In this document: one piece after another, positions 1-64,000 of the stretch
How positions within the stretch are numbered: the first letter of the stretch is position 1
How the letters are laid out: every line of letters begins with the position of its first letter
NCBI RefSeq assembly: GCF_002214485.1
Contig: NZ_CP015102.1
Location: forward strand, 558,001-622,000
DNA length: 64,000 nucleotides
DNA from: Thermococcus pacificus
GTDB taxonomy: Archaea; Methanobacteriota_B; Thermococci; Thermococcales; Thermococcaceae
Direction of reading: 5' to 3'
Translations under genes and position numbers: made by a program
Notes under the pieces: generated by a model
Told to the model about the DNA's origin: nothing
Seen by the model: the letters and a program-made list of their open reading frames with translations, nothing else
Database searches by the model: none

Positions 1-1679
1 TTGTGCAGTTTTTTGACTTCGGGGATTTTTAAATAAAACGTCTCTTCAAACCGGGTCAATATAAGATATGTGGTTTGAAGAGACGTTTTACTATTGTAAT
101 TGAAATGATCAGGATAGAGTCGTGGTAGTTTATTGTAACATATATGGGTTGCTCGGTACTGTCCATATATAAAACTAAAAAACCTGTAAGGTATATACAT
201 TCTACTGGAGATTGGATAACAAGCCCCACGCTGTACAAGCCATGCAGAACCACTTATTTCGCTATATGTAACTTGAGGATTATACCGTGTGATCTGGGCG
301 GGGGTGACCCCAAATGTTTTGACGCTAACAACAGTCCCGAATACGATTAAGATAGTAATGCTTAGTATTACTATTTTTGTGATCTTTTTATGCATGATTT
401 TGTTACTACCCATTAAGATGCCTAATAGCATGAATGTGAATAAACTTGGATACTTCAAAAACCTGTAATATTTTATTACGATATCAACCCAAATAGAGAC
501 TATTGCTAAAATCACGAAAATAATGATCTGCGTGCTTGATATTATGATTATAGAGAATAATCTCGTGTCATTGAATAAGAACTCGTCTTTGTACTTCCAT
601 ACGATGAATAGAACGAGCCCTGTGGTTCCTAAAAAGACTATGTATGCCACATTTGGTATTAATGCATTTTTTAGTATCTCAATTAATGGTATCTGTCTGT
701 TTGTGACAAATTGCCCATAGTATTCAGCAGGGCTTTTATTGGTGATTCCTGAGATTACATAATAAATTCTATTGGCATATTTCATACCTCTAGTTGAATT
801 CAAGACATAGAACACATTAAATAATACTATGAATACTGTGAGAGTACCAATGTGTGAGAGTACCAAATTTGACTTGTCTTCTTTATTGTTGGAATACAAA
901 TATTTAGTGACAATTATTGAAATGACAAGCGTTGTTGCAAATAATACAAACTCAAAATGTGCAAATGGTAACAACAAATAAAATGGGATCACTAAATACT
1001 TTATGGCTCTCATACTCCAATTTTTTATTATAAATAAATACACCAAAATGGGGGGAATGACTAAAAACAAATTCGAAGATGGCCTAAACAAGATAATTGG
1101 TTCTGTCAATAAGGGTATTGTGAATAAAATTATGGGAAATAAAATTTGATGGGTTTTAAGATTAGGGTGTAGTCCTTTTAAGATCATTATTGCAAAGACT
1201 ATGAATGTTCCAAAATACATCACAATTACTTCTCTACTGGCTGTGAATATGCTATCTATTCCCTGAATTTTTAAGAGCATTGCTGTATAGATATGAAGTA
1301 TTGGATATATGTTATATTGTTCATATACCCGTGAAGTAATGAGAATATCTCTTACAAGCCCCGCATGAGTCATAGAATCGTGTCGCCCAAAAAAAGCATA
1401 ACCTTTTAATTCGGGCAATAATATTAGTGTTATTGTTACTACCGTTAGGAGCAACATTACTAAAATCTTGTTAACACCTTTTTGATAGTATATATTTACT
1501 ACTCCAGTAATATATAAAATAATTACAATATATAACACTCTCGATATTCCATTGTATATAGATATTTCATACCCACTTGCAGGTTGTATTTTTGTCATTG
1601 TGTATAAGTATACACTAAGTGTGAATACAAATATTATGCCATCTATAAAATTCAACACTTTATGCATATTTTTTGTCAT
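1..1679 (-). CDS. Polytopic membrane protein, GT-C-like (partial, 3' end beyond window)
   Basis: An uninterrupted minus-strand frame runs from ATG at 1679 to the left edge (559 codons, no stop seen), so the C-terminus lies outside the window. I checked the frame at several points by reverse-complementing the lines. The product is very hydrophobic, with many predicted membrane segments. A charged stretch, GRHDSMTHAG, follows the first helices, and a more polar, Cys/Tyr-rich region forms the last 100 or so residues. An acidic/His motif after the first helices is typical of GT-C glycosyltransferases and of archaeal oligosaccharide polymerase-like proteins, so I infer a role in handling lipid-linked sugars; exact activity unknown. 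It overlaps the preceding glycosyltransferase gene by 20 nt and is the last visible gene of the island. The DNA is strongly AT-rich, like its neighbours, which suggests horizontal transfer. Confidence 0.8.
   Translation of the reverse strand, partial: MTKNMHKVLNFIDGIIFVFTLSVYLYTMTKIQPASGYEISIYNGISRVLYIVIILYITGVVNIYYQKGVNKILVMLLLTVVTITLILLPELKGYAFFGRHDSMTHAGLVRDILITSRVYEQYNIYPILHIYTAMLLKIQGIDSIFTASREVIVMYFGTFIVFAIMILKGLHPNLKTHQILFPIILFTIPLLTEPIILFRPSSNLFLVIPPILVYLFIIKNWSMRAIKYLVIPFYLLLPFAHFEFVLFATTLVISIIVTKYLYSNNKEDKSNLVLSHIGTLTVFIVLFNVFYVLNSTRGMKYANRIYYVISGITNKSPAEYYGQFVTNRQIPLIEILKNALIPNVAYIVFLGTTGLVLFIVWKYKDEFLFNDTRLFSIIIISSTQIIIFVILAIVSIWVDIVIKYYRFLKYPSLFTFMLLGILMGSNKIMHKKITKIVILSITILIVFGTVVSVKTFGVTPAQITRYNPQVTYSEISGSAWLVQRGACYPISSRMYIPYRFFSFIYGQYRATHICYNKLPRLYPDHFNYNSKTSLQTTYLILTRFEETFYLKIPEVKKLH
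34..90. repeat. Perfect 19-bp inverted repeat with 19-nt spacer
   Basis: Positions 34-52 and 72-90 are exact reverse complements (arm starts TAAAACGTCTCTTC). The repeat lies inside the coding frame of the membrane protein, and neither arm extends further. A perfect 19-bp dyad in coding DNA is unusual; RNA or DNA could form a stable hairpin here. Confidence 0.9.
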
Positions 1680-2811
1680 ATCTATCCCCCCTTTGAAGTC
1701 TCGATACAATATGGGTAAATCTTTTTGTTGCCTTTTTCAGGGTATACCTAGATAACACAACCTTCCGTGCGTTTTTTGAAATCTCTGTAAGATTCATACT
1801 GTGAATACGTTCTATGCTCTCTGCAATACTTAGGGGATCAACATCTGTAATTAAAAATCCGTTATATCCATTAGTTACAATATCAGTTATTGCCCCAACA
1901 GGGGTAGTTAAAACCGGTGTCCCACAGGCCATACTTTCAAGAATTGCTGTTGGTAAACCTTCTGAATGTTGAGAAAGCAGTACAAAGAGTTTTATTCTGT
2001 TGAGATACTCCGGAACCATTTCATCTGGTAGATACCCTAGAACTCTAATTATCTCCCTGTTATACTGTTTTTTAAGCTTCTCTGCTCTTTTTATGACCGC
2101 ATCTAGCAGAGGCCCTTCCCCTGCGATATAACACTTAAATGTTCCATCTTTCATCGCAATTAATTCACATGCATCTATTAATTGCAGGATACCCTTTTCT
2201 TTCGTCAGCCTTCCAAGATATCCTATACTGTTCTCTCTGAATTTGATTTTCCTTTTGACCTTAAATTTTTCTGTATCAATGAATCTAGCTCCCTCTGGCA
2301 GTAATTTTTGTGAATATTTATGGAGGTTTAATCTTTCAATTATTCCTCTCGATTCGGGGGATATGCCATCAAGTATCCAAAAGTATAGTCTATCTATTAA
2401 ACTTGGCTTGCTTCTCGTGACTATTTCTATGGTTTTTTTTCTAAGAAATTTTGCAATAATTAGAGGAAGGAGGTAATATGGATAAGCCATATAGAATATT
2501 ACAATATCTATGTTTCGTCTATTTTTAGCTATAATCAGTGCTTCTTTTAATTGGATGTATATCATCTTCAAAATCCACAAAAATATAGAATATATGGCAG
2601 GAGATATTTCGGTTATGTAATGCATGGAAAATTTAGTATCATAGATAACGATGGAGCTAGAATTTTCAATAATAGCATCCAATCTTTTTTTGTCGGATAC
2701 GATTATCACCTTTTCGGAGAGAAAGGACAAGATGTGAGCCACTTCTGACACAAACTTATATGGATTGTTTGATCTCCAAGGGAACATTACAATCATGACT
2801 CGCGGTTTCAT
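1660..2811 (-). CDS. Glycosyltransferase family 4
   Basis: About 383 residues with the GT-B fold layout. The N-terminal half has MIVMFPW and a transmembrane-like hydrophobic stretch near residues 85-125. The C-terminal nucleotide-sugar domain has IGYLGRLTKEKGI and the family motif SEGLPTAILESMACGTPV, whose E-x7-E-type acidic pair binds the donor phosphate. It should transfer a sugar from an NDP-sugar to a lipid-linked or surface glycan at the cytoplasmic membrane. Start chosen at ATG 2811, because AGGTGAT lies just upstream; an in-frame GTG at 2820 is less likely. It follows the phosphatase-superfamily gene by a few bases and overlaps the membrane-protein gene, so one operon is likely. Donor and acceptor cannot be told from sequence. 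Confidence 0.9.
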   Translation of the reverse strand: MKPRVMIVMFPWRSNNPYKFVSEVAHILSFLSEKVIIVSDKKRLDAIIENSSSIVIYDTKFSMHYITEISPAIYSIFLWILKMIYIQLKEALIIAKNRRNIDIVIFYMAYPYYLLPLIIAKFLRKKTIEIVTRSKPSLIDRLYFWILDGISPESRGIIERLNLHKYSQKLLPEGARFIDTEKFKVKRKIKFRENSIGYLGRLTKEKGILQLIDACELIAMKDGTFKCYIAGEGPLLDAVIKRAEKLKKQYNREIIRVLGYLPDEMVPEYLNRIKLFVLLSQHSEGLPTAILESMACGTPVLTTPVGAITDIVTNGYNGFLITDVDPLSIAESIERIHSMNLTEISKNARKVVLSRYTLKKATKRFTHIVSRLQRGDRYDKKYA

Positions 2812-2816
2812 TTTTA

Positions 2817-4319
2817 TCACCTGAAGATGCTTTTGCCATCTAACTTCAAAGATGATGTATCAACATTCATCAGGTCTAATATTGAAGGAGCCATATCGAC
2901 GATACTGATGTCGTTCTTCCGAACAACGTCGCGACGTATGTTTCTCAGTAATAATACCGCGTCCTTTCTATGTCCACCCGACGCAACTTTGTGGTCGTGA
3001 GATTTTCCATAGAGTCTCCCGAGCTCCCAGCCCACTCCCCAGTCGTCCTTCAGTTCAAATAATATGTCCGGAAAAATTTGCTCAGTATACTTTCCATTAT
3101 ACACATCTTCTCTTCTCCTAGCCCACTTAACGAGTTGTTCTCCATTTGGACCTCTCAGAGTGTACAAAAGCTTAATTATTTCGCTCACGAGTTCGTCATA
3201 TTCTTTCTTTGACACGATTTCAGAGTTTATCTCGATCCCCCCATGAGGATACGACTTTATTCCAGCAAATGTAGATAACCACGCCTTGCTTTCTTCTTTG
3301 AGGATAAGACCAGAAGAGGAATAGGCTTGTTTGCTATACTTCGTTAAATAATGACTTCTTGAGATTATTCTTATGGCGTGCTTTTCTAAATTTAACGTGG
3401 TTATAATGTTTAGCATTATTTTCCTAAATATTCCCAAAATGTTCACTTTTTTGGCTTTGAGTAACTTATTTTGTCGTAAGTACTCATTTATATTGAGTGT
3501 TTTTATAGGCCGACTTTGGTGCCCATGATCACTTAGAACTATGAACTGGGCATCTGGTAATTCATTAATGAACTTTCCTATGATATTATCAAATAGTTTG
3601 TAAAAATCCAAGATTATAGGGGTTAACTTTTGATCATATCTGTACATCGGATCTTTTCTATCAAAGAATCTCCACAGCCTGTGTTGTATTATGTCTAAGT
3701 GAGAAAAATAAACAAAAAACATGTCCCATTTCTCTCCCTTATATATCCGGAATGCCATGTTAAAGTCCTCCAGAACGGCGTCTTTACCTAGTGATGCCCA
3801 TTCTGCAAGTTTGTCCTTTCCGGGATACCCTCCCCAGATGTCCTTCACTTCAGTGGGAATTCCGTACTTCTCTTTGATTTTTTCAGGATAGCAGGAGATG
3901 TCTCTACTTGTCTGTATATCGTTGACTCTACGATCGTAGGGACTTTTGCTTATCATAACTCCATTAACTTTCCAAGTGGGGAACATCAACGTTGGGTACA
4001 ATACTGCAACTTTGTATCCTGCTTCACTTGCATAATCCCAGAAAGTTTTTCCTTTAATGTGGGAGATATCAAGCTTTCTCAGATCACTTAAATTCGGATC
4101 AAATACATCGTAAACATAGAGTACTCCATGGTTCCCAGGATGAAATCCTGTGTATATACTCACCCACGCAGGGATTGTGTCTACGGGGAACACAGATTTC
4201 GATAAAAATGTGGAGCTTTCTTTAATGAGCTGAGAAAAAGTTGGCAATTCATCTCTGTGTTCCAAGATTACATAGGGGTCAAGCGAATCAATTCCAATTA
4301 TGACGAGCTTTTCATTCAT
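2817..4319 (-). CDS. Alkaline phosphatase superfamily enzyme (nucleotide pyrophosphatase/phosphodiesterase type)
   Basis: About 500 residues. Superfamily metal-site motifs are visible: GIDSLDP at the N-terminus, [13 protein letters not shown] with the likely Thr nucleophile, a mid-protein [10 protein letters not shown] Asp/His pair, LSDHGHQ, and late His residues ([15 protein letters not shown]). Archaeal relatives are annotated as type I phosphodiesterases/nucleotide pyrophosphatases, and several sit in polysaccharide clusters, where they may act on phospho-linked sugars or sulfates; that use is an inference here. I place the start at ATG 4319 (SD GGTGG at about 4330), not at 4478, because the extra 53 codons overlap the acyltransferase gene in another frame and look non-coding. 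It overlaps the acyltransferase stop by 8 nt, so translation is probably coupled. Confidence 0.85.
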
Positions 4320-5016
4320 ACTTATCCACCTTTTTAGTGGTAATAATGTCGGCCTTAATTTCCTCGAGTTTTTTAAGGTTTTCTGGAGTCGGGTCAGAGA
4401 AAAGAACTTTTCTAACTTCAGGATTTTTAAGGTATTCAACTGGAAAATTCCACCATTCAATTTCTTTAAGTTTCTCAATTATCTCCTCTGTAAATCTGTA
4501 TTTTTTGATTTTTGCGGGAACCCCAACCGCGATAGCATAGTCGGGGACATCTCTTGTAACTACAGCCCCTGCTCCTATAATAGCCCCATTTCCAATTCTA
4601 ACTCCAGGCATTATAACTGCATTAGCTCCGATCCAGACATCACTCCCCACTTCTACTAGAAGGTCTTTAGACATCTCCGCAGGGTATTGAGAAATTTTGT
4701 TAGATGTATGTTTTATTGCTCCAATTACTACTCCAGGACCTATTGCACAGAATCTTCCTATCTTTGCCAGCACAACGGTGCTATTTTTGTTTATATATGA
4801 AAACTCTCCAATTCTAGAATACCATATTGTATTGTTTGCGTATATCTTAACATAATCTGCTATCGTAGAATTCTTAATATGTGTATTTTGCATGATTAGA
4901 ACGTTCTTGCCTACAGTTACCTTGTCAATATAAATTGGAGGAATTAAGATGGATCTTTTCACGATAAGATATGGTACAACTGCTGACAAACCCTTTAGGA
5001 ATCTCTTAACGCTCAT
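4312..5016 (-). CDS. Left-handed beta-helix (hexapeptide) acyltransferase
   Basis: 234 residues rich in hexapeptide repeats of the [LIV]-G-x4 type from about residue 30 to 180, ending in the signature [24 protein letters not shown]. This matches the CatB/LacA/WbbJ-like transferases, which are trimeric and move acetyl or other acyl groups from acyl-CoA to sugars or amino sugars. A likely catalytic His lies in GAIKHTSN. About 50 residues after the helix domain form a charged tail ([17 protein letters not shown]). Start at ATG 5016 follows GGGGAT. It overlaps the upstream kinase gene by 11 nt. Probable role: acylation of a sugar in the surface glycan made by this island. Confidence 0.9.
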
Positions 5017-5692
5017 TCTTATCCCCCCAGTACTTGGAAAGCTCGTTTAATATCACGATTTTAGAGTTCATAAGTTCTCCATCATTGTTTACCTTTATCA
5101 CTTTATCCCCCATCTCCCTTAACACATCAAAGTATAATTGTTGGTAATTTTTAAATAGTTTTTTCGTTTTTTCAATGGATTCCAACTCTTCTTTTTTTCT
5201 CTGATATGCTACTTCGGGGGAGACTTCTATGAAGAATATAAGATCCGGAGAGGGGAGTACCTTTGTCAGTCTTCTTAGGTATCTAAATGATGTTTTAAAC
5301 TCCTTTGAAAGAGCTAATCTCACATCATAGATGTACCTGTCAAGAACAATAAAATCATACTTTTTTATGAATCTAGGCAGTACAACTTTCATAATACCAA
5401 ACCGAATATATTCAAGAAAGACTACCCTAGGATAAAACCAGGAATATAACATTGCTATAATGGACTTGTTTTTAGGTGTTGTCTTCGTTTTTTCAGTGAC
5501 TTCTATTGGTAACTGCTTTGGGGAGTAAAGCTTCCTGATTAACCTTCTTAGGTGGGTATTTTCTCCACTTAGCCACCAAAGGTACTGAACCTTAAATCCC
5601 CTTTTTTCAAGTTCTTGGGCTATTTCCCTGGATAGAGTGCTTTTTCCCGAACCGTCTGGACCAAGAAATACTATTATGATCGGTTTTTTCAT
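5006..5692 (-). CDS. P-loop nucleoside/nucleotide kinase, thymidylate kinase-like
   Basis: 228 residues beginning with a Walker A loop, [11 protein letters not shown]. The region [10 protein letters not shown] fits the DR[YF] motif of the thymidylate kinase family, and a lid-like stretch with [13 protein letters not shown] follows. Family members phosphorylate dTMP or related monophosphates, but kinases of this type are often found in archaeal and bacterial polysaccharide clusters, where their substrate is unknown. The setting here therefore argues against a housekeeping Tmk. A good SD (GGGGGAGG) precedes ATG 5692. Its first 86 nt overlap the 3' end of the upstream glycosyltransferase in another frame, an unusually long overlap. 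Confidence 0.75.
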
Positions 5693-6677
5693 AGCCCTCC
5701 CCCAACATCCTGTTATAAATTTTGATCAGGTCGTTAATAATGTTATCCCACGAATATTTTAATACCTTCTTCCTAGTGTTTACGGGGATATCCCTTTTTT
5801 CCCTTAGTGTTTTGATTATTGAAACTATTTCATCTTCATTTTCAACAAAAAATAACCCCTCTCCTTCGTCAAACATCCGTGGAAGAGCTCCAAACTTAGT
5901 TGTGATCACGGGTATGTTACACGCCATTGCTTCTAGGACTGACAGAGGTGTCTCTATAGCTGCTGTTTTATTTTTAGCTGGGAAGACGTAACAATCCGCA
6001 AGCTGATAGATCTCCTCGATTTCGGGAAAGTGCTTGAGCCATACTCTACAACCAGCACTTTTCAGTTCTTTCACAAGTTCCCAATCGATGTTCTTTTCAT
6101 TCTCTCTCCCAATTAGTAGTATCTCGATATCCGAAAATTGCTGTTTTAAAGTTTTGAACACACTTAAGTTCCTTTTTCTTTTCATGGACGCCATATGAAG
6201 TATGATAAACTTCTCAGTAGGTAATCCATATTTTTCTCTTAACTTGATCTTCTGTTCAATAGGAACCGGCTTGAATTTGTCTATATCAACACCATTGGGG
6301 AGGAATCTTGTATTGAATCCTAACTCTTCATAAACTCTCTCGCTGTCTTTTGACTGGACTAGGGCAATATCATGTCTGAACAGTGACAATATTTTTTTCT
6401 TAGGAATTGATGAATGAACTACGGACAATACGGTAACGGCTCTTAACCATGAGAATGACAGCAGTTTTGTAGAAATGAAACCTAGTGTGGTTGGACCAAT
6501 GACAAAGTGGATAACATCTGGTTTAAATCTTCTAATCTCTAAAAACGTGGATATCGACGATATGTTTATCTTTTTTACTCGTAGTCCCCTCTCTTCCAGC
6601 TTTTGAGCAATAGTTTTCGCGACTATCCTAGTTCCTTCGTCAGTATTATCAAAATGTCCTATAACTGCAATCCTCAT
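5607..6677 (-). CDS. Glycosyltransferase family 4
   Basis: 356 residues with the GT-B layout. The N-terminal domain opens with MRIAVIGHFDN followed by DEGTRIV. The donor domain contains FIILHMASMKRKRNL and the EX7E region ETPLSVLEAMACNIPVI, then FGALPRMF. The last 28 or so residues are encoded within the overlap with the kinase gene and look less conserved in character (basic, Ser-rich), so the original stop may have been lost. Start ATG 6677 overlaps the previous gene by 4 nt, typical of coupled translation. It presumably adds one sugar during assembly of the lipid-linked glycan; specificity cannot be inferred. Confidence 0.88.
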   Translation of the reverse strand: MRIAVIGHFDNTDEGTRIVAKTIAQKLEERGLRVKKINISSISTFLEIRRFKPDVIHFVIGPTTLGFISTKLLSFSWLRAVTVLSVVHSSIPKKKILSLFRHDIALVQSKDSERVYEELGFNTRFLPNGVDIDKFKPVPIEQKIKLREKYGLPTEKFIILHMASMKRKRNLSVFKTLKQQFSDIEILLIGRENEKNIDWELVKELKSAGCRVWLKHFPEIEEIYQLADCYVFPAKNKTAAIETPLSVLEAMACNIPVITTKFGALPRMFDEGEGLFFVENEDEIVSIIKTLREKRDIPVNTRKKVLKYSWDNIINDLIKIYNRMLGEGYEKTDHNSISWSRRFGKKHSIQGNSPRT

Positions 6678-7816
6678 TCTTTTACCCCCTGCACAATTTT
6701 TGAGAGTACTAAATTGAGAGTTTTACCAATATGTTCCCAAGTATACTGGTTTTTGGTAATTTTATATCCTCTAACTCCTTTCTTTTTTAGTAGTTTCTTA
6801 TTGTTCATCACATCTTTAAGTATCTGGAGATACTCATCATTTGTCTCGGCATAAAATACTGTACTTCCAAAGTTATTTTCTATCGCTGGTAAACGGGATG
6901 AGATAACAGGTTTTTTCAAGGAGAAATATTCTAAAAGTTTGATTGGAAAAGCGAATATTGCAATTTCACTCTGGTTAAATGGAATGAGACCAATATCAAT
7001 GCTCTGTAGGTAGCGGGGTATTTTTGAGTGAGGTATGAAGCCCAAGAATTGGACATTTTTTTCGATATTTAACTTCTGTGCAAGTTTTTTATAGTACCCA
7101 ATAAGAGGCCCATCTCCAATAATCAAAAAGTTTATCTTGTATTCAAATTTCAGTTTTGAAATCGCATTGAATACTGGATGCAAATCTACCCATTCTCTAA
7201 CAACACCGACAAATCCTAGAGTCATGTCAGCTTCTCTTTGCCTTCTTGGGGTATAAAAACTGTACATTAGGTCTTTTCTCACTCCATTGTAGATTAATCT
7301 AGCATCGGGCAGGTTATATTTGCGTTTTAGATTTTCGGAGACTATAGTCACGATTGTTGCCTTGGAAACATTAAAGGATAATAATAACCTCAAAATTTTC
7401 AATGACAATGCATTTTTCATGAATTTTGGGAACTTTGGAGAGTCCAATATACCACTAATGAGCTCGTCGGCGATATCAAAGAGCAGAGGTATGGTAGGAA
7501 TAAAAGATTTAACTAAGAGAGTCGCAATTAAGGTATTAAAATTTATTATTAAATCAAAATTACTCCTCTTGATCTTAGATATATGATGCACTATTAGTGC
7601 TTCTTGGATAATGGGGTGGATTCTTCTTTTGGTTATATAATGATAATCGACATTTTGGAGGAATCTTTTTGACTCCTCTATCTCTTGGAGCCACCAAGCA
7701 TTTACTGAAAGGACTGTTACGTCATGTTTTTTGGAAATTTCCTTAATCAAATGATGGTACCTCTGGATTGGTATCTTCTGAAGATCTGGAAGGGATATAA
7801 CTAAAATCTTCACCAA
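6674..7816 (-). CDS. Glycosyltransferase family 4
   Basis: 380 residues. The C-terminal domain shows TLGFVGVVREWVDLHPV, LIIGDGPLIGYYKKLA, VQFLGFIPHSKIPRYL and FAFPIKLLEYFSLKKPVISSR, which are typical of GT4 (GT-B) retaining transferases. The N-terminal acceptor domain is variable, with a hydrophobic patch near residues 90-145 that may touch the membrane. Start GTG 7816 lies 8 nt after GGAGGT. The gene overlaps its downstream neighbour by 4 nt. Likely function is sugar transfer in the island's glycan pathway; donor unknown. Confidence 0.88.
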   Translation of the reverse strand: MVKILVISLPDLQKIPIQRYHHLIKEISKKHDVTVLSVNAWWLQEIEESKRFLQNVDYHYITKRRIHPIIQEALIVHHISKIKRSNFDLIINFNTLIATLLVKSFIPTIPLLFDIADELISGILDSPKFPKFMKNALSLKILRLLLSFNVSKATIVTIVSENLKRKYNLPDARLIYNGVRKDLMYSFYTPRRQREADMTLGFVGVVREWVDLHPVFNAISKLKFEYKINFLIIGDGPLIGYYKKLAQKLNIEKNVQFLGFIPHSKIPRYLQSIDIGLIPFNQSEIAIFAFPIKLLEYFSLKKPVISSRLPAIENNFGSTVFYAETNDEYLQILKDVMNNKKLLKKKGVRGYKITKNQYTWEHIGKTLNLVLSKIVQGVKE

Positions 7817-7830
7817 GAATCACCTCCCAG

Positions 7831-9048
7831 TTATCTTGTTGATTCAGCTTTTTGCCATTTTACCGAGTATCTCCCTCTTAGATAATCAAACCATGCCAAC
7901 ACTACTATCCACTGTAGCCATAAAAAGTAAATTACGATTGCTGGCAGCTTTATAATAAGAGAAGATGCCTTCGCGTTATTAGTTTGTGCCCCTATGTCGT
8001 ATGTAACTTTGACTTTTTGTATTATTATCATTAGTATAAATAGTGATACTATGGATAATATGGAATAAAGTGCCAGCAAATACAAAACATTACTGTTTTT
8101 TTTGGCGAGTCCAACCAATAGCGGTAACGCGAATGAGACTATTAGATAGGGGAAAAATATTTGCAATCCCTTATGGGAAAAATATATTAAAGAATACAAT
8201 CTTGGGCTTAGGAGGAATTTGATGTACTTGAAGGTGACTTGGATTGTACCTATTGCATTCTTCTTTCTCTGCTTGATCTCATCAACTTTAGTTGAGGGCA
8301 CTTTCTCATAAACTACTGCATTCGGCTCATACTTAACGAGCTTGCCTTTGGATATAACCTCTAGAGGAATCATCAAGTCATCGGAAATCAAATTTGGATT
8401 TAATTCAACTAATTCTTTTCTCCATGCATTTATTTCCCCATGCATCACACACGTTGAATAGAGTTGCGATTCTCCAAGTCTCATTAAAAATTCCCAATCC
8501 CAATAGAAGTCTACTCCTTCCCCCTGTGAGTTATTTTTAATTGGAACAAATCTCCCCCCTACAGCTCCAACTTTGGGATCTTTAAAATGAGGAGCTAGTT
8601 CTTTCAGAACATTTTTGTCAAAAATGGAGTTTGCATCAGTAACAAGTATTATTTCGCCATCACTATATTTCTTGCCATAATTGACTGCAGAAGGTTTTCC
8701 TTTTCTCTTAGCTTCGTGTAGAAGTTTTATAATTGGAAATTTGCTCTTTCTAGATTTTATATACTCTTCAACCTTCATATAGGTGTTATCGGTTGACCCA
8801 GATTCAACAATAATTATCTCATACCTATCTTTTGGATAATTAAGCGCTTCAAGATTTTTTATTCTATTTATTATTACCTTTTCTTCGTTATATGCTGGCA
8901 CAATTATTGAGAATTTAGGCAAGTATGAATAATCTTTTTCTAGCGGTTTTTTAATTAATGCAATAATTCCCATAACAATTGGATAAATAAGTAAGTGCCA
9001 AAGTATGAGTGCTCCTGAGATTATATAGACAATTGCTAATACATCCAT
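7831..9048 (-). CDS. Processive-type GT2 glycosyltransferase, membrane-bound
   Basis: About 405 residues. One N-terminal membrane helix (residues 5-35) precedes a GT-A catalytic domain with FSIIVPAYNEEKVI, ESGSTDNT, VTDANSIFD (DxD-like) and an acidic acceptor site near LISDDLMIPLEV. Lys/Arg-rich KQRKKNAIGT takes the place of the QxxRW-type motif. At least four C-terminal membrane helices follow. This resembles cellulose-synthase/hyaluronan-synthase-like and PgaC-type enzymes, which polymerise or transfer sugars at the membrane. ATG 9048 is preferred over GTG 9057 because GGAGGTG sits at the right distance. It lies just downstream of a broken GT2 fragment. Confidence 0.88.
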   Translation of the reverse strand: MDVLAIVYIISGALILWHLLIYPIVMGIIALIKKPLEKDYSYLPKFSIIVPAYNEEKVIINRIKNLEALNYPKDRYEIIIVESGSTDNTYMKVEEYIKSRKSKFPIIKLLHEAKRKGKPSAVNYGKKYSDGEIILVTDANSIFDKNVLKELAPHFKDPKVGAVGGRFVPIKNNSQGEGVDFYWDWEFLMRLGESQLYSTCVMHGEINAWRKELVELNPNLISDDLMIPLEVISKGKLVKYEPNAVVYEKVPSTKVDEIKQRKKNAIGTIQVTFKYIKFLLSPRLYSLIYFSHKGLQIFFPYLIVSFALPLLVGLAKKNSNVLYLLALYSILSIVSLFILMIIIQKVKVTYDIGAQTNNAKASSLIIKLPAIVIYFLWLQWIVVLAWFDYLRGRYSVKWQKAESTR

Positions 9049-9072
9049 CGAGTTCACCTCCTGCGTTAACCT

Positions 9073-9282
9073 TCAGGTGTTTAGTGTGGAACCATCATGC
9101 GTTAGAATCTTCGGATTAGTAATTAATTTCTCTTCCCTTTCTAAGGGCTTTAAAAACTCTTCAAGCCAGTTTTTCTCAACTTTTGGATCTAAGATAACCA
9201 TATATTCCCCTTTAGTGTGTCTAACGCCTAAATCATCTCCTTCTCCATAACCTAAATTTCTCGGACTCTTTGATAGCTCCAT
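9073..9282 (-). pseudogene. GT2 glycosyltransferase fragment
   Basis: A 69-codon piece. SPRNLGYGEGDDLGVRHTKGEY and VILDPKVEKNWLEE match the middle of rhamnosyltransferase-like GT2 enzymes (usual pattern: N-GYAEGNN-G, then VILNPD). The N-terminal beta-alpha-beta nucleotide site and everything after the acceptor loop are missing, and the usual 'INTCGN' continuation is broken at the TGA. Family size is about 300 residues, so this is a relic, not a small gene. It sits between two intact GT2 genes and points to gene loss inside the island. Confidence 0.75.
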
Positions 9283-9285
9283 ATC

Positions 9286-10170
9286 TCACTCCCTCACCAG
9301 TTTTCTCAACACATTCAACGTCAGACCTGCAACAAACAGCTGAATCCCAATAATCACAAAAATCCCAGCCCCGATCAGCTGGGTCAGGTACACGCCCTCA
9401 CCGCGGTAATAGGGACTGAGTCCCCAATATGCCAATCCGGCGGCAATGATGAAAGAGACCAAACTTGAAACCCCAAACAACAGCAACGGCCTTTTGTACT
9501 CTATCAATCCGATCAGTCCTGCAAGCACCTCGAATCCGTGCCTCACAGGGTTCTTCTTGTGCTTGTTAGGAACATCATAACGGACGTTTATTGGGACCTC
9601 CCTTATCCGGAAGCCCCTCTCTGAAAGGTGCACCAGCATATCACTCTCAACCTTGTAGCCTTCACTGTTAATCTGCAGTATCTCTCCGAGCACCTTCCTG
9701 TTCATCGCCCTAAAGCCCGATTGAGAGTCAGTTATCTTAAGACCATCTCCAAGGTTCATGTTCGTAGTGACGTTCAGAACCCATAAACCCAGCCTGCGGT
9801 AGAGGGGTATGTTTTTCTTGGCACCGTTGAGAAACCTCGAGCCTATCACTAAGTCCGCTTCTCCCTTAAGCAGAGGTTCCAGCAGGACTGGAATCTCATC
9901 CGGATTGTGCTGTCCATCGGCATCTATCGTCACAACGAAGTCATATCCATTGGAGAACGCGTACTCAAACCCCGTCCCCAGCGCTTTTCCCTTGCCCCCG
10001 TTAACTTCATGCCGTATAACCACTGCCCCGCTCTCCCTCGCAATCTCAGAAGTCCTGTCCTTGGAGCCATCATCAACTACCAGCACATCACCATGCTTCC
10101 TTGCTAAAGCCACCACTGAGCCGATCGTTAGTTCTTCGTTGTAGGCGGGAATTATTATGAGCGTTCTCAA
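9286..10170 (-). CDS. Dolichyl-phosphate sugar synthase-like GT2 glycosyltransferase
   Basis: 294 residues. The GT-A domain (about 1-215) has IIIPAYNEELTIGSV, VVDDGSKDRTSE, the donor-metal motif TIDADGQHNPDEI, GSRFLNG and QSGFRAMNR. Two C-terminal membrane helices follow (about 228-255 and 262-285). This is the architecture of dolichol-phosphate mannose/glucose synthases such as AglJ/AglD and DPM1-like proteins, which load a sugar onto dolichyl phosphate for N-glycosylation. Start TTG 10170 follows GGTGAGTAGGGG. Base composition is closer to the core genome than that of the genes downstream, so it may be an older resident at the island border. Confidence 0.88.
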   Translation of the reverse strand: MRTLIIIPAYNEELTIGSVVALARKHGDVLVVDDGSKDRTSEIARESGAVVIRHEVNGGKGKALGTGFEYAFSNGYDFVVTIDADGQHNPDEIPVLLEPLLKGEADLVIGSRFLNGAKKNIPLYRRLGLWVLNVTTNMNLGDGLKITDSQSGFRAMNRKVLGEILQINSEGYKVESDMLVHLSERGFRIREVPINVRYDVPNKHKKNPVRHGFEVLAGLIGLIEYKRPLLLFGVSSLVSFIIAAGLAYWGLSPYYRGEGVYLTQLIGAGIFVIIGIQLFVAGLTLNVLRKLVRE

Positions 10171-10199
10171 CCCCTACTCACCCTCTTCCCGATTTCAAT

Positions 10200-10689
10200 C
10201 TACACGACCCTGAACTCGACCCCCTCCCTCTCTTCCAGTCCGAGCAGGATGGCGAATATCGCCACCGCAGCCGTCATCGCGGTCTGGGTCTCGGGGGTGT
10301 GGAGAGGAGATAGGCCCCCCCCTGATAATGGCGATTACTACGGTTAGAAACCCAACGGGCACTAATAAATTTTTCGCCGTAACAAGGTGTTGGCTTTTAA
10401 AACCTGATAATAGGGTCAGAACGATACCGGCGAAGAACAAAACATCGTAAACCGCACCCAGGATAAAGGGGGCGGCGGGTATTAGAACCTCTGGTTCTAC
10501 CTTCCCTGGAATCTCGAAACCCACCATCATCTCGCGGAGCGCCATCAGCGACGGCAGGACGAGCATGAGGACAACCTGGAGGGCCTGATAGGAGAGGAAG
10601 TCGCTGAAGCTGGCAGCGTTGAGTACAAGCACGCCGTAGAGGAAGTAAACCGCAAGCCCCCAGTCGCGGTTCCTCCTCTTCAAGGACAA
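10200..10689 (-). pseudogene. Membrane protein broken by a homopolymer frameshift and 5' truncated
   Basis: From TTG 10689 the frame encodes a hydrophobic protein with four or so membrane segments (for example LAVYFLYGVLVLNAASF and VLIPAAPFILGAVYDVLF). At the run of eight C's at 10315-10322 (G's on the coding strand) the frame turns into an Arg/Pro-rich tail ending at 10195. One base fewer restores a convincing membrane protein: IAIIRGG, then LSPLHTPETQTAM, a final helix and LGLEEREGVEFRVV, stopping at TAG 10202-10200. The gene is therefore frameshifted, by phase variation, by mutation or by a sequencing error. Its 5' end also seems cut at about 10690, where another gene's tail begins. Function unknown. 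Confidence 0.7.
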
Positions 10690-10813
10690 GCCGCCTGAAC
10701 TCCCTCCAGCTCCTCCGGACGGGAACTACGCCGAGACTGACACCAGAAACCTCATCCTTGAGGTTGTGAACGGGACGGTGCAGATCCTCAAGCCGAACGT
10801 TGTTGTCCTCTGA
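10685..10813 (+). pseudogene. 3' fragment of an unidentified plus-strand gene
   Basis: Plus-strand frame ending at TGA 10811-10813 encodes a protein-like tail: PPELPPAPPDGNYAETDTRN, then LILEVVNGTVQILKPNVVVL. No start codon or promoter belongs to it, and upstream of about 10685 the same frame runs antisense through the membrane-protein pseudogene. It reads as the last 40 or so codons of a gene whose front has been deleted. Family not recognised. Confidence 0.5.
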
Positions 10814-10830
10814 GGTTGCATTCACCCCAC

Positions 10831-10847
10831 CGAAAACTTTTTAAACC
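10831..10847 (+). promoter_or_regulatory. Promoter of the tRNA-Glu/tRNA-Ile unit
   Basis: CGAAAACTTTTTAAACC is a BRE plus TATA-like element about 30 nt upstream of the mature tRNA-Glu 5' end, the right spacing for an archaeal tRNA promoter. Confidence 0.65.
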
Positions 10848-10872
10848 CTCCTGATACCCTAATCTCGGACAC

Positions 10873-10950
10873 GCCCCGGTGGTGTAGCCCGGTCAATCAT
10901 GCGGGACTCTCGATCCCGCGACCCGGGTTCAAATCCCGGCCGGGGCACCA
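10873..10950 (+). tRNA. tRNA-Glu (CTC)
   Basis: Cloverleaf read by eye: acceptor GCCCCGG pairs with CCGGGGC; anticodon stem CGGGA/TCCCG encloses the loop CTCTCGA, giving anticodon CTC; T arm CCGGG-TTCAAAT-CCCGG. The CCA end is encoded. No intron is seen. Confidence 0.95.
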
Positions 10951-10963
10951 GAATCCTTCTCTT

Positions 10964-11041
10964 GGGCCCGTGGCTCAGCCTGGTCAGAGCGCCCGCCTGA
11001 TAAGCGGGAGGTCCGGGGTTCGAAGCCCCGCGGGCCCACCA
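10964..11041 (+). tRNA. tRNA-Ile (GAT)
   Basis: Acceptor GGGCCCG pairs with CGGGCCC; anticodon stem CCCGC/GCGGG encloses CTGATAA, giving anticodon GAT; T arm CGGGG-TTCGAAG-CCCCG. CCA is encoded. It lies 13 nt after tRNA-Glu, so both are probably one transcript. Confidence 0.95.
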
Positions 11042-11044
11042 TAA

Positions 11045-11068
11045 GAAACTTTGCGCAGGCAAAGTTTC
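11045..11068. repeat. 10-bp stem-loop right after tRNA-Ile
   Basis: GAAACTTTGC and GCAAAGTTTC are perfect complements with the 4-nt loop GCAG. A third partial copy (CAAAGTTTG) follows at once. It could end or process the tRNA transcript, or be the border of a dispersed repeat. Confidence 0.7.
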
Positions 11069-11592
11069 ATCAAAGTTTGTAGCTCTTCTTGAAGTGCCGC
11101 TCGTGAAGGTTTTCTACTTGGAATTAATTGTTTTGAAGGAGAACTCCGTTAGAGGCTCCGTTTAAGGGGGTTTACACTAAAAAGACGCCCTCCGGGCGTC
11201 GGAGGAAAGTAAAACCCTTGTGGTCAGGGCCCTATTAAAAAGAGTTCCCATTTAAAGGAAGCGTTTTAGAATTTAAAACTGCTTGAATTCACACTATTGA
11301 AAAGAGCTACGAACTTCCGGTCAAACTTTCCCAAAAGCTTCGGTATCGCTTTCACTCGTTCAAGCGTCCTTAAGGGATGGCGGAAAGAATGCACGCTAAC
11401 CTCCACTAGATTTAGCTCTAGTCTGTTCAAGTCGACTAGAACACGGGAGTTTTGTTCTGTCTGGGTAGACTAAACGGTAGAAGCTTACCCTTACTATAAT
11501 GCCCAGAATGGGAGGCTGACTTCGTCTTAAGTGGGGCGAAAATTGCCGTTGAAGCTGGGTGTTCGTGGGACTGGTGGAAGATGGGAAGTCAT
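11069..11592. other. Non-coding stretch with possible insertion-sequence relic
   Basis: No convincing complete gene is found in this region of over 500 nt. A GACGCCC-TCC-GGGCGTC hairpin lies at 11184-11200. Toward the end a plus-strand frame without a start encodes KIAVEAG followed by a Trp-rich CSWDWWKMGSHL and a stop near 11595. An 'EAG...GSH' ending reminds me of archaeal IS200/IS605 TnpB C-termini, but the match is weak and from memory. Most likely a decayed mobile element beside the tRNA genes. Confidence 0.35.
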
Positions 11593-11593
11593 C

Positions 11594-11602
11594 TTTAAAT
11601 AC
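11594..11602 (+). promoter_or_regulatory. TATA box of the toxin-antitoxin pair
   Basis: TTTAAATAC lies about 40 nt upstream of the ATG at 11634 that begins the original antitoxin frame, leaving a short leader. Confidence 0.5.
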
Positions 11603-11679
11603 TATTGTATTCCATATGTAATCGGTGAGTGCCATGGCAGAGATGGTGGATTAACCCGTCTCCGTGAGGTTGCCGGGGT

Positions 11680-11958
11680 ATGTTATCAAAGAAAATAGAT
11701 GAACTGGTAAAAAAGAAGGAGTTCCGGAGCCGCTCAGACTTCATCAAGTTCGCCGTTACGCTGGCGCTTGGACAGATGATGATGGAAGATGCCAAGGAAC
11801 TTTCCAGGAACCTAACTCCTCAGGAGATTCAGGCAGAGAGTGAAAAGGCCCGGAGAATGTTGACCGCCGGAGATTTTGAAGACGAGTGGCCCGAAGTCAA
11901 GGACGTCCTCGGGGAAGTTGATGAGGAGTACCGGAGACTCACGGGTGCCAGGAGATGA
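11680..11958 (+). CDS. Ribbon-helix-helix-type antitoxin, N-terminus damaged
   Basis: 92 residues from ATG 11680. KKIDELVKKKEFRSRSDFIK followed by FAVTLALGQMM matches the two helices of CopG/RHH antitoxins, and an acidic C-terminal half would bind the toxin. The DNA-binding beta-strand that normally comes first is not in this frame. It is readable just upstream in another frame (VSVRLPG at 11658-11678), behind an ATG at 11634 that meets a TAA at 11652. A nonsense codon plus a one-base shift at the GGGG run 11675-11678 would explain this. The shortened protein may still neutralise the toxin but should have lost operator binding. It overlaps the toxin gene by 4 nt. Confidence 0.65.
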   Translation: MLSKKIDELVKKKEFRSRSDFIKFAVTLALGQMMMEDAKELSRNLTPQEIQAESEKARRMLTAGDFEDEWPEVKDVLGEVDEEYRRLTGARR

Positions 11959-12395
11959 AGGTGGTCATGGATACCAACGTTGTCCTTGCGGCCATGATTA
12001 AGCCAAGCGGACTGGCGGCACTTCTCATCAAAGCCCTGGACGGGAATTTTCTCGTGAATTACACAAGCGAAGAAGCGCTCCATGAGCTCAGCTTAAAGAT
12101 TGGCCTTTTGGCTGAGAAGGGGAGGCTCTTCAGTGAATGGAAGCGGATTCTGGCCAGGTATTTGAGGGGTTCCATAACAGTCTCACCCTCGAGGGAGTTT
12201 AACCTTTCCAGAGATCCCAACGATAACAAATGGCTGGAGATTGCCTACGAAGGAAAAGTTGAGTACATCTTAACTTGGGACGATGATCTGATAGCTTTGA
12301 GGGGCGAGAACAGGGTTGTGTGTTTGGAGGATCATACCCTTAAAATCCTCCCACCTCTTGAGTTCTATCACGAGGTTCTGAACCAAATCTGTTAG
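11955..12395 (+). CDS. PIN-domain toxin (VapC-like RNase)
   Basis: 146 residues of the 'putative toxin, PIN family' group. Acidic metal-site residues are visible in VMDTNVVLAA (Asp6), in the helix near SEEALHEL, in SRDPNDNKWLEIA and in YILTWDDDLIAL. PIN toxins are Mg2+-dependent endoribonucleases that usually cut tRNA or rRNA. The ATG overlaps the antitoxin stop (ATGA), typical of a TA operon in which antitoxin is made first. The catalytic core looks intact, unlike the antitoxin, so either the truncated antitoxin still binds it or a chromosomal homologue compensates. Confidence 0.85.
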   Translation: MKVVMDTNVVLAAMIKPSGLAALLIKALDGNFLVNYTSEEALHELSLKIGLLAEKGRLFSEWKRILARYLRGSITVSPSREFNLSRDPNDNKWLEIAYEGKVEYILTWDDDLIALRGENRVVCLEDHTLKILPPLEFYHEVLNQIC

Positions 12396-12414
12396 GCTAA
12401 AACCTTCGGGGGCG

Positions 12415-12474
12415 TGGGGGCGTTAGCCCCCCAATGTTTCAAATAAATCGGGGTGCAGGGGCGAAGCCCCTGCA
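12415..12474. repeat. Two tandem GC-rich hairpins
   Basis: Hairpin 1 (12415-12433): TGGGGGC pairs with GCCCCCA around a short loop. Hairpin 2 (12454-12474): TGCAGGGGC pairs perfectly with GCCCCTGCA around GAA. They follow the toxin gene and lack the U-tract of an archaeal terminator, so a dispersed repeat or insertion-sequence end is as likely as a transcript end. The rest of 12396-12610 shows no gene. Confidence 0.7.
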
Positions 12475-12678
12475 TTCCACCATATCAAGGAGCTGGTGTG
12501 ATATCATGAATTCCAATCTAACTTGTCTGGAAAATTTTAATCGACATCCTGACTAAGACGGTCACGACTCGAAGAAAAATTACTAGCCCAGCAAAAACCT
12601 GCCCATGGAAAAGCTTATAAGCCAACTCCCTCAATGCCCACCAGTGATTAAAAACCACCTTTCTCGGAGGTGTTTGCA

Positions 12679-12858
12679 GTGGAAGCCAAGTTCGAGATAC
12701 CGGTATGCACGTCATGCGGAAAGGAGATAACCCCGAGGGAGCACGCCACTCACTTCGTGTGCCCCAACTGCGGTGAGGAGATAATCTGGCGCTGCGAATC
12801 CTGCAGGGTCCTCAGCGTCCCCTACAAGTGCCCCAAGTGCGGCTGGGAGGGCCCGTGA
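12679..12858 (+). CDS. Small zinc-ribbon protein (HVO_2753 family)
   Basis: 59 residues with four zinc-binding knuckles: [24 protein letters not shown] and CPKCGWEG, so two zinc sites are expected. This family of short archaeal proteins is nearly always encoded next to translation elongation factor aEF1B, as here; its role is unknown but probably linked to translation. GTG 12679 is taken as start because GGAGGTG at 12667-12672 stands at SD distance; the GTG at 12670 overlaps that SD. A TATA-like GCTTATAAGC lies at about 12613. Confidence 0.9.
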
Positions 12859-12875
12859 ACTAGGAGGTGAAAAGA

Positions 12876-13151
12876 ATGAGCGACTTCAACCTTGTTGGTG
12901 TTATTAAGGTCATGCCGACCGACCCCAATGTGAACCTCGACGAGCTCGAGGAGAAGCTCAAAGCAGTTATCCCCGAGAAGTTCGGCCTCGCCAAGGTCGA
13001 GCGCGAGCCTATCGCTTTCGGCCTCGTCGCCCTCAAGTTCTATGTCCTTGGAAAGGACGAAGAGGGTTACTCCTACGACGAGGTTGCCGAACTCTTCGAG
13101 AAGGTTGAGAACGTCGAGAGCGCCCAGGTCGAGACCGTTTCGAGGATCTGA
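12876..13151 (+). CDS. ef1b: Elongation factor 1-beta (aEF1B)
   Basis: 91 residues, the usual length for the archaeal factor, which matches only the C-terminal guanine-exchange domain of eukaryotic eEF1B-alpha. Key stretches are VGVIKVMPTDP, FGLAKVEREPIAFGLVALKF and VENVESAQVETVSRI, the conserved C-terminus. It exchanges GDP for GTP on aEF1A during translation elongation. Start ATG 12876 follows AGGAGGTG; the upstream in-frame GTG overlaps this SD. It sits 17 nt behind the zinc-ribbon gene and is surely co-transcribed with it. Confidence 0.95.
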   Translation: MSDFNLVGVIKVMPTDPNVNLDELEEKLKAVIPEKFGLAKVEREPIAFGLVALKFYVLGKDEEGYSYDEVAELFEKVENVESAQVETVSRI

Positions 13152-13185
13152 ATCCTCGGCTTTCTTCTATTCTACTGCTTTTCTT

Positions 13186-13311
13186 GTTCCAGAACAGCAA
13201 ACCTGCTGCGGCGTTGACCATGAGCGACAGGGATATGTAGAGGGAGTTCCGGTACGGCGAGTCCTTTACGTGCTCCAGAATCCTCTGAAAGGGTTCACGG
13301 CTCATCCTCAT
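13186..13311 (-). pseudogene. N-terminal relic of a polysaccharide flippase
   Basis: Minus-strand ATG 13311 (or 13305) begins ILEHVKDSPYRNSLYISLSL, continuing MVNAAAGLLFW, which resembles the cytoplasmic lead and first membrane helix of archaeal Wzx/MATE-like oligosaccharide flippases (NSLYLSLS... GFLFW). Right after LLFW the sequence becomes polar and runs antisense into aEF1B. The remaining 400 or so residues of the family are absent. Match is from memory, so moderate confidence. Confidence 0.5.
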
Positions 13312-13375
13312 CTGCCACGCCGCAGAAAAATGAAGAAAGCGGATTAAAAACATATCGGGAAATCGGGAAAGGAGC

Positions 13376-14401
13376 TCAAAGCCCCAAACTCAGGCCCAGC
13401 TTGGGCCTTTTCCACTCGTCGAGTATGGCCTTCAGTTCCTCGTTTTCAACCTTTGAGTAAAGCTCGTCGAAGCGCTTCGTTGCATCCTCGTCGCCGGCCT
13501 TCCAGCGTGCCAGTTCGGCTATGGCCTTGAAGAAGTAAGCCGTGTCGTCCTCAAAGAGCTCGGCAAAGGCGTCCATGTTCTTTGCCACCGCCTCGTAGGC
13601 GCCCTCGTTGAAGAGGCCCTCGATGAAGTCCACGAGCGTGTCGAAGACAACCCCAAACACATCATCGCTGACGTTTATTGCCTTAAGCAAAGCCTCGCGC
13701 AGGGCTTTGAAGGCCTTGTCATAATCCTCCCTGCCGGCCCAGATTTCTGCCTCGACGAGCTTCGCGTTTACCTCTATCTCATCGTCCCTCGGGTTTCTAA
13801 GGACTTCCTTTATGAGGGTCTCGGCAGTATCGTAGTTACCGAGCTCGTAGTGGAAGTGGGCCAAATCGAGGAGGCTTATCATGAGGTTCTTCTCGTCGTT
13901 GAGCTTCTCGAATATCTCCCTCGCGCGCTCCATCAGCTCTATTGCCTTCTCGGTTTCCCCAAGCTCGTCGTAGTTGACCGCGAGGTTCGCCAAGGTCAGG
14001 GCAATCTCCTTCTCGTTCTTCAGAACCTCTTCCTCGTGTTTCAAAAGCTTCTCATAGACCTCGATTGCCTTCTCCGGCTTTCCAAAGTGCTCGTATGCAT
14101 CCGCCAGGTAGTAGAGGGCCGTCGCGTACTCCTCGGGGTCGTCTTTCTTAAGCTCGACGAGTCTCTTATAGAGCTCTATTCCACCCTCAACGTCGTCGAG
14201 GTGAGCGTAGACGTGGCCAATCTCATGGGCAAGGTCGTAGGGGTCTTCACACTCCAAGGCAACGCTCTTGAGCCGCTCCAGCTCTCTTCTGAGGGTTTCT
14301 TCATCATCGATGGTATCAACGTAATCGTCAAACAGCTCGAGGAGCTTCTCGCAGTCCTTGTTTTTCAGGGCATTCTCCCACTCGGCTTTTACATCAGTCA
14401 T
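13376..14401 (-). CDS. Tetratricopeptide repeat protein
   Basis: 341 acidic residues built from about eight helix-turn-helix TPR units, clearest at ALYYLADAYEHFGKPEKAIE, LANLAVNYDELGETEKAIEL, LLDLAHFHYELGNYDTAETL and AEIWAGREDYDKAFKALREAL. No signal peptide or membrane segment, so cytoplasmic. TPR proteins act as protein-binding scaffolds; partner unknown. It ends with an unusual PKLGLSLGL tail. Start ATG 14401 follows GGTGGTTGAAG. It is transcribed away from the thermosome gene, with which it shares a 170-nt intergenic region; a role beside the chaperonin is only a guess. Confidence 0.88.
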   Translation of the reverse strand: MTDVKAEWENALKNKDCEKLLELFDDYVDTIDDEETLRRELERLKSVALECEDPYDLAHEIGHVYAHLDDVEGGIELYKRLVELKKDDPEEYATALYYLADAYEHFGKPEKAIEVYEKLLKHEEEVLKNEKEIALTLANLAVNYDELGETEKAIELMERAREIFEKLNDEKNLMISLLDLAHFHYELGNYDTAETLIKEVLRNPRDDEIEVNAKLVEAEIWAGREDYDKAFKALREALLKAINVSDDVFGVVFDTLVDFIEGLFNEGAYEAVAKNMDAFAELFEDDTAYFFKAIAELARWKAGDEDATKRFDELYSKVENEELKAILDEWKRPKLGLSLGL

Positions 14402-14467
14402 CTTCAACCACCGGCCTTCGGTTGGAAGGAGGAGTTAAAAATGTATCCTTCTTCATCCTTGAGTCTA

Positions 14468-14485
14468 CCGAAAAATTTATAAATA
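14468..14485 (+). promoter_or_regulatory. Strong promoter of the thermosome gene
   Basis: BRE-like purine tract CCGAAAAA followed by TTTATAAATA (14476-14485). Expected start of transcription is near 14505, which gives a 5' leader of about 65 nt ending in an extended SD (GGGGTGAGGGGAG). The purine-rich leader may favour translation at high temperature. Confidence 0.75.
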
Positions 14486-14572
14486 GCCCAAAAGAATGAT
14501 AACACAGAAAACACAAATTGTAACTAAAACTCATCCACCCCTAAAAAAAGAAATGGGAGGGGGTGAGGGGAG

Positions 14573-16210
14573 ATGGCCCAGCTCGCAGGTCAGCCGGTTG
14601 TTATTCTGCCCGAGGGAACCCAGAGGTATGTCGGAAGGGACGCCCAGAGGCTCAACATCCTCGCTGCCAGGATCGTTGCCGAGACGGTGAGGACCACCCT
14701 CGGCCCGAAGGGCATGGACAAGATGCTCGTCGACAGCCTCGGTGACATAGTCATCACCAACGACGGTGCGACCATCCTCGACGAGATGGACATCCAGCAC
14801 CCGGCCGCTAAGATGATGGTTGAGGTTGCGAAGACCCAGGACAAGGAGGCCGGTGATGGAACTACCACCGCCGTCGTTATCGCTGGTGAGCTTCTCAGGA
14901 AGGCTGAGGAGCTCCTCGACCAGAACATCCACCCGAGCATAATCATCAAGGGTTACGCCCTCGCTGCTGAGAAGGCCCAGGAGATACTTGAAAGCATCGC
15001 CAAGGACGTTGACGTCGAGGACGTTGAGACCCTCAAGAAGGCTGCAATCACTTCAATCACCGGTAAGGCCGCCGAGGAGGAGAGGGAGTACCTCGCTGAG
15101 ATCGCCGTCGAGGCCGTCAAGCAGGTCGCCGAGAAGGTCGGCGACGGCTACAAGGTTGACCTCGACAACATCAAGTTCGAGAAGAAGGAGGGCGGAGCGG
15201 TCAGCGACACCCAGCTCATCAAGGGTGTTGTCATTGACAAGGAGGTCGTCCACCCAGGTATGCCGAGGCGCGTTGAGGGTGCCAAGATTGCCCTCATCAA
15301 CGAGGCCCTTGAGGTCAAGGAGACCGAGACCGACGCCGAGATCAGGATCACCAGCCCGGAGCAGCTCCAGGCCTTCCTCGAGCAGGAAGAGAAGATGCTC
15401 CGCGAGATGGTCGACAAGATCAAGGAGGTCGGCGCTAACGTCGTCTTCGTCCAGAAGGGAATTGACGACCTCGCCCAGCACTACCTGGCCAAGTACGGCA
15501 TAATGGCAGTCAGGAGAGTCAAGAAGAGCGACATGGAGAAGCTGGCTAAAGCCACCGGCGCCAAGATCGTCACCAACGTCCGCGACCTCACTCCAGAGGA
15601 CCTCGGTGAGGCCGAGCTCGTCGAGCAGAGGAAGGTCGCCGGCGAGAACATGATCTTCGTTGAGGGCTGCAAGAACCCGAAGGCCGTCACCATACTCATC
15701 CGCGGTGGAACCGAGCACGTCGTTGACGAGGTCGAGAGGGCCCTCGAGGACGCCGTCAAGGTCGTCAAGGACATCGTCGAGGACGGCAAGATACTCGCCG
15801 CCGGTGGTGCTCCAGAGATCGAGCTGGCCATCAGGCTTGACGAGTATGCCAAAGAGGTCGGTGGCAAGGAGCAGCTCGCCATCGAGGCCTTCGCCGAGGC
15901 CCTGAAGGTAATCCCGAGGACCCTCGCTGAGAACGCCGGTCTCGACCCGATCGAGACCCTCGTTAAGGTCATCGCCGCCCACAAGGAGAAGGGCCCGACC
16001 ATCGGTGTCGACGTCTTCGAGGGCGAGCCGGCTGACATGATGGAGCGCGGCGTCATCGCTCCGCTCCGCGTTCCGAAGCAGGCCATCAAGAGCGCCAGCG
16101 AGGCGGCAATAATGATCCTCAGGATCGACGACGTCATTGCCGCCAGCAAGCTCGATAAGGACAAGGGCGGCGAGGGCGGAGGCAACGACTTCGGTGGCGA
16201 CCTCGACTGA
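14573..16210 (+). CDS. thsB: Thermosome subunit (group II chaperonin, beta/CpkB type)
   Basis: 545 residues, full length. It has the equatorial ATP-site motifs [12 protein letters not shown] (about 43-54) and GDGTTTAVV (94-102), the hinge and apical domains with helical protrusion, and GGAPEIELA near the C-terminal equatorial site. The Gly-rich tail ends in NDFGGDLD and lacks the Gly-Met repeats of the alpha/CpkA (cold-type) subunit, so I call it beta/CpkB type. It forms hexadecameric double rings that refold proteins with ATP. Codon use is strongly biased, fitting a highly expressed gene. A T-rich stretch after the stop (TTCTTTCTCCTTT) may terminate transcription. Confidence 0.97.
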
Positions 16211-16333
16211 AGACTTTAGCCCTTAATTCTTTCTCCTTTAGCTCATTCTCTTCTCGCAGTATCTCCTCTCGCCTTAATTCTTCACCCGACAACTTTTATA
16301 TCCCGTCCATCCTCACTCCTCCCGGTGGGCAAA

Positions 16334-17401
16334 ATGAGGGTTATAGGTGTTGATCCGGGCACGAAGAGCTTCGACGTCATAGGCCTCGAAGACGGGAAGA
16401 TAAAGCTTGACTTGAGTTTTCCGAGTGAAGTGGTGGCTGAGGAACCAGGGAAAATCGTGAAGGCGATAGAGGAGTTCAACGCGGACCTCATAATCGGCCC
16501 CTCGGGCTATGGAGTTCCCCTAAAGCACATAAGCGAGCTGACTGAAAGAGACCGATTCGAGATGACCTTGGTGAGAGAGGACGAGCTGAAGGAGATACCC
16601 GTCCTCATCGGCCTCCAGAAGATGGTATCGGAGATGGCCGAGAAGGGAATGAACGTCTGGTTCATACCTGGCGTCATCCACCTTCCAACTGTCCCCGAGT
16701 GGAGGAAGTACAACAAGATCGACATGGGAACCGCTGACAAGATGGCCATAACCGTTCTCGGGATCTACGACCAGGCAAAGAGGCTCGGAATCGAGTATAA
16801 AGATGTCTCCTTCGTCCTCCTGGAGGTCGGCTTCGGATACAACTACGCCGGAGCGGTTAAGGGCGGGAAGATAGTAGATGGAATAGGCGGAACTATTTTC
16901 CCGGGCCCGGCATACGTGAACAGCGGCGCCCTCGATGGCGAGGTTGCTTACCTTCTAAGAGAAATCAAGAAGTGGCACCTGTTCTGGGGCGGTGCAACTG
17001 TTATAGCGGCCAATGAAATCCTCCCGCCCGAGGAGTTCGCCAGGAGGCTCGACGAAGAACCCTTCGCCAGGGCCTGGGAGGCCATGAAGGACGGCTTCCT
17101 AAAAGCCGTTGCGAGTGAACTGGCCGTTGTGAGGGAAGCAAAGGAGATAATCCTATCCGGAAGGCTCATGCGCATAGACGAGCTCAGGGAGGACGTTGAG
17201 GACCTCTTTGAGGAGCACTTTGGTCTTCCAATGGTGAGGCAGAGGGGCCTTGAGGGCATGGCAAAGGAGGCCGCCCAGGGGAGCGCGATAATAGCGGACG
17301 GCCTTGCCGGCGGGGAGTTTAAGGAACTCGTCGAGCACGTCGAGATAAAGAAGAGCCGCGGTAGCGTTCTCGACTACGTTAAGTTCCCGCTGGAGGTTTA
17401 A
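16334..17401 (+). CDS. DUF1464 family protein, ASKHA-fold kinase-like
   Basis: 355 residues. The opening MRVIGVDPGTKSFDVIGLED is a phosphate-1 motif of the acetate/sugar kinase-Hsc70-actin superfamily, and LLEVGFGYNYAGAVKGGKIVDGIGGT resembles the second phosphate/adenosine region. The family is archaeal and predicted to be a butyrate-kinase-like phosphotransferase; substrate unknown. No membrane segment. ATG 16334 is preferred over GTG 16325 because the GGTGG SD covers the latter. A TATA-like CTTTTATATCCC lies about 35 nt upstream. Confidence 0.85.
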   Translation: MRVIGVDPGTKSFDVIGLEDGKIKLDLSFPSEVVAEEPGKIVKAIEEFNADLIIGPSGYGVPLKHISELTERDRFEMTLVREDELKEIPVLIGLQKMVSEMAEKGMNVWFIPGVIHLPTVPEWRKYNKIDMGTADKMAITVLGIYDQAKRLGIEYKDVSFVLLEVGFGYNYAGAVKGGKIVDGIGGTIFPGPAYVNSGALDGEVAYLLREIKKWHLFWGGATVIAANEILPPEEFARRLDEEPFARAWEAMKDGFLKAVASELAVVREAKEIILSGRLMRIDELREDVEDLFEEHFGLPMVRQRGLEGMAKEAAQGSAIIADGLAGGEFKELVEHVEIKKSRGSVLDYVKFPLEV

Positions 17402-17405
17402 TCCC

Positions 17406-17993
17406 TCAGAGCTTTTCTATTTCCTCCTCAAACCTCTTCAGCTTCCCCTTGAAGCGCCTCAACTGGGCATTAGCGAGGTTCACAATTCTCTTAATGTATT
17501 CCTCGCTCACCCAGGGCTCTCCGTTCTCTCCCAAAGGGACGTCCATCCTCTCGGTAGAGCGTATCTCAACGAGGAGCTTCTTGTGGCTCACGCTCTTGAT
17601 GTTGCTGTACTTGAAGCCGAGGCCTATCGCGAGGTTGAGAAGCTTTACCGCGTCTTCCATGGTTCTAGCCGCGACATGGAGGATGGGACTCCTCACAAGA
17701 AACCACAGCTGACCGGAGCGGTGCTTTCTGATGGCCTCAAGAACTTCCTCAACCGTTACTTCTCTGTGCCACTTGCCGAGCCAGACCGAGTTCACCTTGT
17801 CGCCGAAGTGGGGCATCTCCATGACCGAAATCCTTCCGGAGCAGGAGCTTGTGGTGAAGTAGTTATCGAGGGCGTTGATCTTCTCAAGGAGGGGGATTAT
17901 ATCATGATCTACTTTATCCTCAGCCAGAGCTTTCCTGAGGCCTTCCATAGCCATTGCCTTCTGCTCTTCGAAGTTTTTCTCGTAGAGGAACAT
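17406..17993 (-). CDS. taw3: Wyosine tRNA(Phe) methyltransferase Taw3/TYW3
   Basis: 195 residues of the TYW3 family, full length. Conserved elements: FTTSSCSGRISV (Ser/Cys-rich SAM site), LGKWHREVT, QLWFLVRSPILHVAARTMEDA and GFKYSNIKSVSHKKLLVEIRSTERMDVPLG. The enzyme N4-methylates 7-aminocarboxypropyl-demethylwyosine at position 37 of tRNA-Phe. Taw1, which makes the tricyclic base, is also in this window (57.8 kb). The ATG follows GGGTGTGAGGG. It is 3 nt downstream of the helicase gene and shares its operon. Confidence 0.93.
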   Translation of the reverse strand: MFLYEKNFEEQKAMAMEGLRKALAEDKVDHDIIPLLEKINALDNYFTTSSCSGRISVMEMPHFGDKVNSVWLGKWHREVTVEEVLEAIRKHRSGQLWFLVRSPILHVAARTMEDAVKLLNLAIGLGFKYSNIKSVSHKKLLVEIRSTERMDVPLGENGEPWVSEEYIKRIVNLANAQLRRFKGKLKRFEEEIEKL

Positions 17994-17996
17994 CCC

Positions 17997-19979
17997 TCAC
18001 ACCCCCAACTCATTAGCCCCAATCACTGTTTCCCTCTCCCTCACGAACTCAAACAACCGCCTGTAAGTTGGGTGGGCGCTTAAAGTCGAGGAGTCGCCTA
18101 TCAGGATCAGCTTCCTCTTCGCCCTCGTCAGCGAGACGTTCAAGCGCCTCAGGTCCTTTAGGAAGCCTATCTCACCCCTCTCGTTTGAGCGGACGAAGGA
18201 GAGAACAATGACCTCCTTCTCCCTTCCCTGGTAGCCGTCCACGGTCTTTACTTCGATTTCCTCTGGCAGGAGCGAGCTTATTAAATCCCTCTGGTCGTCG
18301 TAGGGAGTGATAACGCCGATCCACTCCGGTTTAACACCAATCCGAAGGAGTTTCTCGACGGTTTCTTTAACCAGCTTCGCCTCAAGGGGGTTCTCCCTAC
18401 TGTCGCTCCCGCGCCTCTGCCTCTCGAAGCGGTCGTCTCTCTTTGAGGTGTCGATGAAAACCAGCACGTTCCGGGGTTCCAGCACCTCATCCCAGGAGTT
18501 ACCGAACGCGGGGCTTTTAACCCCGAGGTCTGCTAGGGTTATGCACCTGACGCTCTCGTCGGCGATAATCCTCCCGTCGTAGAACTCCCTGCTTGGGAAC
18601 TCCATGAGGCGTTCGTTCATCCTGTACTGGACGGTGAGCATGGCGCTCTTGTTTGGATGGCGCTCGATAAGGCCCTCGAAGAGCGTTTTGCTCAGCTCTT
18701 TAGCTTTCTCGCTCAGTATCGTCGGCGGAAGCTGTTTGTGGTCTCCGGCAAGGACAAAGCGCTTAGCACGGTTTATGGGTATCAGGACGCTGGGTATCGT
18801 TGCCTGCGTCGCCTCATCTATAACCGCGACGTCGTATTCGGCGTAGTTCACGACGTCGAGGCCCGCTGAAGAATTCGTGGTCAGCACGACGTCGGCGTTC
18901 TCTATTATCTCACGGGCTATCCTCTCTTCGAGTTTTCTTGCGTCGTCGAAGGCCTTCTGGGCGAGTTTGTTCAGCTTTATCCAGTTGGCCATCTCGCGGA
19001 TGAGCTTCGCAGGGACGCCCCGGGTTCCCCTCCTTCTCCGCGAAAGGGCCAGGATTTCTAGGTCGGTCAGCCCCCTCCGGTACTTCGGCAGGGGCTTCGT
19101 GTAGGTGTCCCTCTTCTCCGCCAGGGCCTGACCCGTGAGCCAGAGCTCCCTCAGCTCGCCATAGAGTTCGTGCTGGGTTATCAGGTAGGCGAGGGTCGTT
19201 TCGTGGAGATTTTTTGACACCCTGCTCGGGTGCCCCACGCGGACGACCTTAATGCCAGAGCCGGCGAGCCTCTCGACAAGGTTGTCAACTGCAACGTTGC
19301 TCTCCGCAGTTGCGAGAACCCTGTTGCCCCTCTCGACCTCCTGCCTTATCAGCTCGACAAGGGTTCTCGTCTTCCCGGTGCCGAATGGCCCGTGGATCAG
19401 GAAGAAGTCTGGGCTACTGAGGGCCCTCGACACAGCTTCTTTCTGGCTGGCGTTCAAACTCCTGTCAAAGGGACTGAAGCTTACCGGTTCGCCCGCCTCT
19501 GGTTCTCTCAGGCCCAGATAAAGCTCCAGCGCTTTTCTACCGCTATCCCTCAGGTTGTCCAGGTTCTCAATCCAGCGCTTGAACGTTATGTCGTTGGCGT
19601 AAAGGTCAACTCTAACGCCCTTGAGCGCCCACTCCGGAACGGTTTCGAGGGCAACCGTGATGAAGCGCTTCCCCTTCTCGACGACCGTCCCAACCAAGTC
19701 GCTCTTCAGGGGGTCGCGTTTGCTGATTACAACCAGGTCACCAACGCTTATCTCGGTCTTAATCTCCCTATCGCGACCGTATCTCACCAGAAAATAGCCG
19801 AGCTCCTCACCGACGATTTTGCCGTTTAAGCCTAAAATCGCCCTCCCGACCTTCTCCCTCTCGCGCCCGGAGAGGCGCTTCATCTCTAACCTCATCGCCT
19901 CTATCTCGGCCTTCCGCTCGAGCTCGACGAGTTCTTTTAAGCGGGATACGAACTTCATAAGGGTTTCGTTTTCACTCAT
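17997..19979 (-). CDS. IGHMBP2-type superfamily 1 helicase
   Basis: 660 residues. An N-terminal beta-barrel/OB-like region (about 40-140) precedes SF1B motor domains: Walker A GPFGTGKTRTLVE (motif I), motif Ia ATAESNVAVDNLVERL, Walker B VIDEATQAT, motif III GDHKQLPPTI, motif IV VQYRMNERLM, motif V TVDGYQGREKEVI and motif VI LNVSLTRAKRKLI. This is the Upf1/DNA2-like family called IGHMBP2 in archaea, a 5'-3' ATP-dependent DNA/RNA helicase thought to act in repair or translation. Start ATG 19979 follows GGGAGGA. All catalytic motifs look intact. Confidence 0.93.
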   Translation of the reverse strand: MSENETLMKFVSRLKELVELERKAEIEAMRLEMKRLSGREREKVGRAILGLNGKIVGEELGYFLVRYGRDREIKTEISVGDLVVISKRDPLKSDLVGTVVEKGKRFITVALETVPEWALKGVRVDLYANDITFKRWIENLDNLRDSGRKALELYLGLREPEAGEPVSFSPFDRSLNASQKEAVSRALSSPDFFLIHGPFGTGKTRTLVELIRQEVERGNRVLATAESNVAVDNLVERLAGSGIKVVRVGHPSRVSKNLHETTLAYLITQHELYGELRELWLTGQALAEKRDTYTKPLPKYRRGLTDLEILALSRRRRGTRGVPAKLIREMANWIKLNKLAQKAFDDARKLEERIAREIIENADVVLTTNSSAGLDVVNYAEYDVAVIDEATQATIPSVLIPINRAKRFVLAGDHKQLPPTILSEKAKELSKTLFEGLIERHPNKSAMLTVQYRMNERLMEFPSREFYDGRIIADESVRCITLADLGVKSPAFGNSWDEVLEPRNVLVFIDTSKRDDRFERQRRGSDSRENPLEAKLVKETVEKLLRIGVKPEWIGVITPYDDQRDLISSLLPEEIEVKTVDGYQGREKEVIVLSFVRSNERGEIGFLKDLRRLNVSLTRAKRKLILIGDSSTLSAHPTYRRLFEFVRERETVIGANELGV

Positions 19980-20114
19980 TTTTCCTCCCGGTGAGCGGGA
20001 AGAAAAGGTGCTTAAAAGGTTGAGGGTGGTCAGACCATGCGAGTGTCCTCACCGTTCGGACGAAACTTCCCTCATCATCCCTGGAAGAATAGGGAAAGGG
20101 GGTTAAAAAGGTAG

Positions 20115-20444
20115 CTAATACAGGAGAGCCAGCAACTCCCTATGGAACGACTTTAAGGCCTTCCAGTGGGCTTCACTGATTTCCCCGCTCCACGAGACAC
20201 GCCTGTAAAAGTGCTCAAGCTCGTCGAGCAGGTACTCCATGTACTCCCTGCGCTGCTTCTCCAACGAAACGCCGTTCTCAAGGAGCTTGCCCCTCAGAAA
20301 CGGCATCACTTCCGACGACCGACCGAGGGCCGCCCAGAAAAGACCTTCCTTCAGGATTTCATACAGCAACTCGTCAAAACCAAAGCTCTCAACGCTCTCA
20401 GCGGAGGGTTTGGCCCTCCCCCCTTGGAATCCTTGATACTGCAT
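20115..20444 (-). CDS. Hypothetical protein
   Basis: 109 residues, not recognised. From about residue 20 on it is helical and charged (FDELLYEILKEGLFWAALGR, EYMEYLLDELEHFYRRVSW), with no motif. The first 20 or so residues (QYQGFQGGRAKPSA) look unlike the rest. In another frame, an SD GGTGGTTCC with ATG GAT GCA begins four bases earlier, and a frameshift at the GGGGGG run near 20420 would join it to this body, so the N-terminus may be damaged. AT-rich DNA without a gene lies upstream (20445-20576). Confidence 0.5.
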   Translation of the reverse strand: MQYQGFQGGRAKPSAESVESFGFDELLYEILKEGLFWAALGRSSEVMPFLRGKLLENGVSLEKQRREYMEYLLDELEHFYRRVSWSGEISEAHWKALKSFHRELLALLY

Positions 20445-20576
20445 CCATTGGAACCACCGTCTTTAGAATGCACATCTCCTATATCAGTTTTTTGTAATTT
20501 CTTCTGTACATATGACAAAAATGTGGAAAAATTCGGAAGATTCTTGAACAATCTACCCAAATCGAGTCTATTTTCG

Positions 20577-20654
20577 TCACGCAGCCAAGGCCAGGACAGC
20601 AATGACGGCCAGTATTGGGGCCGCGTATGAGAGGATTATCGCGAGCTTCCTCAT
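20577..20654 (-). CDS. Small single-span membrane peptide
   Basis: 25 codons: MRKLAIILSYAAPILAVIAV followed by LALAA, a basic start and one hydrophobic helix. A GGTGATACC SD lies directly before the ATG and a TATA-like CTTTTAAACAA lies about 35 nt upstream, so the expression signals are better than chance. Function unknown; could be a micro-membrane protein or a toxin-like peptide. Confidence 0.55.
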   Translation of the reverse strand: MRKLAIILSYAAPILAVIAVLALAA

Positions 20655-20812
20655 GGTATCACCGTGCACGGAGGTATACATTTGTTTAAAAGCTTTACGT
20701 TTGTAAAAGGCCTGAAAATCAAGCCCCGGGTTCGTTATCCTGTCTGGCTTTTTACTCAGGGTTCGAGACCCGCCGTGGAAACCCTTAAAAACCCTTAACA
20801 GGCCCAAGTTAA

Positions 20813-22294
<1,482 letters not shown>

Positions 22295-22337
22295 AAAAGC
22301 GTTTAAGCTCTCCCTCCTCTTTTCTCCCGGTGGTGAG

Positions 22338-23738
22338 ATGACATCCGTTGGGATTATCGGAGATGGCGCGGCGGGTTTGACCGCCGCTGTGGCACTCGCG
22401 AGGCGCGGGTTCGATGTCACGGTCATCGGGAGGGGCTTCAAGAACACCAACTCCTACCTCGCCCAGGCTGGAATAGCGCTGCCGATCCTCGACGGTGATT
22501 CACTCAGGGCGCATTTCATAGATACAGTCAGGGCCGGCAAGTACCTCAACGACGAAGAGGTTGTCTGGAACGTCTTGGGTAAGGCAACTGAGGTCTACGA
22601 CTTCCTCTCGTCAATAGGCCTTGAGTTCGAGACCAATGAGACCGAGGGAGGTCACTCCTTCCACAGGGTTTTCACGATAAGGAACGAGACCGGAAAGCAC
22701 ATGGCAAAGCTGCTTTTCATGGCCGCCAGGGAAGCCGGGGTCAACTTCGTCGAGGGCTTTGCAGAAGAGCTGGCAGTTAGAGAGGGAAGGACGTACGGTG
22801 TTTTTCTCGACGGGGAGATTCTGAAGTTCGACGCCACTGTCATAGCCACCGGCGGCTTCGCCGGACTCTTCAAATACACTGCCGGCTCGCCACTGGCTAT
22901 AGGCCTTCTCATAGGCGATGGGGTGATGAAAGGGGCCCCCGCCAGAGACCTGGAATTCGTTCAGTTTCATCCGACGGGCTATCTCGGGAAGGACGGGGTT
23001 AAGCTCATCAGCGAGGCCGTCCGCGGTGCCGGGGCAAAGCTCGTGACTGAAGACGGGGAGCGGTTCGTCAACGAGCTCTCCACGAGGGACATCGTGGCGA
23101 GGGCGATATACATGCAGATGCAGAACGGAAAGCGGGTCTACCTCGATACCCGCTCGATAGAGGACTTCAAGAAGCGCTTCCCCCAGATATACGCCTTCCT
23201 CAGAAAGGACGGCATAGACCCTTCGAAGGACCTCATCCCCGTAGCTCCCATAGCACACTACACGATAGGAGGCATAGCGGTCGACCTCTGGTATCGCACG
23301 AACGTTAAGGGACTCTACGCGATTGGGGAGGCAGCAAGCAATGGCTTCCACGGGGCGAACAGGCTGGCCAGCAACTCGCTCCTCGAGTGCATAGTTTCAG
23401 GCTTAGAGGTGGCCAGGATGATAGTGAGGGAAAAACCCAGGCTCGGGGAGGTTCCGGAGGTTCCTTACACCTTCGACTCCCTCGGGGATATAAACTCCCT
23501 TAGGGAACTCCTATGGGAGCACGTTGGAATCGTAAGAACTGCCGAGGGGTTGAAAGCAGGCCTTGAGAAGCTGGAGGGGATAGAGGCCGACGAAAGATTG
23601 AAGCTCCTCGCCAGAGGCGTCCTTGAGTGCGCCTTAGCCAGGGAGGAGAGCAGGGGTGCGCACTACCGCGAGGACTTCCTGGTTATGCGGAAGGAATTCG
23701 AGAGGCCAAGCTTCTTCGATGGTGGCTGCCGCCTCTGA
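22338..23738 (+). CDS. nadB: L-aspartate oxidase
   Basis: 466 residues, a little shorter than bacterial NadB. The Rossmann FAD motif is GIIGDGAAGLTAAVALARRG; others are SYLAQAGIA, VIATGGFAG, EFVQFHPTGY (active-site region), LSTRDIVARAI, the catalytic HYTIGGIAVD and the FAD-binding end GEAASNGFHGANRLASNSLLE. It oxidises L-aspartate to iminoaspartate, the first step of NAD synthesis. ATG follows GGTGGTGAG. With nadA and nadC downstream it forms a de novo NAD cluster. The short C-terminal helical domain is expected for the archaeal form. Confidence 0.95.
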   Translation: MTSVGIIGDGAAGLTAAVALARRGFDVTVIGRGFKNTNSYLAQAGIALPILDGDSLRAHFIDTVRAGKYLNDEEVVWNVLGKATEVYDFLSSIGLEFETNETEGGHSFHRVFTIRNETGKHMAKLLFMAAREAGVNFVEGFAEELAVREGRTYGVFLDGEILKFDATVIATGGFAGLFKYTAGSPLAIGLLIGDGVMKGAPARDLEFVQFHPTGYLGKDGVKLISEAVRGAGAKLVTEDGERFVNELSTRDIVARAIYMQMQNGKRVYLDTRSIEDFKKRFPQIYAFLRKDGIDPSKDLIPVAPIAHYTIGGIAVDLWYRTNVKGLYAIGEAASNGFHGANRLASNSLLECIVSGLEVARMIVREKPRLGEVPEVPYTFDSLGDINSLRELLWEHVGIVRTAEGLKAGLEKLEGIEADERLKLLARGVLECALAREESRGAHYREDFLVMRKEFERPSFFDGGCRL

Positions 23739-23788
23739 GCCCAAAGGTTTAAATCTCCATCGAACCATTACAACACCCGGTGAAACGA

Positions 23789-24976
23789 GTGGAGGTTCTT
23801 TACCTAGTGCTCTCCTTCGCGGTCGTCATAGCTCTCATCTGGCTCAAGATCAACATAGGGCTGTCGATATTCGCCGGCTCGCTGGTTCTGGCCTTCCTCT
23901 TTGGCATGAGCCCGCCGGAGATAGCCGTCGCCCTCTACCGCTCGGCGACCTCCTGGGAGACCCTTAGGTTAGTCCTCATAATAGCTTCGATAATGGGGAT
24001 GACATCGGTCGTCTCTCAGATAGGCTACCTCAAGGACATGGAGAGGGCGGCGTCCGAACTGTTCCCGAAGGCCAAGTATTCCCTCGCCATGCTCCCAGCG
24101 CTAATAGGCCTGATGCCCATGCCTGCAGGAGCCCTCGTCTCGGCCCCGATGATAGAGCCTGTGGCAGGGAGGTTCGAGATGGACCCATCTGACAAAACGC
24201 TCGTGAACTACTGGTTCCGGCACGTGTGGGAACACTCGTGGCCCATGTACCAGGCTATAGTCATAGCTTCCGCCATAGTTGGTCTCTCCATAAGGGAGAT
24301 AAGCACCAAGATGTTCCCGCTCACGGTTCTTATGGCCCTCATCGGCTACCTCATTTTCATCCGCCCACTCCCGGATGAGGGAAGCGGTAGTGGGAACCGT
24401 TGGGCGGGCTTCTGGCTCCTCCTGAAGAGCACCTACCCTATACTGGTCATAATCCTAATCTCCATCGTTCTGGGAATTGACATGGTCTACGGTGCGCTCC
24501 TCGGCTTTCTCTCCGCCCTCCTCCCGAACATTAAGCGGGTGAACGTGAGGGAGGTCGCCACCCATGCCCTGCAGCCCAAGATAGTCTTCCTCCTTATCTC
24601 AATCATGTACTTCAAATACATCCTGGAGGCGACGGGGGCCGTGGAGGCCCTGCCGAAGGCCATGCTGGCCATGAACCTCCCCGTGATCCTCATACTAATG
24701 TTGACTCCCTTCATCGTCGGCCTAATGACAGGGATAAGCTTCGCCTACGTCGGAATGACGTTCCCCTTACTCCTGCCCTTCTTCAAGAGCTTTGACGCCA
24801 TTGCCCTCGCCTACCTGAGCGGCTACATGGGTATGCTCTTTAGCCCGGTTCACCTCTGCCTCGTATTCTCGGCGGAGTACTATGGGGCGGAACTCAGGCG
24901 GGTCTACCTGAAGCTCCTTGCTCCCGCCGCGGCCCTCTTCGTCCTCGGGCTCACCTACATATTTTTCGTGCTTTGA
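23789..24976 (+). CDS. DUF401 family membrane protein, putative transporter
   Basis: About 395 residues with ten or so hydrophobic segments. The [16 protein letters not shown] re-entrant-type motif and the late [13 protein letters not shown]-like stretch (read as [20 protein letters not shown]) are typical of DUF401, a family in the ion-transporter superfamily with mirrored halves. It lies between nadB and nadA in the same direction, so it may move a pathway compound (aspartate, quinolinate or nicotinate); this is only inferred from position. A TATA-like GGTTTAAATC is about 40 nt upstream. I prefer GTG 23789 after CGGTGAA to GTG 23780. Confidence 0.8.
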
Positions 24977-24981
24977 ACAAG

Positions 24982-24990
24982 CTTTTATAC
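24982..24990 (+). promoter_or_regulatory. TATA box of nadA-nadC
   Basis: CTTTTATAC follows the DUF401 stop and lies about 40 nt before the nadA ATG, so nadA-nadC can be transcribed separately from nadB. Confidence 0.6.
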
Positions 24991-25020
24991 CCCCAGCATA
25001 GCGTATCACAGGTGAGAGAC

Positions 25021-25929
25021 ATGGACGTGGACGGGCTGATCGATGAAATTATCAGGCTTAAGGAGGAGCGCAACGCCATAATCATGGCCCACAACTATCA
25101 GCTGCCGGAGATACAGGACATAGCGGACTTCCTGGGGGACAGCCTCGAGCTCGCGAGGAAAGCGGTGAACGTTGATGCAGAAGTCATAGTTTTCGCGGGC
25201 GTTGACTTCATGGCCGAGACGGCTAAAATCCTCAATCCAGAAAAGACTGTCCTTCTCCCGACGAGGAGGGCCACGTGCGCGATGGCCAACATGCTCAAAC
25301 CAGAGCACATAATCGAGGCGAAGAAGAGATATCCCGACGCCCCAGTTGTTCTTTACGTCAACAGCTCGGCCGAGTGCAAGGCCCTCGCGGACGTTACGGT
25401 AACCTCAGCCAACGCCGCCAAAATCGTCGGAAAGCTCGACTCGGACGTGGTTATCTTCGGCCCCGACAACAACCTCGCCCACTACGTGGCGAAGAGGACG
25501 GGCAAGACCATAATACCCATCCCCGAGGGCGGCCACTGCTACGTCCACAGGAGGTTCACCCTCGAGGACGTCGAGCGCGCGAGGAAGCTATATCCCAACG
25601 CCAAGTTGATGGTTCACCCGGAGTGCAACCCGGAGGTGCAGGAGGCGGCTGATCTCATCGTCTCAACCGGCGGGATGATAAGGCGCGCCCCGGAGTGGAA
25701 CGAGTGGGTTGTTTTCACGGAGAGGGAGATGGTCTACAGGTTGAGCAAGCTCTATCCGGACATCAAGTTCCACCCTGCGAGAGAAGACGCCACCTGCATC
25801 GGGATGAAGGCGATAACGCTGAACCACATCTACGAGTCGCTCCGCGATATGAAGTACGAGGTTGAGGTGCCCAAAGAGATAGCGGAGAAGGCGAGGAAGG
25901 CAATAGAGAGAATGCTGGAGATGAGCTGA
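25021..25929 (+). CDS. nadA: Quinolinate synthase A
   Basis: 302 residues, full length for NadA. It condenses iminoaspartate with dihydroxyacetone phosphate to quinolinate, using a [4Fe-4S] cluster. Three conserved Cys are visible: [24 protein letters not shown] and [14 protein letters not shown]. Other conserved parts are [55 protein letters not shown] and [15 protein letters not shown] 25021 after GGTGAGAGAC is the start; the longer frame from TTG 24973 overlaps the previous stop and the TATA box. nadC follows with 1 nt between them. Confidence 0.96.
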
Positions 25930-25930
25930 T

Positions 25931-26764
25931 ATGGTCCCGCTCGACTATCTCCTCAGGTTCATTGAGGAGGATGCACCTTTCGGCGACGTCACGAGTGAGG
26001 CAGTCATCCCGGAGGGAACAAAAGCGAAGGCCGTTATCATAGCAAAGCAGGAAGGGGTTATAGCGGGCGTTGAGGAAGCTAAAGCCCTATTCGAGCACTT
26101 CGGCGTTAAGGTGGAGGTCAGGAAGCGCGACGGAGAAGAAGTGGGAAAAGGAGACGTCATCCTCAACCTTGAGGGAGACGCGAGGGCGATTCTCCTCGTC
26201 GAGAGAACCGCATTAAACGTCATGGGCAGGATGAGCGGCATCGCAACGGAGGTCAGAAGGCTCGTCGAGAGGGTTAGAGCCGTCAATCCAAAGGTCAGAA
26301 TAGCGGGGACCAGAAAGACCCTCCTAAAGCCGATAGACAAGAGAGCGCTCCTCATCGGCGGCGGCGAGCCTCACCGCTTCTCGCTGAGCGACGCGATACT
26401 CATAAAGGACAACCACCTTGCCTTAGTTCCGCTTGAGGAAGCGATAAGGCGCGCGAAGGAGTTCAGCGTTTACAAGGTCGTCGAGGTTGAGGTTGAGAGC
26501 CTTGAGGACGCGGTTGAGGCCGCTAAAGCTGGAGCAGACGTTGTGATGCTCGACAACATGACGCCGGAGGAGATAGGGGAGGCAATAGAGGCTTTAAAGA
26601 GGGAAGGCCTCAGAGATAGGATCAAAATCGAGGTCTCCGGGGGAATAACGCCCGAAAATATAGCTGAATACGCGAAGCTCGACATCGACGTCATAAGCCT
26701 CGGCTACCTCACCCATTCCGTCAGAAACTTTGACGTCAGCCTCGAAATTATTGGGAGGGCCTAA
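25931..26764 (+). CDS. nadC: Nicotinate-nucleotide pyrophosphorylase (quinolinate phosphoribosyltransferase)
   Basis: 277 residues. The N-terminal alpha/beta sandwich starts [57 protein letters not shown], the Lys in [31 protein letters not shown] and [15 protein letters not shown] line the half-barrel active site. It makes NaMN from quinolinate and PRPP. Last gene of the nad group, almost touching nadA. Confidence 0.96.
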
Positions 26765-26837
26765 TCAAAGCCCTTTTTGTCTTCCTCTTCATTTTTCGAG
26801 GCTTTTTCTGAAACTTACGGGAACTTTCACGGCAACC

Positions 26838-26885
26838 TTTATATTCAAGTTTTTCCTTGATATGAATTGCAAGTCAAAACTTGAA
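26838..26885 (+). promoter_or_regulatory. pdxS promoter with 10-bp inverted repeat
   Basis: A TATA-like CTTTATATTC is at about 26837-26846. TTCAAGTTTT (26844-26853) and AAAACTTGAA (26876-26885) are exact reverse complements 22 nt apart. One arm touches the TATA box and the other the expected leader, just before the SD GGTGG. The placement suits an operator for a dimeric repressor. Confidence 0.6.
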
Positions 26886-26897
26886 AAGGTGGTTGAG

Positions 26898-27905
26898 ATG
26901 GGGAAGCTTGATATTATCGAGGCAAAGGGCACTGAGAGACTCAAGAGGGGATTCGCAAAGATGGTAAAGGGCGGCGTTATAATGGACGTCACCAACGCTG
27001 AACAGGCGAGAATAGCTGAAGAGGCCGGGGCCGTTTCAGTTATGGCCCTCCACCGCGTTCCGGCAGACATCAGGAAGGCTGGTGGAGTCGCCAGAATGGC
27101 ACCGATAGAGAAGATCCAGGAAATAATGGATGCGGTGACGATCCCGGTGATGGCCAAGGTCAGGATAGGCCACGTCGCCGAGGCGAGGATCCTTGAGGCC
27201 CTGGGAGTAGACATGATCGACGAGAGCGAGGTTCTCACTCCATCAGACCCGTACTTCCACATTGACAAGCGCGAGTTCAAGGTCCCGTTCGTCTGCGGCA
27301 ACAGGAACCTCGGTGAGGCCGTCAGGAGGATATGGGAAGGCGCGGCCATGATGAGGACGAAGGGCGAAGCGGGAACCGGAAACATCGTCGAGGCGGTCAG
27401 GCACGTCCGCCTTCTCAAGGACAACATCGCCCTAATCCAGCGCATGACCGACGAGCAGGTCTATGGCGTTGCTGAGAAGTTTGCCGAACCTTACCTCAGG
27501 CTCGCCTTTGAGGTCAGAGAGATAAGCGGCCTCCCGAGGCAGGTTCTTGAGAACGAGCCAGTTTACGGCCACTACACCTACCGCGAGATCGTTGAGGGCC
27601 TCTACAAGATCCTTCTGGAGATCAAAAAGCTCGGAAGACTACCAGTAGTCAACTTCGCGGCTGGAGGAGTTGCCACACCCGCTGATGCTGCCCTGATGAT
27701 GCAGATGGGCATGGACGGTGTCTTCGTTGGCTCTGGAATCTTCAAGAGCTCCAACCCAGGGAAGATGGCGAGGGCGATAGTCGAGGCCGTAAACCACTGG
27801 GACGAGCCCGACGTCCTCGTGGAGATAAGCAAGGAAATTGGAGAGCCAATGCGCGGACAGGACATTGAGGAGCTTGAAGTCAGGCTCGAGGAGAGGGGCG
27901 TCTGA
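26898..27905 (+). CDS. pdxS: Pyridoxal 5'-phosphate synthase lyase subunit PdxS
   Basis: 335 residues with the archaeal insertion. Highly conserved pieces: [20 protein letters not shown] (Asp for R5P binding), [15 protein letters not shown] (catalytic Lys later in VMAKVRIGH), [35 protein letters not shown] and [19 protein letters not shown]. It makes PLP from ribose 5-phosphate, glyceraldehyde 3-phosphate and ammonia supplied by PdxT. ATG 26898 follows AGGTGGTTGAG; the longer frame from 26730 would run through nadC and the promoter. pdxT follows 38 nt later. Confidence 0.96.
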
Positions 27906-27943
27906 GCCTCTTTTCTTAGTCAATTTATTGGAGCGTGGTCAAT

Positions 27944-28537
27944 ATGGTTAAGGTAGGCGTCATAGGCCTCCAGGGCGACGTGAGCGAGCACATTGAGGCG
28001 GCCAAAAAAGCCCTTGAAAACCTCGGCGTTTCCGGCGAGGTCATCTGGCTCAAAAAGCCGGAGCAGCTTGAGGGGGTCTCCGCGATAATAATCCCCGGCG
28101 GTGAGAGCACGACGATATCGAGGCTCATGGTGAAGAACGGCCTCTTTGAGCCGGTCAAAAAACTCGGCGAGGAAGGACTTCCCATAATGGGCACATGTGC
28201 TGGCTTGATAATGCTCTCGAAGGAGATCATAGGGGCAACACCGGAGCAGAAGTTCCTTGAGCTCCTCGACGTTAAGGTTAACAGGAACGCCTACGGCAGG
28301 CAGGTGGACAGCTTTGAAGCTCCTATAAAGCTCGCCTTCAGCGACGAGCCCGTCATAGGTGTCTTCATCCGCGCCCCGAGGATAGTGGAGCTTTTGAGCG
28401 ATAAAGTCAAACCAATAGCCTGGCTCGGCGACAGGGTTGTTGGCGTTGAGCAGGACAACATAATCGGCCTGGAGTTCCACCCCGAGCTGACCGACGACAC
28501 GAGGGTTCACGAATACTTTTTGAGGAAGGCACTTTGA
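27944..28537 (+). CDS. pdxT: Pyridoxal 5'-phosphate synthase glutaminase subunit PdxT
   Basis: 197 residues, class I glutamine amidotransferase. It has VGVIGLQGDVSEH at the start, the oxyanion PGGESTT, the nucleophile in GTCAGLIMLS and the His-Glu pair in GLEFHPELTDD. It hydrolyses glutamine and channels ammonia to PdxS. I take ATG 27944; the frame also has GTG 27935 inside the probable SD region (GCGTGGT). Its stop directly abuts the first putative pur motif. Confidence 0.95.
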   Translation: MVKVGVIGLQGDVSEHIEAAKKALENLGVSGEVIWLKKPEQLEGVSAIIIPGGESTTISRLMVKNGLFEPVKKLGEEGLPIMGTCAGLIMLSKEIIGATPEQKFLELLDVKVNRNAYGRQVDSFEAPIKLAFSDEPVIGVFIRAPRIVELLSDKVKPIAWLGDRVVGVEQDNIIGLEFHPELTDDTRVHEYFLRKAL

Positions 28538-28563
28538 TTGACTTTTTAGTGTTAAAATTTGTC
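28538..28563 (+). promoter_or_regulatory. Putative pur motif upstream of fdhA
   Basis: TTGACTTTTTAGTGTTAAAA then TTTGTC. It aligns without gaps to five other sites in this window (31959, 32036, 34022, 34056 minus, 36164). It lies just upstream of the TATA-like ACTTTTTATT of fdhA. A weaker minus-strand copy (TTGACAAAAGAAGTGCAAAA) covers the TATA region at 28570-28597. Confidence 0.6.
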
Positions 28564-28609
28564 AAAAAACTTTTTATTTTTGCACTTCTTTTGTCAATCA
28601 GGTGATAGC

Positions 28610-30247
28610 GTGAGCGAGCTCAAGACTGTGGTGTGTCCCTACTGCGGCTTTGGCTGTAAGCTGCTCATAGACCCAAAAACCCTGAAGGTAAAACCCCACC
28701 GCGGCGAGCCAAACAGGGGAAAGCTCTGCCCGAAAGGTCTCTACGCGACCGAGATAGTTGCCTCAAAGGACAGGCTCAAGAGGCCCCTTAAGAGAGTCGG
28801 CTCGGCGATGGTTCCGATAAGCTGGGGCAAGGCGGTTGAGGAGATAGCGAATAAACTTCTCGAAATCCGCGAGCTCTACGGCCCGGATGCGGTCGCTTTC
28901 ATAGCTTCATCGAAGGTAAGCAACGAGGAGAACTACCTCCTCCAGAAGATAGCGCGCCTCTTTGGAACAAACAACATTGACAACTGTGCTCGCTTATGCC
29001 ACGAAGCTTCGGTTCACGCCCTTAAGCTGGCCGTAGGGACCGGTGCTCAAACCAACCCCTACGAAGACCTTGAGGGCTTCAACGCGATACTCATCTGGGG
29101 CTACAACCCGGCCGAGACTCACCCGGTTGTCATGGACTACATCCTGAAGGCAAAGCGGAAAGGGGCGAAGATAATCGTCGTTGACGTGAGGGAAACGAGG
29201 ACGATGGCCTTCGCTGATTATAAGCTCGTGATAAGGTCCGGAACCGACATAACCCTCGCCAACGCCATGATGCACGTGATAATCCGCGAGGAGCTCTACG
29301 ATGAGGACTTCGTCCGTTCGCGGACGAGCGGTTTTTCAGAGGTCAAGATGGCGGTGAGGAAGTACACGCCCGAGTACGCTGAGAGAATAACCGGAATTCC
29401 GACGGGGACCATAAGGGAAGTTGCGAGGGCCTTCGCATTATCTGGAAGCGGTGCTATCATGTGGGGGATGGGTCTTACACAGCACGTCTCGGGCGTGGAA
29501 AACGTTTTGGCCGTTATAGACCTCGCCCTACTGCTCGGCTACATAGGCGAGCGCGGCGGCCTCTACCCGATGCGCGGCCAGAACAACGTGCAGGGAGCGG
29601 CTTACATGGGCGCTCTCAGCGAGTTCCTGCCCGGTTACGTTCCTCTAACGGACGAGCGCTTCAGGAAGCGCGTCGCATCTCTCTGGGGCGTTGAGGACCT
29701 TCCAACGGAGAGGGGCCTCTACCTGACGGAGCTGTGGGATGAAATAGAGGAAGGCAACGTGAGGGCACTCTACATCGTCGGCGAGAATCCGGCCGTCAGC
29801 GAGGCCGACTTCACCAGAGTCAGAGAAGCCCTTAGAAAGCTCGACCTCCTCGTCGTTCAGGACATCTTCCCAACGAGAACGGCCCGCTATGCCCACTACC
29901 TCCTACCGGCCTCGGCCTTCTGCGAGAAGAGTGGAAGCTACATGAACAGCGAGAGGAGGATCCAGTGGAGCGAGAAGGTTTGTGAACCCTACGCAGACTC
30001 AAAACCCGACTGGGAGATTCTGACGATGCTCGGAAGGGCACTCGGTTTGCCCGGTTTCAACTATTCGAGCGTCGAGGAAGTAACTGCGGAATATTTCAGG
30101 CTCTTTCCAGAGCTTGAGGAGAGGACCGTCGAGGAGCTGAAGAACTCAGACGGAATACTCCTGCCTAAGAAGAGGCTCCACACGTGGGAGTTCGCCACAC
30201 CTGATGGAAAGGCGAGGCTTGTAGCGGTTGAGCAAATATCGCCCTAG
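28610..30247 (+). CDS. fdhA: Formate dehydrogenase alpha subunit-like molybdopterin oxidoreductase, body (stops at in-frame TAG)
   Basis: 545 residues. The N-terminal [4Fe-4S] motif is CPYCGFGC with a fourth Cys in KLCPKG. The catalytic site is in DNCARLCHEASVHALK, with Cys where selenoproteins have Sec, followed by His. Molybdopterin guanine dinucleotide contacts include WGYNPAETHPV, RSGTDITLANAMMH, GMGLTQHVSG and MRGQNNVQGAAYMG. Start GTG 28610 follows GGTGAT. The frame ends at TAG 30245-30247; the C-terminal cofactor-binding domain continues in the same frame in the next entry, so the gene is split by one stop codon. It is related to FdhA of formate metabolism; no partner subunit lies nearby. 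The pur motif and PurT/PurP context suggest it may supply formate. Confidence 0.88.
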   Translation: MSELKTVVCPYCGFGCKLLIDPKTLKVKPHRGEPNRGKLCPKGLYATEIVASKDRLKRPLKRVGSAMVPISWGKAVEEIANKLLEIRELYGPDAVAFIASSKVSNEENYLLQKIARLFGTNNIDNCARLCHEASVHALKLAVGTGAQTNPYEDLEGFNAILIWGYNPAETHPVVMDYILKAKRKGAKIIVVDVRETRTMAFADYKLVIRSGTDITLANAMMHVIIREELYDEDFVRSRTSGFSEVKMAVRKYTPEYAERITGIPTGTIREVARAFALSGSGAIMWGMGLTQHVSGVENVLAVIDLALLLGYIGERGGLYPMRGQNNVQGAAYMGALSEFLPGYVPLTDERFRKRVASLWGVEDLPTERGLYLTELWDEIEEGNVRALYIVGENPAVSEADFTRVREALRKLDLLVVQDIFPTRTARYAHYLLPASAFCEKSGSYMNSERRIQWSEKVCEPYADSKPDWEILTMLGRALGLPGFNYSSVEEVTAEYFRLFPELEERTVEELKNSDGILLPKKRLHTWEFATPDGKARLVAVEQISP

Positions 30248-30259
30248 GAGACGCCCGAT

Positions 30260-30604
30260 ATGGAATATCCCTTCGTTCTCACGACGGTGAGGCTGATAAG
30301 CCACTACAACACGGGCGAGATGACGCTTAGGAGCCCCTCACTGGTCAGGCTGATGGGCGAGCCGAAGGCACTGATAAACGAGAAGGACGCGGAGAGGCTC
30401 GGAATCGCCGATGGGGGCTGGGTGGAGATAGAGACGAGGCGCGGAAGGATAAGGATGCGCGCAAAGGTTGGCGGTGTTCCACCGAGAGTTGTTGCGGTCC
30501 CCTTCCACTTCAAGGCCAACAGGCTCACCGGCTCGGCCCTCAACAAGGCGGGAACGCCGGAGTTCAAGTATTCGGCCTGCAGGGTGAGAAAGCTCAAAAC
30601 CTGA
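30260..30604 (+). CDS. Formate dehydrogenase alpha-like, C-terminal molydopterin-dinucleotide-binding domain
   Basis: 114 residues: [50 protein letters not shown] and [20 protein letters not shown]. This is the molydop_binding beta-barrel that normally ends FdhA. Position 30260 is exactly 550 codons from the fdhA start, so both parts share one frame, separated by TAG GAG ACG CCC GAT. In an intact gene the residue at TAG is probably Glu, Gln or Lys. TAGGAG itself forms an SD 9 nt before ATG 30260, so this domain could be made as a separate polypeptide, like FwdD beside FwdB in formylmethanofuran dehydrogenase. It overlaps purF (opposite strand) by 11 nt. Confidence 0.85.
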
Positions 30605-31943
30605 ACGCCCACTCGGGATAATCCCCGGTGAGGCAGGCCATGCAGAGTTCTTCCCTACCAACGGCCCTCTTCAGGCCTTCGACGCTTAGGTAGGCCAAAC
30701 TGTCCGCCCCTATCGCTTCCCTGACCTTTTCAACGCTCCCAAAGGCCGCTATGAGCTCGTGCCTCGTTGGTATGTCGATCCCCATGTAGCAGGGATGCCT
30801 TATCGGCGGCGACGCTATCCTGACGTGGACTTCCCTCGCTCCCGCTTTCCTGAGCATGGCGACTATTCTCCTCATCGTGGTGCCCCTGACGATGGAGTCG
30901 TCAACCAGAACTACCCTCTTCCCGCTCACCACTTCCCGCACTGGCGAAAGCTTTAGTCTAACCTTCAGCTCGCGGTTGAACTGGCCCGGCGTTATGAAAG
31001 TCCTTCCGATGTAGCGGTTCTTTATCAGCCCCTCGGCGTAGGGAATTCCGCTCTCCATCGAAAAGCCAAGTGCGGCGGCCCTTCCAGAGTCGGGAACCGC
31101 TATAACAACATCCCCCTCAGCTGGGCTCTCCCTGGCGAGCTCTACACCCATCCTAACCCTCGCGGAGTAGACGTTGATGCCGTCAATGGTGCTGTCCGGT
31201 CTGGCGAAGTAGATGTACTCGAAGACGCAGCCGTGATGTTCTTCCTTCGCCAGAACCCTGTTCTCAACGCCATCCTCGGAGAGCAGGAAGGCCTCTCCGG
31301 GTTCGACATCTCGTATTTCACCGCCTTCAGACTCGTCGACGAAGAGCCTCAATGCCGAGTCCTCGCTCGCGAAGTAGTGGCCGTCTCCCCTTCCGTAGCT
31401 AAGTGGCCTGAAGCCGACCGGGTCCCTCGCCACCAGTATCTTCCCGTCGAAGAGAAAGGCAACCGAGTAGGCACCTTTAACCTCGTCAAAAACGGCTTTC
31501 ATAGCCTCGAACTCGTCGCCGGTCTCCTTGAGGTGCCAGAGGAAGGAAATCCCGAGAAGTTCGGAATCAACTGAGTGGTGGAATTTAATCCCCCGGTTCT
31601 CGTATTCCCTCCTCAGCGGCAGGAAGTTGGTGAGCGTTCCGTTGTGGGCAACCGCTATTCTCTTTCCACAGCACTCCGTTTCAAGCGGCTGGGTCTCGGT
31701 GAGGGAGCCCGATGTTGAATAGCGGACGTGAGCTATCGCGAGGTTTGATTTGAGCTTAGCTAAAACCGGCCCCTTGAAAACGTCCTGGACGAGGCCTGGC
31801 CCGGAAACAGTCCTTATCCTGTGCCTCCAGACGCTTATTCCAGCGCTCTCCTGTCCGCGGTGCTGGAGGGCTATGAGCGCATAGTAGGCCTTCTTTGGTG
31901 CGTTCTCTGAAAGCGTTGCAAAGATACCGCACTTCTCCCTCAA
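30594..31943 (-). CDS. purF: Amidophosphoribosyltransferase
   Basis: 449 residues. The Ntn-glutaminase domain begins [11 protein letters not shown], whose Cys must be freed by removal of a short propeptide; it contains GQESAGIS and [10 protein letters not shown]. The phosphoribosyltransferase domain carries the PRPP motif [17 protein letters not shown] and [11 protein letters not shown]. It makes phosphoribosylamine from PRPP and glutamine, the first purine step. I choose TTG 31943 after GGTGGGG; the GTG at 31952 lies inside that SD. It is divergent from purC, and two putative pur motifs lie between them. No Cys ligands of the bacterial Fe-S type were clearly placed, though [10 protein letters not shown] near the end is a typical remnant. 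Confidence 0.95.
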
Positions 31944-31958
31944 CGTCCCCACCGTCCT

Positions 31959-31984
31959 TTGACGTTTATGTGCTTATATTCGTC
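31959..31984 (+). promoter_or_regulatory. Putative pur motif, purF side
   Basis: TTGACGTTTATGTGCTTATA then TTCGTC. Fixed positions match the other copies: TTG-C, TTT at 7-9 and TG at 13-14. It lies 15 nt from the purF start codon, so it overlaps the purF leader or transcription start. Confidence 0.55.
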
Positions 31985-32035
31985 TTTAACTCTGTACTTC
32001 TTTACAGATTTCAGTTTAAAAACCTTGCCCAGTGA

Positions 32036-32061
32036 TTGACTTTTAAATGTCAAAAAATCCT
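32036..32061 (+). promoter_or_regulatory. Putative pur motif, purC side
   Basis: TTGACTTTTAAATGTCAAAA, a nearly perfect palindrome (TTGAC...GTCAA). The TATA-like CCTTAAAAAC begins 23 nt after the motif start, the same offset as in front of purT and purD. Because it is palindromic it could also serve purF, whose TATA-like TTTTTAAAC lies about 25 nt away on the other strand. Confidence 0.65.
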
Positions 32062-32100
32062 TAAAAACTCGCAAAATTTTACATACAAATGGTGAAACCC

Positions 32101-32808
32101 ATGCAGGCCTACGAGGGTAAGGCCAAGAAGATAATCCCGCTCGATGATGGGAAGGTTGTGATGGAGTTCAAGGACGATGCAACGGCCTTCGACGGCGGTA
32201 AAAAGGCCCAGTTCAAGGGCAAGGGCTGGCTGAACGCCCAGATAAGCGCCCACCTCTTCAGGGTTCTTGAGGAGAAGGGCATAAAGACGCACTTCATCGG
32301 CGTTGCTGGTGATAACAAGCTAATCGTCGAGAAGCTTGACATGTACCCCCTTGAGGTCGTGGTGAGGAACGTCGTCGCAGGGAGCCTGAAGAAGCGCCTC
32401 CCCCTTGATGAGGGAACCGAGTTGAAAGAGCCGATAGTCGAGCTCTACTACAAGGACGACTCCCTGCACGACCCGATGATAAACTACTATCACGCGAAAG
32501 TTCTCGGCATAGACGAGTCTGAGGTAAAGGAGATGGAGAGGATAGCCCTCAAGGTGAACGAAATCCTTAGGGAGTACTTCAGGGAGCGCGGAATAATTCT
32601 GGTCGACTTCAAGCTCGAGTTCGGGAAGAACGGCAGGGGCGAGATAGTCCTCGGCGACGAGATAAGCCCCGACACCTGCCGCTTCTGGGACGCGAAAACC
32701 GGGAAGAGCCTCGACAAGGATGTCTTCCGCTTTGACAAGGGCGACCTCGTTAAGGCCTACGAAGAGCTCTACGCAAGGCTCACGGGCGAAACTCCGAGTC
32801 GTACGTGA
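32101..32808 (+). CDS. purC: Phosphoribosylaminoimidazole-succinocarboxamide synthase
   Basis: 235 residues, SAICAR synthetase. It has AYEGKAKKIIP at the N-terminus, FKDDATAFDGGKKAQF, the VVRNVVAGSL nucleotide-site motif, ILVDFKLEFGK and LGDEISPDTCRFWD (metal and ATP site). It joins CAIR and aspartate with ATP. ATG 32101 is used since GGTGAAACCC precedes it; the ATG at 32089 is in front of this SD. Its 3' end overlaps the minus-strand small gene by 29 nt. Confidence 0.96.
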   Translation: MQAYEGKAKKIIPLDDGKVVMEFKDDATAFDGGKKAQFKGKGWLNAQISAHLFRVLEEKGIKTHFIGVAGDNKLIVEKLDMYPLEVVVRNVVAGSLKKRLPLDEGTELKEPIVELYYKDDSLHDPMINYYHAKVLGIDESEVKEMERIALKVNEILREYFRERGIILVDFKLEFGKNGRGEIVLGDEISPDTCRFWDAKTGKSLDKDVFRFDKGDLVKAYEELYARLTGETPSRT

Positions 32809-32944
32809 TTAAAACCGTGTAACAGCCTTTCTCGTCTTTTTCTATCACTATCTTTCTCAGCCTGACCCCATATTCCTCCACGCCCCTCTCAACGAGCTCG
32901 GGCAGGTTCTCAAGGAAGGCCTTCTTCTTTACCGTCAGTTCCAT
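32780..32944 (-). CDS. Small conserved-looking protein downstream of purM
   Basis: 54 codons read directly from the DNA: MELTVKKKAFLENLPELVER, then GVEEYGVRLRKIVIEKDEKG and CYTVLITYDSEFRP. A GGTGATCCG SD precedes the ATG, and the charged helix-strand pattern looks protein-like. It follows purM on the same strand with 31 nt between, so it may be co-transcribed, and it converges on purC. No family recognised; the beta-strand end could dimerise or bind a partner. Confidence 0.7.
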   Translation of the reverse strand: MELTVKKKAFLENLPELVERGVEEYGVRLRKIVIEKDEKGCYTVLITYDSEFRP

Positions 32945-32975
32945 CGGATCACCGAAAAGAGGTTGGGGAGAGAGT

Positions 32976-33980
32976 TTAAAGGGTTACCCTATAGTTCTCC
33001 ACCCTTATCCCCGGCTCTCTCGTGACGGTTCCAAGCTCGAAGCTCTCGTAGTGTTTGTTGAGGACTTCGAGGGCTTCCTCCTTCTCCTCCGGTGGAACGA
33101 TCGCAACCATGCCAACCCCCATGTTGAAGACCCTGAACATCTCGTCCAGCGGAACGCCGCTCTCGTGGATGAGCCTGAAGATTCCCGCGATTGGAGGCAT
33201 CTCCAGCGAGAAACCGTAGTTTGTCAAGCGCTTGAGATTGAGAAGTCCTCCCCCAGTTATGTGCGCCAGTCCGTGAACCTCGACGCTCTCCAGCAACTCC
33301 AGAACTGGCTTGACGTATATTCTCGTTGGCTCTAAAAGCCACTCCCAGAGCTTTTTGCCTTCATACTCATAGTCGAGGCCGTATTTTGGAATCAAAAGCT
33401 TCCTCGCGAGAGTTAAACCGTTGGAGTGAATGCCAGAGCTGGAAATCCCTATTACTGCATCGCCGGGCCTTATCCTCTCGCCTGTTATGACTTTTCCCTT
33501 CTCAACCACTCCGATGGCCGTTCCGGCTAGGTCAAAGCCGTTTATAAGGTCTGGCATAACCGCTGTCTCGCCGCCAACTATCGCTATCCCTGCCTGCCTC
33601 GCCCCTTCGTAGAGTCCCTTGGCTATCTCTGAGAAAACTTTCTCGTCCGGTTCCCTAACCGCTAAATAATCAACGAGCGCAACGGGCTCAGCCCCGACGC
33701 AGAGCAGATCGTTGACGTTCATTGCTATCATGTCTATACCAATCGTGTCGAACTTTCCGACGGCTTCGGCAACGAGCACCTTGGTTCCCACACCATCGGT
33801 CGTCATGGCAAGATAGAAGTTTCCGAAATCCATCAAAGCAGCGTAGTGGCCGAGGTCTTCAGCTGGTTCGCCGATTCTGCCCTTCCTGAACTCGAAGGTT
33901 GCCTTTGCGAGTGAGATTATGCCCTTCAAAGCGTTGGCAGTCTTCTCGTCGTCAACTCCAGCTTGAGCGTATGTCAGCAT
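32976..33980 (-). CDS. purM: Phosphoribosylformylglycinamidine cyclo-ligase
   Basis: 334 residues, AIR synthetase. Conserved parts: [99 protein letters not shown] and [11 protein letters not shown]. It closes the imidazole ring of FGAM with ATP to give AIR. ATG 33980 follows GGTGGTG; the GTG 33989 is part of that SD. Divergent from purT, sharing a two-motif regulatory region. Confidence 0.96.
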
Positions 33981-34021
33981 GAGCACCACCGCTACACTCT
34001 ATCCGCGGTTCTTTAAAAGCT

Positions 34022-34046
34022 TTGCCATTTTTATGCTTAAAAAGGC
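34022..34046 (+). promoter_or_regulatory. Putative pur motif serving purT
   Basis: TTGCCATTTTTATGCTTAAA then AAGGC; GCC...GGC arms make it semi-palindromic. The TATA-like GCTTAAATATAC for purT begins 23 nt after the motif start. Confidence 0.65.
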
Positions 34047-34055
34047 TTAAATATA

Positions 34056-34081
34056 CTCATTTTTTAACATTTAAACGTCAA
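34056..34081 (-). promoter_or_regulatory. Putative pur motif serving purM
   Basis: On the minus strand: TTGACGTTTAAATGTTAAAA then AATGAG. The TATA-like GTATATTTAAG for purM follows at the same 23-24 nt offset. It faces the purT motif, so both flank one AT-rich core, and each covers the other gene's expected transcription start. Confidence 0.65.
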
Positions 34082-34098
34082 TACTTGAGGTGGTGCCC

Positions 34099-35367
34099 AT
34101 GATAAAGCCCCGCGACGAACTCGGAACCGCCATGACTGACTCAGCTCAGAAGATACTCCTCCTCGGGAGCGGCGAACTGGGGAAGGAGATAGCCATCGAG
34201 GCCCAGCGTCTCGGCGTTGAGGTGATAGCCGTTGACCGCTACGCCAACGCTCCGGCGATGCAGATTGCCCACAGGGCCTACGTTGGCGACATGAAGAACG
34301 CCGATTTCCTCTTCTCGGTCGTCGAGAGGGAGAAGCCGGACGCGATAATTCCTGAGATCGAGGCGATAAACCTCGATGCCCTCTTTGAGCTTGAGAAGGA
34401 CGGCTACTTCGTCGTCCCGAACGCAAAAGCGACCTGGATAGCGATGCACCGCGAGAGGCTCAGGGAAACACTGGTAAAGGAAGCGAAAGTCCCAACCTCG
34501 CGCTATGCATATGCCACAACGCTCGACGAGCTCTACGATGTCTGCGAGAAGATAGGCTACCCCTGCCACACAAAGGCCATAATGAGCTCCTCCGGAAAGG
34601 GCTCCTACTTTGTGAAGGGTCCGGAAGACATCCCCAAAGCCTGGGAAGAGGCGAAGAAGAAAGCCCGCGGCAGCGCCGACAAGATAATAGTCGAGGAGCA
34701 CATCGAGTTTGACGTCGAGATAACCGAGCTAGCTGTGAGGCACTACGACGAGAACGGCGATATCGTTACTACCTTCCCGAAACCCGTCGGCCATTACCAG
34801 ATCGACGGCGACTACCACGCGAGCTGGCAGCCGGCGGAGATAAGCGAGAGGGCGGAACGCGAGGTTTACAGGATAGCGAAGCGCATCACCGATGTCCTCG
34901 GCGGTCTCGGACTCTTCGGCGTTGAGATGTTCGTGAAGGGCGATAAGGTCTGGGCCAACGAGGTTTCTCCAAGGCCCCACGACACCGGGATGGTAACCCT
35001 TGCTTCTCATCCCACGGGTTTTTCAGAGTTCGGGCTCCACCTAAGGGCGGTCCTTGGGCTTCCAATTCCGGGAGAGTGGGTCGACGGCTACAGGCTCTTC
35101 CCAATGCTCACACCGGCGGCAACCCACGTCATAAAGGCCAGTGTCAGTGGTTACTCCCCGCGCTTCCGCGGTCTCGCCAAAGCTCTAAGCGTTCCCAATG
35201 CCACGATAAGGCTCTTCGGAAAGCCTGAGGCCTACCCCGGAAGGAGGCTCGGCGTTGCGATAGCTTGGGACAAGAGTGTGAGTGATGCAAAGAAAAGGGC
35301 GGAGATGGTGGCGCACGCAGTAGAGCTGAGAACCAGGACATCCACTTGGCAGAGGCAGGACGTTTAA
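34099..35367 (+). CDS. purT: Formate-dependent phosphoribosylglycinamide formyltransferase
   Basis: 422 residues, ATP-grasp. It has ILLLGSGELGKEIAIEAQRLG, VIAVDRYANAPAMQ, PEIEAINLDALFELE, MSSSGKGSYFVKGPEDI (ATP loop), VEEHIEFDVEITEL, WANEVSPRPHDTGMVT and EFGLHLRAVLGLPIP. It forms formyl phosphate from formate and ATP and formylates GAR to FGAR, without folate. ATG 34099 lies after GGTGGTG (34088-34094). Use of PurT in place of PurN explains the need for formate in this pathway. Confidence 0.96.
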   Translation: MIKPRDELGTAMTDSAQKILLLGSGELGKEIAIEAQRLGVEVIAVDRYANAPAMQIAHRAYVGDMKNADFLFSVVEREKPDAIIPEIEAINLDALFELEKDGYFVVPNAKATWIAMHRERLRETLVKEAKVPTSRYAYATTLDELYDVCEKIGYPCHTKAIMSSSGKGSYFVKGPEDIPKAWEEAKKKARGSADKIIVEEHIEFDVEITELAVRHYDENGDIVTTFPKPVGHYQIDGDYHASWQPAEISERAEREVYRIAKRITDVLGGLGLFGVEMFVKGDKVWANEVSPRPHDTGMVTLASHPTGFSEFGLHLRAVLGLPIPGEWVDGYRLFPMLTPAATHVIKASVSGYSPRFRGLAKALSVPNATIRLFGKPEAYPGRRLGVAIAWDKSVSDAKKRAEMVAHAVELRTRTSTWQRQDV

Positions 35368-35690
35368 TGGAAACCCATCAGCGAGATGCACTAAAATGAC
35401 ACCTAAATGGGCATAAAAAGACATATTATTTGACAACTACATACATTATTTCAGTGAACAGAGGTGTATGTTTGTCCAATGGTTTGGATAATATTCGAAA
35501 AATTTAAAATGTCTTATGCCCGTCACTATGGTGTAAGCTCTTGGGATAAAATCAGGCCCCAGAGTTCAGAATAAGAGGGTTGTAATCGAGGAGCAAGCCT
35601 GAATAAAGAGAGGGTGAAATTAAGAGTCGGGGTTTCCCCTCATTTCCCGCTCAAATCAGACCCCAGATAAAATATAGAATAGGGATGCAA
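35368..35690. other. Intergenic region with short direct repeats, no gene seen
   Basis: 323 nt of AT-rich DNA between the convergent purT and purE genes. AAATCAGGCCCCAGA (35549-35563) recurs as AAATCAGACCCCAGA (35653-35667), and AATCAGACCCTC runs into the purE stop at 35689-35700. A short plus frame (about 17 codons from 35455) lacks support. A TATA-like AAAAATTTAAAATG at about 35500 could start an unannotated RNA, but nothing structural was convincing. Confidence 0.5.
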
Positions 35691-36122
35691 TCAGACCCTC
35701 ATTTTCTCCCTATATTCTTCAAGCTTTCGCCTCAGGCCTTCATCCTTCAGGGCAAGAATTTCTACCGCGAGTAACGCCGCGTTCTTGCCGTTGTCTATGC
35801 CGACTGTGGCGACGGGGACTCCTGGCGGAAGCTGGGCTACGCTGAGAAGTGCGTCCAGGCCGCCGAGCTTGGCCGAGACGGGGACGCCAATTACTGGCTT
35901 GGTTGTGTGGGCGGCTATTACGCCGGGCAAAGCCGCGCTCAGGCCTGCGATGGCAATGAAAACGTCGTAGTCCTTCTTCGCCAGTTCTTCGACCTTCTTG
36001 GGGTTCCTGTGGGCTGAGGCAACCTCAACGTCGTATTCAACGCCAAACTCGTCAAAAACCGAGGTGACCTTCTCGGCTATGTGGGAGTCGCTTTTGCTAC
36101 CCATCACAACGAGAACTTTCAC
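35691..36122 (-). CDS. purE: N5-carboxyaminoimidazole ribonucleotide mutase / AIR carboxylase
   Basis: 143 residues. [30 protein letters not shown] (catalytic His), [65 protein letters not shown] are all PurE signatures. It carboxylates or rearranges to CAIR. No purK is in this window, so whether it acts as a class I mutase or directly with CO2 cannot be decided here. I choose GTG 36122 after CCGGTGG; the longer frame to 36170 includes its TATA box (AATTTATAAGG). Divergent from purD. Confidence 0.93.
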
Positions 36123-36163
36123 GGTTACCACCGGGAAGAACTGGGATTTACCCCTTATAAATT

Positions 36164-36189
36164 TTGCCATTTTAGTGTAAAAATAAAGC
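36164..36189 (+). promoter_or_regulatory. Putative pur motif, purE/purD
   Basis: TTGCCATTTTAGTGTAAAAA then TAAAGC. The TATA-like GCTTAAAAAC for purD begins 24 nt after the motif start. On the other side the motif abuts the purE TATA box, so one site may govern both genes. A degenerate copy (GTCAAAAAC on the minus strand) overlaps the purD leader. Confidence 0.65.
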
Positions 36190-36228
36190 TTAAAAACTTA
36201 AGTTTTTGACAAATAAATGGTGAATCTC

Positions 36229-37545
36229 ATGAAAATCCTGCTCGTTGGTGGCGGTGGAAGGGAGAACGCAATAGGAGAGGCACTGGTGGGGAGCGGGGCT
36301 GAGCTCTACGTGGTCTCGAAGCACAGAAACCCGGGCCTTGCGAGGCTTGCCAAAGGCTATGGTTTAGCCAAGGAAACGGACGTGGGGAAGGTTCTCGTTT
36401 ATGCCGAGAAGTTCGGCGTTGAGGTGGCCTTCATCGGCCCGGAGGCGCCGCTTGGGACGGGCATCGTTGATATCCTTGAGGAGAACGGTATTCCCGCGGT
36501 TGGTCCGAGCAAGGAGGCCGCAAAACTAGAAACGGACAAGGCCTTCGCCAGGCAATTCATGGAAAGGCACAAAATCCCGGGAAGGAAAGCCTTCAAAGTC
36601 TTCGACGATGTTTCCGAGATGCGCTCGTGGATAGACGATTTTGGAAAGCCCGTCGTTGTGAAACCCCTCGGTCTCACAGGCGGCAAGGGAGTTAAAGTCG
36701 TCGGCTACCAGCTGAGGGACAACGACGAAGCCAAGGCCTACGCGGAGGAGCTGATAAAGCGCGACGGGAAGGTTCTGGTAGAGGAGAGGACGGACGGCGT
36801 TGAGTTCACGTTCCAGGTATTCAGCGACGGGAAGCACGTCATTCCTATGCCGCTCGCACAGGACTACCCCCACGCTTACGAGAACGACGAGGGGCCGATA
36901 ACAGGAGGTATGGGTAGCTACTCCTGCTCAAACGGTCTCCTGCCCTTCGTGACGAAGGAGGACTACGAGAGGGCCTTTGAAACGCTCAAGGCGACAATCG
37001 AGGCGATGAGAAAGGAGGGAACTCCCTACAAAGGCATTCTCTATGGCCAGTTCATGCTGAGCAAAGACGGACCAGTTATCATAGAGTACAACGCCCGCTT
37101 TGGCGATCCGGAGGCGATGAACGTCCTCCCGCTTTTGAAGACACCGCTGACGGAGGTAGCTGAGGGCATAGTGGACGGAAACCTGAGGAAAGCGGAGTTC
37201 GAGGAGAAAGCAACGGTCGTGAAGTATCTGGCCCCAAAGGGCTACCCGGTGAACCCAATCAGGGGCGTTAATGTCGAGGTTGATGAGAGGGCCGTAGAAG
37301 AGGCCGGCGCGAGGCTCTACTACGCTTCCATAGACGAGAACTTCAAGCTCCTCGGTTCAAGAGCGATAGCTGTCGTTGGAATAGCGGAGACGCTCGAAGA
37401 GGCCGAGAGGATTGCCGAAAGCGCGGTTCCGCACATCAAGGGCGAGCTGTTCTACCGGAGGGACGTTGGGACGAGGGGGAGCGTGGAGAAGAGGATTCGC
37501 CTGATGAGGGAGCTTGGAAAGGAGTTCGAGCCGAATTCCTGCTGA
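36229..37545 (+). CDS. purD: Phosphoribosylamine-glycine ligase
   Basis: 438 residues, ATP-grasp GAR synthetase. It has ILLVGGGGRENAIGEAL, FIGPEAPLGTGIVDILEENGIP, VGPSKEAAKLETDKAFARQFM, VVKPLGLTGGKGVKV, ITGGMGSYSCSNGLLPF and the metal-site EYNARFGDPEAMNVLPLL. It ligates PRA and glycine. ATG 36229 follows GGTGAATCTC; the ATG at 36217 overlaps the SD. First gene of the purD to guaAA run, with small gaps or overlaps up to purP. Confidence 0.96.
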   Translation: MKILLVGGGGRENAIGEALVGSGAELYVVSKHRNPGLARLAKGYGLAKETDVGKVLVYAEKFGVEVAFIGPEAPLGTGIVDILEENGIPAVGPSKEAAKLETDKAFARQFMERHKIPGRKAFKVFDDVSEMRSWIDDFGKPVVVKPLGLTGGKGVKVVGYQLRDNDEAKAYAEELIKRDGKVLVEERTDGVEFTFQVFSDGKHVIPMPLAQDYPHAYENDEGPITGGMGSYSCSNGLLPFVTKEDYERAFETLKATIEAMRKEGTPYKGILYGQFMLSKDGPVIIEYNARFGDPEAMNVLPLLKTPLTEVAEGIVDGNLRKAEFEEKATVVKYLAPKGYPVNPIRGVNVEVDERAVEEAGARLYYASIDENFKLLGSRAIAVVGIAETLEEAERIAESAVPHIKGELFYRRDVGTRGSVEKRIRLMRELGKEFEPNSC

Positions 37546-37555
37546 GGTGGTTGGA

Positions 37556-38698
37556 ATGATAAGCCGCGACGAGATTTTGGGAGTCCTTGAGAAATACGAC
37601 CCAGAGAGGATAACCGTCGGAGTGATTGGGAGCCACTCGGCCCTCGACATAGCCGACGGTGCTAAGGAAGAGGGCCTTCCCGTCCTTGTTGTGGCCCAGC
37701 GCGGGAGGCACAGGACCTACGCAGAATACTTTAAGCTCAGAAAGACGAGGGACGGCCTGACCAAGGGCTTCATAGACGAGGTCATTGTCCTCGACAAGTT
37801 CGCCCAGATCATTGACGTCCAGGACGAACTCATCAAAAGGAACGTTATCTTCGTCCCAAACCGCTCCTTCGTGGTTTACACTGGCATTGACAGGGTTGAG
37901 AACGACTTCCGCGTTCCCCTCTTCGGGAGCAGGAATTTGCTCCGGAGCGAGGAGAGGAGCGAGGAAAAGAGCTACTACTGGCTCCTTGAGAAGGCTAGCC
38001 TTCCTTATCCCGAGGAAGTAAAGCCGGAAGAAATAGACGACGTCGGCCTCGTCATCGTCAAGCTCCCGCACGCCAAGAAGAGGCTTGAGCGCGGCTTTTT
38101 CACGGCGGCATCGTACAAGGAGTTCCGCGAGAAGGCCGAGCGGTTGAAGAAGCTCGGCGTCATCACAGAGGAGGACTTAGCCAGAGCCAGAATCGAGCGC
38201 TACATAATCGGCCCGGTCTTCAACTTCGACTTCTTCTACTCGCCGATTGACGGGAAGATTGAGCTCCTGGGCATAGACTGGCGCTTTGAGACGAGCCTTG
38301 ACGGTCACGTGAGGCTTCCAGCGAGCCAGCAGCTCACGCTCCCCGAGCACCAGTTCGAGCCCGAATACACGGTCTGCGGGCACGCAAGCTCTACTTTGAG
38401 GGAGTCGCTTTTGGAGAAGGTCTTCGACATGGCCGAACGCTACGTCAAGGCGACGCAGGAGTACTATCCGCCGGGGATAATCGGGCCGTTTACGCTCCAG
38501 ACGGCCGTGGACAAGGACCTCAACTTCTACATCTACGATGTAGCTCCAAGAACGGGCGGTGGAACGAACATTCACATGGCCATGGGCCATCCGTATGGAA
38601 ACGCCCTCTGGAGGATGCCGATGAGCACCGGTAGGAGGGTGGCGCTTGAGATAAAGCGCGCGATTGAGCTGGATGAGCTTGAGAAGGTGGTCACGTGA
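37556..38698 (+). CDS. PurP paralogue (formate-phosphoribosylaminoimidazolecarboxamide ligase family)
   Basis: 380 residues. The same fold and order as PurP: TVGVIGSHSALDIADGAKEEG, VAQRGRHRTYAEYF, IFVPNRSFVVYTGIDRVE, then a C-terminal ATP-grasp with IIGPVFNFDFFYSPIDGKIELLGID, GIIGPFTLQTAVDKDLNFYI, YDVAPRTGGGTN and SMSTGRR-like PMSTGRRVALEIKRA. The basic [14 protein letters not shown] loop of true PurP is here reduced (IVKLPHAKKRLERGFF), so the substrate or activity may differ. The bona fide PurP is encoded four genes later. Start ATG 37556 after GAGGTGGTTGGA. Position in the operon implies a purine role. Confidence 0.85.
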   Translation: MISRDEILGVLEKYDPERITVGVIGSHSALDIADGAKEEGLPVLVVAQRGRHRTYAEYFKLRKTRDGLTKGFIDEVIVLDKFAQIIDVQDELIKRNVIFVPNRSFVVYTGIDRVENDFRVPLFGSRNLLRSEERSEEKSYYWLLEKASLPYPEEVKPEEIDDVGLVIVKLPHAKKRLERGFFTAASYKEFREKAERLKKLGVITEEDLARARIERYIIGPVFNFDFFYSPIDGKIELLGIDWRFETSLDGHVRLPASQQLTLPEHQFEPEYTVCGHASSTLRESLLEKVFDMAERYVKATQEYYPPGIIGPFTLQTAVDKDLNFYIYDVAPRTGGGTNIHMAMGHPYGNALWRMPMSTGRRVALEIKRAIELDELEKVVT

Positions 38699-38708
38699 GG
38701 TGGTCTGA

Positions 38709-38951
38709 ATGAAATGGAAGGTCAAGGTTATCGTTCGCCTTAAGGAGGGCCTCAACGATCCCGAGGGGAGGGTCATTGGAAAAGCATTGAGAAACCTCGG
38801 CTACGCGGTTGAGAACCTGAGGGTCCCCAAATACTTCGAGTTCGAGCTGGAGAGCGAGAACCCGGAGGAAGAAGTCGAGGAAATGTGCAGGAAGCTCCTC
38901 GCCAACCCCCTCATCCACAGCTGGGAGTACAGGGTCGAGCCGGTGAGCTGA
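38709..38951 (+). CDS. purS: FGAM synthase subunit PurS
   Basis: 80 residues, full length. The ferredoxin-like fold shows [40 protein letters not shown] and [19 protein letters not shown]. PurS bridges PurL and PurQ for ammonia channelling in the archaeal/Gram-positive type FGAR amidotransferase. ATG follows GAGGTGGTCTGA; purQ begins right after its stop. Confidence 0.96.
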
Positions 38952-38952
38952 G

Positions 38953-39624
38953 ATGGTGAGGTTCGCCGTTGTCGTTTTCCCAGGAACCAACTGCGACTTT
39001 GAAACGGAGAGGGCAATAAGGAAGGCCGGTGCCGAGGCGGAGCGCGTCTGGTACAAGCGCTCACTCAAGGACTTCGACGGCGTAGTTCTTCCCGGTGGCT
39101 TCAGCTACGCGGATTATCTCCGCGCCGGGGCAATAGCGGCACGTCAGGAGATAATGGGGGAAGTGAAGGAGTTCGCCCGCGAGGGAAGGCCCGTCCTCGG
39201 GATATGCAACGGCTTTCAAATCTTAACTGAAGCCGGCCTTTTACCCGGTGCGCTCAGGCCGAACAAAATCTCGCGCTTCCTCTGCAGGTGGGTTCACCTC
39301 AGGGTTGCCGATAATGAGACGCCATTCACTTCCCTCTACGAGCCCGGAGAGGTCATAAGGATGCCGATTGCCCACGCCGAGGGCAACTACTACGTTGACA
39401 ACCCGTCGAAGGTCAGGATAGTCTTCCAATACAGCGATGAGGAAGGCAACGTAACTGAGGCGGCAAACCCGAACGGCTCGGTCCTTAATATAGCGGCGGT
39501 GGCAAACGGGAGGGGGAACGTCCTCGGGACGATGCCGCACCCTGAGCGCGCCAGCGACAGCTTCCTCGGGAGCGAGGACGGGTTGAAGGTTTTTAAAAGC
39601 ATGGTCGAGTGGGCGAGGAGATGA
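38953..39624 (+). CDS. purQ: FGAM synthase glutaminase subunit PurQ
   Basis: 223 residues, class I glutamine amidotransferase. It has [35 protein letters not shown], the nucleophile [19 protein letters not shown], and the His/Glu of [11 protein letters not shown]. It releases ammonia for PurL. Its stop TGA overlaps the region of the purL SD, so the two are tightly coupled. Confidence 0.96.
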
Positions 39625-39629
39625 TTAAC

Positions 39630-42766
<3,137 letters not shown>

Positions 42767-42790
42767 ATTTGCTAAAACTCACAAGGATAG

Positions 42791-42800
42791 GTTTATATAT
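42791..42800 (+). promoter_or_regulatory. TATA box of the guaA genes
   Basis: GTTTATATAT lies 35-44 nt before the guaAB start. TTGACTCCCAAATG follows at 42799; it resembles a pur motif with an insertion but does not align without gaps, so I do not count it. Confidence 0.6.
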
Positions 42801-42834
42801 TGACTCCCAAATGCTCGCAAAAAAGGTGGTGCTT

Positions 42835-43758
42835 ATGTGGGAGAAGTTCATTGAGGAGAAGGTTGAGGAGATAAGGAAGACCGTCGGTGATGGAAAGGCT
42901 ATAATAGCGCTCTCCGGTGGTGTGGACAGCTCGACGGCCGCGGTTCTTGCCCACAGAGCAATAGGCGATAGACTCCACGCGGTCTTCGTCAATACAGGCT
43001 TTATGCGCAAGGGTGAACCTGAGTTCGTCGTTAAGACCTTCCGCGACGAGTTCGGCCTTAACCTGCACTACGTTGACGCTAGCGAGCGCTTTTTCAGTGA
43101 GCTTAAGGGCGTAACCGACCCGGAGGAGAAGAGGAAAATAATCGGCAGGGTCTTCATCGAGGTCTTCGAGGAGGTTGCGAAGGAGATAGATGCTCAATTC
43201 CTTATCCAGGGCACCATCGCCCCAGACTGGATTGAGAGCAAGGGAAAGATCAAGAGCCACCACAACGTGGGCGGCCTTCCAGAGAGGCTCAACCTGAAGC
43301 TCATCGAACCGCTGAGGGACCTCTACAAGGACGAAGTGAGGGAGCTTGCCAAGGAGCTTGGCCTTCCCGAGAAGATATACAACCGTATGCCCTTCCCCGG
43401 GCCGGGGCTGGCAGTGAGAGTCCTCGGAGAGGTAACGCCGGAAAAAGTCGCCATCGTGAGGGAAGCGAACGCCATAGTCGAGGAGGAGATTGAGAGGGCC
43501 GGGCTGAAGCCCTGGCAGGCCTTCGCGGTTCTTCTCGGCGTTAAAACCGTCGGAGTTCAGGGCGACATTAGGGCTTACAAAGAAACCATCGCCGTCCGCG
43601 TCGTTGAGAGCCTCGACGGCATGACGGCCAATGCAATGAACGTCCCCTTCGAGGTGCTCCAGAGGATAGCCTTCAGGATAACGAGTGAGATTCCAGAGGT
43701 CGGGAGGGTGCTCTACGACGTCACCAACAAGCCTCCTGCCACAATAGAGTTCGAGTGA
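42835..43758 (+). CDS. guaAB: GMP synthase ATP-pyrophosphatase subunit
   Basis: 307 residues. The N-type ATP pyrophosphatase loop is [80 protein letters not shown] and the C-terminal dimerisation part ending [11 protein letters not shown] complete the usual GuaA half. It adenylates XMP, and ammonia from the glutaminase subunit makes GMP. ATG 42835 follows GGTGGTGCTT; the frame from 42763 runs through the promoter. Confidence 0.96.
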
Positions 43759-43767
43759 GGTGGGAGC

Positions 43768-44337
43768 ATGATAATCATAATGGACAACGGCGGGCAATAC
43801 GTTCACAGGATTTGGAGGACGCTCCGCTATTTGGGGGTAGAGGCGAAAATTATCCCAAACACCACCCCGCTTGAGGAGATAAAGGCGATGAGGCCAAAGG
43901 GCATAATCTTCTCGGGCGGTCCCGATATAAACAAGATCAGCAACTGTGAGGCAATCCTGGAGCACTACGACGAGTTCAACGTGCCTATCCTCGGCATATG
44001 CCTCGGCCACCAGCTGATAGCGAAGCACTTCGGCGGGAAGGTCGGAAGGGGCGATAAGGCGGAGTACAGTTTAGTTGAGATCGAAATTCTTGAGGAGAAC
44101 GACATTTTCAAGGGCCTCCCTAGAAAGTTAAAAGTATGGGAGAGCCACATGGACGAGGTAAAGGAGCTTCCCCCGGGCTTCAAACTGCTCGCCAGGAGTG
44201 AAACCTGCCCGGTCGAGGCGATGAAGCACGAAAGCCTTCCAATCTACGGTGTGCAGTTCCATCCCGAGGTGGCCCACACCGAGCGTGGTGTGGATATATA
44301 CCGGAACTTCGCGGAGCTCTGCGGGGAGCTCAGCTAG
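43768..44337 (+). CDS. guaAA: GMP synthase glutamine amidotransferase subunit
   Basis: 189 residues. [29 protein letters not shown], nucleophile [33 protein letters not shown] and the catalytic His/Glu in [13 protein letters not shown]. It feeds ammonia to the pyrophosphatase subunit; archaea keep these as separate proteins. It starts 9 nt after guaAB. The spacer to the next gene (44338-44489) holds pyrimidine-rich repeats of TCATC but no gene. Confidence 0.96.
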
Positions 44338-44489
44338 TCGGTCCTCTCCTCATTTTATCGGCAACGGTTCTCTCATCATCGCTCTCTCATCATGTTAGGT
44401 CTCCTTTGAAAAGCCTTGCTGGTTACGATTAAGGATTGCAAATTAGAAAACTTTTTAAAGTTTTAGCCCTTACTATCTATGGTGATAGC

Positions 44490-44765
44490 TTGGGGCACAC
44501 GGTCTATTACCGCACCATAATTGATAGGTGGAATGAGTTCAGGGATTTCCTGGAAGCTGTTTGTGAAGGGCTCGGCTTCCGTTTTGTTGAGGGAGAAGAT
44601 TCCGTTATGATCCTACCAGAATGCCGTGGTGTCGAGCCCCTGGAGATAAAGAAGAACGGAAAAGGTTTCGTCAAAACGAACTTAGTCGAACCCTGCCATT
44701 CCATCTATCTGCTGATCCTTCACTCAGTCGCGTTCTTCGGCTCCGTCGAGCTCTGGGAGGATTGA
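44490..44765 (+). CDS. Hypothetical protein
   Basis: 91 residues from TTG 44490 (SD GGTGATAGC just before, TATA-like CTTTTTAAAG at about 44450). It reads GHTVYYRTIIDRWNEFRDFL, then EAVCEGLGFRFVEGEDSVMI and an acid-rich end FGSVELWED. The aromatic/charged pattern suggests a small soluble alpha/beta domain. No family recognised. Its last 46 nt overlap the convergent DUF2101 gene. The longer frame from 44436 covers the TATA box and is unlikely. Confidence 0.65.
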   Translation: MGHTVYYRTIIDRWNEFRDFLEAVCEGLGFRFVEGEDSVMILPECRGVEPLEIKKNGKGFVKTNLVEPCHSIYLLILHSVAFFGSVELWED

Positions 44766-45466
44766 TCATCGAGGTAGATCTCTATTATCCTAACCGGGAC
44801 TGCCCCTCTGAGTTTTTTATCCTCCACGATGAGCTTCACAACCCTGCCGACCTCTAGGTCTTCCACCGCGTCCACCCAGTAGTAGCCAGGTTTAACGTTG
44901 GCCGCTATGTCGTCGTGGACGAAAACCCTGACGGCTTCACCTTTGATCTCTTCCACTGTCCCGTAGGTGTAGTCCCTGCCGTATCTCTGCTTGAAGTACC
45001 ATCTGAAAGCTAGGATCACTGCAACCACGAGAGCGAGGTAGCCGTAGTAGTAATACACGCTAGTGGCAAGTCTCCTCACCGCGTCGTAGCCGGCGAACGC
45101 GGCGAACGTTAGCCAGGTTATTGAGTAGTAGAAGAACCTGTACGGTTCAACATCGATGAAGAAACTCCTGTTCCTGGTCGTGAGGTGCCTTACGTAGAGG
45201 AAATTAATGACCGCCAGGGTCAGTATCCACAGGGGGTTGGCCCTGAGGAATAGAAGTATCAGACCGATGCCTAGGTAAAGGAGGAAGCTGATCTGAAGCT
45301 TAAGGCTGAGGAACTCGTGCGGGCTCAGGGGCTTTTTGATGACCTTTTTCAGGTACTTGAAGTCAGGGGGTTGCTCGGAGGGGGAGGGCTTCAAAAACTC
45401 CGAGATCCTGTCCCCAATTGAGTATACTGCATCGCCTACTCTGTATAGGATTTCCTCAACGGACAT
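44720..45466 (-). CDS. DUF2101 family membrane protein
   Basis: 248 residues. A soluble N-terminal part (SVEEILYRVGDAVYSIGDRI) is followed by four hydrophobic spans between about 65 and 165 (LLYLGIGLILLFL, PLWILTLAVINFLYV, FFYYSITWLTFAAFAGYDAV, YGYLALVVAVILAFRWYF). The cytoplasmic tail (about 170-235) has beta-rich EEIKGEAVRVFVHDD and YYWVDAVEDLEVGRVVKLIVEDKKL, an OB/NfeD-like pattern. ATG 45466 follows GGTGAAATA. It is the last gene of the pilin-like run, 4 nt after it, so it may anchor or help assemble those proteins; this is inferred. Confidence 0.8.
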   Translation of the reverse strand: MSVEEILYRVGDAVYSIGDRISEFLKPSPSEQPPDFKYLKKVIKKPLSPHEFLSLKLQISFLLYLGIGLILLFLRANPLWILTLAVINFLYVRHLTTRNRSFFIDVEPYRFFYYSITWLTFAAFAGYDAVRRLATSVYYYYGYLALVVAVILAFRWYFKQRYGRDYTYGTVEEIKGEAVRVFVHDDIAANVKPGYYWVDAVEDLEVGRVVKLIVEDKKLRGAVPVRIIEIYLDDQSSQSSTEPKNATE

Positions 45467-45470
45467 TATT

Positions 45471-48400
45471 TCACCCCTGGAGTAGGTCGCTCGCTCCCTG
45501 TACGTCAAACATCTTTCTAGCTATCGCGGGTGTTAGATAAAAGTTTTCGTCCAGCAAGGGCGATGAGACGCCGCCGTTGGTAGAGATTCCGAAGACCTTC
45601 TTGGCGTTCGGGTTGTCTGAGGGGTAGTCGCGATAGTTGAGGTATATGTAGTCAGCGGCGGGCTGTCTCCTGATGAGGAAGTTGAGGTTGGGCGGCAGGT
45701 CCTTCGGCAGGATGAAGCTCACCAGTCCTATGGGGTATCTAGCGGTTCCGTAGACGGCCATCTGCATCTTCGCGGCTATTCTCTCGTAGTAGTTCCTGTT
45801 GGTGGTGTCCCCGCCTTCCAGTCTCTCAAAGAACGACGGTGCCCCCTGTACTCCAAAGTACTTCTGGGCCTGGATGCAGTCGATGAAGGGCTGAATATCG
45901 TACGCCCTCGCGGTGGAGTATCCCCCGGCGGACGGCACGCTCTCGCTCGAGGTGGTCGTAATCTGGCTTTCTGTGTAGGTCTCGTACGGGTACAGGGCCG
46001 CCACTATCCAGTCAAAGTAGGCGTCGTTCCCCTGGCCGTTGTCGATGATGGCGAATAGTTTGAATCCCGTGACCTGTCCGATCTGCACGCTCGCGGTGGA
46101 CTCCCGGGAGCCCGCGAGGTTGGGACTGTGGGTGAACGTCAGGTCGAGGTTGATAGAGTCTTTCTCTACGATTACCTCGTACCTCTGGGGAGTTTCCACG
46201 TCCCAGGCCCCGTTGTAGTTGTCGAGGTTGGTGTCCCAATCCTGAAGGATGGCGAGCTTGTCGCCCCCGTGGTCCTGATGGCCAGGGTTGTCGTCTATGA
46301 ACTGGAGTGAGACCGGCTCCTGCCCTCCGGCGATTTCGACATACTCCGAGAGCTGGGAGATGTCCACGTACCTCCTTATGAAGACCCAGTCGAAAACTGC
46401 GGTATTATCATTATTGTCATCGAGGTTTATCAGCTCGAGGCTGAGGAGGGGGTCTTTGTACACACGGTAGTAGCCATCGTCGTCGTTGTACCTTATGGGA
46501 TTATCAAAGTATGCCCTGTTGGTAGTGCCGTAGTCTGCAAAATCAACGTCAGCAACGGGATAATCACCGTCCCAGTATCCCGGGTGTATTGAGACTTCGT
46601 ACGTGCGGTATCCACAGCACCCCCTGGTTTTCTGCACACTAGTTGGATAATAGGAGTACCACCCACCATAATAGTCGTCCCACCATTCGTCTTGGATCTT
46701 CAGAGTGTTGTCCTCCTCCACTAAATCGTCGGTGAAGTTGATGTAGTATACGTCCGTATACCACCTTCCGCGCACTTTGTACGTGTATTCCGTGTGGACC
46801 CTTATCCCCGCGTTCCACGCTTTGTTCTTGGTTGTGGGTTTCATACTAAACCTGATGGCTATATCGCCCTGTATGCCGTAACTGGAGAGGTCAAAAGAGG
46901 TGCTTTGGCCGTCGTCTATTCTCTTATCGCTATCAGTGAACCAAAGGAAAACCTGGGAGCCGTCCCCCCTCGTGTAAGTTCCCGTGTTGTACTTTATGTA
47001 GAAAGTACCTGGAAGATTCCCCTTAACCCAGATTAGAGCACCGTTATCGTTCCAGTATTCAATCCAGAAGGGAACCGGATTCTGAAGCTGTTCATCCGAG
47101 TAAACCTCTATCTGTGCTTCGTTTTGAGAGTTGTGGGTTATCGCTTGGGCCGTTGCTGAGTCTAGGTGAATGGGTATCTGGACTCCAGAGAGGCTTTCGG
47201 GGTAGTTAACTGTGGCCTTCAGGTATTTTTCTCCACCCTTTGGAATCGTCTCTACTTCCACTCCCGAGTCAAAATCCCACGTGCTGGTCGAGGCCTTAAC
47301 CGAATACCTGACGAAGAACGAATCCCACGGTACGGTGGATACAAGCTTGCTCTCCTCCTCGCCGGCGGTTAGGGCCACGCTCTGGTTGTGAACGGGGAAG
47401 ATCGCTATGTTTCCGCTCCACTCCATGCTCTGGTCGCTGGTAGAGTAGTAGACGGTGTACTCCCTCGTGTCGGTGGTGTTGAGCCAGATAAGTATCTTGT
47501 CGTCCCCCCAGTATTCTATCCAGTAGGGGGCTATTTCGCAGGAGGTGTCCGAGCGCTTGTATATCCTTATTGAGGCGGCGCTACCGTCATGGACGGCGCT
47601 TCCGAACGGCACGGAGGAGGGGGTGAGCTCGAGGAGCACGAGTGAATTCGGGGGAGCGGTACTGGGGAGCGTCATGTTGGCGCGGTACTCCAGCTTCTTC
47701 TCGCACCAGTGGGAGGGAGTGCCAGTGCCCCCGCTGATTGAATCGAACGTCATGACTCCTATGTCTCCCGGGTTGAAGACGCTCAAGGGCGAAACCTTCC
47801 TTCCGCCGAGCGTTGTATTGAAGATGTAAGGGGCGTTCGGGGTCTCGGACGGTTGTTGCCTCGTTATGTAACCGAGGACGTTCTCCCCCGCGGTGTACTT
47901 GTCGCTGTAGAATATCGTTCCTCCCCTGGGCACGTTGTAAAGCTGTCCTGAGAAGGTCTTTATGCTGGAATGCCCGTATCCATCGAGGCGGGTGTAGGGC
48001 GGGGTGATTGAGGGGTAGGCGAACTTGCACGCGGAGATTATCCTGGAGGTTCTTCCGCTCGTGAGGTGTGGGAAGAGCGGGTCCTCTATGCCCTCTATCG
48101 GAATAACCACGTAAACGGAGCCTTTCTGCGGGATTGAGGAATTGTAGACGACTAGTCCTGAGGAGTCCTCTATGATGATGTTGGGTATGCTCGCGTTGAC
48201 GACTATGTGGAAGGAGTCGAGCGGTGCCACGGTGAGCTTCATGTTCTGAACTATCTCATCCGGGCTTGGCTTCATCGTGTAGCCCTGCCTCTCGAGCTCC
48301 CACTCCATGTTCCTCAGCCAGTCCTTGATGGTGTTGTTCTTCATGAAGAACTCCTCGCGAGACTTCCACTCGGAGTTCGTCCCCCCTATGTAGGGGTAGT

Positions 48401-48689
48401 GGCCGTAGGTTATCAGCTGCTTCAAAGCCGCGCTGGCGTTGTCTAGAGGCCTCTCGCTGGTAACGTAATCAACACTGAGCGCGATAGCTCTCTTCGTGGA
48501 GAGCGAGAGAGTGTTCTTGAAGTCTTCCTCCAGATAAGAAGTCAGCCTGAACGTTCTCTCTATCTGGACGTTCTCGCTCTGGGAGGTGATTATCATCGAT
48601 GAGGCATCCTCGTACGTGGCTATGAGCAGTAACAGCGGGATGAGAAGAAGCAGAACGGCCGAATTTATGAGGAATCCTCGCCTCTTCAT
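45471..48689 (-). CDS. Very large pilin-like surface protein with DUF2341-type domains
   Basis: 1072 residues. The N-terminus MKRRGFLINSAVLLLLIPLL is one hydrophobic helix after a basic start, like a class III (prepilin-type) signal but without the usual acidic residue at +5. Next come a helical region, a Ser/Thr/Asn-rich extracellular body with many N-x-S/T sequons, and at least two beta-sandwich modules with the DUF2341 signature (PYWIEYWGDDKILIWL near 390 and PFWIEYWNDNGALIWV near 540). Such modules are thought to bind ligands or mediate adhesion. Start ATG 48689 (ATGA overlap with the upstream gene; SD GGAGGGAG). Likely the tip or a major adhesin of the surface structure encoded here. Confidence 0.8.
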   Translation of the reverse strand: MKRRGFLINSAVLLLLIPLLLLIATYEDASSMIITSQSENVQIERTFRLTSYLEEDFKNTLSLSTKRAIALSVDYVTSERPLDNASAALKQLITYGHYPYIGGTNSEWKSREEFFMKNNTIKDWLRNMEWELERQGYTMKPSPDEIVQNMKLTVAPLDSFHIVVNASIPNIIIEDSSGLVVYNSSIPQKGSVYVVIPIEGIEDPLFPHLTSGRTSRIISACKFAYPSITPPYTRLDGYGHSSIKTFSGQLYNVPRGGTIFYSDKYTAGENVLGYITRQQPSETPNAPYIFNTTLGGRKVSPLSVFNPGDIGVMTFDSISGGTGTPSHWCEKKLEYRANMTLPSTAPPNSLVLLELTPSSVPFGSAVHDGSAASIRIYKRSDTSCEIAPYWIEYWGDDKILIWLNTTDTREYTVYYSTSDQSMEWSGNIAIFPVHNQSVALTAGEEESKLVSTVPWDSFFVRYSVKASTSTWDFDSGVEVETIPKGGEKYLKATVNYPESLSGVQIPIHLDSATAQAITHNSQNEAQIEVYSDEQLQNPVPFWIEYWNDNGALIWVKGNLPGTFYIKYNTGTYTRGDGSQVFLWFTDSDKRIDDGQSTSFDLSSYGIQGDIAIRFSMKPTTKNKAWNAGIRVHTEYTYKVRGRWYTDVYYINFTDDLVEEDNTLKIQDEWWDDYYGGWYSYYPTSVQKTRGCCGYRTYEVSIHPGYWDGDYPVADVDFADYGTTNRAYFDNPIRYNDDDGYYRVYKDPLLSLELINLDDNNDNTAVFDWVFIRRYVDISQLSEYVEIAGGQEPVSLQFIDDNPGHQDHGGDKLAILQDWDTNLDNYNGAWDVETPQRYEVIVEKDSINLDLTFTHSPNLAGSRESTASVQIGQVTGFKLFAIIDNGQGNDAYFDWIVAALYPYETYTESQITTTSSESVPSAGGYSTARAYDIQPFIDCIQAQKYFGVQGAPSFFERLEGGDTTNRNYYERIAAKMQMAVYGTARYPIGLVSFILPKDLPPNLNFLIRRQPAADYIYLNYRDYPSDNPNAKKVFGISTNGGVSSPLLDENFYLTPAIARKMFDVQGASDLLQG

Positions 48690-50854
48690 GAGTTCTCCCT
48701 CCATACCCTTAGGGTGACCATTATGGGCGATATTGAACTTGGAATTCCACCGAGGGACGCGAAGTCTATCTTGGTGTCCGAGAGCTCGACCAGTATCGGG
48801 TGGTTCCAGCCATCCCCACCGAGCTTTTGGAACAGCCTGAGAACCGCATCGTCCACGGCGTAGTCCCCTGGCTTCAGCTCTGCGGCGGTTAAGTTCATGT
48901 ATTCCCCGCGGGAGACCGCGGCCTTGTCGCCTATGATTATGCTCGACTCCCTCACAGTGCTTCCAACTATGTACTTGTAGGTGAGGTTGTAGGCCTTGAC
49001 CTCTGGGTATCCCTGGAGGAGCTTTGGCTTGATGTCCTTGTACGGGGCGTAGGCGTCGAGGAGGAACAGAACCTCACCGAGGGCGTGGGAGGGGTCCACT
49101 CCGTAGCATTTCCCAAAGGAGAGGTCAAATTTGTTGAGGCCAGGATGTATGGCGTCCTCGACCACTCTGCCTTGGTAGTCCCTCGTGGTGACGGTGTATC
49201 CCCATCTGGTGAATACATCGAGGAAATCGTTGTGCTGGGGAGCGTCGTAGAGGGTTATCCATGTTGTCTCGTCCTTGCTGAGTATCCGGACGTCCTGGTC
49301 ACATACTGTCCCCGCATCATGAAGCCACGGGAACTGATACTTGACGTAGATGGGGGTTCCTTTTTCAGGTAGGCTCCACTGCCAGGTGACATCGTTGTAG
49401 AAGTCGCCGCTCTTCCGGTTTCTGGCAGTGTAGTCATCGAGGGTCTTCCTAAAGTCTATCGAGTACAAGCTGGCGTAGACGAACGGGGTGTAGCCGACGT
49501 ACACGTAGGATTTCGTCCCGTCGAGGTGAAGTTCACTGGAGCTTGCCCTTGTTATGTCAAAGATTATGGTGAAGAAAGACCCCGAGATGTCCTGGTACGT
49601 GTAACCGGTCGACTGTATGGCACTCGCTATCGTGGCGTTGTCAGCGGTGAACACGTTGCCCGACCTCGAGAGAGTTATCGGGTCAGAGAGTTTGTTGAAT
49701 ATCCGGAATCTGGCCGTCACGACCTCTATGTTCTCACCCTCGATGTGAATGCGAAGCTCGCTGATGTTTCCGGGGGCGAAGACGTACTTCTCCATGTCCA
49801 GCGAATCGTTGGCGTAGACATCGGCGAAGTAGAACTTGTGAGGGTATGTGAAGGTGGACGCCTGAGACGTCTTGTAGGTGATTATGATGTGCTGGGCTCC
49901 GTCTTCACCGGAGTTCATGGAGTGTTTTACCAGCACCTGGAATGTGACGTTGATATTCTGATCCACACTGTTCTGTACCTCCTCCACAAGGTTGCAGGTG
50001 GTGTAGTCGTTGTCGTTGGTGTCCTCAAGCTCTTCGTTTAGGTGGACGTTATTCCATCCCCCATTGTCCCAGTCCCGGCAGGTGACGTATTTGTCATTGA
50101 TCCTGATGGAGTAGTCCGAGTACGTCCAAGCTCCCTCCAAGAGCCACTTAACTCCAGTAATCCTCGCATCGGAGGGGAACTGCGACGTGGGGACGATGTA
50201 CCTGATTTTTATCGGTCCCGTATTATCATTAGCCGTTGCTATGTAGTCTCCCATGTAGGTGTACGTCGTTTCCTTCGCCTTCAGTTTGCTCAGGTAGGCC
50301 CTGGCCATGTATCCCCTGGGCGTTTTGTTGTACTCGTAACCGCTGAGTATAAGGGTCGCTGGCATGACGTCTGGGGTCAGGTTGTAGTTGCTGCCGCTCT
50401 TGATGATGTAGGGCCTCTCGTAGTTGTACACGTTGCTGCTGTTGTTGGTGGAGATTATGAGTTCGTAGTTATAGTCTTTCAGTGCCGTGTCCAGGATGAA
50501 CGATAAAATCTCCCCGGCTTTTTCCCTCAGCCTCAGGGAGGGGTACTTAGCGTCCATCGACCAGTATGTGGTAGTTATCTCGAGGGGGGACATGTGGGGG
50601 TCGACGAGGGTGGTGTTGATAACCCCTGAGGATATCCACTCCGAGAGCTTTTCCTGCGGGACGATGTCGCTGAGGGGAACGGTCTTCAGCATCGTCAACG
50701 TGTCCTCCGCGAGGTATTTGTCGCTCGAGCGCATGTAAGTGGAGTACACGTTCCTAGTCTGGGCCTCTATCCCGATTATACTCGTTATTATTATCAGTGC
50801 CAGAAACACGGATAGTATCGCGTCAAGTGTGAAAATGAAGGCTCGCCTCTTCAT
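48686..50854 (-). CDS. Large pilin-like surface protein
   Basis: 722 residues. MKRRAFIFTLDAILSVFLAL resembles an archaeal class III signal (basic, then a helix with LD at about +6), followed by one hydrophobic helix of 20 or so residues. The rest is a beta-rich extracellular domain with many sequons and two or more Cys pairs (for example YVTCRDWDN / TTCNLVEE). There is no enzyme motif. It overlaps both neighbours by 4 nt, so the whole run is one operon. Probably a minor pilin or adhesin; no homologous domain recognised. Confidence 0.75.
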   Translation of the reverse strand: MKRRAFIFTLDAILSVFLALIIITSIIGIEAQTRNVYSTYMRSSDKYLAEDTLTMLKTVPLSDIVPQEKLSEWISSGVINTTLVDPHMSPLEITTTYWSMDAKYPSLRLREKAGEILSFILDTALKDYNYELIISTNNSSNVYNYERPYIIKSGSNYNLTPDVMPATLILSGYEYNKTPRGYMARAYLSKLKAKETTYTYMGDYIATANDNTGPIKIRYIVPTSQFPSDARITGVKWLLEGAWTYSDYSIRINDKYVTCRDWDNGGWNNVHLNEELEDTNDNDYTTCNLVEEVQNSVDQNINVTFQVLVKHSMNSGEDGAQHIIITYKTSQASTFTYPHKFYFADVYANDSLDMEKYVFAPGNISELRIHIEGENIEVVTARFRIFNKLSDPITLSRSGNVFTADNATIASAIQSTGYTYQDISGSFFTIIFDITRASSSELHLDGTKSYVYVGYTPFVYASLYSIDFRKTLDDYTARNRKSGDFYNDVTWQWSLPEKGTPIYVKYQFPWLHDAGTVCDQDVRILSKDETTWITLYDAPQHNDFLDVFTRWGYTVTTRDYQGRVVEDAIHPGLNKFDLSFGKCYGVDPSHALGEVLFLLDAYAPYKDIKPKLLQGYPEVKAYNLTYKYIVGSTVRESSIIIGDKAAVSRGEYMNLTAAELKPGDYAVDDAVLRLFQKLGGDGWNHPILVELSDTKIDFASLGGIPSSISPIMVTLRVWRENS

Positions 50855-52245
50855 GAGTCATCCCACACCCACAGCTTTAACATCGTTCTCTCAAACTTGG
50901 GCTTCATAATGGTGCCCAGATGCCCCATGTCCGTTATCTTGGCCGTCCCGCCGAACGTGTTGCCGTATATCCACACCAGGATGACCTTCGAACCGGTACT
51001 CGTGTCGAATGCCTGGAATATAGAGCTCCATGGAACGTCCACGCTGGTCGTGTTCCCTATGTAGAACTTGGGCGGGGATGAATCGCCCGAGGTTGCCACT
51101 ACCGCCTGCAGGGCAGAATCCTCGCTCTGTTTCTCTATGAGCACGCCCCTATACTCGTCTCCATCCCTAGCTATCAGGATTATCCTACCCGTGTCCTGGG
51201 GCGCAACGGTGACCCGGAAGTAGGCGTACTCCGGCACGTTCATCGTCAGCCTGCCGGCTATCCACTCGGTGGTTGAGGGTGAATCGACATCGATGCTCTC
51301 CTCGTACTTTAACTTCTCCACCGTGACCTTTCTCTCTATGTACTCGACCCACGGTGACCTGTCGCGGGATTTCTGTATTGTGGCGTCATCATTCACCTTG
51401 CTTCCGTTTATGACGGCTATCCTGTATGAGGGGGCCGTTAGCTCCTCGGGCTCCGTCACATCGACATTCACCTGTATAGTGTTCTTCTGGTAGCCCTCCA
51501 CTATGATCCTAACCTGTCCCTGTCCGGTTATGTGGAGCCCCCTGTCGGTCCACTGCACCTGGAAGTGTGAGCCGGTGGATATCACCTGTATCCCTACGTA
51601 AGCGGGCGCGGGGATTGGATAGTCTTCGCCGTTCTTTCTATCATGAACTGTTATGTCCTCAAGGGTGTAGAACGCCAGAACGTCCCCAGGGGAGAGGCTG
51701 TACGGCTGGTTGCGCTTGGGGAGTTTGTCCCCGTTAAGCGTCACGTTGGTGGCGTCGAAGGGGTTGTTGCCCGTGCTGCCCTGTCCTATCTGCATGTTCC
51801 TGTCCTTTCCGTCGCTGAGGTCAATGAACACCCTCTTGGGGAAGTTTCCGGTCAGGCTGACGGTGGTGTTTGTGAGGTAGAGGTGGAGCTCGAAGTCCTT
51901 GTTGTTGCTCATGCTGATTAGGCTGTTGACCACCGCGGTGTCGTCCCCCAGTTGCATCAGGGCTGATATCTTCTCGTAGCTGACTGCGTAGGGGTACGTG
52001 TCACTTCTGAGGCCAAGACTCCTGAGTTTTGAAGCGTCCTTGATCCAGTTGGCTGGGTCTCCCGGGTTCTTGGTCAGAACGTCGAGCATATTGCTGGCTA
52101 TGTTAGCCCTATCGTACCAGCTCACCATTGTGGATATTTCGTTCTGAAGGGCCGTTGAGGTGCTGGTTATCGTGCCGAGCATCACGACTACCATGACTAA
52201 TGCCAACATTGCGTCCAGCGAAAGTATCTGTCCCCTGCGCCTCAT
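50851..52245 (-). CDS. Pilin-like surface protein
   Basis: 464 residues. The leader MRRRGQILSLDAMLALVMVV has the Gly-Gln cleavage pair of prepilin peptidase (PibD/FlaK) sites, and the following helix carries the polymerisation-type hydrophobic stretch. After about residue 35 come a helical part and several beta-sandwich-like segments, rich in Ser, Thr and Asp. No catalytic motif. It overlaps both neighbours by 4 nt. Confidence 0.78.
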   Translation of the reverse strand: MRRRGQILSLDAMLALVMVVVMLGTITSTSTALQNEISTMVSWYDRANIASNMLDVLTKNPGDPANWIKDASKLRSLGLRSDTYPYAVSYEKISALMQLGDDTAVVNSLISMSNNKDFELHLYLTNTTVSLTGNFPKRVFIDLSDGKDRNMQIGQGSTGNNPFDATNVTLNGDKLPKRNQPYSLSPGDVLAFYTLEDITVHDRKNGEDYPIPAPAYVGIQVISTGSHFQVQWTDRGLHITGQGQVRIIVEGYQKNTIQVNVDVTEPEELTAPSYRIAVINGSKVNDDATIQKSRDRSPWVEYIERKVTVEKLKYEESIDVDSPSTTEWIAGRLTMNVPEYAYFRVTVAPQDTGRIILIARDGDEYRGVLIEKQSEDSALQAVVATSGDSSPPKFYIGNTTSVDVPWSSIFQAFDTSTGSKVILVWIYGNTFGGTAKITDMGHLGTIMKPKFERTMLKLWVWDDS

Positions 52246-52724
52246 GCTCCCACCACGTTCACGTTTATCAAGACCTTTTTCCCGCCGTAGTAGATGGTCT
52301 TCCCCTCCATCCTGGCGTTGGTGTGGTCGAGGAGGTCCCTCACCAAAAAGTCCTGTATCGCCTTGGCTATGTTATCGTTGTCGAGGTCGACTTTTCCGGA
52401 GTACCTGACCTGTATGTTAATGGTTATCGTGTCTCCACTCTCGCTTGAGCTTATCGACGAGACCATGAAGTTTCTCGAGGTGTAGTTGGACTTCTCTATC
52501 ACGGGGTTGAGGATACTGTACGGCTGACTGTCCGCGGTGACCCCTGAATTGAGGTACGAGCACGCGCTCGAAGCGGAGGATTTCACGTAGGTGATAAGGG
52601 TGCTGCTCCGGTTCTCGTCAAGGTAAGAGGGAACGAGGATGACTATCCCTGTCAGTATTATCGCGGTCATGAAGAGAACCTCAATGGCGACCTGCCCTTT
52701 ACGGCGAGTAGCTGAGCTCAACAT
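52242..52724 (-). CDS. Class III signal peptide (pilin-like) protein
   Basis: 160 residues. RRKGQVAIEVLFMTAIILTG is a canonical archaeal class III signal: basic, Gly-Gln, Glu at +5, hydrophobic helix. The C-terminal domain (about 45-160) is beta-rich with NYTSRNF and ITINIQVRYSGKV and ends GGKKVLINVNVVGA. It should be cleaved by prepilin peptidase and either polymerise or sit as a minor subunit. It overlaps the upstream gene by 26 nt. Confidence 0.85.
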   Translation of the reverse strand: MLSSATRRKGQVAIEVLFMTAIILTGIVILVPSYLDENRSSTLITYVKSSASSACSYLNSGVTADSQPYSILNPVIEKSNYTSRNFMVSSISSSESGDTITINIQVRYSGKVDLDNDNIAKAIQDFLVRDLLDHTNARMEGKTIYYGGKKVLINVNVVGA

Positions 52725-53142
52725 AAACCTTCCCTCCCCTCTCCCGGGCCTTTATCCATATCTCGCTTTTGTCGGGTGTTATCTGAATTGATTCGTCCTG
52801 GTATATAGGGACCGGGCTCTGCTGTACCGTGGTGTACTGTCTTCCACCGATGTTGCCGGTTATGATTATCATATTATCCTTCGAGCTCAGCCTTACGGTG
52901 ATGCTATCGCCACCCGTGAGCGGGATGGGTGACTCCTTCTTGGCGCTGAACCCGTTGCCGGAGGCGTATACCTTGGTCACCGTGTCCCTTATGTCCACGG
53001 AGAATATCTTCAGACGGGTGGTTGCGTCGAAGGTTTCCGCGTGGCTTCGCTGCATGTTGGCGATGTAGACCATGTTAAGAACGGTGATGGCGATGAGAGT
53101 AATCGCGAACAGGAAGTCAAGGCTGATCTGTCCCCTCTTCAT
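52699..53142 (-). CDS. Class III signal peptide (pilin-like) protein
   Basis: 147 residues. MKRGQISLDFLFAITLIAIT fits the prepilin peptidase site (KRG/QISLD), with Asp at +5. A soluble beta domain follows (ITVRLSSKDNMIIITGNIGG, EIWIKARERGGKVYVELSYS). Start ATG 53142 lies after GGTGGGTGACC; the frame to 53178 overlaps the previous pilin gene. Function as for its neighbours. Confidence 0.88.
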   Translation of the reverse strand: MKRGQISLDFLFAITLIAITVLNMVYIANMQRSHAETFDATTRLKIFSVDIRDTVTKVYASGNGFSAKKESPIPLTGGDSITVRLSSKDNMIIITGNIGGRQYTTVQQSPVPIYQDESIQITPDKSEIWIKARERGGKVYVELSYSP

Positions 53143-53692
53143 GGTCACCCACCGGGTTGATGTTGATTCTGATCTCAAGGTATCCGTCGACGGTCTTGCT
53201 GCTCCAGCCCTCTGCCTTGTCCGGGTTCCACTCCACGACTATTCTAACGGACTTTGAGGGAAGGCCATTTGGGAACGGGAGGGAGGCTTCCTTGAAGCTG
53301 TATGGCACCTCCGTAGTCACGGTGTTCTTGTTGTCCCCGCTCGTGACCGAGTTGCTCCCTACCCACACCATTACGGAGTTCCCGCTGCCCTTTATGGTAA
53401 CCGAAGTGGAGCCGAAGGTCTTCTGCAGGTAGTCCGGCTCGGCAAGGTAGGTGACCTTAGCGTAGGTCGTGGACTTCGCCCCGGGTCCCTGGGCGTAGAC
53501 CTGGGCTACAGTGCCTGCGATGGTGTTTGCGAGGTTCTTCTCCTCCAGGAGAATCTGCATGTTCAGGGTTTCCGCTGAGGTGGAACCCTGCTGGAAGGTT
53601 ATGCTGTTGACGGAGTATAACATAAGTACGAGCATGATACCGAACACTAACATGAATTCTAAGGACACTTGACCACGTCTCACAATACGCAT
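53117..53692 (-). CDS. Class III signal peptide (pilin-like) protein, first of the run
   Basis: 191 residues. VRRGQVSLEFMLVFGIMLVL is the best-matching class III signal of the set (RRG/QVSLE). Its beta-rich C-terminal domain has TSVTIKGSGNSVMVWVGSN and SVRIVVEWNPDKAEGW. ATG 53692 follows GAGGGAAGAA. It has its own promoter (next entry), so it may be the major subunit; the order from small to giant proteins resembles pilin operons with minor pilins and adhesins downstream. Confidence 0.88.
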   Translation of the reverse strand: MRIVRRGQVSLEFMLVFGIMLVLMLYSVNSITFQQGSTSAETLNMQILLEEKNLANTIAGTVAQVYAQGPGAKSTTYAKVTYLAEPDYLQKTFGSTSVTIKGSGNSVMVWVGSNSVTSGDNKNTVTTEVPYSFKEASLPFPNGLPSKSVRIVVEWNPDKAEGWSSKTVDGYLEIRININPVGDHEEGTDQP

Positions 53693-53724
53693 GTTTCTTC
53701 CCTCAATGGGTATATCTTTGAACA

Positions 53725-53735
53725 TATATTTAATA
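53725..53735 (-). promoter_or_regulatory. Promoter of the pilin-like run
   Basis: On the minus strand, TATTAAATATA lies about 35-40 nt before ATG 53692, overlapping the stop of the upstream membrane-protein gene. It allows the pilin-like genes to be transcribed apart from cetZ. Confidence 0.65.
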
Positions 53736-54359
53736 GTTGCCCTTCGATTTTTCGACCTTTACCACCGCGAAAAGGCCCGTTCCGAGTTTTTTGGTCTCGA
53801 TACCGAAATAATCACCGCTGAATATCTTGAACTTGTAGTGCTCTGGCTGGAGGCCGTGTCCCCCCACGAGGTTTCTGAGCTCGTCAATGAAGAGCTGGGT
53901 GAGCTCGTAGTATATCAGGTCGAACCTCTCCTTCGCCCTGTCGTGGAGTAGCACTGCCAGCGGAAGCAGTGCCAGGCCGAGGAGGACGTAGGGCTGGCCC
54001 GTGAAGACAGAGATGGCTCCCGCGGCGGCTATGACGATGCCCAGGGCTGTATATCCGAGCCTCTCGCGCTTCCTTATCTCCTTTATCTCCTGCACCTTCG
54101 CCTCCCAGATGTCGAGGAGCGCTGGATTGTAGAAGTCGAAGGCGGTGTGGCGCTTCCCCTTCGCTATCCTCTCCCTTATGAGGTCGTCCCAGTCGTCCCT
54201 GTAGTAGATAACCTCGCCGTGAAGCTTGGCCCTCTCCGCATCTAGGGAGGATATTATCCTGATGATGTCCTCGGCACTCTCGTGGGCGATGTGGGAATAG
54301 ACTTCCTTCTCGTCGAGGTCGAGGGCCACCTCGACTGAGTCCCTGACCGGATCAGTCAT
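53730..54359 (-). CDS. Membrane protein beside CetZ
   Basis: 209 residues. A charged, helical N-terminal part (about 1-100: SAEDIIRIISSLDAERAKLH, WDDLIRERIAKGKRH) is followed by two adjacent membrane helices (ALGIVIAAAGAISVFTG and VLLGLALLPLAVLL) and a cytoplasmic-looking C-terminal domain. The layout, with both termini on the same side, would place soluble parts in the cytoplasm, where they could meet CetZ. It overlaps the cetZ stop by 8 nt, so they are probably made together. Family not recognised. Confidence 0.75.
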   Translation of the reverse strand: MTDPVRDSVEVALDLDEKEVYSHIAHESAEDIIRIISSLDAERAKLHGEVIYYRDDWDDLIRERIAKGKRHTAFDFYNPALLDIWEAKVQEIKEIRKRERLGYTALGIVIAAAGAISVFTGQPYVLLGLALLPLAVLLHDRAKERFDLIYYELTQLFIDELRNLVGGHGLQPEHYKFKIFSGDYFGIETKKLGTGLFAVVKVEKSKGNY

Positions 54360-55521
54360 CCTCCTGCCTCCTCAGCTTCTTCGTGATACCATCAACGTCC
54401 GGAAACGAGCCGTCGTAAAGCTCCGAGACCCCTGTCTCCCCTGGGGGGTAGACATCGTCGAAGTCCGGCAGGCCACTAAGGAGCTTCTTCTTCTTAGTCT
54501 CGGCCTCTTCCCTGGCCTTCATAAAGGACTGGGCGTAGTTCTTTGCGGTGATTATGATGTCCTCGATGCTCCTGCTGTCGTAGATTCCGCTGAGGAGCGT
54601 AACTACTTCAACTTCCCTCTCCCTTGGGTCCGGGTAGAAGCCCCTGAAGATTTGCTTGCCCCTTATCTTGCCCGTGAGGTAGTCCAAGGCCTCGAAGATG
54701 TCGCTCGCCTTCAACACCTCAGGCGGGCCGTGGACGGCGACGAGGCCGTAAAGGGCTGACTCGATGTTTGCCTCGAGGTAGAGTCCCTCACTCTCAAAGG
54801 ACTTCATTATGAGCCTCGACAGGCTCTTAACCTTTCCAGCGTCCGCCTTGGCATATCCGACCGTTGCAAAGCTCCCGAAGGCCTTGAGCACGAACTTTAA
54901 ATCGCTTGAATCCAAAGTCTGCTCGCCGGGAACGTCGACGAGGGCCAGAAGCGACGCTATCCTCTCCACTATCGTGTAGTTTATCTTTTCATAGGCCTTG
55001 CTGATGTCGTCGTCCCCCTCCTTGAGCTTGTTGTTGTCGATGGCTATTATCGAGTCCGCTATCTTGGAGAGCTTGTCTATCGTTATGGCTGCGTTTATGG
55101 TGGGCCTTATGCCCTCCTCCTTGAGCGGGAGGGCGCCTATCGCTACTACGAGGGAATCAGGATACTCCTCCTTCAGCGCCTCGGCTAGGATGGGCGTTCC
55201 TCCTGCACCGGTTCCGCCGCCGAAGCCGAAGGTCAGGAAGAAGATGTCAATGTCCTCGTAGCCGATGATCGAGCCTATCTTTCTCATCACCAAGGGGAGG
55301 TCGCGCTTCATCGCTTCCCTTCCGAGGATGGGGTTTGCGTTGACACCCTTTCCCCTGGTCAGGCCCTCACCTATGAGTATCCTGCGCTCGTGGGGGATGT
55401 GCTTCAGGTACTCCAGGTCTCCCTTGGACGTGTTAACGGCTAGGGCCTCAAAATCGACGAGGGAAAAGAGGTCGGCGATTTTAGTGCCGCACTGGCCGAC
55501 CCCTATGATTAGAGCCCTCAC
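54352..55521 (-). CDS. cetZ: CetZ-type tubulin/FtsZ superfamily GTPase
   Basis: 389 residues. The nucleotide site is visible: LIIGVGQCGTKIADLF (T1), AVNTSKGDLEYL (T2), the tubulin signature GFGGGTGAGGTPILAEAL (T4), and the synergy loop NAAITIDKL followed by IDNNKLKEG, which binds the next subunit. The GGGTGAG form and the T7 sequence point to the archaeal CetZ/FtsZ3 branch, not to division FtsZ1/FtsZ2. CetZ proteins polymerise with GTP and, in haloarchaea, control cell shape and motility. An acidic, disordered C-terminal tail (about 335-389) could bind partners. Located between a secreted repeat protein and pilin genes, which suggests a role in placing the surface structure. Confidence 0.9.
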   Translation of the reverse strand: MRALIIGVGQCGTKIADLFSLVDFEALAVNTSKGDLEYLKHIPHERRILIGEGLTRGKGVNANPILGREAMKRDLPLVMRKIGSIIGYEDIDIFFLTFGFGGGTGAGGTPILAEALKEEYPDSLVVAIGALPLKEEGIRPTINAAITIDKLSKIADSIIAIDNNKLKEGDDDISKAYEKINYTIVERIASLLALVDVPGEQTLDSSDLKFVLKAFGSFATVGYAKADAGKVKSLSRLIMKSFESEGLYLEANIESALYGLVAVHGPPEVLKASDIFEALDYLTGKIRGKQIFRGFYPDPREREVEVVTLLSGIYDSRSIEDIIITAKNYAQSFMKAREEAETKKKKLLSGLPDFDDVYPPGETGVSELYDGSFPDVDGITKKLRRQEDD

Positions 55522-55528
55522 TCCCTAA

Positions 55529-57739
55529 TCACCTCACCACTATTACTCTCGCCTTTCCGTTCTCGTTTACGAGAACCATCGCGTCTCCCCTTATGTACTT
55601 TATGAAGCCGATGCTGAATATCTCCTTGACTATCTCTTCGGTTCCGGGGGTGTATAGTATCAGCAGTGCAAATCCGTTTGAGGTCCTTCCAGGAACTATC
55701 AGAACCACGTCTGATTTGGGAACCTCTATATCCCCGATCTTAATGGAGCTGTTGAGTATCTCTACGGTGATCTGGGGGTTGTATTCTTGTACGTCAATTC
55801 CTCCAATTTTTGAGATGATTACGTAGTTGCCCTCTTTTGAGATTGTCTTGGTTTTTATAAACTGCTGACCAAAGACACTATGCAGGTTTGAGGCAATCTT
55901 TGAGATGTTGTACTCGTCCGAATCTGCGAATACCTTAAACGACTGAGTATTTAGAATTGACACGATGTTCTCCAAGGTTACTAACGGCCTTATCTTGGCT
56001 ATGAATGCTATAGAAGCGGCCAGATCCAGATAATTCTCTTTGATGTCGTTCAGATTTTCAAGGATCAATGTGAGTGTGTCTTCTCTATAATCAATGCCAT
56101 ATTCTAAGAGTAATGTTGTAATCTCAGTGGTTATGAAAATCTCTGGTTCTTGAGGGATTCTTCTGCCGGTTATGTCCTCGTAGTATTTATAATAGCCCCA
56201 TCCTTTGTCCCATCTCTGAGATTCAAGCCAATCAATGTGTTCTCTCACCTCCTTCTCGTTGACAACCCTTGTGAGCGTTTTCAACACCACCATTGTTACA
56301 AAAAGATTTGGTTTCAGCATGTACTTAATGTATCTTCCGCCCATGTATGTACCCCAGCCAGTGCTGCTTATATCCATTAACCATTTTGTTGCACTTTGTA
56401 TTACAGGATCTGAGGGGGATATTCCCAAATCCAGCAAGAGATCGATGGCATAGGCGGTGTCTAACGGTTGTGGACCTAGGATTTTGGATCCCCATAGGTT
56501 AGTTCCTTGCAGTCTGGAGTTTAGAATGTTTCTGATGATCTCGTTTTTTTCGTTGCTACTGAGCTCTCCGGACTCAGCTAGAGCTTTAACCGCGTAGTAG
56601 TATTCGGGGGAAATATAGTTTCTTAGCTTTATTTTGTCTTCTTCTTTTTTCATAACTTTTCTCATGAACGTCAGGGCATTCTGTATGATCTTTGAATCAC
56701 GAGGATAACAAGAAGATAATGCCTTCAGAGCGTAGTAAGTGACTGTAGGGTTGGACTCTTGAAAATCAGAAAACGGCCAACCTCCATCAGGGTTTTGTGC
56801 CGATGCTAAAACTGAGCAGAGATCCATGGTTGTTTCGTTGAAACTTTCGGGAGGTATTGGTTTTTGATATGATCTGGATATCCCCATGATAGCGTACGCT
56901 GTAGTGGCCACGAGTTCGCTGGTACCAAAACAATTTGGTACGTTCGTCCAGTATGTTAGGTTGTCTATGGTTTTTTGGCCCTGATTAATGAGTATATGGA
57001 GCGCCCTTAACGTATTGAAATCTACTGGTTCATATAATGTAAGAGCATACGTTAATACTGCTCTCTCTTTGGTTGTGAGAGTTTCATTCAGCAATATGTA
57101 CTTGGCCCTTTCTATCTGCTCAGAGTTAACGGGAACTTTGAGGTAATGATAAGCTATTAGTTCCAAGGCAAATCTTTCATGAGGAGAGATTTCACATGTC
57201 TCCACAGAGGAGAGGTATTCAATAGCGTTCTTAACAATCTCTCTGTGGATGGTGTATTTGTTCATTCCTAAAGCCCATAAGGCTATTAAGGTGGGGTAAC
57301 ACTCAGACGTTGTTTTAGGTATATAACCCCAGGCTTCCCCATTATTAGCAGATACTAAATATCTGAGGCCTTTTTTTAGAGATACGGAAGCTTCTGCATG
57401 GAGAGGTGAACTGACATTATCTATGAATGTTCTCAATGCTATAACCGCATAGGCCGTGTCGAGAACGTTACTCGGCTCGTTCGGGTAGTAGCCCCACCCT
57501 CCATCGGCGTTCTGGTCTTCGAGGAGCTCGTTGACCAGTACCTCTATCTCGGGGGTTATGTCCCAGTTCACGTCGTCCTTCGCCGCTGCGAGGGCCATTA
57601 TGCTCAGGCTTATCTCCCTTACTTGCTGGGTGTTTTCCGAGGTCCCACTTAGAAACCTCACGGAGCCGTCTATCGCTTCGGCACTAACGGCTGGAACCAG
57701 CATGAGAACAATAATTATTACGGCCAGAACCTTCTTCAT
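55529..57739 (-). CDS. Secreted protein with prenyltransferase/squalene-cyclase-type repeats
   Basis: 736 residues. MKKVLAVIIIVLMLVPAVSA is a clear signal peptide. From about 60 to 560 there are repeated helical-hairpin units with the pattern DGGWGYYPNEPSNVLDTAYA (also DGGWPFSDFQESNPTVTYYA, GWGTYMGGRYIKYMLKPNLF, KGWGYYKYYED), the alpha/alpha-toroid of squalene-hopene cyclase, protein prenyltransferase beta and complement TED families. The DxDD cyclase motif and zinc ligands were not seen, so I expect a binding rather than catalytic toroid. A beta-rich C-terminal part follows, with no obvious anchor. The middle of the gene (about 55.8-57.4 kb) is distinctly more AT-rich than its ends. Confidence 0.83.
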   Translation of the reverse strand: MKKVLAVIIIVLMLVPAVSAEAIDGSVRFLSGTSENTQQVREISLSIMALAAAKDDVNWDITPEIEVLVNELLEDQNADGGWGYYPNEPSNVLDTAYAVIALRTFIDNVSSPLHAEASVSLKKGLRYLVSANNGEAWGYIPKTTSECYPTLIALWALGMNKYTIHREIVKNAIEYLSSVETCEISPHERFALELIAYHYLKVPVNSEQIERAKYILLNETLTTKERAVLTYALTLYEPVDFNTLRALHILINQGQKTIDNLTYWTNVPNCFGTSELVATTAYAIMGISRSYQKPIPPESFNETTMDLCSVLASAQNPDGGWPFSDFQESNPTVTYYALKALSSCYPRDSKIIQNALTFMRKVMKKEEDKIKLRNYISPEYYYAVKALAESGELSSNEKNEIIRNILNSRLQGTNLWGSKILGPQPLDTAYAIDLLLDLGISPSDPVIQSATKWLMDISSTGWGTYMGGRYIKYMLKPNLFVTMVVLKTLTRVVNEKEVREHIDWLESQRWDKGWGYYKYYEDITGRRIPQEPEIFITTEITTLLLEYGIDYREDTLTLILENLNDIKENYLDLAASIAFIAKIRPLVTLENIVSILNTQSFKVFADSDEYNISKIASNLHSVFGQQFIKTKTISKEGNYVIISKIGGIDVQEYNPQITVEILNSSIKIGDIEVPKSDVVLIVPGRTSNGFALLILYTPGTEEIVKEIFSIGFIKYIRGDAMVLVNENGKARVIVVR

Positions 57740-57770
57740 GAGCTTTCACCCTAAGCTGATTCTAAGCGTC

Positions 57771-57788
57771 CAGAATAAATAAACTTTT
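57771..57788 (-). promoter_or_regulatory. Promoter of the toroid-protein/cetZ operon
   Basis: On the minus strand AAAGTTTATTTATTCTG lies about 35-50 nt before ATG 57739, with SD GGGTGAAAG next to the start. Confidence 0.6.
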
Positions 57789-57822
57789 TCCATCGTCGAA
57801 AAGGGATAAAACAGAGAATGAT

Positions 57823-58824
57823 TCAGTGCTTTATGAAGCGGCCGTTTACTCCGGTCCCGTGTGGGTCAACGTCGTCCCGCATTATAAGCACGACCCTGCT
57901 GGGCTCGTACTCGTCCTCTATGTGGTAGCCGGGTAAGTATTTCACCAGCTCCTCCGCGAAGGCTTTAATCTCCTCATGGCGCGGCATGTTGTTGATGGTC
58001 AGCCTGTTCCTTGAGAAGCCGACGAACATGTATGCCTTTGCCTCGACGAACATCGGGTTGGCGAGCTTTATGAGCTTCGCATATCCTTCAGGGTTGTGCA
58101 TGTTCTCGCCCTTGACGAGGGTGAGTCTTATCACGGTCCTTGTCTGAGCGTCCCTCATTAGCGCAAGCGTCTCCTTTATCCTGTCCCAGCCGTCGGGGAT
58201 CATGGGGACGTTGACGCGGTTGTATGTCTCGATGTCGGGGGCGGTGAGCGAGACGTAGAGCTGGGTCGGGAGTTTATCCTCGCGCTTCATCTCCTCAAGT
58301 CTCTCCGGGACGGTTCCGTTGGTGACTATGAAGGTGGTGAACCCCCTCTTATGGAACTCCTCCACTAGGTCGCCCATGTAGGGGTAGAGCATCGGCTCGC
58401 CCGAGAGGCTTATGGCCGCATGCTTCGGGTTCCAGGCTTCCTCAAACTTCTTCATGTTTATACCCGGCATTCCCTTGTAGCCGACGAGGAGCTTCCTCTG
58501 GGCCTTTATGCTCTCCTCGACGATGAAGGCCGGGTCGTCCCATGGTTCCGGCAGTTCGGTTCCTAGGAAGCCCTCCATCGGGCGCCAGCAGAATATGCAG
58601 TTGTGGGTGCACCACGCTGTTACGGGCGTCATCTGGAGGCAGCGGTGGGAGTGTATGTTGTAGAACTTCTGCTTGTAGCAGAAGCGGTCGTGCTTTATGC
58701 TCTCCTTGAGCCAGTGGCAGAGCTTCACCGAGCTGTGCCTCCCCACCAGAGCGTAATGCTGCTTCCTGAAGAGTCTCGCCATCTCCTCGGGCATGTTCGG
58801 GTTGGATACAAAGGTTATCGCCAT
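57823..58824 (-). CDS. taw1: 4-demethylwyosine synthase Taw1/TYW1 (radical SAM)
   Basis: 333 residues. The radical SAM motif is AWCTHNCIFCWRPMEGF; a second cluster uses Cys in KLCHW, RFCYKQ and HRCLQM. AAISLSGEPMLYPYM and FIVTNGTVPERL are SAM-domain elements, and AKAYMFVGFSRNRL is specific to TYW1. It condenses N1-methylguanosine-37 of tRNA-Phe with pyruvate to 4-demethylwyosine. ATG 58824 follows GGTGAGGCTA; the TTA/ATG 9 nt earlier overlaps the SD. It is monocistronic here. Confidence 0.95.
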   Translation of the reverse strand: MAITFVSNPNMPEEMARLFRKQHYALVGRHSSVKLCHWLKESIKHDRFCYKQKFYNIHSHRCLQMTPVTAWCTHNCIFCWRPMEGFLGTELPEPWDDPAFIVEESIKAQRKLLVGYKGMPGINMKKFEEAWNPKHAAISLSGEPMLYPYMGDLVEEFHKRGFTTFIVTNGTVPERLEEMKREDKLPTQLYVSLTAPDIETYNRVNVPMIPDGWDRIKETLALMRDAQTRTVIRLTLVKGENMHNPEGYAKLIKLANPMFVEAKAYMFVGFSRNRLTINNMPRHEEIKAFAEELVKYLPGYHIEDEYEPSRVVLIMRDDVDPHGTGVNGRFIKH

Positions 58825-58970
58825 TAGCCTCACCTAATCCTCTCTTTGGGGTTGCCTTGGGCGGACGCTTTTAAAAAGTTGCTGGACAAAGGTGCGGAAT
58901 GTATTTTATCGTCGAAAAATAATTCGGCAATCTGCGAAAGGTTTAAAAGCCTGGACTCGTGTTTCCTTCC

Positions 58971-59108
58971 ATGTTCGAGCAGATAAAACCCCAACCCGAG
59001 CTGAAGGCAAGGGAGATTGAAATCGACTTCTTTGAGGACGACGTTGACGCCCCGGAAAGGCCGAAGGTTAAGCTCCTCCTCGAAATCAGGCGCTACCATC
59101 TCGCCTGA
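58971..59108 (+). CDS. Small acidic protein, likely leaderless
   Basis: 45 codons: MFEQIKPQPELKAREIEIDF then FEDDVDAPERPKVKLLLEIR and RYHLA. A TATA-like GGTTTAAAAGCC at 58940-58951 lies about 25 nt from the ATG and no SD is present, as in leaderless archaeal genes. Charged strand-helix pattern looks genuine. It converges on the methyltransferase gene, overlapping it by 16 nt. Unknown family. Confidence 0.65.
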   Translation: MFEQIKPQPELKAREIEIDFFEDDVDAPERPKVKLLLEIRRYHLA

Positions 59109-59674
59109 GCGTTTATCAGCAATATATCCTCGAAGAAGATGTGCCTCTTAGCGGCAACCCTCGCGGTCAATCCAACTTTTTCCAGCCTTTTGAGGGTTTC
59201 CTCAACCCCGGTTATCGAACTCTGGACTACTTGGACGATTCCGCCGGGTTTTAGATAGTCCGGCACTTCCTTGATGAACCTGTCGAGAACTTCTCTCCCC
59301 GTTTCCCCTCCCACTAGGGCCAGGTCAATCGGCTCCTCAGGCTCGCCGGGCAGGTATGGGGCGTTGAAGGTTATAACGTCGAATCTTCCAGAAACGTTCT
59401 CAAAGAGGTCGCTTAAGAAGAATTCGACGTTTTGGATCCCGTTCAGCCTGGCGTTCTCCCTCGCCAACTCAACAGCAATCGGGTTTACATCGACCCCGAG
59501 GACGAACTTTGCCCTCCTCGCCATCAGGAGTGCTATAAGCCCCGTCCCCGTGCCCATGTCGAGGGCAGTGTCACCTTCCCTGACGGCGAGGTTCTCCGCG
59601 AGCAGGAATGTGTCCTCTGCAGGTTCATACACTTGAGGGTGGAGTTTAATGTTGAGGCCGTAGTAAAGGGGCAT
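59093..59674 (-). CDS. HemK2/MTQ2-like protein methyltransferase
   Basis: 193 residues. Class I SAM-dependent fold: VYEPAEDTFLLAENL, LDMGTGTGLIALLMARR (motif I), VLGVDVNPIAVELARENA (acidic post I), FFLSDLF, FDVITFNAPYLPGEPEE (motif IV) and GGETGREVLDRFI. The order and size match archaeal HemK2/Mtq2, which N5-methylates the GGQ glutamine of release factor aRF1. The signature NPPY reads NAPY here; the central Pro is changed but Asn, Pro and Tyr remain, so substrate could still be Gln. ATG 59674 follows GGTGTTGTCC. Confidence 0.82.
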   Translation of the reverse strand: MPLYYGLNIKLHPQVYEPAEDTFLLAENLAVREGDTALDMGTGTGLIALLMARRAKFVLGVDVNPIAVELARENARLNGIQNVEFFLSDLFENVSGRFDVITFNAPYLPGEPEEPIDLALVGGETGREVLDRFIKEVPDYLKPGGIVQVVQSSITGVEETLKRLEKVGLTARVAAKRHIFFEDILLINAQARW

Positions 59675-59725
59675 GGACAACACCAGAAGTCAGAAAAGCG
59701 TGGATTATTGGAAGGGAAAAGGAAA

Positions 59726-59908
59726 TCACTTCCTCTTCCACTCGGTGTAGCCGCAGCGGCCGCAGCTCCAGCGGTCCTTGTGCTCGGCCATGAAGACGCC
59801 CGGACCGCAGCGCGGGCAGAACTTGTTCTTCCTCTTGACCTTTCCGCCCTGAACCTCGTACATCTTCCACTTCTGGCTGGTCTTCTTACCGCCCTTACCC
59901 TTGGTCAT
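59726..59908 (-). CDS. rps27ae: Ribosomal protein S27Ae
   Basis: 60 residues with a C4 zinc ribbon: [20 protein letters not shown], then [11 protein letters not shown]. The basic N-terminus is [17 protein letters not shown]. Small-subunit protein; in eukaryotes it is fused to ubiquitin. Last gene of the ppa-rpo7 operon. Confidence 0.97.
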
Positions 59909-59918
59909 TTAAACCACC

Positions 59919-60215
59919 TCACTCCTCCTGCTTCTCTATCAAGCCATCCCTAACGAGGATGTATTCGGGCTCGATGTAGAGCATCCTCTCCCTGCTCTCG
60001 TAGGCCTTGGCGTAGCCCTTGCTGACCCTGCTACCGAAGTAGCTCCTTATGTACTGGACGACGACGGTCTCCGGGTTGAGGTCGAGCATCGCGACGAGCT
60101 TGCCCTTGACGTCGGCCCTGCTCGGGGTTGGCTCTCCCTCGTGGATGACATCGAAGTATATCTCCTTCCTCCCGAGGAGCTTGTTCTCCCTTATCTCGGT
60201 AACCTTAATCTCCAT
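59919..60215 (-). CDS. rps24e: Ribosomal protein S24e
   Basis: 98 residues: [40 protein letters not shown], then [20 protein letters not shown] and [14 protein letters not shown]. Start ATG 60215 follows GAGGTGGTTCGCG; the longer frame overlaps the previous gene. It overlaps the CoA-kinase gene by 11 nt. Confidence 0.97.
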
Positions 60216-60741
60216 CGCGAACCACCTCCATCTTCGACATGAGCTTTCCACACTTGAGCTTGCATTCGGGTGTTACCTTTATAAGCACTACTCCCTCATC
60301 GGGCTGGCCGTAGAGGACCAAACTCCCATACGGAGCGTAGAGGACCGCTGGAATAGCGGCCAAATCCTCCTCGCCGTTCACCTTTATGTAAACCCTCCGG
60401 CCCCTTTCGGCCAGTCCAAAGCCCTTTCTGATTGCGTTTAATAAAGCTTTCGTTACCGTTCCAGCAGGGTTCTGGACGGTCATTACAACGGCGTCGGTCT
60501 CTATGCCTGGGTTGTACTCGTGCCTCTTGGTCTTGTGGTCGTATATCGCAACGCTCGGCTGAATGCCGAGCCTGAGCACGTTCTCGGTAACCACATCGCC
60601 GACGGTAACGACGTGTCTCGCCCCTTCAAGCTCGCCCCTAACCCTGAGGTACGGCTCGGGAATTTCCCCGCGGACTAACCTGCCCAGCGGGTGCTTCAGC
60701 TCCCTTCTGAGTTCGGGAGTTAGCTTGAAGTACAGCATCAT
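60205..60741 (-). CDS. GTP-dependent dephospho-CoA kinase (DUF359)
   Basis: 178 residues. Family motifs: [83 protein letters not shown] and [19 protein letters not shown]. The family was shown in Thermococcus kodakarensis to phosphorylate dephospho-CoA with GTP, the last step of CoA synthesis in most archaea; it is unrelated to bacterial CoaE. It overlaps spt4 (ATGA) and rps24e, so it is embedded in an information-processing operon. Confidence 0.92.
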
Positions 60742-60926
60742 CTGACCCTTATGGCGTATTTGCCGGGGACCTTAACCCCCAGCTTCTCGGCTATCCTGCT
60801 CTTCTCTGGGTCGGTGATTATGACGAGGTCGAACCACTCATCGCTGAGGTCTCTGCTACCGCAGACGGGACAGCGGTCCTCTGTGGTTATGTAGTGGCAG
60901 TGCCTGCAGGCGCGCTCCTTCACCAT
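60738..60926 (-). CDS. spt4: Transcription elongation factor Spt4 (RpoE'')
   Basis: 62 residues with a C4 zinc site (RACRHCHYI, DRCPVCGSRDLSDEWFDLVI) and the conserved [12 protein letters not shown] end. Spt4 pairs with the NGN domain of Spt5 and keeps RNA polymerase processive. Its first base overlaps the rpo7 stop. Confidence 0.96.
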   Translation of the reverse strand: MVKERACRHCHYITTEDRCPVCGSRDLSDEWFDLVIITDPEKSRIAEKLGVKVPGKYAIRVR

Positions 60927-61486
60927 TAAGCCTCAGCCTCCTTGTGCTTCTCCTTCTCTATCCAGTCCCTCTTCCCGAGGCCCGGCTGTCTCATTGTGAG
61001 GCCTATCTTGTTCTCCCTTATGACGCGGCTCTTAACGCTTATCGCTATGACCCTGGCCCTCACGTAGTCACCGAGCTTGAGGGTTCTGTTGGTCTCCTTG
61101 CCGAGGAACTGCTTGTTCTTCTCGTCGAAGACGACGTAGTCGTCCATGAGCTGGCTGATGTGGACGAGACCGTCCATCGGGCCGATTCTTATGAAGGCAC
61201 CGTAGGGGGCGACGTCGATGACCTCGCCCTCAACGACCTCGTGCATCTCGGGCTTCCAGACAAGGACGTCAAAGACAACCTCGTGGTAGGTGGCGCCGTC
61301 CCCTGGGACGATAACGCCCTGCCCGATGTCTTCAACGTCCATGACCGCCAGAACGACGCCCTCGTCTCTGTCATAGATACCCTCGTAGGTCTCGCGGAGG
61401 ACGAGCTTCGCCGCCTCCTTGGGGTCCATCGTGAACATCCTGGGCGGAATCCTGACGACGTCCTTAATCTTGAGGAGCTTGTACAT
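60926..61486 (-). CDS. rpo7: RNA polymerase subunit Rpo7 (RpoE')
   Basis: 186 residues. The N-terminal tip domain reads LLKIKDVVRIPPRMFTMDPK, and an S1/OB domain (about 80-165) has GEVIDVAPYGAFIRIGPMDGLVHISQL. With Rpo4 it forms the stalk of archaeal RNA polymerase. It lies 36 nt behind ppa. Confidence 0.97.
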   Translation of the reverse strand: MYKLLKIKDVVRIPPRMFTMDPKEAAKLVLRETYEGIYDRDEGVVLAVMDVEDIGQGVIVPGDGATYHEVVFDVLVWKPEMHEVVEGEVIDVAPYGAFIRIGPMDGLVHISQLMDDYVVFDEKNKQFLGKETNRTLKLGDYVRARVIAISVKSRVIRENKIGLTMRQPGLGKRDWIEKEKHKEAEA

Positions 61487-61522
61487 GCCTCAACCTCCTT
61501 GAGGAATAAGGGGGAAAAGAAA

Positions 61523-62059
61523 TCACTCCTTCTTCCCGAACTTCTCCTTGTAGAGCTCTATGGCGCGGAGTATTTCCTTCTTGGCCTCCTCGGCGTTGCC
61601 CCAGCCCTCAACGGTGGTGACCTTGCCCTGGAGCTCCTTGTACCTCTGGAAGAAGTGGGCTATCTCGTCGAGGAAGGCCTTCGGAACGTCGTCGATGTCC
61701 TTCCAGTCTTCGAAGTACGGGTCCTCGACAGGGACGGCGAGAACCTTCCAGTCCTTGTCGCCGCTGTCTTCCATCTTCATTATGCCTATGGGCCTGGCCT
61801 CGATGATGGTGAGCGGGTAGACCGGCTCGCGCATTATGACCATTATGTCGAAGGGATCGCCGTCGTCGTACCAGGTCTGCGGGATGATTCCGTAGTCGAC
61901 CGGGTAGAAGAACGGGCTGTAAAGGACGCGGTCGAGCTTCAGAAGGCCGGTCTTCTTGTCGAGCTCGTACTTGTTCCTGCTCCCCTTCGGTATCTCTATG
62001 AGAGCGTACACAACCTCTGGAACCTCCGGTCCGGGCTCAAGCTCGTGGAACGGGTTCAT
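61523..62059 (-). CDS. ppa: Inorganic pyrophosphatase
   Basis: 178 residues, family I. The active-site motifs are [40 protein letters not shown] (the D-x-D-PxD metal site), [17 protein letters not shown] and [12 protein letters not shown]. It hydrolyses PPi made by nucleotide and nucleic-acid synthesis. A promoter TTTTAAAG at 62116-62123 lies about 55 nt upstream, so ppa probably leads the operon. Confidence 0.97.
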
Positions 62060-62115
62060 CTCTAACCACCTCTAACCTTTTTGCAGAACTTCTAGCTTAG
62101 GCTTTTGGGTAGTGC

Positions 62116-62123
62116 TTTTAAAG
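62116..62123 (-). promoter_or_regulatory. Promoter of the ppa-rpo7-spt4 operon
   Basis: Minus-strand CTTTAAAAGCAC is a TATA-like box with a purine-rich BRE side (CAACAACTTTAAAA), about 60 nt before the ppa ATG. Confidence 0.6.
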
Positions 62124-62168
62124 TTGTTGGTTAAGAAAACCTAAAAAAGCCTGGAAGGGTGAAAGCTT

Positions 62169-63173
62169 TCAGTTGGCCTTTTTCCCTTCCCGGGGTAGGG
62201 GCTTGCGGTACTCGTAGACGAGTTCCCCATCCACCACGGCGTAGACGTCATGTCCGTCCTTGGTGTAGTGTACTATCGGCTTGTCCACGAGGTCAAAGAC
62301 CCTCTCAAGGTCTTCCGCCGAACTCAGCTCCACGGGATCCATGGCTTCAACTTCGCTGGGAACTCCCTCCACCATGAACTTCCTGAGCCCCTTCAGTTCG
62401 TCTTTGGGTTTCTTCTCCCTGTGGGTGTAAGCGAATCCCAGCGGGGGCATCATGAAGAGCAGTGCTAGGGCCGGAAAGACCGTCCTGCCTGTTGATACGA
62501 GCACCTCTTTGCCGGCGAAGTTTATGCTGTTCGCCGTGGTGTTGGTGTACCTCTCGACCTTTTTGTAGTCCTTCTCAGGCTCTGTAAGTTTCAGCATCCC
62601 CGATGTGTCCTTTGCAAGCGTTATCCTGTGGGTAAAAGGCTCCTTCCCTGCCATCTGAACCTCTACAAGAAGGTATGTATCCACACTGGCGCGGAATAGG
62701 CCCGTTCCTTCCCGTAGAACCTTCAGTTCACCGTTGATCTTGCTGATGTTGAAGGTCACTGGTATAGAGAACGATCCGGAGAACTTTCCGCTCCATGCTT
62801 CTTGAGTCGTGTTCATTAGGTATATCCTCTCTTTGTTGGAGACCACGTAGTAGTCCGTTCTCAGAACTGCTCTGTAGTTCCCTTCCGTTTCCGGGGCTAT
62901 CGAGTAGTCATAGTTGCCCACAATCAGCCCCGTTATCTTCTCAGGGTAGTACTTCAGGCTGGTCCCGTTTTTGTATATCGTCTCGTTTGAGAAGAATCCC
63001 GCGTGACTCAGCTCTCCCTTCTCCATATAGAGCGTTTTGTACGTAACTTGGGTGGTGGTCGGATCTGTACTGTATGCCATTGCAGAATATGCCCCAAACA
63101 GAACCGACATACCGATGAAAACCGCCAACGTGATCTTGATTGCTTTAGCCTTGTCCAAAGAAAGTTCTTTCAT
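62169..63173 (-). CDS. DUF5305 family membrane protein
   Basis: 334 residues. An N-terminal membrane helix (ITLAVFIGMSVLFGAYSAMA) precedes an extracellular beta domain with several sequons and the paired-strand features of DUF5305 (GNYDYSIAPETEGNYRAVLR, then TDYYVVSNKERIYL). A second helix (FPALALLFMMPPLGFAYTH, about 225-250) follows, with a cytoplasmic tail containing HYTKDGHDVYAVVDGELVYEY. DUF5305 genes in archaea often sit beside SipW-like signal peptidases and TasA/camelysin-like proteins, and a secreted protein lies just upstream. Role probably in envelope protein export or assembly; unproven. Confidence 0.85.
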   Translation of the reverse strand: MKELSLDKAKAIKITLAVFIGMSVLFGAYSAMAYSTDPTTTQVTYKTLYMEKGELSHAGFFSNETIYKNGTSLKYYPEKITGLIVGNYDYSIAPETEGNYRAVLRTDYYVVSNKERIYLMNTTQEAWSGKFSGSFSIPVTFNISKINGELKVLREGTGLFRASVDTYLLVEVQMAGKEPFTHRITLAKDTSGMLKLTEPEKDYKKVERYTNTTANSINFAGKEVLVSTGRTVFPALALLFMMPPLGFAYTHREKKPKDELKGLRKFMVEGVPSEVEAMDPVELSSAEDLERVFDLVDKPIVHYTKDGHDVYAVVDGELVYEYRKPLPREGKKAN

Positions 63174-63225
63174 AAATCAACACCCTCCATAACTCTCATG
63201 CTATAAAAATGAAAAAACACTGTGG

Positions 63226-64000
63226 TCAGCCCCCATGTCCATCGCACTGCTCATCATCTTCATTGTCGTCACAGCACGCCACGGACACCCAGAGCGGGTT
63301 GCTGACGATGCCGTAGCCTTTAATCTCCGCCCCATTGTTCAGGGAGTAATCCCCACATGATGTGAACTCCTGCTGGTTGCCTCCGTTTACCCTCGTGAAT
63401 ATCGTCACATTTAGGTGTTCGCTTCCGCCGGCGGGAACCGTAACGTCCCACTCCATCTTGGTTGCGGGCATGGAGTGTCCATGGCCACCACCGTTGGCGG
63501 GGTGGAAGCTGTAGGTTCCCGAGCTGGCCCCGGTTTCTCCGAGGCTCACGTTGAACTCCGCTGGAATAGTGTCCGCTATGGTAAGGTCAAGGTCTTCGCC
63601 CGTCGGGTTTGTCACGACTATCTGGAACGTCCACTTCTGGAACGTCTTCATGGGGATGTCGCTTGTGTTCCCTGAGAGCAGTATCTTCTCGATCCTCGGT
63701 CTGTTGACCACGATGAGCTTTATGGGGCATGCCGATATAGAGGCACCTCCCCCGTCCCACGTGGCGTACATGTCCATTGGGATTATGTACTCCCCGGGCT
63801 CAACGTTTCCGGAACTTACATGCCCCAGAAAAGTGTACTCCTCGCTCGGTGCCAACGTCCTGGGGGCTCCGTCGTCGGTTTCTATGGACACGCCCAGTCC
63901 TCCGGGCAGGCCCGAGTAGTCGGGAGAGAGCGCTATGTCAACGTCTTTGTCCTCCGGCAGGTAGTTCATGACGGTTAGGGCGTTGAAGTCCTGTTCGGAA
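63226..64000 (-). CDS. Secreted surface protein (partial, 5' end beyond window)
   Basis: The frame is open to the right edge, and the reading SEQDFNALTV before Met 63969 looks coding, so the start lies outside the window. At least 258 residues with beta-sandwich segments (LAPSEEYTFLGHVSSGNVEP, WTFQIVVTNPTGEDLDLTIA, WDVTVPAGGSEHLNVTIFTR) and an acidic, Cys-rich end (VACCDDNEDDEQCDGHGG) with a possible metal site. It resembles TasA/DUF11-like extracellular proteins in style. It is probably co-transcribed with the DUF5305 gene 52 nt downstream. Confidence 0.7.
   Translation of the reverse strand, partial: SEQDFNALTVMNYLPEDKDVDIALSPDYSGLPGGLGVSIETDDGAPRTLAPSEEYTFLGHVSSGNVEPGEYIIPMDMYATWDGGGASISACPIKLIVVNRPRIEKILLSGNTSDIPMKTFQKWTFQIVVTNPTGEDLDLTIADTIPAEFNVSLGETGASSGTYSFHPANGGGHGHSMPATKMEWDVTVPAGGSEHLNVTIFTRVNGGNQQEFTSCGDYSLNNGAEIKGYGIVSNPLWVSVACCDDNEDDEQCDGHGG

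Follow-up and report, generated by a model that had tools for sequence, protein, structure and literature searches.

The stand-alone Group 5 type fdhA gene of Thermococcus pacificus is interrupted by a single in-frame TAG codon, and it is confirmed that this break is real in the assembly and restricted to one lineage. Documented below are the break, its occurrence in this genome alone, and halves that are both intact and under constraint. The split gene is a lineage-private variant and not an established two-subunit family. Synthesis of FdhA as two chains is the best single explanation, and we judge it evenly balanced between right and wrong.

The stop codon and its restriction to one lineage

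Positions 30236-30265 of the window, i.e., the whole stretch of 64,000 nucleotides at 558001-622000 of the genome that was analysed, read ATA TCG CCC TAG GAG ACG CCC GAT ATG GAA, followed by TAT. The reading frame is the same on both sides of the TAG (30245-30247), and it remains open past this codon, via ATG 30260, to position 30604 (Table 1). A sequence-only reading of this DNA had claimed that the TAG and the ATG share one frame without a frameshift, and that TAGGAG doubles as a Shine-Dalgarno (SD) motif 9 nt ahead of the ATG. The former matches the window exactly, and the GGAG at 30247-30250 has the correct spacing. One G-to-A change (TGG to TAG, W546) suffices to make the stop and, the TAG apart, neither piece contains further stops or gaps. 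Both pieces score well over the domain cut-offs (Pfam, NCBIfam), and chain 1 keeps C9, C12, C16, C40, K42, C130, H131, and R322, all in invariant columns.

Table 1. Features of the split fdhA gene and of the formate-consuming genes nearby (window coordinates)
Feature	Position	Strand	Basis
GGTGA Shine-Dalgarno motif of fdhA, 4 nt ahead of GTG	28601..28605	+	Read from sequence
fdhA chain 1, 545 aa, GTG start, Fe4S4 and Molybdopterin oxidoreductase domains	28610..30247	+	Pfam, NCBIfam, invariant columns
In-frame TAG for TGG (W546), Trp conserved in 47/47 orthologues	30245..30247	+	Orthologue comparison
GGAG, SD-like, 9-nt spacer to ATG 30260	30247..30250	+	Sequence; consensus GGDGRD (PMC5316973)
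Candidate chain 2, 114 aa, Molydop_binding domain, private ATG (residue 551)	30260..30604	+	Pfam PF01568, E=8e-24
purT, formate-dependent GAR formyltransferase (consumes formate)	34090..35367	+	TIGR01142, 628 bits
purP family, formate-dependent FAICAR synthetase (consumes formate)	37514..38698	+	PF06849, E=4e-42

Among 48 aligned distinct orthologues, the 47 others all carry Trp in the column of the stop, encoded by TGG wherever codons were seen. The nearest orthologues are 82-93% identical and uninterrupted without exception. The stop at the W546 site is unique to T. pacificus among 94 Thermococcaceae genomes, all other Group-5-type fdhA genes of the family running on through this site, and no internal stop in FdhA was found in the 91 genomes with FdhA matches of the 151-genome methanogen phylum. 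Only 8 of the 664 residues of the T. pacificus protein are private to it; the stop (546) and M551 are among these, and the column of M551 is occupied elsewhere by E, Y, G, K, or S.

Recurrence of the split in several species had been put forward as support for two subunits, and this test came out negative in both sets of genomes. The sequence-only reading had also named what would overturn it, i.e., orthologues that are all uninterrupted together with loss of function in this strain. Of these two, the uninterrupted orthologues are an observation, whereas loss of function in T. pacificus is only a possibility. Thus, the choice it posed, between a mutation or error and a protein made as two chains, is upheld in part: the split occurs in no second species, but the two-chain reading stays alive because of the constraint on both pieces, the private ATG with its SD motif at the domain boundary, and the fact that no other FdhA found in the genome carries the catalytic residues.

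Two further fdhA genes with disruptions were encountered. Another Thermococcaceae genome (L141, G100:C3:302500-306200) has an unrelated private nonsense codon, TAA for CAA (Q75*), at about residue 75 of fdhA, and a metagenome-assembled genome (L042) with a near-identical gene (24 differences in 1974 nt) carries CAA and is uninterrupted. Hence, fdhA does acquire private nonsense codons, or is affected by errors, and this case gives an idea of the base rate. In another genome (L145, G033:C1:197271-199300), a further FdhA paralogue of about 47-51% identity is spread over two frames, and stops were reported where these meet; this is likely a frameshifted gene.

Selective constraint and the putative restart site

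Constraint was assessed by codon likelihood over six taxa, and single sites were polarised by an outgroup. On the T. pacificus branch, omega of chain 1 was 0.044 against a background of 0.056. For the C-terminal piece, the branch omega was nominally raised (2dlnL 5.4), an unstable estimate with few changes in this piece. Polarised replacement and silent changes numbered 3 and 3 in the C-terminal piece and 9 and 25 in chain 1, a difference that is not significant (Fisher p 0.34). Two conserved residues are altered in the C-terminal piece (D603G and G626R), which, together with the raised omega, gives a hint of slackening. A neutral final part of the branch could amount to at most about 2.5% for chain 1 and at most about 22% for the C-terminal piece (best estimate 5%); full constraint would then have lasted for about 97% or more and about 78% or more, respectively, of the branch after divergence from the nearest relative. 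As both pieces are constrained and without decay, either the stop arose very recently or it does no harm, the enzyme still functioning as two chains. A very recent null mutation agrees with the constraint data just as well as a functional split does, and these data do not separate the two.

The position of the break is more informative. In an AlphaFold model of the read-through protein, which is of medium quality (pLDDT 69) and was used only for the position of coil and strands, the break falls in a coil of residues 541-554, and the first strand of the C-terminal domain begins at residue 555. The sequence GGAGAC at the stop fits the SD consensus of T. onnurineus, GGDGRD (PMC5316973), in five of six positions, and GGAG motifs with spacers of about 10 nt are also found ahead of the pdxT, nadC, and guaA genes in the window. 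Such a motif on its own is weak evidence for a restart, since an SD-like motif is present by chance at 27 of the 145 internal ATGs in the genes of the window, and since 5 of the 99 TGG codons in these genes, if changed to TAG, would be followed 2-8 codons downstream by an in-frame ATG with such a motif. The evidence that counts is its coincidence with the domain linker and the private Met. The stop and the ATG are 12 nt apart; for comparison, Haloferax gene pairs 13 or 14 nt apart retain 40-60% reinitiation, which is abolished at about 22 nt (PMC10666635). A conserved RNA structure was not detected at the junction, where folding was no better than in shuffled sequences (z +1.2).

The purine neighbourhood and formate metabolism

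The split gene is flanked by pdxT on one side and by a purine cluster on the other, with genes on mixed strands. The cluster contains purF, purC, purM, purT, purE, purD, purP, purQ, purL, a second purP-like gene, and guaA; except for purT and purP, these names are based on a reading of the translations. The candidate C-terminal open reading frame and the convergent purF share 11 nt at their 3' ends (window 30594-30604). GMP synthetase (guaA) is present as two adjacent genes, read from their translations as an ATP-pyrophosphatase and a glutamine amidotransferase (window 42763-44337), and two-gene layouts are common in this region. The two-gene form of guaA is an ordinary split in archaea. Apart from fdhA, all orthologous genes compared at 20.8-44.3 kb of the window are intact.

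Holden and Sistu (2023) described solo fdhA genes in the vicinity of purine genes, proposed that these provide the formate for PurT and PurP, and stated the function and the redox partner of the solo genes to be unknown (PMC10025317). Among near-complete genomes, a Group-5 fdhA was present in 58 of 69 with purT and in none of five without it (Fisher p=3e-4, ignoring phylogeny). Neither a pyruvate-formate lyase (PFL) nor a formate transporter was found in the T. pacificus genome. Purine synthesis does not necessarily depend on formate dehydrogenase, since a double fdhA mutant of Methanococcus maripaludis grew without purines (cited in PMC10025317).

A second FdhA-like gene of the genome, of the "Group 3" type, is located in the fhl operon beside soluble hydrogenase genes (L148:4891-6762; G000:C1:1156890-1158762). 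Its product has Ser for the catalytic Cys, and the Arg is missing from its place. Ser for the catalytic Cys/Sec (LSQ or LSH for LCH) was found in this subunit in five genomes (L148, L170-L173), and the active-site Arg was absent at its position in all four genomes where the region was read. Judging from these residues, the fhl-operon subunit may be something other than a formate dehydrogenase. The catalytic Cys-His and Arg were found in no FdhA of the genome other than the product of the split fdhA. The split gene thus offers a clean handle on the orphan Group 5 FdhA of Thermococci and on whether this enzyme works and feeds formate to purine synthesis.

Explanations for the split and comparison with known systems

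If FdhA is made as two chains, a single G-to-A substitution would have converted the invariant Trp546 codon, in the flexible linker of a stand-alone Group 5 type fdhA, into TAG. The GGAG overlapping the stop would let ribosomes halted at the TAG, or newly initiating ones, start at ATG 30260, and the chains of 545 and 114 aa would assemble, like FwdB and FwdD, into one W/Mo-bisMGD enzyme, a candidate formate dehydrogenase that may supply formate to PurT and PurP of the adjoining cluster. Against two chains stand the sub-optimal reinitiation distance of 12 nt, the occurrence of the split in no second species, and the hint of slackening in the C-terminal piece. The position in the linker and the private ATG with its SD motif are the facts that discriminate between readings of the stop. 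Alternatively, fdhA is a null allele after a recent nonsense mutation that arose in nature or during culture. The ATG and SD motif close by would then be coincidental, and formate or purines would reach the strain from rich medium or from other reactions that release formate. We regard this loss of function as less likely than not, though not far behind the two-chain reading: every other genome is uninterrupted at the W546 site, Q75* in the other genome illustrates that such events happen in fdhA, the data are compatible with an age of the stop below about 2.5% of the branch, the C-terminal piece may have slackened, and internal ATGs preceded by an SD-like motif are not rare (27/145). However, chance would have had to place the stop in a linker of about 14 of the 664 residues, just before a private ATG with an SD motif. 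Moreover, neither part of the gene has a further lesion, the purine cluster that would need the formate is intact, and no other disruption was seen among the orthologous genes compared.

A sequencing or assembly error, with G as the true base, is improbable, even though this one base brings back the invariant Trp. The difference is a substitution in non-homopolymer sequence of a single-contig assembly (1,785,673 bp), the compared part of the window shows no other disruption, and an error leaves the private ATG with its SD motif five codons on unexplained. Furthermore, the genome of T. pacificus P-4 was sequenced by deep Illumina and IonTorrent sequencing (PMC5823998), which also argues against an error if the present genome is that of P-4. 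Very improbable is a single chain produced by readthrough or recoding of the TAG by pyrrolysine or a suppressor tRNA. In its favour, an open and conserved frame flanks the TAG, but the relatives all have Trp at this position, which is not a catalytic site. Pyrrolysine was rejected, as no pyrrolysyl-tRNA synthetase (PylS) was found in the genome whilst the Methanosarcina control was positive, and a scan of the 64-kb window detected no tRNA with a CUA anticodon. Should the two chains both be synthesised and active, they would represent a very young gene fission, with a one-substitution break, a private restart codon, and intermediate steps that are readable in the sequence. If fdhA is dead, the strain would be a natural knockout for the role of Group 5 FdhA in purine synthesis.

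The known system closest to the split gene is the Group 5 stand-alone FdhA of Thermococci (PMC10025317; TIGR01591), with which it shares the orthologues of 82-93% identity, the adjacent purine genes, and the catalytic residues. The compared orthologues are uncut at this site, each forming a single chain of about 660-680 aa, whereas the T. pacificus chain is cut at W546. Owing to its Fhl-type gene, the genome is not "fdhA only" in the strict sense. Read through the TAG, the protein scores 875.7 bits against TIGR01591 (Fdh-alpha; cut-off 666.25), and chain 1 alone scores 762.8. The Fe4S4 cysteines, the Lys, the catalytic Cys/Sec-His, and the Arg of this family are all present, but the dinucleotide-binding domain, which belongs on the same chain, is separated from them by the TAG. 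The FdhF proteins of Escherichia coli (formate dehydrogenase H) and of HDCR are full-length homologues with solved structures and the same domain order. They are single uninterrupted chains; E. coli FdhF has selenocysteine at a TGA codon, whereas T. pacificus FdhA has Cys130 instead and its stop is located elsewhere.

The tungsten formylmethanofuran dehydrogenase FwdB/FwdD, to which the split had been likened, also has a DMSO-reductase-type body and a C-terminal dinucleotide-binding barrel on separate chains. The likeness holds for structure and for the position of the break: FwdD and the C-terminal piece begin at the same structural place, with an hhalign offset of about four residues, and a fold search with the model of this piece retrieved C-terminal domains of formate dehydrogenases first and then the FwdD chains 5t5i_D and 5t61_D. 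It does not extend to family membership, as the piece scored 20.2 bits against a cut-off of 175 for FwdD (NF042908). No Fwd partners were noticed in the surroundings examined. The FwdB/FwdD split is old and family-wide, with separate gene histories, whereas that of T. pacificus consists of one in-frame stop in one lineage. It is possible, though we place this just short of an even balance, that a functional fission of the catalytic subunit occurred in this lineage by nonsense substitution and gain of a start codon, re-creating the FwdB/FwdD layout independently. If so, the fission sits at the boundary where evolution split the FwdB/FwdD enzymes.

Follow-up and report, generated by a model that had tools for sequence, protein, structure and literature searches.

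What a cytoskeletal GTPase of the CetZ family does inside a cluster of genes for pilin-like surface proteins is the question raised by a locus of Thermococcus pacificus. The analysed stretch of 64,000 nucleotides (hereafter the window) covers positions 558001-622000 of the 1.79 Mb single-contig genome, and in it ten genes follow one another on the minus strand from position 57739 down to 44720, with overlaps or few-base gaps throughout (Table 1).

Gene content and earlier descriptions of the block

The gene list had been correctly read in an earlier note made from the DNA letters, namely a secreted toroid protein, CetZ, a membrane protein with two helices (TM2), three small and three large proteins with class III signals, and a DUF2101 protein. 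Its genes stand as called, except that pilin 1 probably begins at an internal ATG at ~53692 (MRIVRRGQ), since most orthologs match only from there, and that the largest reading frame has 1077 residues (1072 from an internal Met). Family searches gave Pfam support for the toroid, CetZ, DUF2101, and the class III signal of two small proteins; for TM2 and for the three larger window proteins these searches gave no confident family of their own.

Table 1. Features of the CetZ-pilin block (window positions)
Feature	Position	Strand	Evidence
Secreted alpha/alpha-toroid protein, 736 aa	55529..57739	-	Pfam SQHop/TED; AlphaFold model
CetZ, tubulin-superfamily GTPase, 389 aa	54352..55521	-	Tubulin + CetZ_C
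TM2, 209 aa, membrane hairpin; conserved cytosolic domain at the N-terminus	53730..54359	-	directly 3' of cetZ in 60/60 loci
TATA element TTAAATATA of the probable pilin transcription unit	53725..53733	-	overlaps TM2 stop codon; TTAAATA conserved in 55/61 loci
Small class III pilin 1	53117..53725	-	Class_IIIsignal 4.8e-5; order 60/60; probable start ~53692
Small class III pilin 2	52699..53178	-	N-terminus KRGQISLDFLF; order 60/60; probable start internal ATG (MKRGQ)
Small class III pilin 3	52242..52724	-	Class_IIIsignal 0.0016; order 60/60
Large pilin-like protein, 464 aa	50851..52245	-	RRRGQ N-terminus; order 60/60
Large pilin-like protein with variable middle, 722 aa	48686..50854	-	class III-like N-terminus; DUF7288 in 5/37 orthologs
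Predicted PilY-like tip adhesin, 1072-1077 aa	45471..48704	-	DUF2341 in 27/33 orthologs
DUF2101 membrane protein, 262 aa ORF	44720..45508	-	PF09874 5e-76; last gene of the block in 59/60 loci

The earlier note had proposed to compare gene order in related genomes, and this comparison came out in its favour, because the order cetZ, TM2, three small pilins and three large proteins is intact in each of the 60 loci compared, which cover six genera of Thermococcales; the DUF2101 gene comes next in 59 of them and the toroid gene precedes cetZ in 58. Since most genomes also preserve the genes on either side (outer neighbours in 52-53 of the 60 loci), gene order is a moderate argument only; in genus g3 (eight loci) the upstream neighbour is gone and the block is still kept.

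The further statement of the note, that no system with this gene set is described, fails, since passages of Makarova et al. 2016 (PMC4858521) and of Brown and Duggin 2023 (PMC9856176) describe the block. According to the former, an FtsZ-family GTPase and a "squalene cyclase" belong to the type IV pilus (T4P) loci of clade 1 in most Thermococci, and a tip role is predicted there for the DUF2341 protein. These loci (with Szabo et al. 2007 cited in the same paper) have the same lineage and gene set as the block and its machine, that is minor pilins, DUF2341 PilY-like proteins, the arCOG02202 FtsZ-family GTPase, the arCOG03396 squalene cyclase, and one ATPase with two TadC-type proteins; the clade 1 assignment used here rests on this lineage and gene content. 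In comparison with the relevant passages no difference of content was found, and the T. pacificus genome has the system divided among three loci or more.

In the Brown and Duggin study (PMC9856176), as its cited passages state, all analysed Thermococcales cetZ regions are pilin-associated with a well conserved organisation, a conserved order being reported for 15 Thermococcales in the same region as here, and the authors already suggested, as a proposal only, that CetZ serves as a scaffold for type IV pili; the promoter, TM2, and the exchange of outer segments, which these passages do not treat, are added here. Likewise, CetZ adjoins type IV pilus genes in Haloferacales and Halobacteriales, where cetZ2 stands beside the pilB2/C2 regulons; these haloarchaeal regions, however, carry the ATPase and platform genes inside the block and belong to another CetZ subfamily, as that paper indicates in part. 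The CetZ of the window is ~30% identical to haloarchaeal plasmid CetZs.

Products of the block and the pilus machine

The proteins of 464, 722, and 1072-1077 residues start with class III-like N-termini (RRRGQILSLDAML, KRRAFIFTLDAIL, and KRRGFLINSAVLL, respectively), and a K/R-G-Q/F motif is found again in most orthologs. Among the orthologs of the 1077-residue protein that contain DUF2341 the best match reaches 9e-30, and the window copy is below threshold.

The TTAAATA element precedes the start of the first pilin by 25-65 nt (~0.005 expected per locus), and its conservation supports the promoter that had been placed at 53.73 kb. Because of this conserved element before the first pilin, the block probably consists of two transcription units, toroid-cetZ-TM2 and pilins-DUF2101, in agreement with the earlier note. 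Independent variation of these two units, named by the earlier note as evidence against its proposal, was found in part: their sequences do evolve independently, but the units are never separated in any locus.

The toroid protein is the "squalene cyclase" arCOG03396 of Makarova et al. 2016. It matches the Pfam families SQHop_cyclase_N (5e-8) and TED_complement (3e-6), and its AlphaFold model (pLDDT 87.7) has a fold like squalene-hopene cyclase and the TED of complement C5. An active cyclase enzyme is unsupported, as the protein fails the cyclase family cut-offs; as a squalene/oxidosqualene cyclase it reaches 34 bits with TIGR01787 against a cut-off of 322.7 and has only a partial Pfam match, though the fold is the same, and among its conserved columns there is no invariant DxDD-type acid cluster. 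The protein is dispensable, since its gene is missing in 2 of the 60 loci (L089 and L091, genomes G020 and G072), where the usual upstream neighbour stands directly before cetZ.

No ATPase or platform gene lies inside the cluster, as had been noticed before; the sole T2SSE candidate of the 64-kb window is sub-cut-off and is located at ~19.3 kb, outside the cluster. The assumption that the assembly machine is encoded elsewhere was borne out, since the only credible T2SSE ATPase of the genome (genome positions 373752-375611) and both T2SSF platform genes (375614-376687 and 376684-377589) are adjacent at 373.7-377.6 kb, ~225 kb from the pilin block, which gives the clade 1 set of one VirB11-type ATPase and two TadC-type platform proteins. 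The other T2SSE matches of this genome are weak, the one at 1707.5 kb being without a clear ATPase motif in the translated frame. Close homologs of the pilus ATPase were found across Thermococcales; in about half of them the ATPase carries a ~515-residue in-frame intein-like insertion near residue 457 (e.g., G014:C1:2007984-2011412), which is missing in the T. pacificus enzyme (G000:C1:373752-375611).

Stand-alone small class III pilins are encoded at 1128.7, 1131.3, 1131.6, and 1772.0 kb. A 401-residue membrane protein at 1772.2 kb, adjoining a stand-alone pilin, is A24 peptidase-like as judged by eye. At G000:C1:1128668-1131796 the stand-alone pilins are found amid large multi-helix membrane proteins resembling glycosyltransferases, a neighbourhood by which pilins may be connected with glycosylation of the surface.

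Constant and probably exchangeable parts of the locus

CetZ and, in TM2, the cytosolic part have hardly changed. CetZ matches Tubulin PF00091 with 103.8 bits (1.8e-29; cut-off 33) and CetZ_C PF21011 with 58.8 bits (6e-16; cut-off 21.6), and it is one of three tubulin-superfamily proteins of its genome, the two others scoring higher and the aligned one being of FtsZ type. The GTP-binding signature is present (GGGTGAGG / GFGGGTGAGG), and in the T7 loop TLDSSDLKFVL, which aligns to VNLDFNDV of the FtsZ of the same genome, both Asp residues are invariant in 61 loci. CetZ is 81-93% identical in 60 loci, with a mean of 86% over 1830 locus pairs and a core conservation of 0.92. In TM2 the cytosolic residues 15-95 have a mean conservation of 0.87 with 37 invariant positions, against 0.42-0.52 for the transmembrane region.

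In the predicted TM2 model (pLDDT 77.5) long helices are combined with a hairpin in the membrane and a beta-hairpin at the C-terminus, and neither by profile nor by predicted fold does the protein match any of the solved structures (PDB). Orthologs of CetZ and TM2 co-occur, both being present in 89 of 94 genomes and both lacking in 5, which are draft assemblies. Beyond Thermococcales only two weak C-terminal matches to TM2 were obtained, neither near CetZ or pili; they are hairpin proteins that adjoin the same amino-acid permease in two other members of the class Thermococci (L135:6135-6836(-) and L136:10639-11379(-)).

The pilins and adhesins have mean pairwise identities of 34-49%, and the three large proteins have mean identities of 34-41% over the same 1830 pairs, with a rank correlation of 0.05-0.06 between large pilin/adhesin identity and CetZ identity. 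The closest pairs were defined as the 16 locus pairs with CetZ at least 97% identical; in 15 of them some surface gene is below 80% identity. The gene of the 1077-residue protein is concerned in 14 pairs, that of the 464-residue protein in 11, and that of the 722-residue protein in 10; TM2 is below 80% in only 1. For example, in L103/L106 the middle of the 722-aa gene is 45-66% identical between flanks of 96-100%, and the remainder of the locus after the toroid gene is for the most part 92-100% identical. In L116/L118 the middle of the 1077-aa gene is 54-58% identical, in L109/L112 several outer genes differ in segments at once, and in L068/L069 the locus from the second pilin onward is 27-66% identical, with CetZ at 99% and TM2 at 97%.

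Such sharp-edged outer segments were seen in L103/L106, L109/L112/L115, L116/L118, and L068/L069, with cetZ, TM2, and the flanks mostly 90-100% identical. Fast divergence alone is insufficient to account for sharp edges between near-identical flanks, and we read the pattern as repeated homologous exchange that swapped segments of the outer genes, with their conserved ends as crossover sites. Eight loci (L068, L071, L080, L083, L085, L087, L097, and L107) have an alternative form of the 722- and 1077-aa genes, the middle gene being longer (843-878 aa) and the last one short (359-377 aa). The scattered occurrence of this form, in two genera or more, would fit allele exchange.

In the window the middle of the toroid gene (55750-57400) has a GC content of 40-42% against 51-58% in its ends and neighbours, and a third-position GC of 0.44 against 0.71-0.81 for adjoining genes, the lowest value of any toroid gene relative to its neighbours among the high-GC loci compared. 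It is 47-56% identical in DNA to two close relatives, and the middle domain is probably a recent import.

Taken as a recognition device, the locus would keep the promoter, CetZ, TM2, and both ends of every outer gene constant, and recombination would bring in new middles of the toroid gene and of the large pilin/adhesin genes from other lineages. Specificity of the pilus tip (for a partner, a surface, or a virus) would then turn over faster than species; this reading is about as likely as not. The swapped outer segments mark where pilus specificity probably lies. The block itself was already known, whereas the frozen CetZ and TM2 set against exchanged outer middles between close relatives are new as far as was found: exchange at the pilus-cetZ locus is not reported in the one paper that a literature search for it retrieved (PMC8416519). 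The hypervariable Ig-domain module in that paper likewise concerns hypervariable surface proteins of the same order; however, it consists of other genes at another locus, and neither FtsZ nor DUF2341 nor squalene cyclase is mentioned there.

Proposed function of CetZ and TM2 and competing explanations

The sequence shows prepilins with class III signals, an adhesin family with DUF2341, a conserved promoter that belongs to the pilin unit separately, and a single assembly machine elsewhere in the same genome. Taken by itself, the claim that this is a type IV pilus locus whose machine is encoded in trans is very probable. A joint claim, that the block is the minor-pilin/adhesin locus of a clade 1 T4P and that CetZ-TM2 forms a cytoplasmic scaffold on the pilus machine, is favoured by a narrow preference, since the constancy of CetZ and TM2 is equally compatible with an unrelated job of CetZ.

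In the proposed mechanism the prepilins would be cleaved by the probable peptidase encoded at 1772 kb and assembled by the machine at 373.7-377.6 kb, those of the block forming the base and tip of the pilus and the small stand-alone pilins its shaft, with the toroid and the large adhesins as exposed, exchangeable parts. CetZ may be anchored via the slow-evolving cytosolic domain of TM2 and may act as a GTP-driven scaffold on the cytoplasmic side that places or stabilises the machine. The anchoring role of TM2 is a guess from topology and conservation, as the protein has no recognisable fold relative. That CetZ and TM2 both stay unchanged when the pilin set is replaced would fit a contact with the constant machine and not with the variable pilin surfaces; the outer genes would be expected to evolve fast just as well if CetZ made no contact. 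The literature search found no experiment tying CetZ to pili in Thermococcales. For the role of CetZ outside haloarchaea this order offers a clean test, with a single CetZ, a conserved partner candidate in TM2, and one pilus machine.

It is possible, though clearly less probable than the scaffold reading, that general cell shape or division is the task of CetZ and TM2, and that they share the locus through co-expression and not through joint work. As cetZ and the pilins probably belong to different transcription units, the co-location may reflect regulation or ancestry; the pilin unit has its own conserved promoter, CetZ and TM2 evolve very slowly and are nearly universal, pilin replacement leaves the CetZ sequence unaffected, and CetZ1 contributes to cell shape in Haloferax according to the cited part of PMC11621097. 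The integrity of the block in all 60 loci, including the genus that lost its upstream neighbour, speaks against such a loose association, as does the haloarchaeal cetZ2 adjacent to another type IV pilus regulon (PMC9856176, in the passages cited).

A type II secretion-like pseudopilus with the toroid as cargo, in place of an adhesive pilus, is improbable: a secreted toroid related to cyclases and TED, many minor pilin-like proteins, and large variable proteins would fit it, but the toroid is without the invariant acid cluster and dispensable in two loci, and the small stand-alone pilins with the DUF2341 adhesin family point to a pilus.

Slightly less probable still is that CetZ positions the archaellum, as proposed for Haloferax CetZ1, and that the pilin locus is incidental; Haloferax CetZ1 is implicated in archaellum assembly and positioning (PMC11621097, in part): no archaellum gene lies within the block, and among 74 good genomes the archaellum ATPase is absent from that of T. 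pacificus, where CetZ is thus not kept for an archaellum, and from 11 others. CetZ and TM2 are kept in 11 of these 12 genomes, T. pacificus included, and such natural strains without an archaellum add to the clean test that the scaffold proposal allows.
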